Positions 1 to 53,931 of a stretch of 53,931 bases of DNA are shown here, piece by piece; position 1 is the stretch's first letter; each line of letters opens with the position of its first letter. The position numbers and the translations under genes were made by a program. The stretch lies in the IMG/VR virus record IMGVR_UViG_3300042936_001056, positions 1 to 53,931 of that record; one strand, 5' to 3'. This stretch comes from a virus. The notes beneath the pieces are model-generated. The model was not told the DNA's origin. It saw only the letters and a program-made list of their open reading frames with translations, and did no database searches.

Positions 1-494
1 GTGAAGACTTTAAATCATTTTCTAATATGTATACAGATTATATATTCAGATGTTGTATAGAGTTAATGACTGAAGGGTTACCAGATGGTGGACAATATGT
101 ATCTATTACTTTAACTGATATGATATTGAAATATATCTATGAGAATGTATTTGAAAATAGAATACTTCAAAAGAAGTTTAATATTAATGAATCAGATGAG
201 AGGATGGATCGTTTCGTAGATAAGGTATTACAGTTCTTAATTGATGATACATATCAGATAGGAGAAGATTTAATACGTGTACCATTCTTAGATGAACCAG
301 TATCTATTAGTTATAAGAGTAAAAGAGTACATACCGTAATAGAGATTTTAATGTATGTAGATGAACCACCTAAACCATTTACTCATTACTGTATTGATAC
401 CTATGGATTAGATTCACAAACCATTAATTCATTATGGGTTAAGTATAGAGAATTCCTTATGGAGAACTTCTATAAATTAACAAAAAGATATTAA
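1..494 (+). CDS. Repeat-domain protein, 3' part (5' end outside window)
   Basis: The frame is open from base 3 to the stop at 492-494, so this is the C-terminal part of a longer protein; the ATG at 27 need not be the start. A full copy of the repeat called here LDKV-YGL follows the string NINES (Glu codon 189-191): RFVDKVLQFLIDDT, then CIDTYGL and a Trp-x-x-Tyr ending. Residues before NINES look like the end of a preceding copy. The same domain recurs at 2302, 4566, 7551, 8230, 15251 and 17929. INE-S fits a prohead-protease site. Function unknown. Confidence 0.75.
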   Translation, partial: EDFKSFSNMYTDYIFRCCIELMTEGLPDGGQYVSITLTDMILKYIYENVFENRILQKKFNINESDERMDRFVDKVLQFLIDDTYQIGEDLIRVPFLDEPVSISYKSKRVHTVIEILMYVDEPPKPFTHYCIDTYGLDSQTINSLWVKYREFLMENFYKLTKRY

Positions 495-498
495 TTTA

Positions 499-530
499 TT
501 TGTGTATGTCGTTTTTTATTACTACCTTTG
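499..530 (+). promoter_or_regulatory. Host-type promoter (class E) for the 534-702 RNA
   Basis: TTTG at 499-502, 20-base spacer, TACCTTTG at 523-530, matching the Bacteroidota -33/-7 consensus. No ORF follows within 230 bases, so the likely product is an RNA. Confidence 0.75.
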
Positions 531-533
531 TAT

Positions 534-702
534 TGTTGGTGGTAATACCGAAACAGGCGTACATATAGATATATAGTATGAAGGGATCAAAGGTCGGTTG
601 GTCTGAAGTTTCCCTTATAAAAAAATATAAGGCAGGTCGGAGTATACCCTCTTAGAGAAGAACCTGTTTCTCTGACCCGTTTCGAGGATACCCTCACCAA
701 CA
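534..702 (+). ncRNA. Putative structured RNA 1
   Basis: Starts a few bases after a host-type promoter and has no ORF. TGTTGGTG at 534-541 pairs with CACCAACA at 695-702, closing a 169-base element. Inside, AAGGGA (581-586) pairs with TCCCTT (611-616); a competing hairpin joins CCTTATA (613-619) to TATAAGG (626-632); AGAGAA (654-659) pairs with TTCTCT (668-673). AGGTCGG occurs twice (591-597, 634-640). I recognise no known family, and no U-tract terminator follows. Confidence 0.5.
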
Positions 703-735
703 TAACAAAGGTACGAAAAATTTTCGACACTACCA

Positions 736-760
736 AATATTTATTAATATATTTATAAAA
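736..760 (+). promoter_or_regulatory. Late-type motif (class L), two overlapping copies
   Basis: AATATTTATTAA and ATATATTTATAAAA lie directly before the ATG at 763. Confidence 0.5.
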
Positions 761-762
761 AA

Positions 763-1632
763 ATGAAGGTAACCATTAAAGGGATCATTAAGGAATCGAA
801 TGATAATAGACAAAGATATTATGATAAAGTATCTAAGGTAATACGTCCACCATACTTTGTGGATCTAGAGACATTAAGTGTACCACAGGATGAGTGGAGA
901 GATGTATTTAAGACGTTATATAAACAAAATGTATTAGTGTCTACATTCTATCGTGATAAACAAATAACAGGTGGTATAGTAACAGATAAGGAAACTAATA
1001 TATTATACTATGAAGGTGAGGGTGGTGACTATGTGATCAGAGAATTCGATAAGTTTAATAATGTGACATATCTTTATAAAACTGATGGTAGAGGAAATGA
1101 GTATTGGGAGAAATCCAAATTTAATGATCAGGGTGAATCTATATACTATGAAGATTCTAAAGGTAGAGTATCTGATGTAAGGGATCAAAATGATATCAAT
1201 GAGTCTGTGTATAGTGATAAACTAATAGATAAAATAATAGATACATTGAAACCACCATTTAGGTATGATTTAGAATCATTAGGGATACCAAGAGATGAAT
1301 GGGATGGTATTATATCTAAAGTATTTAATGAGGACTTAGTGATGAAGGATATAGTAGACGCCATATACGTTACAGATATATATGGACAATCTAGATATAT
1401 GGAATCTAAAAACGGTAATTATTTTATTGATGAATACGATGATGATGGTAATGTAATATATAAGGAAAGTAATTATCCTAACTCTGGTACTACATATAAA
1501 GAATGGTTTACATATGGTAATGGAAAACTTATAGACTATAAAGATAGTAATGGTAGAGGGTTGGATCAGTATTTAAGATCCTCTGAATATTATACTAGAA
1601 AAGAGAGTGTAAAAAATAGATATGGGTATTGA
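763..1632 (+). CDS. Two-repeat tagged protein (PPY-VPxW domains)
   Basis: 289 residues. The leader MKVTIKGIIKE ends in I-K-E before Ser12. Two related units follow: YDKVSKVIRPPYFVDLETL with VPQDEW (about 20-140), and DKIIDTLKPPFRYDLESL with IPRDEW (about 150-289). They are separated by DINE-S at residues 144-148, so cleavage would release two domains of about 140 residues. Each unit ends in short YD-repeat-like strings such as YYEDSKGR and DYKDSNGRG. The unit recurs in the first half of the 7551 protein. Function unknown. Confidence 0.8.
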   Translation: MKVTIKGIIKESNDNRQRYYDKVSKVIRPPYFVDLETLSVPQDEWRDVFKTLYKQNVLVSTFYRDKQITGGIVTDKETNILYYEGEGGDYVIREFDKFNNVTYLYKTDGRGNEYWEKSKFNDQGESIYYEDSKGRVSDVRDQNDINESVYSDKLIDKIIDTLKPPFRYDLESLGIPRDEWDGIISKVFNEDLVMKDIVDAIYVTDIYGQSRYMESKNGNYFIDEYDDDGNVIYKESNYPNSGTTYKEWFTYGNGKLIDYKDSNGRGLDQYLRSSEYYTRKESVKNRYGY

Positions 1633-1657
1633 CTTTTTAATTTAATATAGTTAATAT
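1629..1657 (+). promoter_or_regulatory. Class M promoter for RNA 2
   Basis: TTGACT at 1629-1634, 17-base spacer, TAATAT at 1652-1657. The -35 overlaps the stop codon of the preceding gene. Same architecture as the sites at 14423, 19371, 33660 and 49472. Confidence 0.6.
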
Positions 1658-1663
1658 TGTATC

Positions 1664-1893
1664 ATAGTTGTTTGATATATTAATCTACGGGGTTCATTCC
1701 TTCCTCCCCACCCTATGGAAGGAAAAGGTGATTCTGATGGACAATTGTTTGTCATCACTGGACAACGTAGATTAGATGAAGGGACGTAACGTATTGAACA
1801 AAAAGATATGGTTACACTTCATCACATAAGAAGGGATAATATAATCATCGTAACAGTGTGATCTGTAAAACGAAAAAAATTATCCCTTTTTTT
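1664..1893 (+). ncRNA. Putative structured RNA 2 with terminator
   Basis: No ORF. TAATCTACG (1681-1689) pairs with CGTAGATTA (1766-1774), enclosing hairpin TTCCTTCC/GGAAGGAA (1697-1704/1717-1724) and hairpin TGATGGACAA/TTGTCATCA with one bulged G (1735-1744/1749-1757). The 3' end is a terminator formed by AAGGGATAAT (1831-1840) and ATTATCCCTT (1879-1888) plus a U-run. A class M promoter lies just upstream. The roughly 230-base transcript matches no family I know. Confidence 0.55.
1831..1893 (+). terminator. Long-loop intrinsic terminator of RNA 2
   Basis: A ten-base-pair stem (1831-1840 with 1879-1888) with a 38-base loop is followed directly by seven T. Confidence 0.6.
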
Positions 1894-1904
1894 ATTCCCT
1901 ATAA

Positions 1905-1936
1905 TTTGACATTGTAATATTTAATCAGTATATTTG
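1905..1936 (+). promoter_or_regulatory. Host-type promoter (class E) for RNA 3
   Basis: TTTG 1905-1908, 20-base spacer, TATATTTG 1929-1936: an exact match to the Bacteroidota consensus, 12 bases after the RNA 2 terminator. Confidence 0.8.
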
Positions 1937-1942
1937 TAGTAT

Positions 1943-2106
1943 GAAAAATACCTAAACCATATATATAGTCCGTAGGGGGAGAGGGGTACTTTGTGTACAC
2001 TATTGTAAATACCTCTCCCCTAGAGGGGGACCCCCTCAGGTACCCCCTACATCACCCCCCTTCCCTCTGGGGGTGTTTTGACGTAAAGGGGGTAGGTGAT
2101 GTTGTC
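1943..2106 (+). ncRNA. Putative GC-rich structured RNA 3
   Basis: An island of G and C runs in very AT-rich DNA, without an ORF. GGGGAGAGGGGTA (1976-1988) pairs with TACCTCTCCCC (2010-2020) with a two-base bulge. GAGGGGG-A-CCCCCTC (2023-2037) is an inverted repeat. ACATCACC (2049-2056) pairs with GGTGATGT (2095-2102) around an inner CACCCCC/GGGGGTG hairpin. TACCCCC/GGGGGTA offers an alternative pairing, and the G runs could form a quadruplex. The 3' end is uncertain. Confidence 0.5.
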
Positions 2107-2289
2107 CATGAATTTTCCAGGAAATTTTAAGGTTTCAGTTATAACCCTTTTCATTTATAAAGGTGTCTTATAACCCTTTTTAGTTATGTTCATTTTATTC
2201 TTTTGTTCAGTGACAATGAACACCCATTTCTGGTGAACTGAGGGTACCCTTCAAAATTTTCCAGGAATTTTTTCGTTTCCAAATATTTC
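2107..2289 (+). other. Gene-free stretch with short repeats
   Basis: No ORF seen. AATTTTCCAGGAA occurs twice (near 2111 and 2256), TTATAACCCTTTT occurs twice (near 2140 and 2168), and TTCAGTG-ACAATGAACACC-CATTTCTGG-TGAACTGA can form an imperfect stem at about 2206-2240. It may be the 3' part of RNA 3 or a leader for the 2302 gene. Confidence 0.35.
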
Positions 2290-2301
2290 AATATTTATAA
2301 T
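2290..2301 (+). promoter_or_regulatory. Late-type motif
   Basis: AATATTTATAAT abuts the ATG at 2302. If this is a promoter the mRNA is leaderless, or translation starts at the second ATG (2308). Confidence 0.5.
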
Positions 2302-3906
2302 ATGTATATGGAAGAAAATAAGAAAAGATTTTTAGATAAGATTATTGAGTGGTTAGTTATTGACACTGTGATTGATTATGAGAATAGGAAATGGTTCCCT
2401 ACTTTCTTACAATATATGGAAGATTATCCTATATCACTACGTCCCTTAGATATTAATAATCTTTCTTTATTCCCGATTGTTCGTTTCTACGATTATTGTA
2501 GGAAGATATATGATTTAAGTGTAGAGGAAATAGAATATTTATGGAGTAAGTATTCAATTATTATTATAGATAAATTTAATAATGAGAAACCTATCAACGA
2601 ATCGGAGGATAGAAGAAAAAAATTCTTAGATAAAGTTGTAGATTTTTTAGTTAAGGACACTAAAGTAGATTATGATAAAAGGACGTTATTTTTTCCTTTT
2701 ACTTATAAGAGATCACTTAGACAAGGTACTAATAATCTCACACCTTTTCATAAACTTCTTTTTGATTCATATATTCCTATAGATGGTTTTATGGAATACA
2801 TTAAAGAATTGTATGATATTACTTCAATAGAGGACATCACTCATGTTTGGGAGACATATAAGGTTATTATGAATAAAATCGTATTTGGTGATAATGCCAC
2901 CCCACTCTACTTTAATGAATCTGAAAAAGGTTCAATCAATGAAGATAGTAGACAAGACTTAATAGATAAAGTAGATGAGAGGGTAAAGAAATACTTAGAT
3001 AAGGTTGTTGATTTCATTATTAAGGAAACTGTAATTGATTATGGAATAGATAAATTTAATCCAGTTATTAAGGATGAGGTACTATGGTATCCACCGTTTA
3101 GTGAAAGATCATATTCTCACCGTCAGTCAATGTATAATACGGGTGCCAATTATGATTTCAATAATTACTGTCAAGAAGTGTTTAGTATATATGATGAGGG
3201 TGAACAACTTTATGTATGGGAGAGGTACAGAAAATTATTGGGGTTTAAAATGAGAAATATGATGATTAATGAATCTGAGGATAGGAAACAAAAATATTTG
3301 GATAAGATTCTTAAGTGGTTTGTTGACGATACTATAATTAGATATGAAACGGGTGTTATAATATATCCTTTTTCTTCCATAGGACCAACGGGTAAACGGT
3401 TACCTAGTTTCTTTGATAATATAATAAATAAACTTTCGATGAATTTCCCATCAGATATTCATATATACTGTAGGGATACTTATGGGTTAAACCCTGATGA
3501 GACAAAATATATTTGGGATAAGTATAAAAAAATTATTAGGGATAGATACGATAAAGAATCGATGATACATCATCGAGGTGAACCCATAAATGAATCTGAT
3601 GATAAGAAACAGGCTTATTTAGATAAGATTGTTGATTGGTTGTTTAAGGATACCGAAGTTGGTAATAGTTGGTTTAACCCACCTTATTATTATCCAGGCA
3701 GTTCCGCAGGTAGGACTGGATTTAAATCGGTTTATGAACACACATTTGGTTTATCGACAAATAATACTTATAGTGGGTTAGATTCTCAGTTAATTTATTT
3801 TGATAGTTACTGTAAGAACAATTATGGACTTACTGGTGAGGAGACTAAAATTGTTTGGTTTGAGTATATGAAGAAATTAAAGGAGTCTTATGATTGGAGA
3901 TTTTAA
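2302..3906 (+). CDS. Five-repeat putative polyprotein (LDKV-YGL domains)
   Basis: 534 residues built from five tandem copies of one domain. Each copy starts with a charged stretch and a helix like KKFLDKVVDFLVKDT or QKYLDKILKWFVDDT, has a variable middle, and ends with YC-x4-YGL and a Trp-x-x-Tyr helix. Strings INE-S, FNE-S or INE-D separate the copies at Glu100, 206, 214, 324 and 431, a spacing of about 107 residues. These are the same residues as the capsid-protein processing site LLNE-S, so the product is probably cut into five domains. The start could be 2302 or 2308. There is no basic leader. Function of the domain is unknown. Confidence 0.85.
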   Translation: MYMEENKKRFLDKIIEWLVIDTVIDYENRKWFPTFLQYMEDYPISLRPLDINNLSLFPIVRFYDYCRKIYDLSVEEIEYLWSKYSIIIIDKFNNEKPINESEDRRKKFLDKVVDFLVKDTKVDYDKRTLFFPFTYKRSLRQGTNNLTPFHKLLFDSYIPIDGFMEYIKELYDITSIEDITHVWETYKVIMNKIVFGDNATPLYFNESEKGSINEDSRQDLIDKVDERVKKYLDKVVDFIIKETVIDYGIDKFNPVIKDEVLWYPPFSERSYSHRQSMYNTGANYDFNNYCQEVFSIYDEGEQLYVWERYRKLLGFKMRNMMINESEDRKQKYLDKILKWFVDDTIIRYETGVIIYPFSSIGPTGKRLPSFFDNIINKLSMNFPSDIHIYCRDTYGLNPDETKYIWDKYKKIIRDRYDKESMIHHRGEPINESDDKKQAYLDKIVDWLFKDTEVGNSWFNPPYYYPGSSAGRTGFKSVYEHTFGLSTNNTYSGLDSQLIYFDSYCKNNYGLTGEETKIVWFEYMKKLKESYDWRF

Positions 3907-3910
3907 ACGG

Positions 3911-3950
3911 TTGTACGACCGAACTGTTCCATCACCCCGACCCCTCTAAT
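3911..3950 (+). repeat. 40-base direct repeat, copy A
   Basis: The sequence begins TTGTACGACCGAACTGTTCC and matches 5170-5209 except for GA versus AG near base 30. Both copies lie just after the stop of an LDKV-YGL gene. Confidence 0.9.
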
Positions 3951-4030
3951 GTAGAATTTGTGTCCGCGCAAAAATTGTGATGGACTTGGTTAGAGACTTG
4001 TTCTTACGATCCCATTACCTAAAGATGGGC

Positions 4031-4057
4031 AACCCACTTACGGAGTGGGTTTTTTTA
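4031..4057 (+). terminator. Intrinsic terminator
   Basis: AACCCACT (4031-4038) pairs with AGTGGGTT (4044-4051), followed by a T-run. The same stem sequence is used in the terminator at 10545-10578. Confidence 0.85.
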
Positions 4058-4065
4058 TTTTTTAT

Positions 4066-4077
4066 AATATTTATATT
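4066..4077 (+). promoter_or_regulatory. Late-type motif
   Basis: AATATTTATATT ends two bases before the ATG at 4080 and directly follows a terminator, supporting a promoter role. Confidence 0.55.
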
Positions 4078-4079
4078 GT

Positions 4080-4565
4080 ATGAAAATAATTGTAACAGAA
4101 AATCAAGTTAATCGTTTATTCATTAATGAGAATGAGGAATTACTAAATAAGATTCTCGATAAGATTAGTGATTACGGTATGGAGTCGTTGACGGACAACG
4201 AAAAAAAGTTCTTAGATGATATGTCTAAGGATAAGGTTGATCCACATATCGAAAATTTACTTAATATGGACTCAGGTTACGAGTTCGAGGGCGAGGTGGA
4301 TGAAGTACCTGTTAAGTTCACTTACGAGTCCACAGAGGAGTGGGATGACAATCCTAAAGAATATAAACACATAGGTATATTTAATTTTATGAATGGTACT
4401 GATGAAATAGATTATTACGCTGAGTTATATACTGACGCAGATTATAACTTTATGCATTTCGATTTACACGATGGTGTAGATTATGTTAGTCTAAATGAGG
4501 ATCTTGAGGATGAGTTAACTCATTTCTTTTTGGATGTGAGTAATAAGTTGGCACAGTCGATGTAA
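4080..4565 (+). CDS. Tagged acidic protein, unknown
   Basis: 161 residues. The leader MKIIVTENQVNRLFINE is a clear example of the tag and ends in I-N-E (Glu17, next residue Asn). The remainder is acidic, rich in Asp, Glu and Tyr, with no motif I recognise. It follows a terminator and late-type motif, and its stop abuts the ATG of the next gene, so the two are probably co-transcribed. Confidence 0.8.
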   Translation: MKIIVTENQVNRLFINENEELLNKILDKISDYGMESLTDNEKKFLDDMSKDKVDPHIENLLNMDSGYEFEGEVDEVPVKFTYESTEEWDDNPKEYKHIGIFNFMNGTDEIDYYAELYTDADYNFMHFDLHDGVDYVSLNEDLEDELTHFFLDVSNKLAQSM

Positions 4566-5165
4566 ATGGATAAAGGTAGACACATATTTTTAGAAAAGGT
4601 AGTTAACCGTTTGGTTAAAGATAGTATAATCACCTATGATAAATATGAGGGGGACACTGTGGTAATCACACCTTTTCCTGTTATGGATGGTTATCTTACA
4701 AAACGTTGGTTTGGTACTAATGCGGTAGGTAGTAGGATGCCATCTTTTAAAACTTATATAGAATATACATACGGTGTTACAGATACCGAAGAAATTAATT
4801 ACATATACAGTTATTACGAAAGTATAATTTCAGATAAATTAGATAACGATATGATTACTGAAAATATCTATCACGATATTTTTGGTGAAAAGGTTTCTAA
4901 CTATATGGAAAAAGTTCTTAAGTATTTGGTGAGTGACACTTATATTAAAGAAATGTCGGATGGTGGGACTATGATAGAGGTACCATTTTCAGATTTCCAG
5001 TATAGTAGAATTAGACATTTTAATGTAGGATTTTTTATTGATTATTGTAAGGACACTTATGGTTTAACTCGAAAGGAATCTGAATACTTATGGGGTGATT
5101 ATTTAAATGAGATGGATTATATCCTTAAATACGAATTTGGGATTAAGGATCCTGTTTATCATTAA
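4566..5165 (+). CDS. Two-repeat putative polyprotein (LDKV-YGL)
   Basis: 199 residues, two copies of the LDKV-YGL domain: FLEKVVNRLVKDS near the start and YMEKVLKYLVSDT at about 116, the second ending YCKDTYGL and LWGDY. Between them MITE-N places an I-T-E candidate site at Glu99. The start abuts the stop of the tagged 4080 gene. No N-terminal tag, as in the 2302 protein. Confidence 0.8.
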   Translation: MDKGRHIFLEKVVNRLVKDSIITYDKYEGDTVVITPFPVMDGYLTKRWFGTNAVGSRMPSFKTYIEYTYGVTDTEEINYIYSYYESIISDKLDNDMITENIYHDIFGEKVSNYMEKVLKYLVSDTYIKEMSDGGTMIEVPFSDFQYSRIRHFNVGFFIDYCKDTYGLTRKESEYLWGDYLNEMDYILKYEFGIKDPVYH

Positions 5166-5169
5166 ACCT

Positions 5170-5209
5170 TTGTACGACCGAACTGTTCCATCACCCCAGC
5201 CCCTCTAAT
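5170..5209 (+). repeat. 40-base direct repeat, copy B
   Basis: It matches 3911-3950 at 38 of 40 positions, but the downstream pairing partners and terminator of copy A are missing, so this looks like a truncated duplicate. Confidence 0.85.
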
Positions 5210-5276
5210 CGGACATTTTTATAAAATCTAATATATTTATCTAATCGGACATTTTTATAAAATCTAATATATTTAT
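5205..5276 (+). repeat. Tandem 36-base duplication carrying the late-type motif
   Basis: Two identical 36-base units (5205-5240 and 5241-5276), each beginning CTAATCGGACATTTTTATAA and ending in ATATATTTAT. Each unit holds a class L core, so the 5293 gene has two candidate promoter elements. Confidence 0.9.
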
Positions 5277-5292
5277 ATAAAAACTAAAAAAA

Positions 5293-5928
5293 ATGAAAAG
5301 ACATATTAATAATTTAAACGAAACGATTGAAAGAATGAAATCTCTTTTTACAGAAGAGAGAATGTTTGGTAACTTAGTTGTAGAAGAGAAATCTTCCGAA
5401 GAAGATAAGGGAGAAGAAGATGTGGATAGTGAAGAATCTACATCAACAAAACCTGAATGTTGTACAAGTTGTAACTGTTGGGGAGATTGTGGTGGATCAT
5501 CACACTTCAACGGAACCAATGGTAGACCTAAAATTGTTGTAGATAAGAGTGATAGTTATTTTTCGGTATCATACGATGGACCATCTACGGGTTATTTAAT
5601 TAAACACGGTAAATGTGGGTCTGGTGACTCCATACATCAACTATGTAATGTTTTAACATATGAGATAAACAAATACCTTAAAGGTAAAAAATTAAAACCA
5701 AATATCAACGATATAGAATTCGAAAAAGATGGTGGAGAATTCACTATTGGTGTTCCTTTAGAACCTTCTGAAAAAAGTTATAAACTAGAAAGAAGAGGAA
5801 GATGGAACGGTGGTGAGTCAGGGAAACAAGAAGTAATAAGTGCCTATAGTGATAGATCAGGATATGAAGGTCCTGTAAGATATTCTTCTGGTGGTGTAAT
5901 AGAATTCTTTGTAACATTTTACGAATAA
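5293..5928 (+). CDS. Tagged protein with Cys cluster, unknown
   Basis: 211 residues. The leader is the second tag type (NLNETIERMKSLFTEE), related to those at 24948 and 27071; the probable cut after Glu21 is F-T-E rather than strict L/I-x-E. An acidic Ser/Glu linker (about 35-55) leads to the cysteine cluster CCTSCNCWGDCGG (about 56-68), which may bind metal or form disulphides. The remainder is a probable beta-rich domain. Not recognised. Confidence 0.75.
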   Translation: MKRHINNLNETIERMKSLFTEERMFGNLVVEEKSSEEDKGEEDVDSEESTSTKPECCTSCNCWGDCGGSSHFNGTNGRPKIVVDKSDSYFSVSYDGPSTGYLIKHGKCGSGDSIHQLCNVLTYEINKYLKGKKLKPNINDIEFEKDGGEFTIGVPLEPSEKSYKLERRGRWNGGESGKQEVISAYSDRSGYEGPVRYSSGGVIEFFVTFYE

Positions 5929-5933
5929 AATAA

Positions 5934-5965
5934 TTTGACGTTGTAACAAAATTTTTGTATATTTG
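5934..5965 (+). promoter_or_regulatory. Host-type promoter (class E) for 5970 gene
   Basis: TTTG 5934-5937, 20-base spacer, TATATTTG 5958-5965. The ATG at 5970 lies where transcription should start, so the mRNA is probably leaderless. Confidence 0.8.
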
Positions 5966-5969
5966 TTAC

Positions 5970-6590
5970 ATGGTTAATCAAAGATTTATTGAAAAGATTT
6001 ATAAATTCCATAATTTTGGGATTGAGGTTGATTGTATCCCTACAAATTATTATAGTGATGATGGGGAAATATATGTAATTTTTTTTGATGGTATAGATAT
6101 ACATCACTACGGTGGTGAATACTACGAATCAATTATGAATCTAATAACGTTAAGTGAATGTGTGTATAAACACACCATAGATGACGATAGAAGTAAAACC
6201 TACCCATACCCACATAAAAGTAATAAGATAAAATTTTCTGGTTATCTAAGAGAAGTCATCTGTAGAGTTTACGGACATTTTGTAGAAGAAATGAATGTGA
6301 GTAAAGATGAGTTTAGTTATGTGTGGGATTTATTCGTAACAGATATAAATAAAGTAATAAAAGAAAAATCAATTAAATTAATTTTTGAGGATAGGTCTTG
6401 TAAACCTTTAGACATTAATCTTTTATTATTTCCAAAATATAATAAAATATGGGATAGACTTACGAATGATATTATAAGCCCTAAAAAATATGATGGTAGA
6501 AAAGTTAGTATTACATCTACCGTTAGGAGTAAAGATTATACTTTGTTTAATCAACATCACGATATAAAGTTCATTGAATTAACCTTTTAA
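5970..6590 (+). CDS. Untagged protein, distant LDKV-YGL relative
   Basis: 206 residues from ATG 5970; the upstream in-frame ATG at 5955 lies in the promoter and is rejected. RFIEKIYKF at the start and VYGHFVEEM with FSYVWDLF (about 95-115) resemble the LDKV-YGL domain, but no INE-S sites or tag are present. It is one of the few plus-strand genes in this half with a host-type promoter and is followed by a terminator, so it is a separate, probably early, unit. Confidence 0.7.
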   Translation: MVNQRFIEKIYKFHNFGIEVDCIPTNYYSDDGEIYVIFFDGIDIHHYGGEYYESIMNLITLSECVYKHTIDDDRSKTYPYPHKSNKIKFSGYLREVICRVYGHFVEEMNVSKDEFSYVWDLFVTDINKVIKEKSIKLIFEDRSCKPLDINLLLFPKYNKIWDRLTNDIISPKKYDGRKVSITSTVRSKDYTLFNQHHDIKFIELTF

Positions 6591-6605
6591 TTACTGAATC
6601 TTTCT

Positions 6606-6627
6606 AACCCCTTCTAAGGGGTTTTTT
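6606..6627 (+). terminator. Intrinsic terminator
   Basis: AACCCCTT (6606-6613) pairs with AAGGGGTT (6616-6623), followed by T residues. Confidence 0.8.
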
Positions 6628-6640
6628 ATTGCCTTCGTTA

Positions 6641-6656
6641 TATTTATTATTATAAA
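6641..6656 (+). promoter_or_regulatory. Late-type motif
   Basis: TATTTATTATTATAAA between a terminator and the GTG start at 6668. Confidence 0.5.
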
Positions 6657-6667
6657 TTACACTAACG

Positions 6668-7192
6668 GTGAACGACTACATAAAAAAAATACTGAGTAAA
6701 TTATCTAACCCATCTTGGTCATTAGAAAAAAGAAGTGATTTTGTAGATGTTTATGGTTTATCTGAAGATGAATACTTAAATGGTATTGTTGATTTTGAGG
6801 TTAATCAGTTAAATAAATTACAGAATGAATTTTTTAGTACGTTAACATACAAATATTCAGGATCATACGATTTTGTTTTTAAAGTTACTAATATCCAATT
6901 TATTCAATACACCAAAGTATCTGTTTCATTAGAAAATAGTTTATTTGGTGAGGTAATTAGATTATATGTTGAAATTGGTTACGGTGGTACTGTGGGAATA
7001 ACGGATAATCTTGGACCAGTAACCGTATATATAACCGATGAACTAATTAGTGATAGTGATATCGGTTGGGAAATAGATAATGAGGTAAAAGAAATCATTT
7101 TAGAAATGATAATGGAAAAAGGATCTGATTTATTTAAAAACATAAAAACAAACGATATTATCGAACTATATATAGAATACCCTAAAAAATAA
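6668..7192 (+). CDS. Unknown protein (GTG start)
   Basis: 174 residues, starting at GTG 6668; no nearby ATG gives a comparable product. The N-terminal YIKKILSKLSNPSW and VYGLSEDEY recall the YGL ending of the repeat domain, but the remainder (a probable beta-rich middle and an acidic C-terminal helix) is not recognised. No L/I-x-E leader. First gene after a terminator and late-type motif. Confidence 0.65.
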   Translation: MNDYIKKILSKLSNPSWSLEKRSDFVDVYGLSEDEYLNGIVDFEVNQLNKLQNEFFSTLTYKYSGSYDFVFKVTNIQFIQYTKVSVSLENSLFGEVIRLYVEIGYGGTVGITDNLGPVTVYITDELISDSDIGWEIDNEVKEIILEMIMEKGSDLFKNIKTNDIIELYIEYPKK

Positions 7193-7213
7193 TAATAAAA
7201 TAAAAAAAACACA

Positions 7214-7549
7214 ATGGATAAATTGACAAATAAAGACATTAAAAGAATTGTAGAGAACTTCATCAATGAAGGTATGAGTAATGATGAGGCTGCCCATCTA
7301 TATAGAAGAATACAAAGAAATGGGGAAGATATAGACTCAATTATAATGAAGTTTAGAGGTGCAAAAAATGAGTTAGACGATAAAATTAAAACACATATTA
7401 AAAGAGAAACTGGTGGTGCTATTTTTGATCCAAATCAAAGAACACCAAACGATGTATTAGATAGTGCGGCAACACTTAATAGAGTTTTAAATAATTTAGA
7501 AAGTTTAATTAGTGAATATAAAACTATTATTAGAAGAAGTATAAACTAA
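7214..7549 (+). CDS. Tagged small helical protein
   Basis: 111 residues. The leader MDKLTNKDIKRIVENFINE ends in I-N-E at Glu19 before Gly20, which fits the tag although the first residues differ. The mature part is mostly charged helix with a possible coiled coil at the end. One base separates it from the next gene. Function unknown. Confidence 0.75.
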   Translation: MDKLTNKDIKRIVENFINEGMSNDEAAHLYRRIQRNGEDIDSIIMKFRGAKNELDDKIKTHIKRETGGAIFDPNQRTPNDVLDSAATLNRVLNNLESLISEYKTIIRRSIN

Positions 7550-7550
7550 A

Positions 7551-8240
7551 ATGGACAAATCATTAATTGATAAAATATCTAAGGTAATAAAAAAACCGTA
7601 TGTCTCTGATTTATTGAGTTTGGCGGTACCTCAGGAATATTGGGGTACTATATTTAAAAAAATATATGGTGACATTACCACTACAGAAATTGAAACTGAC
7701 TACGCAGATGGGATAGTTAAACCAAACCAATACTTTTTCTTTACAATTAGAAAAGTTTTCCCTAATGTCGGAAGTGTAATGGTATATTATGAAGGATGGG
7801 ATGGTGACTGGGTTGAAATGATACTTGATGATAGGGGACATAAAATAGGGTACGAAGACGCAAATGGTTTTGTAGATACAACAGAAAAAACAGATATAAG
7901 TGAAAGTCACAATAAAAATGTAGACGTATATTTAAACAAAGTAGTTGATTTCTTATTAAGAGATACTAAATGTAGAGTACATCACACTACATATGGATTT
8001 AGCCCAAATTATAAGGAAGTAAAGGTTGAGGTAAAATTCCCACTATATAGTGATATAGCCAATTACGAAAGACATGAGGTTGAGAATTGGACTGAGGCAG
8101 TAATTAGTGACTTTGAGTCTAAATTTTTTTCGGATAACTATGGTTTAGACAGAAATGAATCACAGATAGTTTTTGAAAAGTTTATATTAAAACTAAGGGA
8201 TAAAATTTTAAATGAAATGGAATTAAAGTATGGACAGTAA
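7551..8240 (+). CDS. Chimeric two-domain putative polyprotein
   Basis: 229 residues joining the two repeat families. Residues 1-115 are a PPY-VPxW unit (DKISKVIKKPYVSDLLSL, VPQEYW, then YEDANGF). After ISE-S (Glu118) residues 119-229 are an LDKV-YGL unit (YLNKVVDFLLRDT, NYGLDRNES). The candidate cut lies exactly at the domain boundary, which suggests modules exchanged between polyproteins. It overlaps the next gene by 11 bases. Confidence 0.8.
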   Translation: MDKSLIDKISKVIKKPYVSDLLSLAVPQEYWGTIFKKIYGDITTTEIETDYADGIVKPNQYFFFTIRKVFPNVGSVMVYYEGWDGDWVEMILDDRGHKIGYEDANGFVDTTEKTDISESHNKNVDVYLNKVVDFLLRDTKCRVHHTTYGFSPNYKEVKVEVKFPLYSDIANYERHEVENWTEAVISDFESKFFSDNYGLDRNESQIVFEKFILKLRDKILNEMELKYGQ

Positions 8241-8568
8241 AATTTTACCTTATTTAGAAAAAATTGTATCTAATTTAATTAGGGATACAGAGTATAAAAT
8301 ACATACAGTAAATTATGGGGGGACTATTGGGGATTTATTAGTAGATATTTATTTCCCTATGTATCCCGATGAAGGATATACTTATACCGAACATGAGTTA
8401 TTGGATTGGATAAAGGATCCAACTTGGTTAGTTGGTACAAGTGACATAAAATATTTTGAAAACTATTATGGTTTGTCGGAATATGAGACAGAAATTGTTT
8501 TAAATATGTTTTTGTTAAAATTCTCATCTATAATTTACGATGAAATGGGAAAACATAAAACTTTTTAA
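8230..8568 (+). CDS. Single LDKV-YGL domain protein
   Basis: 112 residues, one copy of the domain: YLEKIVSNLIRDTEY near the N-terminus and YYGLSEYETEIV toward the end. It resembles the second half of the 7551 protein closely enough to suggest recent duplication, and overlaps its end by 11 bases. It has no leader or internal cut site, so it may represent what the polyproteins release. Confidence 0.8.
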   Translation: MDSKILPYLEKIVSNLIRDTEYKIHTVNYGGTIGDLLVDIYFPMYPDEGYTYTEHELLDWIKDPTWLVGTSDIKYFENYYGLSEYETEIVLNMFLLKFSSIIYDEMGKHKTF

Positions 8569-8576
8569 AGTAAGTT

Positions 8577-8593
8577 AATATTTATAAATAAAA
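8577..8593 (+). promoter_or_regulatory. Late-type motif
   Basis: AATATTTATAAATAAAA, eight bases before the ATG at 8602. Confidence 0.55.
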
Positions 8594-8601
8594 TAATTGA
8601 T

Positions 8602-8970
8602 ATGAAAAAAATAGTTAGATTAAAAGAATCGGATTTACATAGAATTGTAAAAAGAGTAATTAGAGAAAGTCAAAACCCTATACTAAATGAGTTAGGTGGT
8701 ATGGATGATGGTCACCCGTTTTCTGGTAGTATGAACTTTAATGATTTATCATCTGATGACAGAGAAAAGGTTAATAAATATTATAGAGTTGATGATGTAG
8801 AAGTGGGCGATTCTTTTTCTGAATTAGATAGTGAATTAGAAGATGATTTTGAGGATGATGAATACCCAAAACCAAGTATGAGACATAATAGAGAATACCC
8901 AAAACCAAGTATGAGACATAATAGAAATAGTGAAATACCATTTCGACCACGTCCATTTAATAGAGATTAA
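8602..8970 (+). CDS. Tagged small acidic protein with internal repeat
   Basis: 122 residues. The leader MKKIVRLKESDLHRIVKR continues to VIRE-S (Glu22), a full-length tag. An acidic middle (DSELEDDFEDDE) is followed by an 11-residue unit EYPKPSMRHNR present twice in tandem, and a Pro/Arg-rich tail. The tail is basic and probably disordered. No known domain. Confidence 0.75.
   Translation: MKKIVRLKESDLHRIVKRVIRESQNPILNELGGMDDGHPFSGSMNFNDLSSDDREKVNKYYRVDDVEVGDSFSELDSELEDDFEDDEYPKPSMRHNREYPKPSMRHNRNSEIPFRPRPFNRD
8860..8925 (+). repeat. Tandem 33-base repeat inside the 8602 gene
   Basis: Two units (8860-8892, 8893-8925), identical by eye, encode EYPKPSMRHNR twice. The identity at DNA level suggests a recent duplication. 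Confidence 0.9.
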
Positions 8971-8974
8971 TATT

Positions 8975-9235
8975 ATGAAAAATTTAATCAGAAGAATATT
9001 AAAAGAAGAGGTCGAGGAGGCTTCTCTCAGCAAACATCCTAACGCAGAAGAAATAAAAAAAGGTAAGAAAACTGGTTGTTATAAAGTTAACAGTGGTGAT
9101 CAAATGTTAAAAATTGCATTGGCTTTCGGAATTACTTTAGACGATATTAAGGCACTAAATGGTAAGAGAAATGGTGACATAAGTCCAGGTGAAGTACTTA
9201 GAGTACAAAATAGGGTTAAATTTGACGGTTGTTAA
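8975..9235 (+). CDS. Tagged LysM-domain protein
   Basis: 86 residues. ATG 8975 is chosen over the upstream 8930 because it gives the short tag MKNLIRRILKE-E (Glu11) and avoids overlap. Residues about 35-80 form one LysM domain (YKVNSGDQMLKIALAFGI, then IKALNG and ISPGEVLRV), a fold that binds peptidoglycan or chitin N-acetylglucosamine. It carries no catalytic domain, so after removal of the tag it would be a bare wall-binding module. Confidence 0.85.
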   Translation: MKNLIRRILKEEVEEASLSKHPNAEEIKKGKKTGCYKVNSGDQMLKIALAFGITLDDIKALNGKRNGDISPGEVLRVQNRVKFDGC

Positions 9236-9247
9236 AATTAAAAAATT

Positions 9248-9961
9248 ATGAAAAAAATTATTAGATTGACTGAAAGTGACATTAACAGAATAGTTAAAAG
9301 AGTTATAAGTGAAGACGAATCAGTTGTTGATATAACTACATTACTTAGAAAAATAAATGGTAAATTGGTATCTATCCTAAGTGGTGAGTTGTCTAACTAT
9401 GTTGCCGATATTAAAGTAAAGTTTGGGTTTAACCCACAAAATCAATTTGAAATTTATGATAGTGTTGATAATATATTAACATTTGACGATAAATCAAGTG
9501 CTTGGGAGGGTGCAACAATTGATTTTAGACAACCTATCGTCTACTTAAAGGAAATTAATTCTGTTGACTATATTGACGATATTGAGAGTAGTTTAACTGC
9601 AGAAGAGTTGACTACTTTTGATCAGGTTGGATCAGTTAAAAAATTCCCCGATAAATCACTGAGAGATTTAATGACTAACGGTAAAATTTTATTATGGTTA
9701 AAACCATTAAGTAATCCAAATATAATGACTTGGAAAAGGTTAAATGTTTCAAGTAATAGTGGTGACGCAGGATGTATGGGTGTTAATGCCAAGTATGACA
9801 AATTAGGTGAAGATGTTCTAGCGACAGATATATTTTTCTTAGAAGGAGAACCTATTACTAAGTCTAACAAAATTTGTAATGGTGGGGTATTAATTTCCAA
9901 TAACGGTATCGGTATCGGTTTTGATAAACCAATAAATGATATATTAAATACCAACAAATAG
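9248..9961 (+). CDS. Tagged protein, unknown
   Basis: 237 residues. The leader MKKIIRLTESDINRIVKR continues to VISE-D (Glu22). The mature part is mixed alpha/beta; a C-terminal segment includes GDAGCMGVNAKYD and a Gly/Ile-rich stretch. No catalytic motif recognised. It converges on the minus-strand 9962 gene with no base between the stops. Confidence 0.75.
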   Translation: MKKIIRLTESDINRIVKRVISEDESVVDITTLLRKINGKLVSILSGELSNYVADIKVKFGFNPQNQFEIYDSVDNILTFDDKSSAWEGATIDFRQPIVYLKEINSVDYIDDIESSLTAEELTTFDQVGSVKKFPDKSLRDLMTNGKILLWLKPLSNPNIMTWKRLNVSSNSGDAGCMGVNAKYDKLGEDVLATDIFFLEGEPITKSNKICNGGVLISNNGIGIGFDKPINDILNTNK

Positions 9962-10435
9962 TTACCTTACTTTGAACGGTTTAACTACGTTAATTAATTC
10001 ACCAGAATTATTGATGTGGAATACAACCTCCCCTACGTTTGGTGGGTAGTTACTGTAATATGTAATATCCTTATCCGTCACTATTTCATATCTATACTCA
10101 CTATCGATTGTAGTATTTATAGATACTACAATAACAGGTTTACTATCATTTGTCCACAGGTGTTCTGAAAAATAAAGTTTATTGAATAAACTATTTTCAT
10201 ATTCCCATTTAGGGATAAAATTGTTGGCAATAGGATCATAATAACCAAAGATATTGCCAACATTATGTTTAACGTTTGAGGTGTATTCTAACCCATTATC
10301 GATTTTCAGAAGATATTGACTACTCCCACTATCTACCGATGACTCAACATTGATTACAAATAGTGTGTCAAAATTAATCTGAGAATATAAACTATTAGTA
10401 ACTAAGACTACTAAAATAAAAACTAACTTTTTCAT
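9962..10435 (-). CDS. Secreted protein, unknown
   Basis: 157 residues from ATG 10435; the longer frame to 10540 runs through the promoter. MKKLVFILVVLVTNSLYSQ is a signal peptide with the SQ ending usual in Bacteroidota. The exported part looks beta-rich and is not recognised. A host-type promoter lies upstream (10453-10483). Likely an early product that modifies the host envelope. Confidence 0.75.
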   Translation of the reverse strand: MKKLVFILVVLVTNSLYSQINFDTLFVINVESSVDSGSSQYLLKIDNGLEYTSNVKHNVGNIFGYYDPIANNFIPKWEYENSLFNKLYFSEHLWTNDSKPVIVVSINTTIDSEYRYEIVTDKDITYYSNYPPNVGEVVFHINNSGELINVVKPFKVR

Positions 10436-10452
10436 AATTTTATAATTTAAAA

Positions 10453-10483
10453 CAAATTTAAAAAAATTTTTGAATAAAACAAA
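10453..10483 (-). promoter_or_regulatory. Host-type promoter (class E) for 10435 gene
   Basis: Read on the minus strand: TTTG (10483-10480), 19-base spacer, TAAATTTG (10460-10453). Confidence 0.75.
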
Positions 10484-10498
10484 ATATTTATAATAAAA
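10483..10498 (+). promoter_or_regulatory. Late-type motif before a small RNA
   Basis: AATATTTATAATAAAA, an unusually complete version of the motif, with no ORF downstream on the plus strand. Confidence 0.55.
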
Positions 10499-10500
10499 TT

Positions 10501-10578
10501 TAAAGAGAAACGGATTAGGACCGTTATTGTCTACGGACAATTAAAACCCACTAGGTTCGCTACCAAAGTGGGTTTTTT
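10501..10578 (+). ncRNA. Putative small RNA with three hairpins
   Basis: Three consecutive hairpins: AACGG/CCGTT (10509-10513/10521-10525); ATTGTC/GACAAT (10526-10531/10536-10541) closed by a C-UACG-G tetraloop, a very stable UNCG loop; and terminator AACCCACT/AGTGGGTT (10545-10552/10567-10574) with six T. A late-type motif precedes it. Inferred length about 75 bases. It lies opposite minus-strand transcripts from 10577-11015, so antisense action is possible. Confidence 0.6.
10545..10578 (+). terminator. Intrinsic terminator of the small RNA
   Basis: Stem AACCCACT/AGTGGGTT followed by T6. The minus strand also shows a short T-run (TTTT), so it may serve the minus-strand 10577 gene too. Confidence 0.75.
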
Positions 10579-10858
10579 ATCTTATACGAATTCCCTTAAT
10601 ATCCTCCACCCTAATGTTTTTTAAATTTAAAGTCCCATAAGAGTTGTTTTTAAACACTCCACTGTTGAATAGGTTTAACATTACATAGTAAAGGTATTCG
10701 GGAAGAAGTATATCCGTTTCAATAACTTTAATACCTATATGTTCTGGGTTATAATCTTTTACAGGATACCCTACAGTATCTTCACTACCTTTTCTAACTA
10801 ACCAAAAATCCGCCTCAGGAAAATTAATTTTAATCTCACACAAATCATTTAGTTTCAT
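10577..10858 (-). CDS. Small protein, weak HsdS-like pattern
   Basis: 93 residues from ATG 10858; the ORF runs to 10891 but would overlap the 10860 gene. The second half (LLPEYLYYVMLNL, then NLKNIRVEDIKGIRI) recalls the end of a type I restriction specificity-subunit target recognition domain, though far too short for a complete one. It starts one base after the stop of the 10860 gene, so the two form an operon. Assignment is tentative. Confidence 0.55.
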   Translation of the reverse strand: MKLNDLCEIKINFPEADFWLVRKGSEDTVGYPVKDYNPEHIGIKVIETDILLPEYLYYVMLNLFNSGVFKNNSYGTLNLKNIRVEDIKGIRIR

Positions 10859-10859
10859 A

Positions 10860-11015
10860 TTATCCAATTTTAATCCATTTATTATTAACAAAGTCTTCTC
10901 TAAAGGTTACTGTTTGTAACCATTTCCAATCATCACCAATTTTAGTAGGGATTAGTAAAAATTTAGTAACCATTCTATCGGTACCATTAAGATTTCTTAG
11001 AACAATTGTTTTCAT
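10860..11015 (-). CDS. Small protein, 51 residues
   Basis: Begins MKTIVLRNLNGTDRM at ATG 11015 and ends with KWIKIG. It sits directly behind a host-type promoter and one base ahead of the 10577 gene, which supports its being real despite the length. Unknown function. Confidence 0.6.
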   Translation of the reverse strand: MKTIVLRNLNGTDRMVTKFLLIPTKIGDDWKWLQTVTFREDFVNNKWIKIG

Positions 11016-11032
11016 AATTATCTATTTTAAGA

Positions 11033-11064
11033 CAAATGTATAAAAAATAATTCAAATGCACAAA
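11033..11064 (-). promoter_or_regulatory. Host-type promoter (class E) for 11015 gene
   Basis: Minus strand: TTTG (11064-11061), 20-base spacer, TACATTTG (11040-11033). Confidence 0.75.
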
Positions 11065-11079
11065 TTTTATATAAAAAAT

Positions 11080-11093
11080 AATATTTATAATAT
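11080..11093 (+). promoter_or_regulatory. Late-type motif
   Basis: AATATTTATAATAT touches the ATG at 11094, implying a leaderless or nearly leaderless mRNA. Confidence 0.55.
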
Positions 11094-11390
11094 ATGAAAA
11101 ACATAATTAGAAAGATATTAAAAGAAGAAATTCAAAAAAAGGAATTTGGTATTTGTAATATAATGACTGTCGACACTTATGAGGAGGGTATTAAACTTTT
11201 AGAAAAATACTTAGGTACTATAAAGGAAAATCCTAAGGCTTGGGGTTTGATAGAACAACCTTTAAAAATGTGGAAAGATTCTGCCGTTGAAATAAGAAAA
11301 GAACTGAGTAGAGACGGTATGACGGGTGACTCTGAGGTTGATGAGTCAGATACTTGGTGGGCATCTATACAGGGTTCTTTTTGTAAGTAA
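11094..11390 (+). CDS. Tagged small protein, unknown
   Basis: 98 residues. Short tag MKNIIRKILKE-E (Glu11). The mature part contains a Trp-rich C-terminus (AWGLIEQ, SDTWWASIQGSFCK). No family recognised. Three bases separate it from the next tagged gene. Confidence 0.7.
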   Translation: MKNIIRKILKEEIQKKEFGICNIMTVDTYEEGIKLLEKYLGTIKENPKAWGLIEQPLKMWKDSAVEIRKELSRDGMTGDSEVDESDTWWASIQGSFCK

Positions 11391-11393
11391 CGT

Positions 11394-11996
11394 ATGAAGA
11401 ATATAATAAAAAAAATATTAGGTGAGGAATATAAAAAAATGATAAATATATCTAATCATACTACAGTGTTATCACATTATAATAATTCATTGACAATAAT
11501 TAACCTTAATGATGATAAGGTGTTGGCGTTTATAGGATTGAGTGAGGGTAAAGATTCTTTTTATTTTCCTATGATTGCTGCAGAAAAGGGTTATGGTCCC
11601 ACAGTATTAGAGGCTGCCCTTATGTACTCATACCCCAAAGGACTTATGGTTAGTAGAGATGGTGATATAAGAGAAGGTGCGTTTAATATATGGGAAAAAA
11701 TGTTTTATAGGGGCGACGTAATAAAGGAAACATTACCGTTAATCGATAAAAACTTTAATTTCGCAATTGTTACTGGTGAAAATGATCAAACTTATGAGAA
11801 TGAATTTGAGAAGATGTCTGAGTTTGATTATCATATTGAGGAGGGTTATAAAGATACAATAAGAATATATAATACTAAAATGATGTTAACCCCTAGTGAG
11901 GAATACGAAAAATTAATTGATCTTTCTCTTTTGTTGGATCATAAGGAAATTTATGAACAAGGTAGGGATTATTTTAGTATGAGATATAACAATTAA
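11394..11996 (+). CDS. Tagged protein with GNAT-like pattern
   Basis: 200 residues. Short tag MKNIIKKILGE-E (Glu11). Residues about 60-110 read AAEKGYGPTVLEAAL, then GLMVSRDGDIREGAFNIWEKM. This resembles a divergent phage acetyltransferase pattern (GYGP motif, a later Ser or Arg-Asp, then Ala-x-x-x-Trp). The acetyl-CoA loop is degenerate, so activity is uncertain. Probably co-transcribed with the 11094 gene. Confidence 0.6.
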   Translation: MKNIIKKILGEEYKKMINISNHTTVLSHYNNSLTIINLNDDKVLAFIGLSEGKDSFYFPMIAAEKGYGPTVLEAALMYSYPKGLMVSRDGDIREGAFNIWEKMFYRGDVIKETLPLIDKNFNFAIVTGENDQTYENEFEKMSEFDYHIEEGYKDTIRIYNTKMMLTPSEEYEKLIDLSLLLDHKEIYEQGRDYFSMRYNN

Positions 11997-12027
11997 ATTT
12001 AATAGTTTTAATTTTAAACATAAACCA

Positions 12028-12044
12028 TATATTTATATATAAAA
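12028..12044 (+). promoter_or_regulatory. Late-type motif
   Basis: TATATTTATATATAAAA, eight bases before the ATG at 12053. Confidence 0.5.
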
Positions 12045-12052
12045 TAGAAAAA

Positions 12053-12328
12053 ATGGGAAGACTATCAAAACAAAAAAGAATAATCATTGAGGGTATCAAT
12101 AAAAGGTTATTAGGTGAGTCAATGATTGATATTGACAATGTTCTCCATTTAATGAAATTTAAATTCGGTTTAGGTGACTTAACACCAGAAAGTGTTGAGG
12201 AGTTTAATAACTGGGTAGGTGACATAAAAGAAAGAATGACTGACGAAGAATATGCTACATTATTCAACGATTGGTTGAGTAGTGATGGGGATATGGGTGA
12301 AAATTATAATGAATATAATCAAAATTGA
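12053..12328 (+). CDS. Tagged small protein, unknown
   Basis: 91 residues. The leader (IIIEGINKRLLGE-S, Glu22) lacks the ITE/LTE start but keeps the amphipathic helix and an L-G-E site. The mature part is about 69 acidic residues, largely helical. ATG of the next gene lies one base after this stop. Confidence 0.7.
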   Translation: MGRLSKQKRIIIEGINKRLLGESMIDIDNVLHLMKFKFGLGDLTPESVEEFNNWVGDIKERMTDEEYATLFNDWLSSDGDMGENYNEYNQN

Positions 12329-12329
12329 C

Positions 12330-13112
12330 ATGAAAAAAAGAGTGTTTAGACTTACTGAGAGTCAAATAGATCGTTTAAGTAAAAGATTATTAAATGAATC
12401 ATATGGTTTAATATCTTATCAAGATACAATGTGTGAAATTATTTGTAAAGAAAAAGTTGCTAAATACGGATCCAAAGGAGATGTTGTTCAAAAGATACAA
12501 CACTTATTATATACCAACCAATATAATAAAAAATACGCAGGTGGTGGAATGAAAGGTGATTTTTGTCACAGAGATTTTAGAGAATGTGATGGTATATTTA
12601 AAAATCAAACCAAAACTGCGGTAGAGGAATTCCAAAGAGACGCAGGTATAAAGGTTGATGGTGTTGTAGGTTACGAAACTTGGAAGGCGATGTGTGACAA
12701 GTTAACATTTCCCGAATCATTACCAAAAGACAAATTCTGTCTTGATTGTCCTTGTGATGATAACTTTCAAGATGATTTTCAAGATGACTTTAACGATATA
12801 GATGTTATTAACCCTAATTTTAATGAGATAGACAATATTGATTGTGACAAACTAAAGAAATGTGTTAAAGATTTTATATTAGTTCCAGGACCAAATTACA
12901 TAGGTTTTGAAAAATGTATTGGTGGTGGGGATAAACAAAAAATAGTAAATGAAAGAGACTGGACGTGTAAAGTGTGTAAAGATACATTCACTGATGGTTA
13001 CATTAATAAAATGCCTATAGTTGTTAATGACCCAAAAAACTATAATAACTATTTACGTTATTTAGGTGACTGGTGTCTGTCTAACTGTGACGGGTTTAAA
13101 CCATTAGCGTAA
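12330..13112 (+). CDS. Tagged peptidoglycan-binding protein
   Basis: 260 residues. ATG 12330 is chosen because it begins the tag MKKRVFRLTESQIDRLSKR, ending in RLLNE-S (Glu23), nearly identical to the capsid-protein site. A PG_binding_1-type domain follows (about 45-130: GSKGDVVQKIQHLL, then DGIFKNQTKTAVEEFQRDAG and VDGVVGYETW). The C-terminal part is cysteine-rich (CLDCPC, CKVCKDTF) and unrecognised. This fold binds cell-wall peptide or glycan; no catalytic domain is visible. TAATG overlap with the next gene. Confidence 0.85.
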   Translation: MKKRVFRLTESQIDRLSKRLLNESYGLISYQDTMCEIICKEKVAKYGSKGDVVQKIQHLLYTNQYNKKYAGGGMKGDFCHRDFRECDGIFKNQTKTAVEEFQRDAGIKVDGVVGYETWKAMCDKLTFPESLPKDKFCLDCPCDDNFQDDFQDDFNDIDVINPNFNEIDNIDCDKLKKCVKDFILVPGPNYIGFEKCIGGGDKQKIVNERDWTCKVCKDTFTDGYINKMPIVVNDPKNYNNYLRYLGDWCLSNCDGFKPLA

Positions 13113-13351
13113 TGAGAAAAGTAATTATAACTGAGAAACAATTAAGAGGTATAATAGAAGAGTCATACTATGATTCTCAAAAATTATATAGTAAAGAGTA
13201 CATCGTAAATGTAACTAGAACTGCACCATCTAATATTAAAAACATTGTAAGGGGGTTAGAGATTTTAGGTTGTACAGATAGGGATGGTAATACTACACAG
13301 TGTGTAAGAATTCCTGAAATATTATTTGTTTACATCAGTGGTAGATATTAA
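13112..13351 (+). CDS. Tagged small protein, unknown
   Basis: 79 residues. Leader MRKVIITEKQLRGIIEE-S (Glu17), a clear tag with an I-E-E site. The mature part is about 62 residues and contains two cysteines (GCTDRDGNTTQC). Translationally coupled to the peptidoglycan-binding gene by TAATG. Its 3' end overlaps the convergent 13322 gene. Confidence 0.7.
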   Translation: MRKVIITEKQLRGIIEESYYDSQKLYSKEYIVNVTRTAPSNIKNIVRGLEILGCTDRDGNTTQCVRIPEILFVYISGRY

Positions 13352-13531
13352 TTGAGTTGTTATTTTAGAACCATAACATTCCAATTTATCATCCATCACA
13401 TTCCATAAATCTTTTTTTCCTTCTGTCATATGACAGTTGTGTTTTTTACCAGTCCTTACACCGAACTCCACAATCATATCATTATGTCTATTACGGATAA
13501 AGTGTGGACATTCTTTACAGGGTTTTTTCAT
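13322..13531 (-). CDS. Cys-rich small protein, DUF6283-like
   Basis: 69 residues from ATG 13531, which forms an ATGA overlap with the stop of the 13528 gene; starts at 13543 or 13558 are also open. CKECPHFI near the N-terminus with CH and later Cys resembles the phage zinc-ribbon-like family with a CxxCPF motif (DUF6283). Overlaps the convergent tagged 13112 gene by 30 bases. Confidence 0.65.
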   Translation of the reverse strand: MKKPCKECPHFIRNRHNDMIVEFGVRTGKKHNCHMTEGKKDLWNVMDDKLECYGSKITTQLISTTDVNK

Positions 13532-13926
13532 TTTATTTTCCATACAAAGTAGACACATTTATCTGAACAATCCCAAGTATCTAAAAGTACCCCACCATCT
13601 AATACCGAAACGTGTTTAGATACTCTTATGATATATTTACCTTCTGGATCAATTTTAGACAATGTTTTGGCAGTCATCCTACGTTCTCCTTTCACACCTG
13701 GAAATGAAATTCTCTCATAAGTGAAACCTAAGTCAACTAAAGTTTTTGTTATTTGACTCTCCCAATCTTTGTCAGTTCTTTTAGACGCTCTCCACCCATT
13801 ATCGTACATAAGTTTATGTACTTTACTGTATTCAGAATTTGTTATTATGGTTACCGCCCTAACCATACAATCGCCATTACATTTAATGTCATTTTCTGTC
13901 TTCGGTTGTGTGTGTTTGAAAATCAT
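13528..13926 (-). CDS. Papain-like cysteine-protease-fold protein
   Basis: 132 residues. NGDCMVRAVTIIT (Cys20) followed much later by YIIRVSKHVSVLDGG and DTWD gives the Cys...His...Asp order of papain-like phage proteins with DDCxxRA and HxVxV-DG motifs. Catalysis is not certain. Host-type promoter upstream; translationally coupled to the 13322 gene. Untagged, so probably acting in the infected cell rather than packaged. Confidence 0.6.
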   Translation of the reverse strand: MIFKHTQPKTENDIKCNGDCMVRAVTIITNSEYSKVHKLMYDNGWRASKRTDKDWESQITKTLVDLGFTYERISFPGVKGERRMTAKTLSKIDPEGKYIIRVSKHVSVLDGGVLLDTWDCSDKCVYFVWKIK

Positions 13927-13945
13927 ATTTGTAAATTTTATAATA

Positions 13946-13976
13946 CAAAGATACGAAAAATTTTTTAAACTACAAA
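13946..13976 (-). promoter_or_regulatory. Host-type promoter (class E) for 13926 gene
   Basis: Minus strand: TTTG (13976-13973), 19-base spacer, TATCTTTG (13953-13946). It overlaps the U-tract of the upstream terminator. Confidence 0.75.
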
Positions 13977-14004
13977 AAAAAAGTCTCTACAAATGCAGAG
14001 ACCT
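13973..14004 (-). terminator. Intrinsic terminator after the DoxX-like gene
   Basis: Minus strand: GTCTCT (14002-13997) pairs with AGAGAC (13988-13983), then nine T. Confidence 0.85.
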
Positions 14005-14026
14005 TTCAACAATTACTGTTATTTTA

Positions 14027-14404
14027 TTACTTTTTTCTCAAAAAATAACTTAACCAAGCCATAGATCCAATGACAATTGGTGTTGTAACTCCTTCACCAC
14101 CCATTATGGATAAGTGTAGTGCAACTGCCGCAGACATAATAGAACCAACCAAAGCCGCACCATATAGTGACGTTCTTGGTATTACTAAAAGTACTACCGA
14201 TAACAATTTCAATACACCAATAAACTCAATGTAAGGTAGTAAATTCATAAAGGTGAAATTTTTAACCATTTCATCTGTACCAATTATACAGGAGACACCC
14301 CCTAAACCTAACATAAAAAATGTTAGTGACATCAAAACCAAACTTAGATTATTAATCGTAAAAAATGATTTTAGTTTTTGAAAATAAATTTTAATAGTAT
14401 CCAT
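14027..14404 (-). CDS. DoxX-like four-helix membrane protein
   Basis: 125 residues with four hydrophobic segments: LSLVLMSLTFFMLGLGG, LLPYIEFIGVLKLLSVVLLV, LYGAALVGSIMSAAVALHLS and PIVIGSMAWLSYFL. The pattern of a first-helix glycine motif and short loops is that of small DoxX-family inner-membrane proteins. Function in a phage is unknown. It has its own class M promoter and terminator, so it is a self-contained cassette. Confidence 0.7.
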   Translation of the reverse strand: MDTIKIYFQKLKSFFTINNLSLVLMSLTFFMLGLGGVSCIIGTDEMVKNFTFMNLLPYIEFIGVLKLLSVVLLVIPRTSLYGAALVGSIMSAAVALHLSIMGGEGVTTPIVIGSMAWLSYFLRKK

Positions 14405-14422
14405 ATTTTTTAATTTTATGTA

Positions 14423-14451
14423 ATATTATGGTTATTTTTTCTAATAGTCAA
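14423..14451 (-). promoter_or_regulatory. Class M promoter for the DoxX-like gene
   Basis: Minus strand: TTGACT (14451-14446), 17-base spacer, TAATAT (14428-14423); the same -10 as at 1652. Confidence 0.6.
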
Positions 14452-14467
14452 TATATTTATATAAAAA
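14450..14467 (+). promoter_or_regulatory. Late-type motif
   Basis: AATATATTTATATAAAAA, eight bases before the ATG at 14476, and back to back with the minus-strand class M promoter. Confidence 0.5.
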
Positions 14468-14475
14468 ACATTGAT

Positions 14476-14916
14476 ATGAAAATTAAAAAAAATGGTAAGG
14501 TTATCGAATTAACTGAAAATGATCTTAAAAAAATAATTGACAATTCCCCAAAAAATGTTGAGGAAGGAATTATGTCTTCTATTAAGGGTATTGGTGGTTT
14601 ACTTAAAGGTACTGGTTACAGTTATACTAAATACGCTTACGAGATGACTGGAAAACTTAAAGAACTTAATGAGGATTTAGAAGAGTCGGTTATTGAATTA
14701 AGTAGGATATTAGATAAATCTAATCAATCTAAGATGTCAAATATATCTTTTGATAGGTTGTCTACACACATTACTGATGCGTTAGACGCATATAGAATGG
14801 TTATAGATACTAATGAAATAATCATTTCGGATTTAGAAAATTCTGTTTCTAATAATAGAAATCAGACTAGGGCTCAACAAACCCCTAATTCACAGTTTAA
14901 TAGAAACAACCCTTAA
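14476..14916 (+). CDS. Tagged helical protein, unknown
   Basis: 146 residues. ATG 14476 gives the leader MKIKKNGKVIELTENDLKK; the open frame to 14428 runs through the promoter region. The leader is like that at 29049 but the site is less clear (VEE-G at residue 30). The mature part is mostly alpha-helical, with a Gln/Asn-rich tail. It overlaps the convergent 14913 gene by four bases. Confidence 0.7.
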   Translation: MKIKKNGKVIELTENDLKKIIDNSPKNVEEGIMSSIKGIGGLLKGTGYSYTKYAYEMTGKLKELNEDLEESVIELSRILDKSNQSKMSNISFDRLSTHITDALDAYRMVIDTNEIIISDLENSVSNNRNQTRAQQTPNSQFNRNNP

Positions 14917-15179
14917 TTTAAAATTTCATAGTATAAATATAAATCATTACCGTCAACCCCTACATAAAGTTGGCGGTATTTTTTTTGTGAAAGAATTTCT
15001 TTTCTTTCTTTATCATCTATTTTAAATCTAATTATTTTACCATTAACACCTTTTACTTTATCCCATTTAGATTTTGTGTCGTTAGAGGCTTTAATGATAG
15101 AACCTTTAGTTTCTGACACTTCTTCTCTTTTTTTAGGTGAAGAGTCTTTTGGTAAATTACTATCAACTTTTTTTCTCAT
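14913..15179 (-). CDS. Small basic protein, unknown
   Basis: 88 residues from ATG 15179, just after a host-type -7 element; the longer frame to 15197 would start inside it. Lys/Ser-rich N-terminal half (probably disordered), then GKIIRFKIDDKERKEIL and a Tyr-rich end. Untagged. Confidence 0.65.
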   Translation of the reverse strand: MRKKVDSNLPKDSSPKKREEVSETKGSIIKASNDTKSKWDKVKGVNGKIIRFKIDDKERKEILSQKKYRQLYVGVDGNDLYLYYEILN

Positions 15180-15186
15180 ATTAAGG

Positions 15187-15217
15187 CAAATATACAAATT
15201 TTTAAATTAAAAACCAA
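15187..15217 (-). promoter_or_regulatory. Host-type promoter (class E, imperfect -33)
   Basis: Minus strand: TATATTTG (15194-15187) is perfect; the -33 is TTGG (15217-15214) at 19 bases. Confidence 0.55.
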
Positions 15218-15230
15218 TATTTATATAAAA
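15216..15230 (+). promoter_or_regulatory. Late-type motif
   Basis: AATATTTATATAAAA, 20 bases before the ATG at 15251; it overlaps the minus-strand promoter. Confidence 0.5.
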
Positions 15231-15250
15231 ATATCTTAAATGAACTGAAT

Positions 15251-15787
15251 ATGAATGATGAAAATATAAATAGAGTATTGTTAAATAAAATATTAAACAT
15301 TTTAAAGAAAGATATAACATTTGAGGATGGTAAAATGGTTTTTAATATCTACGATGATAGACAAGGTAAATTAACCATCAACAAAGCATCTGGAATAAAT
15401 ATAGTATTAAAAAATGGTGGATATGTAAACGATTATTTAGTCGGTTATTTAACGTATCAATATGGACTTAATAAAGAAGAATGTGAGATATTGTGGCGTG
15501 AAATATCCTTATACCTTAAAAAAGAAAATTATGTTTATCATTTAGGTCCAGTTCTATATGAAGACTATATCGAGTATCAAGAGGATCCTTATCGTGTTGA
15601 GGGGTATAGGGGAGAAATATATAATATAAGAAATTATAATTCTTTTAAAAAATTTGTAAATTATCACGCACACAATTTTCATGACCCACACAATGATGAA
15701 AGAGTAGATTATTTATCTATGATGGACGAAGAAGATTATATGGGCGTATATAATTATATAATGAACATAATAGAACAAAATTTATAA
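15251..15787 (+). CDS. LDKV-YGL domain protein with extra C-terminal part
   Basis: 178 residues. Residues about 8-95 look like one divergent LDKV-YGL domain (LLNKILNILKKDITF, then YQYGLNKEECEILWREI). The C-terminal 80 residues are rich in Tyr, Asp and His (NYHAHNFHDPHNDER) and unrecognised. No tag; possible sites are not obvious. Confidence 0.7.
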   Translation: MNDENINRVLLNKILNILKKDITFEDGKMVFNIYDDRQGKLTINKASGINIVLKNGGYVNDYLVGYLTYQYGLNKEECEILWREISLYLKKENYVYHLGPVLYEDYIEYQEDPYRVEGYRGEIYNIRNYNSFKKFVNYHAHNFHDPHNDERVDYLSMMDEEDYMGVYNYIMNIIEQNL

Positions 15788-15891
15788 TATGCCAAAAACA
15801 AGACTATTCGCACTCCTTGGATTTCTGGAGGTTGTGGAGTAGAAGGTTGTATGGAAAGTCCTGGAATACTATGGTATTGGGTGAGATAAAA
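15788..15891 (+). pseudogene. Possible remnant of a lost C-terminal coding segment
   Basis: In the frame following the 15251 stop, codons read through AKNKTIRTPWISGGCGVEGC and end ...GILWYWVR before a stop. The composition is protein-like but no start codon is present. It may be a decayed gene end. Otherwise I see nothing here. Confidence 0.25.
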
Positions 15892-15898
15892 TAATTAA

Positions 15899-16843
15899 AT
15901 GATTATGAAAATGATATCTATTTTAAATGAAGATTTGGAAAATAATGAAGATTTAGATTATACTAAAGATAATATTTTTCCTGAAAAATTTTATGAAAGG
16001 GTTTTTAAAATAATAGATAAAAACCCTGAAAATATGTTTAAGACTATTGAGACCTTACAATTCGGTGAGGACTTTGAGGGTGATTATGATCAATATCAAA
16101 AAGAATATAACATTGCCTACAAATATTTGTCAGAATATGAAAATAGGACACCGTTTTATCTAACGTTTGAATATGATAAAAACACTTTATCTGAATTTTT
16201 TGAAGAGGATAGAGATTATGATATAAGAAGAATGGTAGAGGATTATTTTGGTGGTGACTATGACTATGGTCACGATTATGATTGTATGGATACAGATTCT
16301 TGGTTGATCGATAAAATTAACGAAAAAAATATCGAAACTCTAAAGGGAAAATATTTAAAGGATTTAGAAGGTGAGGAAAGTGAAGAAGGTTTTTATGATT
16401 ATATTAAATCCGAATATGATTCAGAAATAGGTTGTTCCGCATCTGAGGCACAAACCAGTGCGGATGTTGAATACTTACATTCAGATTTCGAAAAGGGGGT
16501 AATGGAGTACTTATCCAACTTTAACGGAAAACTAGTTACAGATGAAAAGAGTTTCGGGTTAAAATTTGTTGGTAGTTTAGAGATAGGTGAATTAGTAAAT
16601 AGTGAATGGTATCAAGATGTAGTAGAAGATGCACTTTATAGTTATTATCCAGATTTAATTGATATACTGGCAGGAATTAAAGAAAAAGAACAGGATGGTT
16701 ATGGTGGTCAATATAATTACTTTTTTCCCGATGACTTAATACGAATTAATACGGATAAACATTTTAGATATGGTGGGGCAGGTGACATTGACTGGAAATA
16801 TTTCAACGAAATACTATCGGATAGATTAAATTATTGGGGTTAA
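15899..16843 (+). CDS. Tagged large acidic protein, unknown
   Basis: 314 residues, or 312 from the Met at 15905. Leader MIMKMISILNE-D (Glu11) is short but carries an L-N-E site. The rest is very rich in Asp, Glu and Tyr (YFGGDYDYGHDYDCMDTDS) with alternating helical stretches. It shares its general composition with the 43001 protein. No domain recognised. Probably in the 15251 transcript because no motif precedes it. Confidence 0.7.
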   Translation: MIMKMISILNEDLENNEDLDYTKDNIFPEKFYERVFKIIDKNPENMFKTIETLQFGEDFEGDYDQYQKEYNIAYKYLSEYENRTPFYLTFEYDKNTLSEFFEEDRDYDIRRMVEDYFGGDYDYGHDYDCMDTDSWLIDKINEKNIETLKGKYLKDLEGEESEEGFYDYIKSEYDSEIGCSASEAQTSADVEYLHSDFEKGVMEYLSNFNGKLVTDEKSFGLKFVGSLEIGELVNSEWYQDVVEDALYSYYPDLIDILAGIKEKEQDGYGGQYNYFFPDDLIRINTDKHFRYGGAGDIDWKYFNEILSDRLNYWG

Positions 16844-16846
16844 AGT

Positions 16847-16860
16847 TATATTTATAATAT
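16847..16860 (+). promoter_or_regulatory. Late-type motif
   Basis: TATATTTATAATAT directly abuts the ATG at 16861. Confidence 0.55.
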
Positions 16861-17502
16861 ATGAGAACAAAAGATAAGGTAAGTAATATTAGAAAAGTTA
16901 ATCTTCTTATGGAAATGAGAGATAGATTAATTAATGAAACACCCCCATATCATCCTGAAATGGAGGATCCTGTAATTGCATCTAAAGCACAATACGGTTA
17001 TTTAGAAGGGGATTCGCCTGAACTGATTGGTAAAGAGGTTTGGTTTCATACTAATAGACATAATATAAAATATAAAAAAAATGGTGCTTTTGGTATATAT
17101 GGTAGAACTAAAAGAGGTGGTAAAAACCAACCAAAAGGTGCAATAGGATACACAAATGATATTCTTTTAGGTGGGGATATTAATTTTGATATTAGTCCAG
17201 GGTATCATGAAATTATGAGGACTACAAAAGATGCGGGTGAGATGTCTAAAAGAGAACAAATTGTAGGTGTTGGGGGTGTAGTGCAAGAATTACCTAACGA
17301 TCCAATAACGTTAAAAGGAATGGCAGAAGAAATTAAATATAACCCTTTTATTTCTGATTATTTTTTTACTGCTGATGGTGAAAATAAAGTATTGGGTGCA
17401 GAATTTGTTTATGCAGAATATCGTCCAGATGGTAGTTATTCACTACACGCAATAAACCCAACATTAGAACCATTTAAAATGGGGGAATATAATCCTTTTT
17501 AA
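16861..17502 (+). CDS. Tagged protein, unknown
   Basis: 213 residues. Longer leader with RKVNLLMEMRDRLINE-T (Glu26), giving a strong I-N-E site. The mature domain is probably beta-rich, with a basic Gly-rich loop (GIYGRTKRGGKNQPKGAIGY) and Trp-Phe-His near its start. No catalytic motif recognised. One base separates it from the 17504 gene. Confidence 0.75.
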   Translation: MRTKDKVSNIRKVNLLMEMRDRLINETPPYHPEMEDPVIASKAQYGYLEGDSPELIGKEVWFHTNRHNIKYKKNGAFGIYGRTKRGGKNQPKGAIGYTNDILLGGDINFDISPGYHEIMRTTKDAGEMSKREQIVGVGGVVQELPNDPITLKGMAEEIKYNPFISDYFFTADGENKVLGAEFVYAEYRPDGSYSLHAINPTLEPFKMGEYNPF

Positions 17503-17503
17503 A

Positions 17504-17929
17504 ATGACACCATTTCTAGAAAAAGTATTAAAATTTTTAAATAAGGATTATAATGAAAATACCTTACCTAAATACGATTTTAATTCTTTTAGTTCTATTA
17601 TGAGTATTGCAAATAAATATATTTCAGAAGACTTAATTAATCGTTATGGAATAGAACAGAATAGTAAAGAATTTTACGATTTGTTAAAATATTGGTGTAG
17701 ACAAAATTATGGTAATGGTAAGTATGCAATACCTGGAGATACTATACGTTTGATAAAAATGGTGGATGATCCAAATCCTATTAACCCAAACACTATTGGG
17801 GTTATTAGAGAAATAGTCCCAATATCTATGTTCAATGAAGATCATTTAGATGTCGATTGGGAAAATGGTAGAAAATTAAAATTAATAGTTGGTATAGATC
17901 AATTTGAAAGAATAAAAGACGGTGATTAA
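17504..17929 (+). CDS. LDKV-like N-terminus with DUF4314-like C-terminus
   Basis: 141 residues. The N-terminal half starts FLEKVLKFLNKDYNE and contains an INRYGI helix, a reduced LDKV-YGL domain. The C-terminal half (PGDTIRLIKMVDDPNPI, then GVIREI, DVDWENGRKLKLI) matches the pattern of DUF4314, a small SH3-like phage domain. A fusion of the repeat module with a second domain. TAATG overlap with 17929. Confidence 0.65.
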   Translation: MTPFLEKVLKFLNKDYNENTLPKYDFNSFSSIMSIANKYISEDLINRYGIEQNSKEFYDLLKYWCRQNYGNGKYAIPGDTIRLIKMVDDPNPINPNTIGVIREIVPISMFNEDHLDVDWENGRKLKLIVGIDQFERIKDGD

Positions 17930-18969
17930 TGAAAAAACTAATTAAACATATATTAAAAGAAGAGTTTGAAAATAAAGTAAAGAAATATCTAGACTATATT
18001 ACAAATTCTTTGTTAAAGGACGTTTATCTAAAGGAAACTTCAGGTGAAACTAGATTTGGTAGTGCAGGTGAACTTATAGATATGAATCTATTCGGAGATG
18101 AGATATATGATTTAGTAAATAATTCTAAAGAATTTAGAAAATTGGGTTGGGATTTTTATGTAGATGAAGAAGATCCTTACGATATGGGGTATTTTTTTAG
18201 GACAAATAAACCTGACTATGATTATGACTATGATGAATTTTATTATGAGGTTATATATGATTGGTTACACGATTTAACTGACAAAGGTTTGTTAAATTAT
18301 AATGAAGATTCTGGAGAACACGGTGAGTGGGTAGTACCATCAAAAGATTTACTTATTAAATCCAAATCAAATTTAAGTTTAGATATACCATTATATTATG
18401 ATATAAACAAACAAAGTTATTATATACCTGACTTTTCAAGTACGAGTTTAAACGTGTCAATAATGACTTATTTAGATAAGGTATACAGTATTAGTGATAC
18501 ATCTGAAATGGAATATATTATAGATAGTTTTTTAGAATTATTACCACAAAAATTAACCGATATGGGTATTAATTTTTTCATTAAGAATGATAGAATCTAT
18601 AATAAAGTTAGGAATAACATTAACGAAGGTATTGTAGAAGATTTCATTGAGTTTGGTAAACGTGAATTATCATTGGGTGATGATTTTAAAATAAATTTAA
18701 CTGATAATAGTAGTAGTGTTGAAACTTTAGGTAATTACGATATTGATGGTAAAGAAATTACTGTAGTTAAAAAGAATAGGGCAATACCAGATATAATCAG
18801 ATCAATCGCACACGAAATGGTACATCACAATCAAAACGTAAGAGGTGATTTGAAAGGTAACAGAGGTGAAGGTGAGGAAGGATCCCCTTGGGAGGATGAG
18901 GCTAATGCGAGAGCTGGTAGATTAGTTAGACAATTTGGGGACGATAATCCTGAAATTTATGACTTATAA
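17929..18969 (+). CDS. Tagged polyprotein ending in a zinc metallopeptidase
   Basis: 346 residues. Tag MKKLIKHILKE-E (Glu11), then an LDKV-type segment (VKKYLDYITNSLLKDVY) and a Tyr/Asp-rich region. NNINE-G at Glu233 would free a C-terminal domain of 113 residues containing HEMVH (295-299), the zinc-binding HExxH, and downstream SPWEDEANARAG, whose Glu is a likely third ligand. Such domains are minigluzincins related to SprT/ImmA-like proteins. The propeptide-like arrangement suggests activation by the prohead protease. Confidence 0.8.
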   Translation: MKKLIKHILKEEFENKVKKYLDYITNSLLKDVYLKETSGETRFGSAGELIDMNLFGDEIYDLVNNSKEFRKLGWDFYVDEEDPYDMGYFFRTNKPDYDYDYDEFYYEVIYDWLHDLTDKGLLNYNEDSGEHGEWVVPSKDLLIKSKSNLSLDIPLYYDINKQSYYIPDFSSTSLNVSIMTYLDKVYSISDTSEMEYIIDSFLELLPQKLTDMGINFFIKNDRIYNKVRNNINEGIVEDFIEFGKRELSLGDDFKINLTDNSSSVETLGNYDIDGKEITVVKKNRAIPDIIRSIAHEMVHHNQNVRGDLKGNRGEGEEGSPWEDEANARAGRLVRQFGDDNPEIYDL

Positions 18970-19358
18970 AAAGTATCACCAATTGAGATATCATTATCTT
19001 CACAAAATCCTACATTAACTTCTATATTACCGTCTGAAAATTCTGAAGGTTTAATTATTGTTTCATCATTGGGGTATGCAGTGATAATATCTACAATGGT
19101 GTCCCCATTGACAAATATCATATCGATAGGGAAATTAACATTCTTCATCCAAAAACCACTACCAACATAATCGTAAAACATACCACAATTTTGACATAGA
19201 TTATCTCTATACATTAAACCAGTAACTTTTTCTTCTTCCGTAGTAGGTATTTCACAATCAATATTAATTTCTTCACCATTAACATTTGTAATAGTTATCT
19301 GACATTTACTTTTAAATGGTATTTGAGTGTCTTCAGATATAATATCTAATAATTTCAT
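18957..19358 (-). CDS. DUF192 family protein with tag-like leader
   Basis: 133 residues. The middle carries the DUF192 pattern: TEEEKVTGLMYRDNL, GMFYDY, GFWMKNVNFPIDMIFVN. DUF192 proteins are small beta-barrels, often secreted, of unknown activity. The start MKLLDIISE-D (Glu9) carries an I-S-E site in place of a signal peptide, and a late-type motif precedes it on the minus strand, so it groups with the tagged set despite its strand. Overlaps 17929 by 13 bases, tail to tail. Confidence 0.8.
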   Translation of the reverse strand: MKLLDIISEDTQIPFKSKCQITITNVNGEEINIDCEIPTTEEEKVTGLMYRDNLCQNCGMFYDYVGSGFWMKNVNFPIDMIFVNGDTIVDIITAYPNDETIIKPSEFSDGNIEVNVGFCEDNDISIGDTFYKS

Positions 19359-19370
19359 ATTAATAAATAG
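19356..19370 (-). promoter_or_regulatory. Late-type motif for the DUF192 gene
   Basis: Minus strand CTATTTATTAATATG, the last three bases being the start codon. It is back to back with the plus-strand class M promoter. Confidence 0.5.
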
Positions 19371-19399
19371 TTGACAAATGAATAAAATAATACTATAAT
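19371..19399 (+). promoter_or_regulatory. Class M promoter, perfect sigma70-type consensus
   Basis: TTGACA 19371-19376, 17-base spacer, TATAAT 19394-19399, followed by an ATG at 19421. Confidence 0.75.
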
Positions 19400-19420
19400 T
19401 ATATTATAAAAAATAAATTT

Positions 19421-19597
19421 ATGCCAAAAAGTAAACACAGAAAAAATCAAAAAGAAAAATCTATTGCTAGAACCCAAAGAATAAAAGGTGAACAAAAAAG
19501 GTATCAAAAAGCGTTTCAAGAAGAATTTCTTAAGGAGATGCAATCTATAAAAGATAGGGAATTAGGTATAGAGGAAGTACAAAAAACCGAAGGATAA
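19421..19597 (+). CDS. Small basic helical protein
   Basis: 58 residues beginning MPKSKHRKNQKEKSIARTQR, Lys/Gln/Glu-rich, probably one long helix with a disordered basic start. Own class M promoter and terminator make it a monocistronic unit, and the strong promoter suggests high expression. Possibly nucleic-acid binding. Untagged. Unknown family. Confidence 0.75.
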   Translation: MPKSKHRKNQKEKSIARTQRIKGEQKRYQKAFQEEFLKEMQSIKDRELGIEEVQKTEG

Positions 19598-19611
19598 TCT
19601 TCGGTTTTTTT
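19584..19611 (+). terminator. Intrinsic terminator
   Basis: ACCGAAG (19586-19592) pairs with CTTCGGT (19599-19605), then a T-run. The stop codon of the 19421 gene lies in the loop. Confidence 0.85.
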
Positions 19612-19612
19612 A

Positions 19613-20113
19613 TTACCATTTATAATGAAAATGTGGTCTTCCACCAACATAAATTTCAGACTGTTTCTTACTTTTTAGGTACGATATTTGGGTGAACTTC
19701 ACTTTAAAGTCTAACGTAATTTTAAATTTTATTTTACCTCTAATGTCATTAATTGTGACAAAGTATGTGTTATCTTTATGTTTAACTTTATGTATTTCAT
19801 AAGTTTCTAAATAACCATCACAGTCATATAAATAAATTTCTTCTTTAGTGAAATCAAAGTAGTAAAAGTATTTTAATTGTCTATAATATGGTTCATCATC
19901 ACTTTCTTCAATCTTCTCAACTTTCCTAAAGGATGTTTTACCTTTATCGTAGAATAATTCAGGGGATTTAACGATGATCACAAACCCTTCATCAGTACTA
20001 ATATTAGAAACACCGTCCTTTAAACCCCAAGGAGTATTTTTAGGTTCATAACACTGAGATTGTGAGTTAAAAGATAACACCACTAAAACGAATAACAAAA
20101 TTAAATTTTTCAT
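19613..20113 (-). CDS. Secreted protein, unknown
   Basis: 166 residues from ATG 20113; the ORF to 20134 starts inside the -7 element. MKNLILLFVLVVLSFNSQSQC is a signal peptide; the Cys after SQSQ might also make it a lipoprotein, but the lipobox is poor. The exported part is charged with aromatic residues and unrecognised. Perfect host-type promoter upstream. Confidence 0.75.
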   Translation of the reverse strand: MKNLILLFVLVVLSFNSQSQCYEPKNTPWGLKDGVSNISTDEGFVIIVKSPELFYDKGKTSFRKVEKIEESDDEPYYRQLKYFYYFDFTKEEIYLYDCDGYLETYEIHKVKHKDNTYFVTINDIRGKIKFKITLDFKVKFTQISYLKSKKQSEIYVGGRPHFHYKW

Positions 20114-20131
20114 AACAGTTGTTTTATATAT

Positions 20132-20163
20132 CAAATGTACAAAGAAATATTCAATACACCAAA
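20132..20163 (-). promoter_or_regulatory. Host-type promoter (class E) for 20113 gene
   Basis: Minus strand: TTTG (20163-20160), 20-base spacer, TACATTTG (20139-20132). Confidence 0.8.
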
Positions 20164-20181
20164 TTTTTTATTATTTTTTTT

Positions 20182-20197
20182 GATATTTATAATAAAA
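20182..20197 (+). promoter_or_regulatory. Late-type motif
   Basis: GATATTTATAATAAAA, five bases before the ATG at 20203. Confidence 0.55.
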
Positions 20198-20202
20198 AAG
20201 AT

Positions 20203-20712
20203 ATGAAAATTAAGATTACTGATTCTCAATTGAGGAAGATAATCAATGAGGCAGGTGGATACGATGATTCAAATATAATGAATGTACATGCACAGAATGT
20301 ACAAAGCCCACTTTTACATTCATTTGCCGAAACTGTAGATGTGATACATAGTTTTATGATTTTTAGTAAATCTGAAAACTTTACGAAACAAAATGCAATA
20401 AATTTCATTAGTAATTTCTCTGGTAAGGTTGATGGTGATATAAAAATGATAAATGATTTATTACCTGAGATATATTTAGATGATGATTTCGTAGAAATGG
20501 TAAAAAAATATAGATACTCTTTAAAAAAATTAAATAACTACTTAAAATTACTATATTCCAATAGTTCTACATTATCATATGATATGTCTAAAGATGAAAT
20601 TATCAATGCAATATATGAACAAATAGTAATGATGGAAGATTGCATAGAAGAAATGTCAAAAATGTTTGGTGTTGTGCAATCTAGATACAGATCCAGATTA
20701 GGATTTGAATAA
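20203..20712 (+). CDS. Tagged helical protein, unknown
   Basis: 169 residues from ATG 20203. Leader MKIKITDSQLRKIINE-A (Glu16), a textbook tag with an I-N-E-A site. The mature part is nearly all helical, with regular hydrophobic spacing and several acidic patches. No catalytic motif. Followed by the untagged coiled-coil gene 20738. Confidence 0.75.
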   Translation: MKIKITDSQLRKIINEAGGYDDSNIMNVHAQNVQSPLLHSFAETVDVIHSFMIFSKSENFTKQNAINFISNFSGKVDGDIKMINDLLPEIYLDDDFVEMVKKYRYSLKKLNNYLKLLYSNSSTLSYDMSKDEIINAIYEQIVMMEDCIEEMSKMFGVVQSRYRSRLGFE

Positions 20713-20737
20713 TAATAACGTTTTAAAAATTAAAATT

Positions 20738-20932
20738 ATGAATAACGAAGAAAAGGCAAGAATGTACCACACACTTTTATTAAGACACGATAAACTTGAT
20801 GGACAAATCTCAGATATTAAATCAGAGGCTGCGGGAGTAGAATTGAATCAAGAACAAAAAAAAGAAATTCAATTGTTAGAGTCTCAAAAACATGAGTTGG
20901 TAAAACAAGCCATGTCATTGATGGGTGTATAA
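20738..20932 (+). CDS. Small coiled-coil protein
   Basis: 64 residues from ATG 20738, chosen over 20705 because that would overlap the preceding gene. Composition and heptads (HDKLDGQISDIKSEAAG, then QLLESQKHELVKQ) suggest a coiled-coil hairpin. No tag. TAATG overlap with the 20932 gene. Confidence 0.7.
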   Translation: MNNEEKARMYHTLLLRHDKLDGQISDIKSEAAGVELNQEQKKEIQLLESQKHELVKQAMSLMGV

Positions 20933-21714
20933 TGATTACAAAAGGTAAAATAAGGAGAATTTTACTGGAATCTACCAATAGATTAATGGATAGATTTGCT
21001 GAAGGCGTAATTAAATTTAAGTATAAAGAAATTTATAACCATAATTTAGAACGTAGAGGTAAAGAATCGGCAGATAACGAATACCCAAAGTCATTTGAGG
21101 GTTATATTAAACACCTTAAAGACTCATTTGGGGATGAGGATGGTGCATTTGGGATAGAAATCAATCGAATGTTGGGTAGTGATAACCCATTAATTGAGGG
21201 TATGCATAGTAAAGATGTTGCAGAAAATGTAATTAATTACATTCTTAACTATAATGAACCAGAAAAAAAGTTTAGAATACACATTGTTGCAGAAAATGAT
21301 GTCTTTTATTTCATTAATAAAGAAATATTTACCTGTGATGATAAATTTTTTGAGTTTGTATGGGATAAATTAATAGGTGACGGACGTACTCGTTGGAATG
21401 AGAACCTAAAAGATAAATTATGGGGCGAAATTGTAGACGTTGTAGAGGAAAAAATGGATGATGAAGAGTGGCAAGAAGAAAACGGTGTTACTTTTGATGA
21501 TTTAGAAAGAGAAAAGTCTTACTTTAAGACATATTGGCATTACCCAATACAGTCTTTAGGGTGGGATAACTATGAATTATGTGAATTTTATAAAGATGTC
21601 ATTGGTGAGGAACGGTTATATAAGGTAATTAAAACTTATGTCACTGAAAATAAGGATAAAGTTTACTTAGGAGATACATTTTATTACATTTTCACTAAAA
21701 ATTTGTTCTATTAA
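20932..21714 (+). CDS. Tagged protein, unknown
   Basis: 260 residues. Short tag MITKGKIRRILLE-S (Glu13). The mature part is charged and aromatic, mostly helical, with segments LMDRFAEGVIKFKYKEI and WDKLIGDGRTRWNENL; no known domain. Its stop abuts that of the convergent HNH gene. Confidence 0.7.
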   Translation: MITKGKIRRILLESTNRLMDRFAEGVIKFKYKEIYNHNLERRGKESADNEYPKSFEGYIKHLKDSFGDEDGAFGIEINRMLGSDNPLIEGMHSKDVAENVINYILNYNEPEKKFRIHIVAENDVFYFINKEIFTCDDKFFEFVWDKLIGDGRTRWNENLKDKLWGEIVDVVEEKMDDEEWQEENGVTFDDLEREKSYFKTYWHYPIQSLGWDNYELCEFYKDVIGEERLYKVIKTYVTENKDKVYLGDTFYYIFTKNLFY

Positions 21715-22122
21715 TCACTTTCTCAACCTTTTTATACGTCTTAGGGCGTTTATAGACTCTGTTGTAACCTTAAATCCCTTATCTAAGTTCTCCGTATAGG
21801 GTATAAACCTTAAATTTTTTATATTTCCCACCTTTACGGGTGGGATTTTTTCTTTAAATCCCATAGAGATGGGGTAAATATGATCTAAATGGTGATCTCT
21901 CCACCCTCTTTTGTCAAAATTCTCTAAAATATGGAGTGGTTGTGACTCAGTAACCTCCCAAACCATCGCATAATACAATTTTTTGTCTAAATCTTTAATG
22001 TTTTTGATTTTTTGTTTGATTTTAGGGTGATTTTTACATATTTTTCGGATTTCTTTCTTAATTTCTTCAGTTAAATCTGTTTTTTTAGTAATTTTTTTCT
22101 TATATTTGATTGGTTTTTTCAT
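21715..22122 (-). CDS. HNH endonuclease-like protein
   Basis: 135 residues from ATG 22122. The N-terminal third is very basic. Then RDHHLDHIYPISMGF, a spacer, and VGNIKNLRFIPYTENLDKG form an HNH core: the DH-x-x-P start, a central Asn and a final Asn-x-x-Lys-Gly. Such proteins nick or cut DNA using one metal ion, as free-standing homing enzymes or phage nucleases. No intron is visible nearby. A shared, bidirectional late-type motif lies upstream. Confidence 0.75.
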   Translation of the reverse strand: MKKPIKYKKKITKKTDLTEEIKKEIRKICKNHPKIKQKIKNIKDLDKKLYYAMVWEVTESQPLHILENFDKRGWRDHHLDHIYPISMGFKEKIPPVKVGNIKNLRFIPYTENLDKGFKVTTESINALRRIKRLRK

Positions 22123-22139
22123 AAAAGACGATATATTGG

Positions 22140-22159
22140 TATATTTATATAATAAATAG
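22140..22159. promoter_or_regulatory. Bidirectional late-type motif
   Basis: TATATTTATATAATAAATAG contains TATTTATA facing the plus-strand 22165 gene and, on the other strand, CTATTTATTATATAAA facing the HNH gene. Confidence 0.5.
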
Positions 22160-22164
22160 ATAAA

Positions 22165-23019
22165 ATGCGTATAATTATAACGGAAACACAACTTAAAAGA
22201 GTATTACTGTATGAAACTAAACAAGAAGTCATAACAGATGAATACTTAGATAAGGCAAAAAGTATTGTAACAAAATTACAATCAAGAGGGTTCACCATCG
22301 ATGCGGCTTGTGCAATGTCAGGTAATATATGGGCAGAATCACAATTTGATGCATCAATTGAGAGTTCTAATGGGGCACTTGGACTTTTACAGTGGTTAGG
22401 TGACAGAAAAAAGGGGTTATTGTCCTATGCTAAACATAAAGAATCTGAATGGTCTAGTGAAAAAATACAATTAGATTATATTAAGATAGAATTATTGGAT
22501 GGTTATAAAATGACTAATGGTAAACAAGTACCTAATTTACCTTCAGATATTAAATCATCTGATCAATATGAGGTAAATCAATTTAATAGTGCGATGAAAG
22601 GGGATACTATCCCACAAAAAGCACAAGGATTCGCTAAATTAGTAGAAAGATGTGGTGACTGTGATGGTACGATAGATATTAGAAAACAATCTGCAAAAAG
22701 AATACATGATTATATTAACGGAACCTATAAAAAAAGTAGTGGTAAAAGTACAACAAACACTACTACTAAAAAAGAAGAAAAAGGATCCCATTCGGTAGGT
22801 AGTGTGGTATACCCTAAAGAATCTGAAGGGTATGCAAATGTGAGAAAAGAAGCAAACAGAGATAGTGATAGAATTGTAAAAGTATTATCACCGAATAAGA
22901 TTGGTACAATAACCAAAACAAAAACTGACGGTGAAGGGCATCAATGGTATCAGGTTACTTTAGATAAAAAAGTAGATGGATTTACAACTGGATGGGTAAG
23001 ATCAGACGCAGTTAAATAA
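22165..23019 (+). CDS. Tagged phage lysozyme with SH3 domain
   Basis: 284 residues. Leader MRIIITETQLKRVLLYE-T (Glu17). Residues about 25-185 form a phage tail-lysozyme-type domain: AACAMSGNIWAESQFDAS with the likely catalytic Glu, then GALGLLQWLGDRKKGLL. A Ser/Thr/Lys linker (about 190-210) leads to a bacterial SH3 domain (about 215-284: VGSVVYP, YANVRKEAN, WYQVTL, GWVRSDAV). It hydrolyses peptidoglycan. Virion localisation is predicted by the tag, and would suit cell-wall penetration. Confidence 0.85.
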   Translation: MRIIITETQLKRVLLYETKQEVITDEYLDKAKSIVTKLQSRGFTIDAACAMSGNIWAESQFDASIESSNGALGLLQWLGDRKKGLLSYAKHKESEWSSEKIQLDYIKIELLDGYKMTNGKQVPNLPSDIKSSDQYEVNQFNSAMKGDTIPQKAQGFAKLVERCGDCDGTIDIRKQSAKRIHDYINGTYKKSSGKSTTNTTTKKEEKGSHSVGSVVYPKESEGYANVRKEANRDSDRIVKVLSPNKIGTITKTKTDGEGHQWYQVTLDKKVDGFTTGWVRSDAVK

Positions 23020-23035
23020 TTTTTTAATACAAACT

Positions 23036-23050
23036 AATATTTATTATAAA
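23036..23050 (+). promoter_or_regulatory. Late-type motif
   Basis: AATATTTATTATAAA, nine bases before the ATG at 23060. Confidence 0.55.
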
Positions 23051-23059
23051 AAAAATAAA

Positions 23060-24712
23060 ATGAAGTACATTATAACAGAAAATCAATATAGAATTTTGTT
23101 AAAGGAAGATAGAGTTGCCTTTTTGAAAACACAAAATGTTATTGACCCTAAATTATTAGATGACTTAACTAAAGGTAATTTAGAGAAAAAAAGTAAAAGA
23201 CCTGATGGTGGTATGGAACCTAATAAAATTAAAGTAGAACCCATAGAAAATCATGAAGGTATAGACATCGCATATATTGTAACAAACAATAAGGGTAAAC
23301 AGTCAGTAAAATTAAGTGATGAAATATTTGAAGATATCGTTGAGGCAGACCCATCTAGAAATAAACAATATGTTCAATGGATGATTCAAGTTTTCCTAAG
23401 ACATATTAGTGATGGTGATATCGAACAAGCGATTAGATTTTTAACTGAAGATTTACCAGAGGCTAGTGAGTTCTTAACAATTTTTGATGATGTTAAGAAT
23501 AAAAAAGTATTTAAGAGGAGTGCACCTAATAGACCTAATGCACCTCAGAATGTAACAGATATTAATCAATACACTTCATTGGCACAACTTTATTCTGTGG
23601 TTAGTCCATTTATTGGTGCTTCTGATGAAGAGAGTGAAGATGGTGAAAGTCCGTTATGGAAAAAATTAAAAAAGTATATTGATTTAGGTGAGGCTAAATT
23701 AGTTTATAGAGATGGTGATGTATTAATATACTCCCCTTTAACAATAGAGTCTAGTTGTGATCCTTTAGGACCTTTAGCGTCTTGGTGTACTAGAAGAGAA
23801 GGTAACACTTATTTTGATTCTTATAGAAGAAATAATCCTAAACCTGATGGTTCGGTTTCAGACTATTATGTGATTATGCCTAAAAACCTATTTAACGGTG
23901 ATGATGAGGGTAATACATATCCGTTACAATTCCACTTTGAATCTAATCAATTACACGATAAGAATAACTCGTCTATTGAGAGGAGTTCAAAACTTAGTGA
24001 GGTACTTAGTAGATTCCCTGGAATGAGAGAATTCTTCAAAAAGGAGTTAGGGAAATTAGTTGAGATGGATGTGGTTAAAGGTACGGGACTTATGGATAGT
24101 GCATACATCAAATATTTAAATATGTTTGGCGGTAGGGCAGAAGAAGTTATTTCAGGAGAGGTATATCAGAAAGGTGTTGAAAATATTAAGAAAATGGCTT
24201 CACAACAAAAAGTTCCTTTACAACAAAATAAATATTTAAAGTGGTTGATGGAGAATACTGAGAATGTTGAAATTTTAGATTATTTGGATCCTGACGTTAC
24301 TGAATCCTTAGACTTCTCAAATATGAATTTAGGTAAATTACCTAATATGTCTAAATTCCTTAAGGTGGATAGAATAACTGCGAATAATTGTAATTTAAAA
24401 ACATTACCAACAGTAGATATGTTACCTGATGGTGGTAGAAACATTAACGTATTAAGTTTTAATGATAATCAAATTACTAAAGCACCTTTAGATGGTTATG
24501 ATACATTAAAGGAGTGTTTTATGATTACATTACTAAATAATCCTATAAAAGAAATTAATGTACCAGTATTAACAAAAATGATAGAGGAAGAACCACAAAC
24601 ATTTATTCGTTTTGGTTTGAACTCTGATGTGATTAATAATCTTTCACCTAAAAATGTAAAAGAATTTCAAAATCTAATAGACGGTGTAGGTGGGGCAATT
24701 ACATTTAGATAA
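23060..24712 (+). CDS. Tagged large protein with LRR-like C-terminus
   Basis: 550 residues. Leader MKYIITENQYRILLKE-D (Glu16). A central domain (about 160-310) has conserved-looking strings DINQYTSLAQLYSVVSPF, SCDPLGPLASWCTRREGNTY and YPLQFHFESNQLHDKNN; this resembles a module I associate with large environmental phages but cannot name. The C-terminal region (about 410-500: LDFSNMNLGKLPNMSKFL, then ITANNCNLKTLP and LSFNDNQIT) contains degenerate leucine-rich repeats. Likely packaged. Activity unknown. Confidence 0.75.
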   Translation: MKYIITENQYRILLKEDRVAFLKTQNVIDPKLLDDLTKGNLEKKSKRPDGGMEPNKIKVEPIENHEGIDIAYIVTNNKGKQSVKLSDEIFEDIVEADPSRNKQYVQWMIQVFLRHISDGDIEQAIRFLTEDLPEASEFLTIFDDVKNKKVFKRSAPNRPNAPQNVTDINQYTSLAQLYSVVSPFIGASDEESEDGESPLWKKLKKYIDLGEAKLVYRDGDVLIYSPLTIESSCDPLGPLASWCTRREGNTYFDSYRRNNPKPDGSVSDYYVIMPKNLFNGDDEGNTYPLQFHFESNQLHDKNNSSIERSSKLSEVLSRFPGMREFFKKELGKLVEMDVVKGTGLMDSAYIKYLNMFGGRAEEVISGEVYQKGVENIKKMASQQKVPLQQNKYLKWLMENTENVEILDYLDPDVTESLDFSNMNLGKLPNMSKFLKVDRITANNCNLKTLPTVDMLPDGGRNINVLSFNDNQITKAPLDGYDTLKECFMITLLNNPIKEINVPVLTKMIEEEPQTFIRFGLNSDVINNLSPKNVKEFQNLIDGVGGAITFR

Positions 24713-24729
24713 AAATTTTTATAAAATTT

Positions 24730-24748
24730 GATATATTTATAATAAGAA
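24730..24748 (+). promoter_or_regulatory. Late-type motif
   Basis: GATATATTTATAATAAGAA, before the ATG at 24775. Confidence 0.5.
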
Positions 24749-24774
24749 TAAAAAAGAAATAAAAACTTAAAAAA

Positions 24775-24939
24775 ATGAGAAGAGAAAAAAAAGTGATTAG
24801 ATTGACTGAATCAGAAATGATTAACTTAGTAGAAAGAATTGTTAATGAAGTAAAAACAGAAAAAAGAAGACAAGTTACTGAATCTTTAAGACAAAGAGAA
24901 TCTAAAAGATTGTCAGAAAATAGAAATAGAAGAAGATAA
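24775..24939 (+). CDS. Minimal tagged peptide with basic tail
   Basis: 54 residues, almost entirely tag: KKVIRLTESEMINLVERI leading to VNE (Glu25), then a short Arg/Lys/Glu tail ending NRNRRR. VTE-S and LSE-N in the tail are further candidate sites. It is preceded by a late-type motif and sits eight bases before the 24948 gene. Its size suggests a DNA-associated packaged peptide, or a decoy for the protease. Confidence 0.7.
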   Translation: MRREKKVIRLTESEMINLVERIVNEVKTEKRRQVTESLRQRESKRLSENRNRRR

Positions 24940-24947
24940 ATTATTTT

Positions 24948-26363
24948 ATGAAAAAAGTTCAAAACCTTAACGAAGAAATACAAAAAATGAGAAAATTAAT
25001 GTCATTTAACATTAATGAAAATTCTCATGATTCACTATCTGAAGAAAATATTGAGAGTAGTATAAAAGAAGAAAAGGACCCAATTGTTGGGGATTGTGTT
25101 CAACTTGGGGGTCCTCCAGAAGTTGCACATGAAATGGAGAACGATTTAAATGATTTATTAACTCAGAAATTAACGGAAATAGAAAAATCTATACCTGTAA
25201 CAGTAACTTCTGAAATGGGTAATAGAGAAGATTTCCCACAATTTACAATAATTAAATTTAACGACACCGAAATAAAATTAGAATTCGATGAGACAAATAA
25301 AGGTTATTCTGGTTATAGACCTACTTGGACATATACAAAAGGAAAAGGTGGTATAGAGATAAGTACTAATATTAAAGTATCAGATTTTAAAGATGAGTTG
25401 TTAAAGAATAAGTGTTACAAATTATTGTACGATAGATACGATTCAATAAAAAATCAAATAGATAGTCAATTAGTTTCAGTTATAGTAGTACCGACAGAAG
25501 AATCACCAATAAAATATATTATGTTACTTAGTCAAAAAGGTAAGAGTGGTTATGTTAAGGCGAATAACATTACTTTATCATCTTTTAATAAACCATTTGT
25601 AACATTATTGGCTAAGAATGGTAAGAATAAAACATACGGTGAATTTGGTTTTCAAGGTAAGATTGATTTAGTTAAAGTAAATATTAATGGTGCTGAGGTA
25701 CCATCAGAATGGGACATACCAACACCAACATCTAATAAATGTTATTGTAATGATATTGTTACGGGTGAACAAATAGTATATCCTTGTGATGGTGAATTAC
25801 CTGAAAGATGTAAAAAAGGTGGTACTCCAATTGCATTTGATTTTGTGGTAGAAGCCAACAAAAATTTTGCTTTCGATGACGCAATTTTAACTGATGAGGC
25901 TAAAGGTATTATTAAACAAAAAATCGAAGAAGAGTGGAATGGGATACCACAAAATAGAAAAGATGGTTATTTAGATTTTATTAAAGATAAAAAAATAGAT
26001 GTTAACGCTTATGCATCCATAGATGCATTATCTAATTTTAAAGTTAGCGGTACCTACAAACCTTGTAGAAAAACAGGTCAATTAAGAAAAGATTATAATA
26101 AATGTCTAAGTCAGGCAAGAGCGGAGGCGGTAGTAGAATATTTAAAAACTATTGCAGATGGTACATTTAAAGATATTAATTTTGTTGCAAATGGTATGGG
26201 TGAAACAAACCAATTTAGTGGTTTAAAATGGGATAATGAAAAGCAACCTAAAACTAACTCTAGTGGTGTTCAGATAGACGAAAATAGTCCATATAGTACT
26301 ACCGAAACAAAGTCAGATAGAAGGTTTGAGGTTAAATTCCCTAAATGGCATACGGAGGATTAA
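24948..26363 (+). CDS. Tagged protein with OmpA-like C-terminus
   Basis: 471 residues. Second tag type (NLNEEIQKMRKLMSFNINE-N, Glu24). The middle contains beta-rich segments and a cysteine cluster (CYCNDIV, CDGELPERC, about 265-290). The C-terminal 170 residues (FAFDDAILTDEAKGII, then VNAYASIDAL, CLSQARAEAVVEYL and SDRRFEVKF) follow the OmpA C-terminal peptidoglycan-binding pattern with a long insertion. Predicted to bind the cell wall after delivery. Confidence 0.75.
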   Translation: MKKVQNLNEEIQKMRKLMSFNINENSHDSLSEENIESSIKEEKDPIVGDCVQLGGPPEVAHEMENDLNDLLTQKLTEIEKSIPVTVTSEMGNREDFPQFTIIKFNDTEIKLEFDETNKGYSGYRPTWTYTKGKGGIEISTNIKVSDFKDELLKNKCYKLLYDRYDSIKNQIDSQLVSVIVVPTEESPIKYIMLLSQKGKSGYVKANNITLSSFNKPFVTLLAKNGKNKTYGEFGFQGKIDLVKVNINGAEVPSEWDIPTPTSNKCYCNDIVTGEQIVYPCDGELPERCKKGGTPIAFDFVVEANKNFAFDDAILTDEAKGIIKQKIEEEWNGIPQNRKDGYLDFIKDKKIDVNAYASIDALSNFKVSGTYKPCRKTGQLRKDYNKCLSQARAEAVVEYLKTIADGTFKDINFVANGMGETNQFSGLKWDNEKQPKTNSSGVQIDENSPYSTTETKSDRRFEVKFPKWHTED

Positions 26364-26372
26364 TTTAAAACT

Positions 26373-26975
26373 TTAATTGTTATATACCACAGTTAAATTT
26401 AAAGTGGCGTAAAACCCATTTCTACCGTTCCAAATACCATATTTTGTAGAGACACCTGACATTAAGAATATTTCGTAATTATTTTTTGTAATTTTTTTAT
26501 TATAAGCATCTCTTACAACAAAACAGTGATCGGGTGATGATTCCCATAAATCAACAATTTCTTTGGTAATATCACCATATGTAATTTGCTTGTACGTTTT
26601 CAACATAAACAAACAAATTTCGTAAGTGTCGTTAACACTTTTACCACCATTATTACCGTATGAATTGGATGATTCTTTAATAATCATAGATTCCAATTTC
26701 TCAGTAAACAAATTTTCCCTCCCATCTGGATGATAAACGTGTTGTTCTTTAGACATTATATCGCAAGTTCTTTTAGATACATTGTCACTTACGACTCTAG
26801 AATAGTTCATTTTATAATTTCCTAACGAGTCTCTAACTTTATTAACTTCCACAACAATTAAACTATCCAACAAACGATAGTCAATATTATTCACATCCAT
26901 TACTTTAGAACCATCTCTCTGAGAAAAAACTACTGATGGAAGGATAAACATCAAAATCAAAATTAAGTTTTTCAT
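26373..26975 (-). CDS. Secreted CAP-domain protein
   Basis: 200 residues. MKNLILILMFILPSVVFSQ is a signal peptide. The remainder fits a CAP/SCP (PR-1-like) domain: VVEVNKVRDSLG near the start, MSKEQHVYHPDGRENL with the His-Glu-Asn features, later VDLWESSPDHCFVV. Bacterial CAP proteins are secreted, with poorly known activity. A paralogue lies at 29585 with a similar leader sequence and host-type promoter. Confidence 0.75.
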   Translation of the reverse strand: MKNLILILMFILPSVVFSQRDGSKVMDVNNIDYRLLDSLIVVEVNKVRDSLGNYKMNYSRVVSDNVSKRTCDIMSKEQHVYHPDGRENLFTEKLESMIIKESSNSYGNNGGKSVNDTYEICLFMLKTYKQITYGDITKEIVDLWESSPDHCFVVRDAYNKKITKNNYEIFLMSGVSTKYGIWNGRNGFYATLNLTVVYNN

Positions 26976-26995
26976 AGTTGTTACGTTTATAAGAA

Positions 26996-27026
26996 CAAAT
27001 ATACACCATTTTTTTTAATGTACAAA
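26996..27026 (-). promoter_or_regulatory. Host-type promoter (class E) for 26975 gene
   Basis: Minus strand: TTTG (27026-27023), 19-base spacer, TATATTTG (27003-26996). The untranslated leader begins TTCTTATAAA, as at 30085. Confidence 0.8.
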
Positions 27027-27044
27027 ATTTTTTACTGTTTTTTT

Positions 27045-27060
27045 GATATTTATAAATAAA
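27045..27060 (+). promoter_or_regulatory. Late-type motif
   Basis: GATATTTATAAATAAA, ten bases before the ATG at 27071. Confidence 0.55.
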
Positions 27061-27070
27061 ATAATTTATT

Positions 27071-29029
27071 ATGAGAAAAAATACGTTAACGGAAGAAATA
27101 TATAGAATGAGAAAACTAATGGGTCATGACTCAAATGAATATAGAGAAAATGTTACTTCATTCGATAGACTTTTAGAAGAAAAAATGATAAAAAAATATC
27201 TTCTTAAAGAAGAAGAGGGTGAAGAACCAAAATTTTCTGATTGGTCCAATGGTGGTAAAGTTAATTGGGAAAATGCAAAGTTAAAAGATATATTAAAATA
27301 TATTAGTGAAGTTGATGAGTATTTTGGTGGTTCTTTTTTAAATAATCCATCATATACTACAATGATGGATTGGTTTGCTGATAATGATAGTGAAAGTGTT
27401 AGAAATTCATTAAAAGAATGGATGTTTGGTGACATTTATTATGGTATTAAAAAATCCGAAGACGTTAGACAAACTAAGAAAAATGTGGTTACACCTGATG
27501 AGTATGATAAAAATCTTCAGTCTGAATTAACAACTAATTTGGGTGAGGCATCTAAGATTGATCTAAAAACACTTAACGTAACGGATAAAAACTTAAAGAA
27601 ATCAATTGATACTTTAATATCCTCTAGAACATTAGAAAAATTAAATAAAGAATTAATTGCAATTAATAATGGTAAAGTTTTTCTTAAAAAAGAAATAATA
27701 GAACCTTTAAACGATAAAATATTTACCTTAATAAATTATTATAAGAATCCCAATTCAGGTGAATCTTCCATTGAGTCTATCAAAGATATCGCAGACTATT
27801 TATTAGGGTTTAAATTGAGTGATAAAAAAGAAATTGGTTTAGATGTAGATGATGATGAAGTTAAAATAGATGTTGACGCCAATCAAAGGATAGGTATCAA
27901 AAATAGTATAATGAAAAAATTATCTACTGAAATCGAGTCTGTAGGTGAGGATACTTATAGAAAATTACTTAAAAAAATTAGTAATATAACAATCACTGAT
28001 GAACCTAAAGAACTTAAACAGTTTAAGGTTGAGGCTGAAACGGGTAAAGGTGTACCTATTATGACAGAAGGGGATTCAGATATATTCCAATACCCACCAG
28101 AAAATACTCCTGAGGGGGAAAGAAATACTTTAAGTAATAACTTTTTTCCTGATGATGGCACATCTATGTCCGAAGAATCAATAGGTGGTATAAGAGAACA
28201 ATTGAGATTACTAAGAAAGTTCATAAACACTCAAGATTCGGAAGTTGAGGCACAAAGAACAGAAAATGGTTTAGGTGAGGAATTTAAATTAGATGTATCA
28301 TCAATAAACATATTCGTATACTCTTCAACTAGTAAAGTAAGAACTACTTATAAAAGTAAAGATAAAAGTTTTAGTGAAGGTAATAACATAAAATTAGCGG
28401 AAGATAGAAGTGGTATTATTGAAAACACGATTAGGGGTATTTTGAAACAGTATAAGTTAGATGAATATAATATAATCTTAGCATCTAAAATTGAAAAACC
28501 TAATATCGGTCCAGGTTGGCAAAAATTAGATGGTAAATATGCAGACGGTTCAGACGTTCCAGTTACCTCATATGGTGCAATGTTTCAAGAGGCTTACAAA
28601 AGAGACAACACTTTAACACCTCAATTTTTTTATGGTAACAGAGGTACAGATTGGGCTAAGAAAGCATCACAAAAATTAGGTAGGGAAATATCTCAACAAG
28701 AATTATCACAAGAATATAACGATATATATGGTCCATTTAGAATGAATTTGGCTGGTATTAGTGTTACATTAAGGAAACCAACTATAGTTACTAAGGAAGA
28801 GGTTGGGGAGGACTATTTTGTTATTGCAGTGCCAGGAATGGGATTAGAATTTGAGTCAAATGGTGAATTTAGTTTTAGAGATACTTGGAAGAATTTAAAA
28901 AGAGGTATTAAAAAATTAAAAAGAAAAATAAAGAAGTCTCTAAGAAATCTTAAACCTAAACGTAGATTTTTTGGTAAGGCACCTGATTTTTCAAAAGTTT
29001 GTCAAACTTGTTGTCCTAAATGGGGTTAA
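27071..29029 (+). CDS. Tagged large protein with basic C-terminus, unknown
   Basis: 652 residues. Second tag type (MRKNTLTEEIYRMRKLMG) followed by a stretch ending YLLKE-E (Glu47), the best candidate cut. The body is mixed, with a helical region and a C-terminal domain (about 430-600) that loosely recalls an OmpA fold (LDVSSINIFVYSSTSKVR, later AEDRSGIIENTI). The end is very basic (LKRGIKKLKRKIKKSLRNLK) plus CQTCC; this could bind DNA or membranes. Not recognised as a whole. Confidence 0.7.
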   Translation: MRKNTLTEEIYRMRKLMGHDSNEYRENVTSFDRLLEEKMIKKYLLKEEEGEEPKFSDWSNGGKVNWENAKLKDILKYISEVDEYFGGSFLNNPSYTTMMDWFADNDSESVRNSLKEWMFGDIYYGIKKSEDVRQTKKNVVTPDEYDKNLQSELTTNLGEASKIDLKTLNVTDKNLKKSIDTLISSRTLEKLNKELIAINNGKVFLKKEIIEPLNDKIFTLINYYKNPNSGESSIESIKDIADYLLGFKLSDKKEIGLDVDDDEVKIDVDANQRIGIKNSIMKKLSTEIESVGEDTYRKLLKKISNITITDEPKELKQFKVEAETGKGVPIMTEGDSDIFQYPPENTPEGERNTLSNNFFPDDGTSMSEESIGGIREQLRLLRKFINTQDSEVEAQRTENGLGEEFKLDVSSINIFVYSSTSKVRTTYKSKDKSFSEGNNIKLAEDRSGIIENTIRGILKQYKLDEYNIILASKIEKPNIGPGWQKLDGKYADGSDVPVTSYGAMFQEAYKRDNTLTPQFFYGNRGTDWAKKASQKLGREISQQELSQEYNDIYGPFRMNLAGISVTLRKPTIVTKEEVGEDYFVIAVPGMGLEFESNGEFSFRDTWKNLKRGIKKLKRKIKKSLRNLKPKRRFFGKAPDFSKVCQTCCPKWG

Positions 29030-29048
29030 TAATTAAAAAATATATATT

Positions 29049-29573
29049 ATGAAAATTAAAAAAAATAATGTTGTAGTCACACTCACAGAAAGTGATATAG
29101 CGTCAATTAAAAAATATCTTTTAAAAGAAGAAAAAATATCATTTAAGTTTTGTTTTAAGACATACCCTGAATGGTTAAGATCTGACAGTACGAATGCGGG
29201 TCATGCAGGTACTAAGGCTTCTAGTGATAATACTTTGTGGCAAAAATTAAAAACGGGTGTTACATTCTCAATTACTAATTGTGAAGGATTGAAAAACGAT
29301 GATATCGGTGCAGGTATCCTATCAAAAATAACTGACGGTACTTTAAGAGAAAAGGCAGTAGAACAAACAGTTAATTTTTGTAGATCACATATAGACGATG
29401 TTATAACAGATCTTAAATCGGGTGATGTCAAAAAAAGAAAAAGACATATTAAACCAGATTTTACACCACAAAGTGGTGAGACTATAGATCAATGGGTTAG
29501 TAAATATGATTTCACTAAGGACATTGAAAATTTAGTACAAATTACTAAATGTCTTTACAATACACAGTTCTAA
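29049..29573 (+). CDS. Tagged protein, unknown
   Basis: 174 residues. Leader MKIKKNNVVVTLTESDIASI continues to YLLKE-E (Glu27). The mature part has several cysteines (FCFKTYPEWL, ITNCEGL, NFCRSHI) and a Trp-rich start. The beginning recalls small wall-associated domains but not enough to name. Follows 27071 after 19 bases, so probably the same transcript. Confidence 0.7.
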   Translation: MKIKKNNVVVTLTESDIASIKKYLLKEEKISFKFCFKTYPEWLRSDSTNAGHAGTKASSDNTLWQKLKTGVTFSITNCEGLKNDDIGAGILSKITDGTLREKAVEQTVNFCRSHIDDVITDLKSGDVKKRKRHIKPDFTPQSGETIDQWVSKYDFTKDIENLVQITKCLYNTQF

Positions 29574-29603
29574 AACAATGGTGGTTAATTAACCACCATT
29601 GTT
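29574..29603. terminator. Perfect 30-base palindrome between convergent genes
   Basis: AACAATGGTGGTTAA followed directly by its exact reverse complement. It spans the stop of the minus-strand 29585 gene and follows the 29049 stop, so a bidirectional terminator is likely, although the T-run is weak on both strands. Confidence 0.5.
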
Positions 29604-30085
29604 GAAGATTCATCTACCATACCGTTAGGTAATAGTACGATAGATATACCGATTTTATTAACACCTTCTGTCAACATATTTTTCTTATGTTTTTCAGAAG
29701 TCAACCAACTATTGTAAATCCTATTAGTTACTTCGGATACATATTCTTTAGTCATAGGGAAAACACCAAATGATTTACTGATATATACGTTTTCTGCCAC
29801 AATACTATTACTTTGAATGTCTGAGTGGTAGATTTTATTCTTATTCAACATATTCACTGACCACTCATCTGCGTAGATAGACAATGATTCATCTTTAGTA
29901 AGGACACTTAAACCGTGACTCACTCTAAAAGAGTTTATCATACCAATCAAAACAGTTTCCAAAGAATCAATATCCATTTGAGAAACTACTTTCTTATTAT
30001 TTTCGATGGAATAAGAAACCATATCGTTTTGGGAATAAGCCTCTACACCCAAAATAAGACTGAATAAAATCACTAAATTTTTCAT
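29585..30085 (-). CDS. Secreted CAP-domain protein
   Basis: 166 residues. MKNLVILFSLILGVEAYSQ is a signal peptide. The CAP domain is clearer than in the 26373 paralogue: MINSFRVSHGLSVLTKDESL, ADEWSVNML, YHSDIQ, IVAENVY and WLTSEKHKKNMLTEG. Key His and Glu positions seem present. Secreted or periplasmic. Host-type promoter and independent unit, so probably expressed early. Confidence 0.8.
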   Translation of the reverse strand: MKNLVILFSLILGVEAYSQNDMVSYSIENNKKVVSQMDIDSLETVLIGMINSFRVSHGLSVLTKDESLSIYADEWSVNMLNKNKIYHSDIQSNSIVAENVYISKSFGVFPMTKEYVSEVTNRIYNSWLTSEKHKKNMLTEGVNKIGISIVLLPNGMVDESSTMVVN

Positions 30086-30106
30086 ATCGTTATAGTTTTA
30101 TAAGAA

Positions 30107-30138
30107 CAAATGTAATAAGAAATATTTAATCTACCAAA
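30107..30138 (-). promoter_or_regulatory. Host-type promoter (class E) for 30085 gene
   Basis: Minus strand: TTTG (30138-30135), 20-base spacer, TACATTTG (30114-30107). Confidence 0.8.
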
Positions 30139-30142
30139 TTTT

Positions 30143-32608
30143 TTATTCACTTTTTATAATAATTTCATCTTTTGGTTTGGAATAACTTATTTTGATGGTA
30201 CCATTTTCTTTAATTTTACCACTTAAAATTTCTTCAGAGATTGGATCTTCTATGTGTTTTTGTATTGATCTATTCAAAGGTCTGGCACCATAATCTTCAC
30301 TATAACCATCATCAACTAAGTAATCCCTAACAGTTTTATTAATGATTAGGTTATACCCTATTTCACTAACTCTATTCTTAAGTTTCTGTAATTCTAAATC
30401 TACGACTTTACCAATTTCTTCTTTGGTAAGTGATTTAAATATGATTACATCATCTAATCTGTTAAGGAATTCGGGTGGGAATTGTTTTTTCAATTCATCA
30501 GTTAAAAGACTTTCTTTAATAGAATCTTCCCTTTCAATTTTAGATTTAGTGCCAAAACCTACACCTGTTCCAAAGTCTTGTAATTTTTTAACACCCACAT
30601 TAGATGTCATAATTACCATACAATTTTTAAAGTTTACTTTCCTACCAGAACTATCTGTAAGTTGTCCATCATCTAATAACTGTAACAATGTGTTATAAAT
30701 TTCTTTATTTGCCTTCTCTATCTCATCAAATAGTACAATTGAGTAAGGTTTTCTTCTAACCTTCTCAGTTAATTGTCCACCATCACCATGACCAACATAT
30801 CCTGGAGGGGACCCAATAAGTCTTGATATCGAATGTTTTTCTTGAAATTCTGACATATCTAACCTAATCAATGAATCCTCATCACCGAAAAGATATTCCG
30901 CCAATCTTTTAGCAATATGTGTTTTACCCACACCAGTTGGACCTAAAAACATAAAAGTACCTATTGGTTTTTTTGGGTTACGAATACCTACTCTATTTCT
31001 TCTAATGGATTTGGCAATTTTTTCTAACGCAATTTCTTGTCCAATAATAGATTTTTTTAACTCATTCTCTATCTCTAACATTCGTTTACCCTGATCACCA
31101 CTAATTCTTTTTAGTGGAATACCTGTCATAGATGAAACTACTTCATTAACATCCTCTATAGTGACAACAGTCCTTTCGTTATTTAAGTTAGTAACCCATT
31201 TTTCTTTTTCAAATATAAGTTTTTCATTTACTTCTCTTTCCTCATCTCTTAATTTCGCAGCCTCTTCGTATTTTTGTTTTTTAACAACTTCACTTTTCCT
31301 GTTCTTTATCTCACCAATCATCTCCTCTAATTTACTTATAGATGCGGGTGGTTTGATAGATAGTTGACTTTTGGATCCAATCTCATCCATAATATCAATT
31401 GCCTTATCAGGAAACTCTCTATCAGTAATATACCTATCTGCCATTTTAACACAATGTACTATAGTTTCTAATGGGTAAGTTACTTTATGGTAAGTTTCGT
31501 ATGAAGACTTAATTTTATCCAATATTTGAATTGTTTCCTCTATTGTAGGTGGATCAATTAATACTTGTTGAAATCTTCTGGCCAATGCACCATCTTTTTC
31601 TATATGTTCTCTATATTCATCTAATGTGGTTGCACCTATCAATTGGATATCACCTCTAGCCAATGCGGGTTTTAATACGTTAGCCGCATCCATAGAACCC
31701 GACGCATTTCCAGCACCAACCATAGTATGTAATTCATCAATAAATAAAATCACATTGTCAACCTCCATTAATTCATCGACCACACCTTTTATCCTCTCCT
31801 CGAATTGTCCCCTATATTTTGTACCTGCAACTAAAGATGTTAAATCTAATGATACAACTCTTTTATCTAATAAAGTTCTTGGTGCATCACCCTGTGCAAT
31901 TTTTAGTGCCAACCCCTCAATGATAGTTGTTTTACCTACACCAGGATCACCTATCAAAACAGGATTATTTTTTTTCTTTCTCGCCAAAATTTGGGCAACC
32001 CTTTGTATTGACTCATCTCGACCAATAACGGGATCAATTTTACCTTCAGACGCTCTTTTAGTAACATCCACAGAAAAATTATTTAAAATAGGAGTTTCAT
32101 TAGATTTAGTACTACCTTTTGGTTTCGGTATTTTACTAAAATTGTCTTCATCATTCCCACTTACTGGTTCTATTGAGTTCTCAATAGAAGTTTTATAACT
32201 ATTATAATTTATCTTCATACCTTTTAATATACTACTTATGTCATTTTTTACTTTTAAAGTTGCCAATAAAATATGTTCGGTGTCCAAATAATCGTTATTC
32301 ATTAAATCACATTCTTTTTCCGCACCTTTCATAATATTTTCAGTAACAGTCTCCAATGGATATTCTTTTTTGTTTAGTAACATAGTATTGTAGTCATCCC
32401 TATCTTTATGTAATTTCCTCTCAATACTCTTATGTAACTTATCAACATCTACACCCATATTAATTAACACTTTAATCGCATTATTATTATAATCATTTAT
32501 CAATGAGATGATTATATGTTCAATCTTTACTTCATTATCCCCATAAAATTTAGCCTGTTTGATGGACATATTTATGATTTTCTTCACCTTAGGCAAAATC
32601 TTTTTCAT
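30143..32608 (-). CDS. clpC: ClpC-like AAA+ unfoldase
   Basis: 821 residues from ATG 32608 (the frame is open to 32653, but that start lies in the promoter). Order: Clp N-domain repeats (about 1-145), first AAA module with Walker A GDPGVGKTT (about 220-228) and Walker B FIDELH, a UvrB/C-like coiled segment (QKYEEAAKLRDEERE), second AAA module with GPTGVGKTH and FDEIEK, and a C-terminal sensor-2 region (YGARPLNR). GVGF resembles the ClpP-docking tripeptide. ClpC unfolds proteins for ClpP. No phage ClpP is in the window, so it may use the host's or act as a chaperone. Confidence 0.92.
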   Translation of the reverse strand: MKKILPKVKKIINMSIKQAKFYGDNEVKIEHIIISLINDYNNNAIKVLINMGVDVDKLHKSIERKLHKDRDDYNTMLLNKKEYPLETVTENIMKGAEKECDLMNNDYLDTEHILLATLKVKNDISSILKGMKINYNSYKTSIENSIEPVSGNDEDNFSKIPKPKGSTKSNETPILNNFSVDVTKRASEGKIDPVIGRDESIQRVAQILARKKKNNPVLIGDPGVGKTTIIEGLALKIAQGDAPRTLLDKRVVSLDLTSLVAGTKYRGQFEERIKGVVDELMEVDNVILFIDELHTMVGAGNASGSMDAANVLKPALARGDIQLIGATTLDEYREHIEKDGALARRFQQVLIDPPTIEETIQILDKIKSSYETYHKVTYPLETIVHCVKMADRYITDREFPDKAIDIMDEIGSKSQLSIKPPASISKLEEMIGEIKNRKSEVVKKQKYEEAAKLRDEEREVNEKLIFEKEKWVTNLNNERTVVTIEDVNEVVSSMTGIPLKRISGDQGKRMLEIENELKKSIIGQEIALEKIAKSIRRNRVGIRNPKKPIGTFMFLGPTGVGKTHIAKRLAEYLFGDEDSLIRLDMSEFQEKHSISRLIGSPPGYVGHGDGGQLTEKVRRKPYSIVLFDEIEKANKEIYNTLLQLLDDGQLTDSSGRKVNFKNCMVIMTSNVGVKKLQDFGTGVGFGTKSKIEREDSIKESLLTDELKKQFPPEFLNRLDDVIIFKSLTKEEIGKVVDLELQKLKNRVSEIGYNLIINKTVRDYLVDDGYSEDYGARPLNRSIQKHIEDPISEEILSGKIKENGTIKISYSKPKDEIIIKSE

Positions 32609-32614
32609 ACGCGA

Positions 32615-32646
32615 TTTGTTTTTTATTATAAATATCCTTATCTTTG
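32615..32646 (+). promoter_or_regulatory. Host-type promoter (class E) for the methyltransferase
   Basis: TTTG 32615-32618, 20-base spacer, TATCTTTG 32639-32646; ATG at 32670. The overlap with the opposite late-type motif means the two genes compete for the same DNA. Confidence 0.75.
32621..32637 (-). promoter_or_regulatory. Late-type motif for the ClpC-like gene
   Basis: Minus strand GGATATTTATAATAAAA, lying wholly inside the plus-strand host-type promoter at 32615-32646. Confidence 0.55.
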
Positions 32647-32669
32647 TATTCAAATTTAATAAATAAATT

Positions 32670-33593
32670 ATGAAAAGTCAATATGAAGTTATTTTGGGTG
32701 ACACTAAAAATGTGTTAAAGGAGATGATTGAAAAAGGTGAAAGGGTTGATATGATTTTCACTTCCCCACCATATTATTCTATGAGAAAGAACTATAGTGG
32801 TAACAATGATGGTGAAGTTGGATCAATACACGTTGATGAATACGCAGATTGGTTTTTAGAATTTACTGAACTATTCCTTAAGGTTTTAAAACCTAATGGT
32901 AGTTTTTTCTTAAATATTAATGATAAAATAGACGATGGGACAATTCACCCAGTATTAGATGAGTTAAAGTATAAAATGCGTAAACAGGGGTGGAATTTAG
33001 TGGCTAAACCTTATATTTGGTTTAAAAAGAACGCCATTCCTACAAATTGTAAGTATCGAGCAATTGATAGGTACGAATACGTTTTCCACTTCTCAAATTC
33101 AAACAAACCTAAATTTAGGGCAGATAACTGTAGAACTGAACATTCGGAAGTAACTAAAAAAAGATTTTTGAAACCTGTTACTACGATTGGGTCTAGAGAT
33201 GGTGTATATGATTCACAAATGAGAGAATTAAATGAAAAGGGTTCGTTACCACACAATGTAGTAATTGCTGCTTCAGAAACAAACCCAAGCGTACTACACC
33301 CAGCACCGTTTTCTGTTGAGTTGGTGGATTGGTTCGTAAGGATTGGTAGTGATGAAAACGATATCATTATGGATCCTTTTGCAGGGTCATCAACAACAGG
33401 TATTGCAGCACTTAAAAACAATAGAAAGTTTATTGGTGTGGATTTGGTACCGTTTAATGTTGAGTTTGGAACTAAGCGGTTAAATCATTTTTTAGAAACT
33501 GGTGATGAATACATCCCTAAAAATCTTTTAGAGGATAAAGGTATTGATGCTAATTATTATAAAATTAAAGGTAAACACATTAACAATCCGTGA
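32670..33593 (+). CDS. DNA methyltransferase, beta-class (N4-C or N6-A)
   Basis: 307 residues. Catalytic motif TSPPYY (31-36) comes before the AdoMet-binding motif DPFAGSSTTG (from Asp235), the order of beta-class enzymes. SPPY allows N4-cytosine or N6-adenine methylation. The region between holds the target recognition part. No cognate nuclease is adjacent, so it is an orphan methylase, probably protecting phage DNA from restriction. A short hairpin (GTGACA-AAG-TGTCAC) overlaps the stop codon. Confidence 0.92.
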   Translation: MKSQYEVILGDTKNVLKEMIEKGERVDMIFTSPPYYSMRKNYSGNNDGEVGSIHVDEYADWFLEFTELFLKVLKPNGSFFLNINDKIDDGTIHPVLDELKYKMRKQGWNLVAKPYIWFKKNAIPTNCKYRAIDRYEYVFHFSNSNKPKFRADNCRTEHSEVTKKRFLKPVTTIGSRDGVYDSQMRELNEKGSLPHNVVIAASETNPSVLHPAPFSVELVDWFVRIGSDENDIIMDPFAGSSTTGIAALKNNRKFIGVDLVPFNVEFGTKRLNHFLETGDEYIPKNLLEDKGIDANYYKIKGKHINNP

Positions 33594-33659
33594 CAAAGTG
33601 TCACACTTTAAGAAATACTTTTTAACTTTACTTATCTTAGGTTTTATCTATATTTAGAT

Positions 33660-33688
33660 TTGACAAAATAACATTATTTACTTATAAT
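33660..33688 (+). promoter_or_regulatory. Class M promoter, perfect sigma70-type consensus
   Basis: TTGACA 33660-33665, 17-base spacer, TATAAT 33683-33688. The ATG at 33695 falls at the expected transcription start, so the mRNA is probably leaderless. Confidence 0.75.
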
Positions 33689-33694
33689 TATAAA

Positions 33695-33919
33695 ATGATA
33701 CCTAGTGCACCAAAATTTAGAAAAATAGTATTACTTCTTAAGGATACTGAGGGTAAACCTTCAGATAGGGTTGAGTATTTGGACTCTGCAATGATAATAA
33801 CAGGAAATTACGTTATTATTACAGAAGAAAGGGAAGTTTCTATTGATGAACCGTCAACAATAGATGGAAGAATATATCAAATGGAAAACATCCACTCATA
33901 TAAATTATACAAAGATTAA
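33695..33919 (+). CDS. Small protein, unknown
   Basis: 74 residues, beginning MIPSAPKFRKIVLLLKDTEG, probably a small beta-rich domain. First gene of an apparent operon (33695-35489 or further) driven by a class M promoter, with the KTSC protein three bases downstream. Untagged. Confidence 0.7.
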   Translation: MIPSAPKFRKIVLLLKDTEGKPSDRVEYLDSAMIITGNYVIITEEREVSIDEPSTIDGRIYQMENIHSYKLYKD

Positions 33920-33922
33920 AAT

Positions 33923-34219
33923 ATGGTTTTAAATAAGTACGAAGAAAATGGATCAATAGAATGTCTATACGATTCATCAAATATTTTGGGTTCAAAATAT
34001 ATTACGACAGATAAAAAGTTGGCAATAATTTTTGGTTCAGGTAGACAATATGTCTATGAAGGTGTCAAATATGAGGACTATAAGAAATTCGAATCATCTG
34101 AAAGTCAAGGTAAGACTCTACACACTATCCTTAAAAAATACCCATATACTCAATCTAAAGACACATTAGATGTTTCACCTTTAGTAGAACAAATTAATGA
34201 AATAAAGAAGAATTTGTAA
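33923..34219 (+). CDS. KTSC-domain-like protein
   Basis: 98 residues. SSNILGSKYITTDKKLAIIF, RQYVYEGVKYEDYKKF and SSESQGKTLHTIL follow the order of the KTSC domain, a small domain of unknown role often found in phages and near nucleic-acid enzymes. One base separates it from thyA. Confidence 0.7.
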   Translation: MVLNKYEENGSIECLYDSSNILGSKYITTDKKLAIIFGSGRQYVYEGVKYEDYKKFESSESQGKTLHTILKKYPYTQSKDTLDVSPLVEQINEIKKNL

Positions 34220-34220
34220 G

Positions 34221-35489
34221 ATGAATAGTTTAGATAAAAAATATACTGACTTACTTCAAGACATTATTGATAATGGAATAACAAAGTCTGATCGAACAGG
34301 AACTGGTACTCTTTCAGTATTTGGGAGACAGATAAGACATAAAATGAGTGAGGGGTTTCCTTTAATAACAACAAAAAAAATGTATTTTAAGGGAATTACT
34401 ACTGAATTGTTGTGGTTCTTACGTGGAGATACAAACATTAAGTACCTGATAGACAATGATTGTCATATCTGGAATGGTGATGCAATGAAGAACTATGAGT
34501 ATCAGAATGGAGAAATTGATTGGGGTCCTTTTATTACAAAAGAAGAATCATTTGTTGAAAAAATCAAAACTGATGATGAGTTTGCTAAAAAGTGGGGTGA
34601 GTTAGGTCCAATTTATGGTGCGCAATGGAGAAATTGGTTAACATATAAACCTTCAAATAATACGGGAAGTTTCTATCAATCGGGTAATATAGACCAAATC
34701 CAAAACCTAATCAACGACCTCAAAACAAATCCAGACTCAAGACGATTAATGGTTTCAGCTTGGAATGTTGGTGAATTAGACCAAATGACACTTCCTCCTT
34801 GTCATTATGGATTTCAAGTTTATACAAGAGAGTTGAGTACAAAAGAAAGATGGGAATGGTATGGTAAAAATGGTGGTCCATATGGTGAGATTAAATTAAT
34901 TGGAATGATGGTTTATGAAAATGAAAAAGATAATTCACATATAAAATCTTGGTTAGAAAAATGGGCACCTAATGTACCAACCAGAGCAATCTCTTTAATG
35001 TGGAATCAACGTTCAGTAGATACATTCTTAGGTTTACCATTCAACATTGCATCTTACGGTTTACTACTTGAAATCATTGCAAAAGAAGTTAATATGGTTC
35101 CTGATGAATTGATTGGTAATTTAGGTGATACACATTTGTATTTGAATCATATTGAACAGGCAAAGGAACAGATTGGTATGGATTTAACTGATGAGGAGAG
35201 ATACCATATTTGGTTTGGTAATAATTATGAAACAGGAATGGAGAGATTTTTTGACCCAAATAATCTACCTAATTTTGATGATGTTTATTATGAACCAACC
35301 CCAAGCCGAACAAGAGAGCCGTACGCATTACCACAACTTTCCTTTTTAGACGAGTATCATTATATGAGTGATACTGAATTAGTAGGATCTATAGAATTTT
35401 CTGAAAAAATAAATAAATTTAGACCCGATTTCTTTAAAATAGAAAATTATCAATCACACCCATCAATTAAAGCACCTTTAAGTAATTAA
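34221..35489 (+). CDS. thyA: Thymidylate synthase
   Basis: 422 residues, longer than the usual 264-320. It converts dUMP to dTMP with methylene-tetrahydrofolate, supplying thymidine for this AT-rich DNA. Visible: SDRTGTGTLSVFG (substrate loop), ELLWFLRGDTN, YGAQWRNW, the Arg pair PDSRRLMVSAWN, catalytic Cys194 in LPPCHYGFQ, and GLPFNIASYGLL with a later HLYLNH. An extra segment around 210-255 (RELSTKERWEWYGKNGG...) and a long C-terminus account for the length. No intron or frameshift seen. Confidence 0.97.
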   Translation: MNSLDKKYTDLLQDIIDNGITKSDRTGTGTLSVFGRQIRHKMSEGFPLITTKKMYFKGITTELLWFLRGDTNIKYLIDNDCHIWNGDAMKNYEYQNGEIDWGPFITKEESFVEKIKTDDEFAKKWGELGPIYGAQWRNWLTYKPSNNTGSFYQSGNIDQIQNLINDLKTNPDSRRLMVSAWNVGELDQMTLPPCHYGFQVYTRELSTKERWEWYGKNGGPYGEIKLIGMMVYENEKDNSHIKSWLEKWAPNVPTRAISLMWNQRSVDTFLGLPFNIASYGLLLEIIAKEVNMVPDELIGNLGDTHLYLNHIEQAKEQIGMDLTDEERYHIWFGNNYETGMERFFDPNNLPNFDDVYYEPTPSRTREPYALPQLSFLDEYHYMSDTELVGSIEFSEKINKFRPDFFKIENYQSHPSIKAPLSN

Positions 35490-35492
35490 TAT

Positions 35493-35825
35493 ATGATAGG
35501 AGAAGCAAAAATAGTACATTTAAAAAGTAATGCACAAAAATTAGAGACTTGGATTGCAATGATTAATGGTGAAATTGTGGGACACATTTATATGGAGAGA
35601 GAGGACGGGTTAAAAATAAAATTCTTAGACGCTTGGGTTCACGAAGATCACAGACGTAAAGGTATTTTTAGAATGTTATGGGAGGCTAGATGGAATTATG
35701 TTGCAGAAAAATATTCTGGATGGTTGGCATACGCATGGTGTAAACCTGCATCTCTACCATTATTATTGGAAAAAGGTTTTGATGCGGGTGAGATGTGTAC
35801 ATATGTAGAAAAGAAGATAAATTGA
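35493..35825 (+). CDS. GNAT-family acetyltransferase
   Basis: 110 residues. A compact GNAT core: IAMINGEIVGHIYM, FLDAWVHEDHRRKGIFRML with the acetyl-CoA pyrophosphate-binding pattern R/Q-x-x-G-I/V, then LLEKGFDAGE near the end. Substrate unknown. Three bases after thyA, so in the same operon. Short for the family, lacking an N-terminal strand. Confidence 0.8.
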   Translation: MIGEAKIVHLKSNAQKLETWIAMINGEIVGHIYMEREDGLKIKFLDAWVHEDHRRKGIFRMLWEARWNYVAEKYSGWLAYAWCKPASLPLLLEKGFDAGEMCTYVEKKIN

Positions 35826-36019
35826 GGTCGTTTATAAAATATACACTTCTTTGGGTATCCCAAAATTTATCAATTCCTTTTTGGACTGTAGGACATATTC
35901 ACCTTATGACAACAATATATGAGGATATAATCGAATTAACTATGTCTTTAGGGATGAATATCATAGTGGGTGTGGGATTTTATGTGGGTTGGTTAGACCA
36001 TAAAAATGAAAAAAAATAA
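35822..36019 (+). CDS. Small membrane protein (probable TTG start)
   Basis: About 65 residues from TTG 35822, which overlaps the GNAT stop as TTGA; an ATG at 35795 is in frame but overlaps the GNAT gene by 31 bases. Two hydrophobic segments (TLLWVSQNLSIPFW, and LGMNIIVGVGFYVGWL). Start uncertain. Unknown function. Confidence 0.5.
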   Translation: MRSFIKYTLLWVSQNLSIPFWTVGHIHLMTTIYEDIIELTMSLGMNIIVGVGFYVGWLDHKNEKK

Positions 36020-36037
36020 AAATAAAAATAAAAAAAA

Positions 36038-36310
36038 ATGGAAAAAGTAATATTAAAAGAAACAGTTGTTAGTGGTGACACTAGAAATAATAAAAAGTAT
36101 AATAGAAATAGAAAACCTAAAAACAAAGTAGAAAATGGTGAGAATAATAATAGTATAAAAAATGATTTTTTACTCATCAAAGGAATAAAAATGATCGGTT
36201 CATATAAGATAGGTTCTAATTACTTTATTTATTTACAAAAAAAACCTAATTTTTTACATAGATTTTTCACTAAGTTATTATTAGGTTGGGTTTGGAAAGA
36301 TGTAAAATAA
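36038..36310 (+). CDS. Small protein, unknown
   Basis: 90 residues. Asn/Lys-rich basic N-terminal half, then FIYLQKKPNFLHRFFTKLLL with a Trp-rich end, which could associate with membrane. Preceded by an A-rich leader. Untagged, in a run of small genes after thyA. Confidence 0.6.
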   Translation: MEKVILKETVVSGDTRNNKKYNRNRKPKNKVENGENNNSIKNDFLLIKGIKMIGSYKIGSNYFIYLQKKPNFLHRFFTKLLLGWVWKDVK

Positions 36311-36316
36311 AAAATT

Positions 36317-36511
36317 ATGGAAAAAAGTTATCAGATTAAAAAAATAATGTTGTTAAAAGGCAAATTTCAACACGTTATACTACTTAATACACAGGGTGAG
36401 GTTTTCGAAACTAACTGTTTTGGTGAGGCAATGAAAATATGTGAACTAATGAATGCAAATACCGATAGTGGGTGGAAGTATGAGATAGTACAGATATTAA
36501 ATAATAAATAA
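36317..36511 (+). CDS. Small protein, unknown
   Basis: 64 residues, beginning MEKSYQIKKIMLLKGKFQ; compact alpha/beta composition with NTQGEVFETNCFGEAM. Its stop codon lies within the left arm of an inverted repeat (36506-36521). Confidence 0.6.
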   Translation: MEKSYQIKKIMLLKGKFQHVILLNTQGEVFETNCFGEAMKICELMNANTDSGWKYEIVQILNNK

Positions 36512-36521
36512 GAACGGGCGT
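36506..36521 (+). promoter_or_regulatory. Left arm of a long-range inverted repeat
   Basis: AAATAAGAACGGGCGT is the reverse complement of 36963-36979 apart from one extra T there. The pair flanks the 36555 gene. Confidence 0.7.
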
Positions 36522-36554
36522 TCAAATAACATAAAAAATTAAAAAATAAAAATT

Positions 36555-36953
36555 ATGGAAACAATTTCATTCGCTTTGGGTGTGGCTTCTGTCTTAGTTG
36601 TGCTTTTGGGTACGGTTACAGTATGGGTTACGCTTAAGGTTAAAAATTTAATTAAAGAAAATCGTGATTTAATAATTACAATTAACAATTTAGATCAAAA
36701 TATTGATCGTAGATTTGAAAATCTGGAACATCATTATTCAGATGAAATAAAAGAGATAAACGACACTATAAATGTTAGAACAGATGGTGTTTATATTAGA
36801 ATAAAAGAAGAAACGGTATCATTAGAGAGACATATGGATCATATGTTAGAGACTAGTAAAAAATATACCGATTCCAGAATAGATAAGTTAGTAGACTCAT
36901 ATTTCGAACAAAAAGAAATATTAAGTAAAACAAAACAAATTATCAAAGGATAA
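36555..36953 (+). CDS. Membrane-anchored coiled-coil protein
   Basis: 132 residues. One N-terminal membrane segment (FALGVASVLVVLLGTVTVWV), then a long charged coiled coil to the end. Such small anchored coiled-coil proteins occur as phage spanin-like or exclusion proteins, but no feature decides. Flanked by complementary arms, as described for 36506 and 36954. Confidence 0.7.
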   Translation: METISFALGVASVLVVLLGTVTVWVTLKVKNLIKENRDLIITINNLDQNIDRRFENLEHHYSDEIKEINDTINVRTDGVYIRIKEETVSLERHMDHMLETSKKYTDSRIDKLVDSYFEQKEILSKTKQIIKG

Positions 36954-36981
36954 AATAAGATTACGCCCGTTTCTTATTTTA
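36954..36981 (+). terminator. Terminator hairpin whose loop pairs upstream
   Basis: AAATAAGA (36954-36961) pairs with TCTTATTT (36972-36979). The loop TTACGCCCGT also complements AACGGGCGT at 36513-36521, 450 bases upstream, so local and long-range pairings exclude each other in part. Confidence 0.5.
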
Positions 36982-36984
36982 ATT

Positions 36985-37019
36985 GATATTTATCCGTAAG
37001 ATTATATTTATATAAAAAA
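36985..37019 (+). promoter_or_regulatory. Two late-type motifs
   Basis: GATATTTAT at 36985-36993 and TTATATTTATATAAAAAA at 37002-37019, directly after the terminator and before the ATG at 37024. Confidence 0.55.
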
Positions 37020-37023
37020 GTTT

Positions 37024-37818
37024 ATGGAGATAAAAAAAATTACAGAACAAGAGGTTAATGATATTATTCAAAAAGAAAAAATTGATTTATCTTCTTTCGA
37101 AGTCAGAAGTACGTTAAACCCTAAAATTTTTGACGATGAACAACATATGCATGAAGAAATAAGAAGTAGACTTCTTATGATTGCAGATGATTTTTTTGAG
37201 ACATTAAACGTAGAATGGGTAGATATTGATGATATCATATTAACAGGTAGTTTAGCCAACTATAACTGGTCAAAATTTTCAGATGTAGATTTACACATTT
37301 TAGTTGACTTTGAAGAAGTCGATGATAATGAAGAATTAGTAAAAGAATACTTCAACTCAAAGAAAAATTTATGGAATGATAAACACGATATAACTATAAA
37401 AGGTTATGATGTGGAGATATATATGCAAGATACAGAAGAACCTCACGTTTCTAGTGGGGTTTATTCTATTTTATGGGATGGTTGGGTAGTTAAACCAGAT
37501 TCATCAAAAAAAGATATAGATTCTAAAAAAGTAGAACAAAAAGTCAACAGTATTATAGATTCAATAGAAGAGATTTTTTATATGTATAAATCTGGTGAAT
37601 ATGACAAAACTATTAGAAAAATAACCAACCTAAAGGACAAAATTAAAAAAATGAGACAAAGTGGGTTAGATAGAGAAGGTGAGTATTCATTTGAAAATAT
37701 TGCGTTTAAAGTCTTAAGGAGAACAATGTATTTAGATAAATTAAGTGAAATAGAAACTAAGGCATATGATAAATCATTAACACTAGATGAATCAATATTA
37801 AAAATTAAAAATTTATAA
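37024..37818 (+). CDS. Nucleotidyltransferase-like protein with tag-like start
   Basis: 264 residues. GSLANYNWSKFSDVDLHILV (Gly75-Ser76, Asp87, Asp89) is the signature of the polymerase-beta nucleotidyltransferase superfamily, with a possible third acidic residue in VEIYMQ. These enzymes transfer nucleotides to RNA, protein or small molecules. The C-terminal half is helical and charged. The start KKITEQEVNDIIQKE resembles the tag (I-T-E, I-I-x-K-E) but lacks L/I before x-E, so packaging is uncertain. Late-type motif upstream. Confidence 0.75.
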   Translation: MEIKKITEQEVNDIIQKEKIDLSSFEVRSTLNPKIFDDEQHMHEEIRSRLLMIADDFFETLNVEWVDIDDIILTGSLANYNWSKFSDVDLHILVDFEEVDDNEELVKEYFNSKKNLWNDKHDITIKGYDVEIYMQDTEEPHVSSGVYSILWDGWVVKPDSSKKDIDSKKVEQKVNSIIDSIEEIFYMYKSGEYDKTIRKITNLKDKIKKMRQSGLDREGEYSFENIAFKVLRRTMYLDKLSEIETKAYDKSLTLDESILKIKNL

Positions 37819-37849
37819 AAATCTAATTTTGTTTTTTTATTAAAACTGC

Positions 37850-37868
37850 AATATTTATTTAATAAATA
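37850..37868 (+). promoter_or_regulatory. Late-type motif
   Basis: AATATTTATTTAATAAATA before the ATG at 37874. Confidence 0.55.
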
Positions 37869-37873
37869 TAATT

Positions 37874-38194
37874 ATGGCTTCAACTTATTTAACAGGTACT
37901 TTTACAGTAATACACAACACTGGTAATACTAATTTTGATAGTTACGTTTACAGTGCGGTTTACTTTAATACAAATGGTACATATACCATAAACGGATCTT
38001 CAATAACAGGTGTTGCAGGTAAAACAATAGACTTATTAATTCAACAGAGCGGTACTACATTAAATAATGGATTCGCATTATTAGGTAATCTTAAACCTGC
38101 AGGATTATTTCAAACAGGATTAATAACATCAACTGGTGGTACAGAACAATATAGGTTTGTTGACATTAAAACTGGATTACCAACTAACGGATAA
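37874..38194 (+). CDS. Small beta-rich protein, possible virion decoration
   Basis: 106 residues, Thr/Gly/Asn-rich (GTFTVIHNTGNTNFDSYVY, SITGVAGKTIDLLIQQSG), with the composition of a small beta-sandwich typical of capsid or tail decoration proteins. No basic residues to speak of and no tag. First gene in a late-type unit that continues into 38214. Role inferred only from composition and context. Confidence 0.65.
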   Translation: MASTYLTGTFTVIHNTGNTNFDSYVYSAVYFNTNGTYTINGSSITGVAGKTIDLLIQQSGTTLNNGFALLGNLKPAGLFQTGLITSTGGTEQYRFVDIKTGLPTNG

Positions 38195-38213
38195 TAATAA
38201 AAAAAAATAAAAA

Positions 38214-40001
38214 ATGAGAAAAATAGTAAATCCTAAAACATTAAAAGGTCAAGACAAAGTAAATAGAATGTTAGATCTTATGGGAAAAATGAATACACTT
38301 AATGAGAGTAAGTCATTTTCTGAATTGGAGTTAATAAAAAAAGGTCCTAATGGTATTGTTTACGGTATTGTTAGAGAAAATCACGATTACTTTATAAAAA
38401 CATCGAATAAACCTTATGGTAAATTTTTATCAGAAGATTTTCAATACATCGGTGGTTTACAAAATAAAGGTACCGAAAAATATCATTCATATGCTGAGGC
38501 ATTAAAACATTTAAATATTAAGTTTGATATGTTAAATGAATCTTATGGTATCGAATATAACGTCAATATTTTTGAATCTGATGGTAATGCAATTGCAGGT
38601 GGTGCAGGATTCGGTTTCGTATTAGAAAAAGAAGAAGAAATCATTTTAGATGATGATATTACGGAAGAGAAAAAAGTACTTAAAGTAGATGCACCAGCAT
38701 CGGCAACTCCTGAGGCACCAGCGGCGGAGGTACCTGTTGAGGATGATGTTGCGGATGATGAATTTGGTTTTTCTGATGAGGATACAGAAGATTTAAGTGA
38801 TGATGAAGGTGATACACTAGGTGATGAAGGTACTGAAGATTTAGGTGATGAAGGTACTGAAGATTTAGGTGATGATGAAATCACAAAAAAAATACAAAAA
38901 CTAACAGGTAAAATCGGACAGATGTTGAGGGACTCTGAAGATGTTGACCCTAAACTAGAAAAATACGTTATTAACTCAATCATTTCGGCTTTACATTTAG
39001 ATGAAATGGATGAAAGTGATAAAGAAGATATAATCTCAAAGTTCGAAGGAGAGGATGAAGAAGACTCATTTGGTGACGATGATGGTACTGATGATTTTGG
39101 TGATGATGAGGGTTCTGACGAAAGTACTGAAGCACCAGAAGGAGGTTCTGACGAAAGTCCTGAAGCACCTGAAGGGGGTTCTGACGAATTATCAGAATCT
39201 AGAGGTATTGTTTTTTCTAAAAAACAACTTATAGAATCTTTTTTAAACAGAAGTACTAAAAAATCAATTAAAAAAGTTTTAAAAGAAAGAAAAGAAATCT
39301 GTAACGAATGCGGTGGTTACCAAAATGGAGATGTAGTTGAGGGTATGATGTGTGAATGTTCGTCAATGTACGAAGGTGAATCCAATGGGTTTAGTGATGG
39401 TAGAAAAAAAATAGATTTGGCTAAGCCATACGGTACTATAAATGCGGACGACTTAAGAAAGGTAAGAAGTATGAAAAGAAAAAGACATATCGATGAGGAT
39501 GAAATGAATGTTGTAGATGCATTACAAACAGGACAAGGATATCTTTCAGCGACAAAAGATTTAGATAGAGATTTCGATGGTATACCAAACAGATTAGATT
39601 TAGATAATAATGGTGACGGAGATTTAGATTTTTCTATGAATAATAGAAATTCTTTTGATGATGATTTCATTGAATTAGATATCGACTTTTTAAGATCCAA
39701 TGCACCTGTTAAGGAACCAGGAATTGAAACACCTACAACTAAACCAGGAACTGGTAAAGATTGGGGCACGGTTAAGAGACCGAAAGTGGATCCTAGACCT
39801 AAAGCGTTAAGTGATTTAGATAGAGATTTTATGTCTAACGCACCTGTTAAGGAACCAGGAATTGAAACACCTACAACTAAACCAGGAACTGGTACAGATT
39901 GGGATAAAATAAAAAGACCTAAGGCAGATCCAAAACCAAAGGCTATGGGTGACGAAGAAAGAATTAGACCTTCATATAGAAGAAGAGGAATGTTTAGATA
40001 A
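38214..40001 (+). CDS. Acidic repeat protein, probable virion or core protein
   Basis: 595 residues. An N-terminal stretch (KVNRMLDLMGKMNTLNE-S, Glu31) carries an L-N-E site, and LNE-S and LSE-S recur. Low-complexity acidic blocks (GTEDLGDEGTEDLGDDE) dominate 160-330. CNECGG...CECSS (about 363-382) may bind zinc; DRDFDGIPNRLDLDNNGDGD is a calcium-binding-like loop. The C-terminus holds a 20-residue Pro/Thr unit twice. The charge and sites suggest a head-core protein. Confidence 0.7.
   Translation: MRKIVNPKTLKGQDKVNRMLDLMGKMNTLNESKSFSELELIKKGPNGIVYGIVRENHDYFIKTSNKPYGKFLSEDFQYIGGLQNKGTEKYHSYAEALKHLNIKFDMLNESYGIEYNVNIFESDGNAIAGGAGFGFVLEKEEEIILDDDITEEKKVLKVDAPASATPEAPAAEVPVEDDVADDEFGFSDEDTEDLSDDEGDTLGDEGTEDLGDEGTEDLGDDEITKKIQKLTGKIGQMLRDSEDVDPKLEKYVINSIISALHLDEMDESDKEDIISKFEGEDEEDSFGDDDGTDDFGDDEGSDESTEAPEGGSDESPEAPEGGSDELSESRGIVFSKKQLIESFLNRSTKKSIKKVLKERKEICNECGGYQNGDVVEGMMCECSSMYEGESNGFSDGRKKIDLAKPYGTINADDLRKVRSMKRKRHIDEDEMNVVDALQTGQGYLSATKDLDRDFDGIPNRLDLDNNGDGDLDFSMNNRNSFDDDFIELDIDFLRSNAPVKEPGIETPTTKPGTGKDWGTVKRPKVDPRPKALSDLDRDFMSNAPVKEPGIETPTTKPGTGTDWDKIKRPKADPKPKAMGDEERIRPSYRRRGMFR
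39839..39900 (+). repeat. Second copy of a long in-gene direct repeat (first near 39700-39760)
   Basis: About 60 bases encoding SNAPVKEPGIETPTTKPGTG are nearly identical to the copy at about 39699-39758, with few differences at DNA level. Confidence 0.8.
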
Positions 40002-40399
40002 TGAATTTAGTTTATATTAATAGGATTGGTCAGAATTGGAAGGGGAACTACGTTTATGAGTTCCTCTTTTCTGATATTTTAGAAGATATAGATGGTGACG
40101 GTTGGGACTCATACCCTTCATTGGGAAATCCTGAACCGCCAGAAGATAAATTTATTAAAAAAAATGGTTCTTTAACTACTACACTAAAATTAGATTTAGT
40201 TAAAGATTCAGAATCTTTCGCAATGTGGGACGCAGTTGATGGTATAATCGCATTGGCTTGGGAAAATATGGAAGGGTATGATGATTATCCCGAAAAAAGA
40301 CTTTTCTTTTCATTTGGTGAATCTTTATCTTCCGTAGAAGATAAGTTATACGAAAAGGATATGGTAATAAAATATGAAAAAGAAATGATTAATACTTAA
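40001..40399 (+). CDS. Unknown protein in head region
   Basis: 132 residues, TAATG overlap with 38214. Strings NRIGQNWKGNYVYEFLFSD, DGDGWDSYPSLG and MWDAVDGIIALAWENM look conserved-type for large myoviruses, but I cannot name the family. No tag. The tight coupling to 38214 suggests a shared role in assembly. Confidence 0.7.
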   Translation: MNLVYINRIGQNWKGNYVYEFLFSDILEDIDGDGWDSYPSLGNPEPPEDKFIKKNGSLTTTLKLDLVKDSESFAMWDAVDGIIALAWENMEGYDDYPEKRLFFSFGESLSSVEDKLYEKDMVIKYEKEMINT

Positions 40400-40403
40400 A
40401 ATT

Positions 40404-40718
40404 ATGGGTAATAAAATTAGAATTTATGAATCTGAAATAAAAAGAGCCACTAGGAGAAAACTAATGGAAAAATATATTGATTCAGTTGACGAGGCGGAAG
40501 AGATGACAGTTTACAATCAAGATGAATTTGATAGTTCTTTTGATAAATTAGATAAAGGTACTTATGGTGTAAAAGATAAAGAGGGTAAGATACGTTCAGT
40601 AACCGTAAATGAGGATGACGATTTGGATCAAACCTCAAAGGGGGAACCTAAATTATTAAGAAAATCTACGGGAATTAGTAAGGGTAAAGATATTTCTAAA
40701 AGTAAAATTAGAAAATAA
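40404..40718 (+). CDS. Small charged protein, unknown
   Basis: 104 residues. The start GNKIRIYESEIKRATRRKL is basic and helical, somewhat tag-like, but has no clear L/I-x-E end. The remainder is acidic, then basic at the C-terminus (GISKGKDISKSKIRK). Possibly disordered. Part of the 38214-42918 run. Confidence 0.65.
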   Translation: MGNKIRIYESEIKRATRRKLMEKYIDSVDEAEEMTVYNQDEFDSSFDKLDKGTYGVKDKEGKIRSVTVNEDDDLDQTSKGEPKLLRKSTGISKGKDISKSKIRK

Positions 40719-40739
40719 TAATTTATAATCGTAACTATT

Positions 40740-41480
40740 GTGAAAATTAATATTTTTGAAAAATCCAAAGAAAAAAAAGACAATACTATTCACACAAAAA
40801 AATGGGATAGATGTGTTAAAGACGTGGAGAAGAAGAATAAAGAGAACGGTACCGATTATAACCCATATTCAGTATGTACAGATTCTATTGGTTATGAGGG
40901 TTCTGTTAAAAAACCTCACAGAAAAAAAGATGGGGTAGTTAATCCTAAAATGAAAAAAAAGGACTTAATGGAATATATTAATTCTAAAGTTAGAATTAAT
41001 GAAACACCTAATAATGAAGGTGAACGTCAATATTTTGTAATTAGAGAAATGCCTTCCACAGATAAAGTTAAAATATTCAAATTTTTAGAAAATCTTAAAT
41101 TAAGTGGTGTAATTAATATGTTCGGGGCATCCCCATTATTAAATTGGACTAAGGATGATTTACATAGATGGTTATATGGAATGGGTAAAGATCCTGAAAG
41201 TATAGAAGATGAAATTGGAAATTTAGATGATTACGATGAGGATGATGAGGACTATGTAGGGAACTCAAATGGAGATAAAAATTCTTTAGAAGAACAATTA
41301 ATACATATCAATTATCTTTTAGATAATAAACAAGAGATTAGAGATATTTTAGTTAGGGCAGCAATGGCTAGAATAGAAAATAGTGGTGGTAGTACTGAAT
41401 TAAATAATGTACAAAGAGTGTTTGAGAAGATGGCTAAAGATTCTTTTAAAATGTGGGTAAGTACTATATATGGACATTAA
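40740..41480 (+). CDS. Unknown protein in head region (GTG start)
   Basis: 246 residues from GTG 40740. KWDRCVKDVEKKNKENG with NPYSVCTDSIG near the N-terminus is a pattern I associate with virion-linked proteins of large phages. YINSKVRINE-T (about residue 87) carries an I-N-E site that would remove the first part. The C-terminal half is helical with an acidic linker. Overlap with the 41470 frame is avoided if that gene starts at 41491. Confidence 0.65.
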   Translation: MKINIFEKSKEKKDNTIHTKKWDRCVKDVEKKNKENGTDYNPYSVCTDSIGYEGSVKKPHRKKDGVVNPKMKKKDLMEYINSKVRINETPNNEGERQYFVIREMPSTDKVKIFKFLENLKLSGVINMFGASPLLNWTKDDLHRWLYGMGKDPESIEDEIGNLDDYDEDDEDYVGNSNGDKNSLEEQLIHINYLLDNKQEIRDILVRAAMARIENSGGSTELNNVQRVFEKMAKDSFKMWVSTIYGH

Positions 41481-41490
41481 AAATAAAAAT

Positions 41491-42918
41491 ATGAAAAGAA
41501 AAAATATCGTTAACGAAGTAACCAATAGAGTTATAAAAGAAAAATACAGACTTAACAAACTGGTTGAGGCTATTGAATATGATCCCGAACATCCAGAAAG
41601 GATGAATCCTGATTTAGAGGGTAGACTTAGAAGTGGTGAACATTTATTTGGTAAGAGTAAATCTGTACCAGTGGGTTCTGATTCTCAGAATTATTCCGAA
41701 AAAATCGCAGGACAAAGATTTAAAGAAATTGTTAATAAAGTTAAAAGATATCACGGTGTTAGAAATATTACACCCGATATGATGAGAATGATGTTCCAAA
41801 TAATGGGAGAGATTGGTCAAATTGAGACTAGACATAAAGAAGCATTAGAACAATTGGCAGTTGATATAGTATCAGAGGAGTTTGACATTCCTGATCAAAT
41901 GTTAGAGGCAACTCTTACACCTCCAGGTTCTGAATTAAGTATTGAACCTGATGAAGAGGAAGATGAGGATGAAGATGGAGGGTTTGAGGTTCCTAAAAAA
42001 CCTAAAAGTGCTCAACGTATGGAGGAGTTAGAAATTGAGGTAGATAAAAGGAGAGTGATTAACGCACTTATGCAAGGAGCCGCTAAAAAAGGACACTACA
42101 TCTTCCATATGGTTGCAGACGAATTAGACGCTTTAGATCCTAGATTAATGGGGTTATACGGTAAACTTATGTCATTGGCAGATTTCCAATATTGGATTAT
42201 ACCTGACAGTGTTATGGGTGGACAAGTCGGTGGTGTAGAAAAAATCGAATGGAGAAAGGCAGAAAAACCTGAAGACAAAGATGAAGAAAACGATATGGAG
42301 AGAATCGATATCGAAGAAGGTGATGATATACCAGTTGTAGTTGCTAAGGCTTGGATTTTTCCATTATTAGTTCATGAGTTGATTAAGGGTACATTAGAAT
42401 TATCCGCAATTAACTGGGCTGACGATCATTTAGATTTTGAAGAACAAAAAGAGGTTATTGAAAAGGCGGATACACCTGAAGGTGAGATATGGGGAATGAG
42501 ATTAGGTCCTGGTATGTGGGAGAAATTCTTAGAATGTATTGATTCTGAAAACTACGACATTAAACAATGGTTGTTTAGAGAATTAACTAAGTTACCTGCA
42601 ACACAATTTCACGAATTTATGAAAGAAATACTTAGTGGTAGTCAAAGATGTAAAGAAGTTGTAGACACACTTAAAGACTTACATAATCAAGATAAGGGTG
42701 ATACTATAGAAGATATGTTTAATGACACAGGTTATGATGATATGGAAGATATTATAGATAATTTAGGTGTAGAACCTAAGGAAGATGATATAGAAAACGT
42801 AGAAACAGACGAAGTAGATTATAGTAGAATGTCTAAAAATGAAATAATGAAATTAATTGATGATGCATTAGACAAAGGTGATTTTAAAAAGGTAGAAGAA
42901 CTTCATAAATACGTTTAA
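41491..42918 (+). CDS. Large acidic head-region protein, unknown
   Basis: 475 residues from ATG 41491, chosen because the in-frame ATG at 41470 overlaps the previous gene. The start MKRKNIVNEVTNRVIKEKYR is basic, with V-N-E and I-K-E that could act as sites. Acidic linkers at about 150 and 265 separate helical domains (ITPDMMRMMFQIMGEIGQIE; HYIFHMVADELDALDPRLMG). Ends in an acidic tail. Followed by a terminator. Probably structural or assembly-related. Confidence 0.7.
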   Translation: MKRKNIVNEVTNRVIKEKYRLNKLVEAIEYDPEHPERMNPDLEGRLRSGEHLFGKSKSVPVGSDSQNYSEKIAGQRFKEIVNKVKRYHGVRNITPDMMRMMFQIMGEIGQIETRHKEALEQLAVDIVSEEFDIPDQMLEATLTPPGSELSIEPDEEEDEDEDGGFEVPKKPKSAQRMEELEIEVDKRRVINALMQGAAKKGHYIFHMVADELDALDPRLMGLYGKLMSLADFQYWIIPDSVMGGQVGGVEKIEWRKAEKPEDKDEENDMERIDIEEGDDIPVVVAKAWIFPLLVHELIKGTLELSAINWADDHLDFEEQKEVIEKADTPEGEIWGMRLGPGMWEKFLECIDSENYDIKQWLFRELTKLPATQFHEFMKEILSGSQRCKEVVDTLKDLHNQDKGDTIEDMFNDTGYDDMEDIIDNLGVEPKEDDIENVETDEVDYSRMSKNEIMKLIDDALDKGDFKKVEELHKYV

Positions 42919-42941
42919 TTAATAAGAACATAAAATAAGAG

Positions 42942-42968
42942 AATCCCACCAAAAGTGGGATTTTTTAT
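42942..42968 (+). terminator. Intrinsic terminator
   Basis: AATCCCAC (42942-42949) pairs with GTGGGATT (42955-42962), then a T-run. Confidence 0.85.
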
Positions 42969-42976
42969 TTATTAAC

Positions 42977-42992
42977 AATATTTATTAATAAA
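42977..42992 (+). promoter_or_regulatory. Late-type motif
   Basis: AATATTTATTAATAAA between a terminator and the 43001 gene. Confidence 0.55.
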
Positions 42993-43000
42993 TAAAAGTG

Positions 43001-44014
43001 ATGATAAATCAAAGAGTACAAAACGCAATAAATAAAATTATTGAAAAAAGATACGATGAGTTAGAGGATTATATTGAGGTGATCGAGTATATTAAAGGAT
43101 TACTAGAATTAAGTTATAGTGATTCAATAGAGGGGGTATTTACTTATTTAATGAATCAAGGTGTAAACCCTTTTGATGAGGTTGATATAGAATTGGATTA
43201 TTATGTGGGTAATGATGATATGTTTTCAATCCTAACAAATATTGGTTGGTTTGACAAATATCTTACAGATAATAAAGAATTTCCTTCAGATTTTGGGGAT
43301 ATAATTAAATCAGGTGATAGGATTTATATGTTTTGTAGTGAGTGGAAGGATTTGGCAGATTTGTTTGAAATAGACGATAAAACTTTAGTTGAGGATATAT
43401 TAGATCCTGATTGGTCAGAAATATTCGGTGATTTTGATGTTAGTTTCGAAAATGATGTAACAGAAGTGTTAAGTGATAAGGCAATAAACCATATAAAAGA
43501 ATATATCAAAGAAAATGATTTTATAGGTAAAGAGATTTATACGTTAGACTCAGAATATGGAGATATTTTAACTGAAGAATTATTAGAAGATAAATACACA
43601 CTTTTCCACTTAATAGATGAAGAACAAATGTTTAATGACTTAAAATGGGAATTAAAAAATATGTATAGATGGTCTTATAATAGTGCCTCAGAAAGTGAAC
43701 TGTTTAAAAGTATAAAAGATGTGATAACATCATTTTTAGGTTCTGAAGGTGATTGGGATGAAATTAAAAAAGGTGAGAAAGTAGATCATATATTAAAATT
43801 TGATGTCACTAATATATTTTACCCATATTTAAAACTTTATGTTGAAGCCACAGGTAAATTTCCATTCGATAATGCAAACTATTTTTTAGAAGTTCTAGAT
43901 GAAGTTTTGATTGAACAAGGTAATGAATTGAGTGCACCGAATGTTGATAATTTTTATCCTGATAGTAGAATGGTAGAAGAGGATATGACAGAAAACGTAA
44001 TTTCTAATCTATAA
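43001..44014 (+). CDS. Acidic protein, unknown
   Basis: 337 residues from ATG 43001; a GTG lies one codon upstream. Rich in Asp, Glu and Tyr and mostly helical, with an overall character like the 15899 protein (both contain ILTNIGW/DILAGIK-type segments between acidic stretches), but identity is not obvious. No tag. TAATG overlap with the 44014 gene. Confidence 0.7.
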   Translation: MINQRVQNAINKIIEKRYDELEDYIEVIEYIKGLLELSYSDSIEGVFTYLMNQGVNPFDEVDIELDYYVGNDDMFSILTNIGWFDKYLTDNKEFPSDFGDIIKSGDRIYMFCSEWKDLADLFEIDDKTLVEDILDPDWSEIFGDFDVSFENDVTEVLSDKAINHIKEYIKENDFIGKEIYTLDSEYGDILTEELLEDKYTLFHLIDEEQMFNDLKWELKNMYRWSYNSASESELFKSIKDVITSFLGSEGDWDEIKKGEKVDHILKFDVTNIFYPYLKLYVEATGKFPFDNANYFLEVLDEVLIEQGNELSAPNVDNFYPDSRMVEEDMTENVISNL

Positions 44015-44859
44015 TGAAAGTAATAATTAATAATAGACAACATTTACTTTTGGTTGAGGATAGCCAAAAATGGGATAAATTTATTCAGTATTTTAACAAT
44101 AATACAATGAATAAAAATACTAAGGAGTGGTTAAATGATTTTTTCAATACGTTTAATTTAAATAAAGAAACTTTATTAAATAGTGAATCACTCTACAATA
44201 TATTTTTAGATTTTTTTAGGAAAAATGTTGATTACTATAGTAATAACCTTATGGAATATGGGGAAAGGATTACAGAAATATTTGATTTAATTAGTGAAAA
44301 AGAATCTAAACGAATTTTAAGTAGTAATGGTAATCCATTAGAAAAAATAAAACAGTTATTATTATTAGAGAAAAAGTTTCCTTGGAAATATAAAAATGTT
44401 ATGTTAAAGGAGGTTGTTGATGGGTTATTATATGATGTAGTAGAATACTCCTTCAAAAATTATAACCCTATTGATGCAATAACACAATTATCTATTATAA
44501 AGGATAAGATGGGTATTAGTAGGTCAGAAGGTATGGTACCATTAGTTAAGGACTTTGCATCTAAAAATGGTTTAGTATTAATACCAAAACATAAAGGAAT
44601 AACATTTAAAAAGGGGGATGAATCGAGAATTAGGGATTTAATAAATTATATTAAAGATGTACCAATTCTACCTAAAAAAACTAAAAGAGGTTTTTTAAAT
44701 TACATTAATCAAACTGAAAGTGGTGGTCAATTATCTACTTTTTGGAGTGCCGCCAATCAATCTGGTATAATACAAAAAGTAGGTGGCGGTAATAATGTTA
44801 CTTATGAATTAGGTCCGAACTACAAAGACTGGGAAGAAGGTAAAGTAGTAGCGTTTTAA
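44014..44859 (+). CDS. Tagged protein with winged-helix-like C-terminus
   Basis: 281 residues. Leader MKVIINNRQHLLLVE-D (Glu15), tag-like with an L-V-E site. The body is helical. The C-terminal 60 residues (RGFLNYINQTESGGQLSTFW, AANQSGIIQKVGGGNNVTYE) read like a small winged helix. It sits just upstream of the terminase; no small terminase is otherwise evident in the window, but nothing specifically supports that role. Confidence 0.65.
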   Translation: MKVIINNRQHLLLVEDSQKWDKFIQYFNNNTMNKNTKEWLNDFFNTFNLNKETLLNSESLYNIFLDFFRKNVDYYSNNLMEYGERITEIFDLISEKESKRILSSNGNPLEKIKQLLLLEKKFPWKYKNVMLKEVVDGLLYDVVEYSFKNYNPIDAITQLSIIKDKMGISRSEGMVPLVKDFASKNGLVLIPKHKGITFKKGDESRIRDLINYIKDVPILPKKTKRGFLNYINQTESGGQLSTFWSAANQSGIIQKVGGGNNVTYELGPNYKDWEEGKVVAF

Positions 44860-44870
44860 ATTAAAAATAT

Positions 44871-46667
44871 ATGGATAGAGGGGAACAACTAAAAATATTC
44901 GCTCGTTGTTTAGGCGAACCAATATATGCAATCGAAACTTTTTTAAAAACATTCGATTTAACACAAAAAGGTATGGTACCTTTTAATTTGTTTCATAAAC
45001 AAAAAGAAATAATTAAATCTTATGAAAAGTATAATCGTAACTTAGTAACCAAACCTAGACAGGCAGGTGTATCAACTACCACTGCCGCATATATTGCGGT
45101 TAAAACCGCGTTTGGTGATCCAGATAACCCCCATAAAGTACTAATACTCGCCAATAAACAAACATTGGCACAGGAATTCTTAAAAAAAATAAAAGATTTC
45201 TTAGACCAAATACCTTATTGGGTATGGGGATTGGATGAGGGTACGGATTATTTAGAAATTAATTCTAAGGGACATTTAAAGTTAAAATCTAATGGTTGTG
45301 AAATTAGGGCATTAGCAACATCAAAAGATGCCTTAAGGGGTTTTACGCCAACATTCTTAGTTATGGATGAGGCTGCCTTCATCGATAATGGGGCAGATGT
45401 ATTTGGGGCTGCATTAGCATCCTTAGGTACAGGTGGTAAAATTGCATTAATATCTACACCAAATGGTATGGACCCATTATACTATAAAACTTATGATGGT
45501 GCCAAAAATAAAGATAACAACTTCAATGTAGTTGAAATGAAGTGGTATCAGGATGTTAGATACAACAGAGGATTATTTTGGGTTAGGGGAGAAAATGAAA
45601 AGATAGAATGTAAAACTTTAAATAGGACTAAGTTGAGGTGGGAATATTTAGATAAAATATATGAAACTGATGAATCTACCATAGATTATTATGAGGTTAT
45701 GGTGAAAGAGGGGTGGAAACCTTTATCCCCTTGGTATGAAGAAATGGCGGCAGATATGGGTGATCCTAAAAAGATTGCACAAGAGTTAGATGTTTCATTT
45801 ATTGGTTCGGGTGGTAACGTAATAGATGATGAATTTATCTCTTATCACGAAGAGAATTATGTTAAAGATCCAGAATTTTCTGCAGAATTAGAGAAAGCGA
45901 TGTGGATTTGGAAGAAACCTGAGGTGGGTCACAAATACATAATGGGTGTGGATGTTAGTAGAGGTGATGGTAAAGATAGTTCTACTATAGTCATTTTAGA
46001 TTTTGAGAATTTAGAACAGGTTGCAGAATTTAAATACAAACTACCACCAGATATGTTGGCAGAAGTAGTTTACAAATACGGTAATATGTATAATGCCTAC
46101 ACAATAGTTGATATTACTGGTGGTATGGGTGTTGCGACAGTATTAAAACTGTTAGAAATGGAATATAACTTCTTACACTATGACGACCCTAAAAGTAGAA
46201 AGTTATCTGAAAAGTACGCAAAAACAAAATATAATGAAGGTGATAAAGTTCCGGGATTTAATGTGGGTAATACTAGACTACAATTAGTTTCTGAATTTGA
46301 GGAACATATAAGAGAAAATAAAACTATAATAAGATCTCATCGTTTAATTTCAGAATTGAGGACTTTTGTATATAAAAACGGTAGACCCGATCATATGGAG
46401 GGTTATCATGATGATATAATAATGGCTTATGCTATGTGTATCTTTATAGTACAAACATCATTCAAAAAATTAGAGATGGTTGAAAAACAAACTAAGGCTA
46501 TGTTAGAGAGTTGGATAAACGTTAATAATAAAACAGTTGCCCCACTATTAGAGGATCAGAAGTATGTAAATCCATTCTATACTAACACACCAACATACCA
46601 CCCTAAACAAGGGAATAATAGTAATAACGACAATGGTGAGTACAATTGGTTGTTTGGTAGGAGATAG
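44871..46667 (+). CDS. Large terminase subunit (gp17-like)
   Basis: 598 residues, close to T4 gp17. The motor packages DNA into the prohead with ATP and cuts concatemers. N-terminal ATPase: Walker A-like KPRQAGVSTT (61-70), Walker B FLVMDEAAF (Asp166-Glu167), and the coupling motif ALISTPNGM. C-terminal RNase-H-like nuclease: MGVDVSRGDGKDSST with Asp361, and VDITGGMG further on, then HDDIIMAYAM. Docks on the portal encoded next. Start 11 bases after the 44014 stop. Confidence 0.95.
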   Translation: MDRGEQLKIFARCLGEPIYAIETFLKTFDLTQKGMVPFNLFHKQKEIIKSYEKYNRNLVTKPRQAGVSTTTAAYIAVKTAFGDPDNPHKVLILANKQTLAQEFLKKIKDFLDQIPYWVWGLDEGTDYLEINSKGHLKLKSNGCEIRALATSKDALRGFTPTFLVMDEAAFIDNGADVFGAALASLGTGGKIALISTPNGMDPLYYKTYDGAKNKDNNFNVVEMKWYQDVRYNRGLFWVRGENEKIECKTLNRTKLRWEYLDKIYETDESTIDYYEVMVKEGWKPLSPWYEEMAADMGDPKKIAQELDVSFIGSGGNVIDDEFISYHEENYVKDPEFSAELEKAMWIWKKPEVGHKYIMGVDVSRGDGKDSSTIVILDFENLEQVAEFKYKLPPDMLAEVVYKYGNMYNAYTIVDITGGMGVATVLKLLEMEYNFLHYDDPKSRKLSEKYAKTKYNEGDKVPGFNVGNTRLQLVSEFEEHIRENKTIIRSHRLISELRTFVYKNGRPDHMEGYHDDIIMAYAMCIFIVQTSFKKLEMVEKQTKAMLESWINVNNKTVAPLLEDQKYVNPFYTNTPTYHPKQGNNSNNDNGEYNWLFGRR

Positions 46668-46682
46668 TATTTAGTTTTTTTT

Positions 46683-46698
46683 GATATTTATTATAATA
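46683..46698 (+). promoter_or_regulatory. Late-type motif
   Basis: GATATTTATTATAATA ahead of the portal ATG at 46721. Confidence 0.55.
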
Positions 46699-46720
46699 GT
46701 AATAAAGTATAAAGATAAAA

Positions 46721-48619
46721 ATGGCTAGAAAAACGATATTCCAACAGTTAAATGATTTATTCGGTCCTGAAGTAAAAAGGGCTCAAAATAAGTCAAGATA
46801 TTCCATAAATGATAAAGAACTTCTTAAAACTAAATCTAAGGAGGATTTTGAATTTGAGAAACTTAAAAGACAACAAGATACATACTTGTCAAATATGTGG
46901 CAGAAAGTTGATAATGAAATATATCAACACTCCATATATTACGAAACAACTAGATTGGCATCATATGCAGATTTTGAGGGTATGGAATTTTTCCCAGAAA
47001 TTGCTGCGGCATTAGATATTATGATGGAGGAATCTACAACTTTAAATTCAGAAAATAAAGTTTTAAATATATTCTCTGAAAGTAGAAGGGTGAGAAGAAT
47101 CTTAGAAGATTTATTTTTTAATAGATTAGATATACATACCTCATTACCTATGTGGACAAGAAATACTTGTAAATATGGTGACAATTTTTTATTCTTAAAT
47201 ATTGATAGTGATGAAGGTATTACAGGTGTTAAACAATTACCTAACATTGAAATTAGTAGAAAGGAGAATGAAGGGTTTGAGGGTAATACTACTATTAAAG
47301 AAAATGATAAATTTAATCCGGTCACATTTATTTGGGGTCAAAGAGATATAGAATTTAATGCTTGGCAAATTGCCCATTTTAGATTATTAGGTGATGACAG
47401 AAGGTTACCGTATGGTACATCTATGTTAGAAAAGGCTAGAAGAATATGGAAACAATTATTATTATCTGAAGATGCGATGTTAATCTATAGAGTAACTAGG
47501 GCACCTGAAAGAAGAATATTTAAAATATATGTCGGTAATATTGATGAGAAGGATGTCCCAGCATATGTAAACAAAATCGCAGATAACTTCAAAAGAAGTC
47601 CAGTTATTGATCAAAAAACTGGACAGATAGATACTAGATATAATCAAATGGCACAAGATCAAGATTATTTCATACCTGTTAGGGATCCAAACGCACCAAG
47701 TCCGATAGATACTTTGGCGGGGGCAACAAACCTTTCTGAAATAGCAGATATTCAATACTTACAAAAAAAGTTATTTACTGCACTTAGAGTACCTAAACCT
47801 TTCTTAGGGTTTGAGGAGGCGAATGGTGACGGTAAAAATTTGGCGTTGCAAGACATTAGATTCGCTAGAACTATCAATAGGATACAACAATCTATAATAC
47901 AAGAACTTAATAAAATTGCAATTATACATTTATATATTTTAGGTTTGGAAGATGAGTTAGAAAATTTCTCACTTTCCCTTAATAACCCATCTACACAAGC
48001 AGAGATGTTGAAGGTTGAACAAACTCAATTAAAAGTAACGTTGTATAAGGATTCTGTAGCAGACGCAGGTAATGGTTTTGGTGCAATGTCTATGACTAGA
48101 GCCAAAAAAGAAATTTTAGGTATGTCTGAAGAAGAAATTAGAAATGATTTAGAACAACAGAGATTAGAAAAGGCAGCAGCAGCGGAGATGGAACAAACCG
48201 CAGAAGTTATTAAGAAAACAGGATTATTTGATAGGGTTGATAAACTATATGGGGACTTTGATGCATTATTATCAGGTGCTGGTGAAGCCGAAGCAGGTGC
48301 TGGTGGTGACACAGGTGGTGCAGATATGGGAGCAGGTGGAGATATGGATGCTGGTGCGGAACCAGCCGCAGAACCTGCAGCTGCAGAACCAGCAACCACA
48401 GAATCTTTTAGAAAAGATGGTACTTTATTAACTGAAGAAAAAAGAAGAAAATACGATGAAAAAACTAAAAGATATCAAGGTATTTATTTAAGGAGATTAA
48501 CTGAAAGTTTACAAAATAACGAACACGTTTACAATTTAGATTCTGTTGAAGAGGGTACTGATATATTGAATTCAAAAATTAGTGAGATGACTAAAGAGAT
48601 TGATAAACTAACTAAATAA
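46721..48619 (+). CDS. Portal protein (gp20-like)
   Basis: 632 residues. It should form the dodecameric ring at the capsid vertex. Recognised by position between terminase and protease, by size, and by gp20-like strings: MEFFPEIAAALDIMMEES, RLPYGTSMLEKARRIWKQL, MLIYRVTRAPERRIFKI and KLFTALRVPKPFLGF. The C-terminal 110 residues add an Ala/Gly-rich low-complexity linker (EAGAGGDTGGADMGAGGD) and a helical end containing TTE-S and LTE-S, possible processing sites. T4 gp20 lacks that linker. Confidence 0.92.
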   Translation: MARKTIFQQLNDLFGPEVKRAQNKSRYSINDKELLKTKSKEDFEFEKLKRQQDTYLSNMWQKVDNEIYQHSIYYETTRLASYADFEGMEFFPEIAAALDIMMEESTTLNSENKVLNIFSESRRVRRILEDLFFNRLDIHTSLPMWTRNTCKYGDNFLFLNIDSDEGITGVKQLPNIEISRKENEGFEGNTTIKENDKFNPVTFIWGQRDIEFNAWQIAHFRLLGDDRRLPYGTSMLEKARRIWKQLLLSEDAMLIYRVTRAPERRIFKIYVGNIDEKDVPAYVNKIADNFKRSPVIDQKTGQIDTRYNQMAQDQDYFIPVRDPNAPSPIDTLAGATNLSEIADIQYLQKKLFTALRVPKPFLGFEEANGDGKNLALQDIRFARTINRIQQSIIQELNKIAIIHLYILGLEDELENFSLSLNNPSTQAEMLKVEQTQLKVTLYKDSVADAGNGFGAMSMTRAKKEILGMSEEEIRNDLEQQRLEKAAAAEMEQTAEVIKKTGLFDRVDKLYGDFDALLSGAGEAEAGAGGDTGGADMGAGGDMDAGAEPAAEPAAAEPATTESFRKDGTLLTEEKRRKYDEKTKRYQGIYLRRLTESLQNNEHVYNLDSVEEGTDILNSKISEMTKEIDKLTK

Positions 48620-48637
48620 GTTTTTTTATAAAAGTTT

Positions 48638-48653
48638 AATATTTATTATAAAA
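48638..48653 (+). promoter_or_regulatory. Late-type motif
   Basis: AATATTTATTATAAAA, nine bases before the ATG at 48662. Confidence 0.55.
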
Positions 48654-48661
48654 ACTAACAC

Positions 48662-49429
48662 ATGGAAAATTTTGGCAATATAAAAGACACTTTTAAACAA
48701 TTAATGATTGAGTCTATAATTAATAAAGATGAGAAGGGTAAAAAATTGTTTAATAAGTTTTTAAAGACTATCGGTGAAAACAAAACATTAAAAGAACAGT
48801 ATTTAATCTATAGTAATTTACAAAATAGAAAATTTGATGATTCTTCTGAGTCTAAAGAATATATTAAAGAGAATATAACCCTATTAAAATCGTTGAATAA
48901 AAATCATATTAATGGTGGTAATGAGTATTTTTCTAAATTACTTAAAGGAGTAGCCTTAGTTAAAGAAAATCAATCATTCTATAACGATATAGATTTTTTA
49001 TTAAAAACTGATAAAAACGCATCTAACATAGATAAAATACAGGAATCTATTAATAACATATCTAAAAGAATGTTAGAAAAAGATATAGAAGAAACTGTAG
49101 TAACAGAATCTATAGGTTTACCACCAAGTATGTTGGCAAATATTTTAGTATCTAAATTCAACTCAAAGTATTCTGAAATAAACGAAACGGAAAGAGAAAT
49201 TATAAAAACAGTTTTAAATGGTAATAAAGATGAAAAGAAATCTTTATTCGAATCTGTTAAAAGAGAATGTATAGATAATATAGATAACAAATTAAATGAA
49301 TCCTCCGATATTGAAATAAAAGATAAGTTATTAAAGGTAAAAGATAAATTATTAAATACTAACTTCGATTACGAAAACTTCAATTCACAGATAGGTAAAA
49401 TTTACAATTTAAAAGAATCGATAGATTAA
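48662..49429 (+). CDS. Probable prohead core protein
   Basis: 255 residues, lysine- and glutamate-rich, helical. Position between portal and protease matches T4 genes 67/68, which encode core proteins destroyed by gp21. It contains many candidate sites: MIE-S (16), VTE-S, INE-T and LNE-S in the second half. No sequence match to gp67/68 can be claimed by eye. Own late-type motif and terminator. Confidence 0.65.
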   Translation: MENFGNIKDTFKQLMIESIINKDEKGKKLFNKFLKTIGENKTLKEQYLIYSNLQNRKFDDSSESKEYIKENITLLKSLNKNHINGGNEYFSKLLKGVALVKENQSFYNDIDFLLKTDKNASNIDKIQESINNISKRMLEKDIEETVVTESIGLPPSMLANILVSKFNSKYSEINETEREIIKTVLNGNKDEKKSLFESVKRECIDNIDNKLNESSDIEIKDKLLKVKDKLLNTNFDYENFNSQIGKIYNLKESID

Positions 49430-49435
49430 AAAATG

Positions 49436-49460
49436 AACCCCTCCGAAAGAGGGGTTTTTT
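49436..49460 (+). terminator. Intrinsic terminator
   Basis: AACCCCTC (49436-49443) pairs with GAGGGGTT (49449-49456), then T6. Confidence 0.85.
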
Positions 49461-49471
49461 ATTTATATAAT

Positions 49472-49500
49472 TTGACTAATAACTATTTTAATAGTATAAT
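49472..49500 (+). promoter_or_regulatory. Class M promoter
   Basis: TTGACT 49472-49477, 17-base spacer, TATAAT 49495-49500, directly after a terminator. Confidence 0.7.
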
Positions 49501-49540
49501 TACATAAACTTTAAATAACAAAAAATGAAAAATTTTATGA

Positions 49541-49978
49541 ATGAAATTAGGAAAAGAAATCAAATTAGATTTATTAGAAAACTATAAAACAAAAATCGGT
49601 ACCGTAAATAATAAAGAATCAAAAAGTTTATATTTAAACTTTTGTGCGTGGGGGGAGTTAAAAGAAGAAGGCGAAAATTTTAACTACGATTTTTTCTTAA
49701 GTAATATAAGAAAAAAAATAAAACAAAAAATAAGTAATACAGTCAACAAAGAATTATTTCACGAAAATAAATACATTGTAGATTTAGATATGAGAACTTC
49801 AGGGTTAAATATTAATAAAAGAAGTTTTATGTCTTGTGAAATAACATTATATCAGAAAAAACATTTACCCATAAATAAAATTAATATCGTAGAAAATAGT
49901 AAAAAAATAATCTATGATGTCGTAAATGAATGTTTAGAAAATAATCCAGTTTTTACTTTCCATAAATCTAAAAAGTAA
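49541..49978 (+). CDS. Unknown protein inserted in the head module
   Basis: 145 residues, starting MKLGKEIKLDLLENYKTK. Basic, mixed alpha/beta, without tag or L/I-x-E sites near the start. A class M promoter separates it from its late-type neighbours, so it may be expressed earlier. ATGs at 49525 and 49537 open a different, 20-codon frame. Not recognised. Confidence 0.7.
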   Translation: MKLGKEIKLDLLENYKTKIGTVNNKESKSLYLNFCAWGELKEEGENFNYDFFLSNIRKKIKQKISNTVNKELFHENKYIVDLDMRTSGLNINKRSFMSCEITLYQKKHLPINKINIVENSKKIIYDVVNECLENNPVFTFHKSKK

Positions 49979-49994
49979 TTTTTTACCACAGTGG

Positions 49995-50010
49995 TATATT
50001 TATAATAAAA
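49995..50010 (+). promoter_or_regulatory. Late-type motif
   Basis: TATATTTATAATAAAA, before the protease ATG at 50024. Confidence 0.55.
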
Positions 50011-50023
50011 GTATAACACTGTT

Positions 50024-50713
50024 ATGGAAATTCTTAAAAAAAACGAAATAAATAAAAAAGGTATTCTTGTCGAATATGACGCAGGATACATTTCCCCAAA
50101 AGATAATAGACATTTTGTAAATGAAATGTCAAACTTAACCAAAGGTCAACCTATTATAGAAGAACCTTTGGTTGTTTATGCCGTAATGCAAAAGTATGGT
50201 GTAGAGAATAGAAATGGTAGAGTATACCCAGAGGCTATCTTAAGAAGAGAGGCAGAAAACTATCTAAAATTAATCAAAGAAAAAAGAGCATTAGGAGAGG
50301 CGGATCACCCAGAATCTTCTATAGTTGCCGTAAGTAGAATTTCACATAACGTAGTCGATTTATGGTGGGAAGGTAATGTACTAATGGGTAAGTTAGAAAT
50401 TATTATGTCACCAGGATTTGTTAATCAAGGAATAATTTCTTGTGAAGGTGATAGAGTTGCCAATTATATAAGAAAAGGTTTAAAAATCGGTGTATCATCA
50501 AGAGGTGTTGGTTCTTTAGAAAAAGAGGGTGGTAAGAATATTGTTCAAGATGACTTTGAATTAATTTGTTGGGACATAGTTACCTCACCCTCAACTCCAG
50601 GATCTTGGATTTATAGTGAGGAACCTTCTGTCGAACAACAAATGTCAGAATCTAAAATAAAAAATAAAGATAATCTATTAAAAGACTCTTTAAATAATTT
50701 TTTATTGGATTAA
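50024..50713 (+). CDS. Prohead maturation protease (gp21-like)
   Basis: 229 residues, similar to T4 gp21 (212). A serine protease with a herpesvirus-assemblin-like fold that matures the prohead by cutting after L/I-x-E. Visible: NGRVYPEAILRREA, GEADHPESS with candidate catalytic His95, and IGVSSRGVGS with Ser158/Ser159; FELICWDIVTSPSTPGSW closes the core. It lies between the core protein and the scaffold, as in T4. It is the predicted processor of the tagged and repeat proteins in this window. Confidence 0.92.
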   Translation: MEILKKNEINKKGILVEYDAGYISPKDNRHFVNEMSNLTKGQPIIEEPLVVYAVMQKYGVENRNGRVYPEAILRREAENYLKLIKEKRALGEADHPESSIVAVSRISHNVVDLWWEGNVLMGKLEIIMSPGFVNQGIISCEGDRVANYIRKGLKIGVSSRGVGSLEKEGGKNIVQDDFELICWDIVTSPSTPGSWIYSEEPSVEQQMSESKIKNKDNLLKDSLNNFLLD

Positions 50714-50741
50714 TAAAAAAATAACACTTTTTAAAAGTATT

Positions 50742-50757
50742 GCATATTTATTAAGAA
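50742..50757 (+). promoter_or_regulatory. Late-type motif
   Basis: GCATATTTATTAAGAA, about 56 bases before the scaffold ATG at 50814. Confidence 0.45.
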
Positions 50758-50813
50758 ATGCAAATAATTTTGCGTTATTTAATAATAAATAAAAACAAAT
50801 AAAAAAAGAAAAA

Positions 50814-52238
50814 ATGGCTGAAAAAAAGAAATCAATCATCGAAGAGGCTTTACTAGAAGCAAAGTCTTTAGAGGATGCCTTAAAAGCCAACACGAAAGAA
50901 ATACTTGCGGCACATATGTCGAAAGAAATTGAGAGCATCGTTGAGTCGTCTTTAAAAAATAAAGATGAGAAAAAAGAAGAACCAATCTCCGAAGAAGATG
51001 ACGAGATTAGTGTTGACGATGTAGAAACTAAAGGGTCCGATGATGATGAAGAAGACGTTAAGTTAGATCTTGACGATGAAGAAAACGCTGATGATGATGA
51101 ACTACAATTTGGTAGTGATGATTCTGATGAACCTAATAATGAACCTAAAGTTGATTTAGATTTAGACACCGACCTAGACTTAGATGCTGGTGAGGGAGAC
51201 GATGATGATGACGATGATGATGAAATTGGGTTAGGTTTTGAATTACCTGCTATGGGTGCAGAAGATGACGAAGAAATTTTAGACTTAACAGGTGCTTCAG
51301 ACGAAGAAGTTGTTACAGTATTTAAAAAACTTTCTGACAATGACGAAGTAGAGGTAGTAAAAGATCAAGGTGGAATTCATCTTAAAGATAATGGAACGGG
51401 TGCAGAGTATTACATTAAGGAATCTATGGAAGAAGGATGGAATTCTATGGAAGAAGGTGAACAATGTTCTGAATGTGGTTCAGGTACTATGTACGAAGAT
51501 GAAGAAGGGAAATACTGTTCCGAATGTGGTGCAGGTGATTCTCAAGATCAAATCGTATATGAGATTGAACTAGACGAACCTTCAAGTGAGGAAGACGGAT
51601 TTGAAATAAAAAATTGGGACGATGCGTCTAAATGGCTTAGAGATACGCCAGAAGGAAGACACGCAGGAAGTAGACCAATTGAAGATTTTGAAGAAGGTGC
51701 TTACATTGAAGAAGATAAGTTGCAGAGACACTCTAGAACTAATGGTAAACAAAGATACCACGGTGCTAGATTAGCGGCAAGAGAATCGAGAACAACTAGT
51801 AAACCTGTAGTTCGCAGAGAACCAACAAAAAACACAGTTTCCGAATCCAAAATAATGAGAGAATACAGAGAGTTAAAATCTAAAAACGAAGAGTATAAGA
51901 AAGCACTCAATGTATTCAAAGAAAAACTAAACGAAGTTGCGTTGTTTAACACTAACTTAGCATACGTTAATAGATTATTTACTGAGCATTCAACTACTAA
52001 GAAAGAAAAAATGGAAATTCTTAAGAGATTTGATAACGCTGAGACAATTAAAGAATCTAAAAACATCTACAAAACTATTAAAACGGAATTAGATTCTAAA
52101 TCCCCTATTAATGAGTCAGTAGAAACTAAAGTTAATAAAACAATACAATCTTCAAAATCTACTAATTTGAATGAGTCTACTGCATATGTAGATCCACAAA
52201 TTACAGCGATTAAAGATTTAATGAGAAGAATCTCATAA
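50814..52238 (+). CDS. Scaffold protein (gp22-like)
   Basis: 474 residues, almost twice T4 gp22 (269). Position between protease and capsid protein and the extremely acidic low-complexity composition (EDDEISVDDVETKGSDDDEE and an Asp8 run) fit a head scaffold. An insertion with two CxxC pairs (CSECGSG, CSECGAG at about 218-243) looks like a zinc ribbon, not expected in gp22. The helical C-terminus holds INE-S and LNE-S sites and ends IKDLMRRIS. Cleavage by 50024 is expected. Confidence 0.85.
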   Translation: MAEKKKSIIEEALLEAKSLEDALKANTKEILAAHMSKEIESIVESSLKNKDEKKEEPISEEDDEISVDDVETKGSDDDEEDVKLDLDDEENADDDELQFGSDDSDEPNNEPKVDLDLDTDLDLDAGEGDDDDDDDDEIGLGFELPAMGAEDDEEILDLTGASDEEVVTVFKKLSDNDEVEVVKDQGGIHLKDNGTGAEYYIKESMEEGWNSMEEGEQCSECGSGTMYEDEEGKYCSECGAGDSQDQIVYEIELDEPSSEEDGFEIKNWDDASKWLRDTPEGRHAGSRPIEDFEEGAYIEEDKLQRHSRTNGKQRYHGARLAARESRTTSKPVVRREPTKNTVSESKIMREYRELKSKNEEYKKALNVFKEKLNEVALFNTNLAYVNRLFTEHSTTKKEKMEILKRFDNAETIKESKNIYKTIKTELDSKSPINESVETKVNKTIQSSKSTNLNESTAYVDPQITAIKDLMRRIS

Positions 52239-52274
52239 AAATAATAAAATAACAAAATTAAAAATAAAATTAAA

Positions 52275-53931
52275 ATGGGACATTTGTTAAACTCAGGTGA
52301 AGTCGGAAATATCGGACTAGAACACCTAAAACAAATCAGATCTAAAACAATTTCTAAATGGAACAAATTAGGTTTCTTAGAAGGTTTAAAAGGTCACGTA
52401 AAAGAGAACATCGCTCAATTATATGAAAACCAAGCATCTGCATTGTTGAACGAATCAACAGGAGCAGACTCATCAGGATCTTTCGAAACTGTGGTTTTCC
52501 CAATTGTGAGAAGAGTATTCTCTAAATTATTGGCTAACGATATCGTATCAGTACAAGCGATGAACATGCCAATCGGTAAATTATTCTTCTTTGTACCTAA
52601 GACATCTGATGGAGCATTTCCATTGAATGGTTCTAACAACGGTGCTAATGGAGCATTACCAGAATGTACAATCTCTGCTTGTGGTGACACAACTTTGACT
52701 ACATTCCAAGAAAAATCACTTTATGATTTATATTATAATGATGGTTTATATGATGCATCTAAAGGAAGTTATACTGTATTTTCAACTACAGGTTATCAAG
52801 GTGTAATTCTTAACGCTAACGGTACTAGTACTGTAACTGCATTAACTGCACAACCAAAAGCAAGTGACGGTTCTTTCAGAAACGTTAAATTACGTGTTAC
52901 TGGTTTCACATCCACTAACGCAGGTAGATTAACTGGACCAGATGGTAACGAAATGGATACTGAGGCATTCTTAGCATCTTTAAAAATTGTTACTACTCCA
53001 GCAATCAATGATCAAGACGGTCAAAATATTATCGCAGCAGGTGCTGAGATACCATTTAGATTGGTAACACAGAAATACGGTAGAGGTATCGTAGATTACG
53101 GTCAAGATATCTGTGATACTGACGGAGGTTTATTGGTTGAATTAGATTTAACTCACCCAGCATGTATTAGTTGTTCTTCAGCTAATTTTGATGGTTACGT
53201 TGGAGCTGCATCAGCAACTACGTTCACAGGATTAACAATCTCTTGGAGACAATACCAAACATTAGAATACGCTACAGAAATGGGTGAGGTTTCTTTTGAA
53301 TTGGATGAAGTAGTTGTTTCTGTAACTGAGAGAAAATTGAGAGCAACTTGGTCTCCAGAATTAGCACAAGACGTTAGTGCATTCCATAACATCGATGCAG
53401 AAGCTGAACTTACGGCTCTTTTATCTGAGCAGGTTGCTGCTGAGATCGATAGAGAGATCTTAAGAGACTTAAGAAAAGGTGCGGCTTGGCAATTGAGATG
53501 GGATTACAACGGATGGAAGAGAGCTAACTCTGGTGGTGGTTTCAACGCATACACTCAAAAAGAGTGGAATCAGACGTTGATTACTAGAATCAATCAAGTT
53601 TCTGCACAAATTCACAAATCAACTTTGAGAGGTGGCGCAAACTTCGTAGTAGTATCTTCTGAGATATCAGCAATTTTTGATGACTTAGAATACTTCCACG
53701 TATCTAACGCTTCTCCAGAGCAAGATCAGTACAACATGGGTATTGAGAAAATCGGTTCATTAGGTGGAAGATATACTGTATATCGTGACCCATATGCACC
53801 AGCAAACTCAATCATCATTGGACACAAAGGTAAGTCATTGTTAGATACTGGATACATTTACGCTCCGTATGTACCATTACAATTGACTCCAACATTACAA
53901 AACCCATTCAACTTCGCACCAACGAAGGGGA
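52275..53931 (+). CDS. Major capsid protein (gp23-like), 3' end outside window
   Basis: At least 552 residues, still open at the edge; T4 gp23 has 521. It forms the capsid hexamers (HK97 fold). Residues 1-60 are a helical propeptide ending LYENQASALLNE; LLNE-S (57-61) matches the place where gp23 is cut (FLTE-A, residue 65). Then VVFPIVRRVFSKLLANDIVS and gp23-like IGKLFFFVPKTS. Codons end in C far more often than in neighbouring genes (ATC, TTC, AAC), as expected for the most expressed gene. Confidence 0.93.
   Translation, partial: MGHLLNSGEVGNIGLEHLKQIRSKTISKWNKLGFLEGLKGHVKENIAQLYENQASALLNESTGADSSGSFETVVFPIVRRVFSKLLANDIVSVQAMNMPIGKLFFFVPKTSDGAFPLNGSNNGANGALPECTISACGDTTLTTFQEKSLYDLYYNDGLYDASKGSYTVFSTTGYQGVILNANGTSTVTALTAQPKASDGSFRNVKLRVTGFTSTNAGRLTGPDGNEMDTEAFLASLKIVTTPAINDQDGQNIIAAGAEIPFRLVTQKYGRGIVDYGQDICDTDGGLLVELDLTHPACISCSSANFDGYVGAASATTFTGLTISWRQYQTLEYATEMGEVSFELDEVVVSVTERKLRATWSPELAQDVSAFHNIDAEAELTALLSEQVAAEIDREILRDLRKGAAWQLRWDYNGWKRANSGGGFNAYTQKEWNQTLITRINQVSAQIHKSTLRGGANFVVVSSEISAIFDDLEYFHVSNASPEQDQYNMGIEKIGSLGGRYTVYRDPYAPANSIIIGHKGKSLLDTGYIYAPYVPLQLTPTLQNPFNFAPTKG

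Follow-up and report, generated by a model that had tools for sequence, protein, structure and literature searches.

In phage T4, the internal proteins bear short tags (capsid targeting sequences) and are cleaved by the S77 protease gp21 (PMC9026906). The tags of IPI-IPIII and Alt are N-terminal and end in I/L-x-E, and the T4 capsid protein has a site of the same kind. Long propeptides that are cut several times have been described in phage SPN3US, and in SPN3US and phiKZ a single head precursor may receive several cuts after glutamate (PMC10052503, PMC5694885). In polyvalent proteins, which occur in phages and conjugative elements and are believed to reach the host along with the DNA, unrelated domains are fused with a zincin that has been proposed to self-process the protein or to act as an effector (PMC5512222). 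The zincins of jumbo phages have been proposed to serve in maturation or to act on host targets (PMC7824862). Small HExxH folds in which a later helix bears a glutamate are found in the minigluzincins abylysin and selecase and in IrrE/ImmA (M78).

The phage gene described here was compared with each of these systems. Its product may be likened to T4 Alt, which is cut near both ends, but T4 cargo consists of single proteins, whereas the cut in the focal protein would separate two domains and release an enzyme from a fusion. Like the polyvalent proteins, the focal family joins unrelated domains with a zinc peptidase; autoprocessing by the zincin was proposed for the former, whereas the joints of the focal family instead carry sites of the capsid-protease type. 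Several candidate cuts after glutamate in one precursor recall the SPN3US and phiKZ head proteins, although the SPN3US motif is A-x-E rather than I/L-x-E, and the N-terminal parts of those proteins are mostly lost from the head. Unlike the minigluzincins and IrrE/ImmA, the focal protein reaches no curated family and is without a DNA-binding domain. In the open-access literature, no paper was found on capsid-protease sites between cargo domains, and a literature search for virion proteomics of the relatives likewise returned none.

Layout of the focal gene

The stretch of DNA analysed (hereafter the window), a 53.9-kb virus record, contains a T4-like head cluster that includes a terminase at 44871 and a portal at 46721. 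The focal gene (17929-18969, + strand) has an ATG start and encodes 346 amino acids. An initial annotation had read it as a tag, a spacer domain, a prohead-protease cut and a zinc peptidase, forming a zymogen that is activated during head maturation and injected. This order of parts was upheld. Residues 1-11 (17929..17961) are the tag MKKLIKHILKE, with a candidate cut after Glu11 (KE↓E; arrows mark candidate cuts), and many similar tags occur in the window. The spacer comprises residues 12-233 (17962..18627). At residues 231-234 (18619..18630) is the site INE↓G, in which Glu233 ends INE and is followed by Gly234, and the predicted cut leaves a 113-residue C-terminal product. This product is the zinc peptidase domain (18628..18966), with the HExxH motif, as HEMVH, at residues 295-299 and a probable third ligand, E322. 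All of these features are on the + strand.

The upstream neighbour gene (17504..17929, + strand) has, by eye, a similar sequence joined directly to the peptidase in relative L008. A DUF192 gene (18957-19358, - strand; E 1.4e-18) is convergent with the focal gene and overlaps its last codons, and this pair is also kept in relatives L002, L003, and L004.

I/L-x-E occurs four times in the focal protein (E11, E36, E233, and E237), and the tripeptide is too common for a lone occurrence to be other than weak evidence. On sequence comparison, what goes beyond chance is the position of the site at a domain boundary, its reappearance in relatives at the corresponding joint, and the peptidase signature.

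Fold and family of the peptidase domain

No informative family above the curated cut-off was found for the focal protein in Pfam, PHROGs, or NCBIfam. The cut-off of Pfam Peptidase M78 was not reached by the focal protein but was passed by relative L059 (28.5 bits versus 22). A PDB sequence search gave nothing convincing, and the polyvalent zincin Pfam models had no match in the focal protein or in 55 relatives at E 0.01; weak matches to general metallopeptidase models were seen in the same check. Residues H295, E296, H299, Q302, and E322 are invariant in the 55 relatives, as are R284, D288, and R291.

The 113-aa product alone was predicted with AlphaFold2 at a pLDDT of 94.7 and a pTM of 0.89, with the first helix starting at product residue 2. 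In this prediction, the product by itself forms a complete IrrE/minigluzincin-like fold, in which a small alpha/beta structure holds the HExxH helix and the glutamate helix. Fold matches in the PDB were minigluzincins (4jiu, 4qhi), IrrE/PprI (8sln, 3dti), and the protease domain 6mdx, at TM scores of about 0.5-0.6 and E values of 0.0025 or weaker, and the viral fold matches were IrrE-like phage proteins at TM scores of about 0.9. The full-length model was modest (pLDDT 76, pTM 0.49); a helix runs across the cut site in it, and it matches known proteins via the peptidase only. Since IrrE, ImmA, and CapP cleave repressor-like proteins, a host regulator is, by analogy, a fair guess for the target of the peptidase.

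Prohead protease, capsid site and tags of the phage

The presumed cutter is an S77 prohead protease encoded at 50024-50713 (+ strand; PF03420, E 3.5e-24; phrog_207, E 8.7e-41). The Gp23 major capsid protein (52275..53931, + strand, running off the window end; PF07068, E 5.6e-66) has LLNE↓S at residue 60. In the aligned capsid column, I/L-x-E is present in 18 of 20 capsid proteins, as LNE, LTE, LSE, INE, LDE, IDE, LQE, LVE, or LIE, and the other two have VVE. From its place after the propeptide, this column is probably the maturation site, and it agrees with INE↓G in the focal protein. S77 was found in 15 of the 16 records of relatives longer than 100 kb, the exception (G011, 102 kb) being possibly incomplete. 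Two features of T4-type internal head proteins were found: the focal protein starts with a short tag that ends in a site of the prohead-protease type, and the phage has an S77 protease together with a matching capsid site.

Outside the head cluster, small ORFs of 137-192 aa (L116, L117, L119, L120, and L121, in records G009, G012, G020, G027, and G006) were also observed to contain short in-frame segments of the major capsid protein, taken from just past the probable maturation site. The L116 ORF additionally contains a piece of the S77 protease. These ORFs are possibly decoys or capsid mimics. A further small ORF of 152 aa (L118, G012 226364-226820) contains a deeper piece of the capsid protein (profile 154-206).

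Genes with short tags are abundant in the first 30 kb of the window, mostly on the + strand. Among ORFs of at least 100 aa, taken by simple longest-ORF selection and therefore with approximate start sites, I/L-x-E with the Glu at position 9-18 was counted in 28 of 56 window genes, versus 9.5 (SD 2.8) in shuffled N-termini. The corresponding count in G001, a 166-kb relative that is the record of L003, was 72 of 171 genes versus 27.7 (SD 5.1) shuffled, and the excess was greatest in the same tagged block, at about 91-139 kb (32 of 54 genes versus 9.5). A 37-aa tag query matched no phage record. A second tagged enzyme is encoded in the window at 22165-23019, where the tag MRIIITETQLKRVLLYE is followed by a phage lysozyme domain (Phage_lysozyme2, E 2.8e-21); an SH3-like stretch, under its cut-off, is present in the same gene.

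Sites at the joints of peptidase fusions

An alignment-based scan of the viral collection yielded at least 548 relatives of the peptidase, of which 80 were kept. Of 27 distinct fusion joints, 26 have I/L-x-E no more than 30 residues before the peptidase, L023 being the sole exception, versus a shuffled expectation of 11.2 (SD 2.3, maximum 19 over 2000 shuffles); these joints are not fully independent, since relatives share history, and they represent roughly a dozen distinct fusion architectures. A 30-aa stretch elsewhere in the same fused proteins contains I/L-x-E 23% of the time. Among short forms of the protein, 23 of 38 have I/L-x-E before the domain, versus 8.7 (SD 2.2), and I/L-x-x-E is also raised there. 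In most of the remaining 15, the domain is preceded by fewer than 12 residues and there seems to be no tag; one of the 15, L087, sits in a record with S77. Because of these short untagged relatives, the peptidase family cannot be regarded as always head-directed.

The counts bear on another account, in which the focal protein is an ordinary intracellular two-domain protein that is never packaged, and I/L-x-E at its joint reflects coincidence or the composition of a helical linker. The untagged relatives are in keeping with this, as is the frequency of I/L-x-E, which away from N-termini has a background of about 1.4-1.6% per position. The motif is nevertheless enriched at both fusion and module joints, while eight control motifs tested at the fusion joints showed no enrichment, and we consider this account quite unlikely.

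The prohead-protease-type site that had been noted at the peptidase joint is kept in relatives, as INE↓G in L002 and L003 and as ITE↓S in L004, and the tag is conserved in all three. L002 reads MMKKLIKRILKEEVSNIVRNNINE↓GIVEDF, with the spacer absent in frame and the tag and site retained. In cyanophage B23 (Synechococcus phage B23, gp332), MNYKQFLRE↓S immediately precedes the peptidase domain, and in Flavobacterium phage immuto the peptidase forms part of a NadR-like protein; both are cultured S77 phages. The N-terminus of L016 is MKPTIKQLLRE↓R, and L011 has KPMIKSLLRE↓G internally, behind a GNAT acetyltransferase domain; stand-alone relatives thus begin with the same tag that fusions carry internally. 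In L073 the peptidase is followed by KMNIVITEQQLHRILE↓S and then by peptidoglycan-binding and transglycosylase domains. Further fusion partners are NT5C and cytidylyltransferase-like domains. Several unrelated enzymatic domains are present per polypeptide in L011, L061, L068, L073, and L077, whereas the focal protein has one recognised domain. The simplest reading of these sequences is that tagged cargo genes have been fused repeatedly and that the internal tag and cut site have been kept.

Also seen were fusions of 1300-1835 aa in which the peptidase lies mid-protein and the starts are similar (L034, L035, L037, L062, L068, L072, L077, L080, and L085). The two that were tested, L068 and L077, start with a cytidylyltransferase-like domain, and LL(T/M/L)E↓GGAY stretches occur farther along in L068, L077, and L080.

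It was on the zymogen that the initial annotation did not hold. In that account, the spacer would hold the peptidase in an inactive state up to its removal by the prohead protease, as the large domain before the enzyme and the probable cut at the boundary might suggest. However, the close relative L002 consists of tag, INE↓G, and peptidase with no spacer, the B23 protein and many other short tagged enzymes stand alone, many unrelated partners occupy the same place, and a spacer-like module is also found alone or repeated. Since L002 and the stand-alone relatives lack the spacer, it does not form a conserved prodomain, and the zymogen was set aside as highly improbable.

The spacer and the LDKV modules

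The window encodes a five-module LDKV polyprotein (2302-3906, + strand) with INE at all four joints, and G001 encodes a six-unit one (111853-113700, locus L093). The modules are about 100 aa long and their joints are marked by I/L-x-E↓S or D. All 16 full internal modules in the window and G001 have I/L-x-E at the joint, and when two half-matches (one in the focal protein, one in its relative from G001) are counted as well, the figure is 16 of 18, versus 5.8 (SD 1.9, maximum 13); the window and G001 tests are not independent, since the profile was built from the window modules and G001 is a relative. Both polyproteins are without an N-terminal tag, which a cargo model leaves unexplained.

An HMM of the LDKV module matched the focal spacer at residues 14-41 (E 0.022) and 173-212 (E 8e-4), and the spacer of the G001 relative was matched in halves at E 4e-4 and 0.016. 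Alignment of spacer and module with hhalign gave an E value of 3e-4, but with a probability of 39 and over a short length (36 columns). On the basis mainly of the two-part HMM matches, in which each phage has one weak half, the spacer appears to belong to the LDKV module family, likely as a split copy with an insertion of about 130 residues.

This resemblance is relevant to a further alternative, that residues 1-233 are a disposable long propeptide, chopped by the prohead protease so that the peptidase alone stays in the head. SPN3US offers a precedent, with propeptides of 111-254 residues (PMC10052503), an extra I/L-x-E lies at E36, and the spacer evolves faster than the peptidase (33% versus 69% identity with L004). 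On the other hand, the same place in other fusions is taken by recognisable enzymes (GNAT, NT5C, and cytidylyltransferase-like), and the module that the spacer resembles also occurs alone. A propeptide is therefore judged unlikely. The LDKV polyproteins, together with the capsid protein, also argue against a self-processing polyvalent protein, in which the zinc peptidase itself would cut the fusion, because the same I/L-x-E is found in these zincin-free proteins. Although zincins are the commonest polyvalent-protein domain and have been proposed to autoprocess (PMC5512222), we consider this very unlikely.

Proposed explanation

The reading we favour, and hold to be moderately probable, is that the focal protein is a two-part head-cargo polyprotein that is cut by the S77 prohead protease and whose peptidase is ejected with the DNA. 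The tag (residues 1-11) would bring the precursor into the prohead core, as the T4 capsid targeting sequences do. During head maturation, the protease would cut after I/L-x-E at Glu11 and Glu233, freeing the spacer module and the complete 113-residue IrrE/minigluzincin-like zinc peptidase, which would leave with the DNA and, early in infection, cleave one host protein or a few. The internal site would be the tag and cut site of a once stand-alone peptidase gene, kept on fusion behind another cargo gene. From the layout, the joint-conserved site, the predicted fold, the protease gene, and the matching capsid site, all read from sequence, we infer packaging, cleavage, ejection, catalysis, and some host target. 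Weighing against this reading are the modest full-length model with its helix across the site, the short relatives that have no I/L-x-E before the domain, and the untagged LDKV polyproteins. Cleavage in the head is likely, and action of the peptidase on host proteins is evenly balanced. The virion location and injection of the focal protein are suggested by analogy with the T4 internal proteins (PMC9026906).

More tentatively, the capsid-maturation protease may act as a general polyprotein processor in some T4-like phages, with cargo strung head to tail, sharing tags, and separated inside the prohead. Each module would then keep or gain I/L-x-E, and the zinc peptidase would be one among many injected proteins; we put this reading slightly short of even.

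If the proposal is true, a tag combined with I/L-x-E at domain joints would serve as a sequence rule by which head-packed phage proteins could be recognised in genomes, and the disassembly of large fusions that have no embedded autoprotease would be explained. The small, conserved zinc peptidase, for which the viral collection contains at least 548 relatives, would be a candidate early effector on host proteins, and many testable candidates for the roles of T4-type internal proteins would be provided.

Other genes of the window

Three ORFs on the - strand of the window were also observed. Those at 26373-26975 and 29585-30085 have signal-peptide-like starts; the former has no Pfam match and the latter contains a CAP domain (E 1.2e-10). 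The third, at 30143-32653, encodes an 836-aa ClpB/ClpC-like ATPase in the phage.
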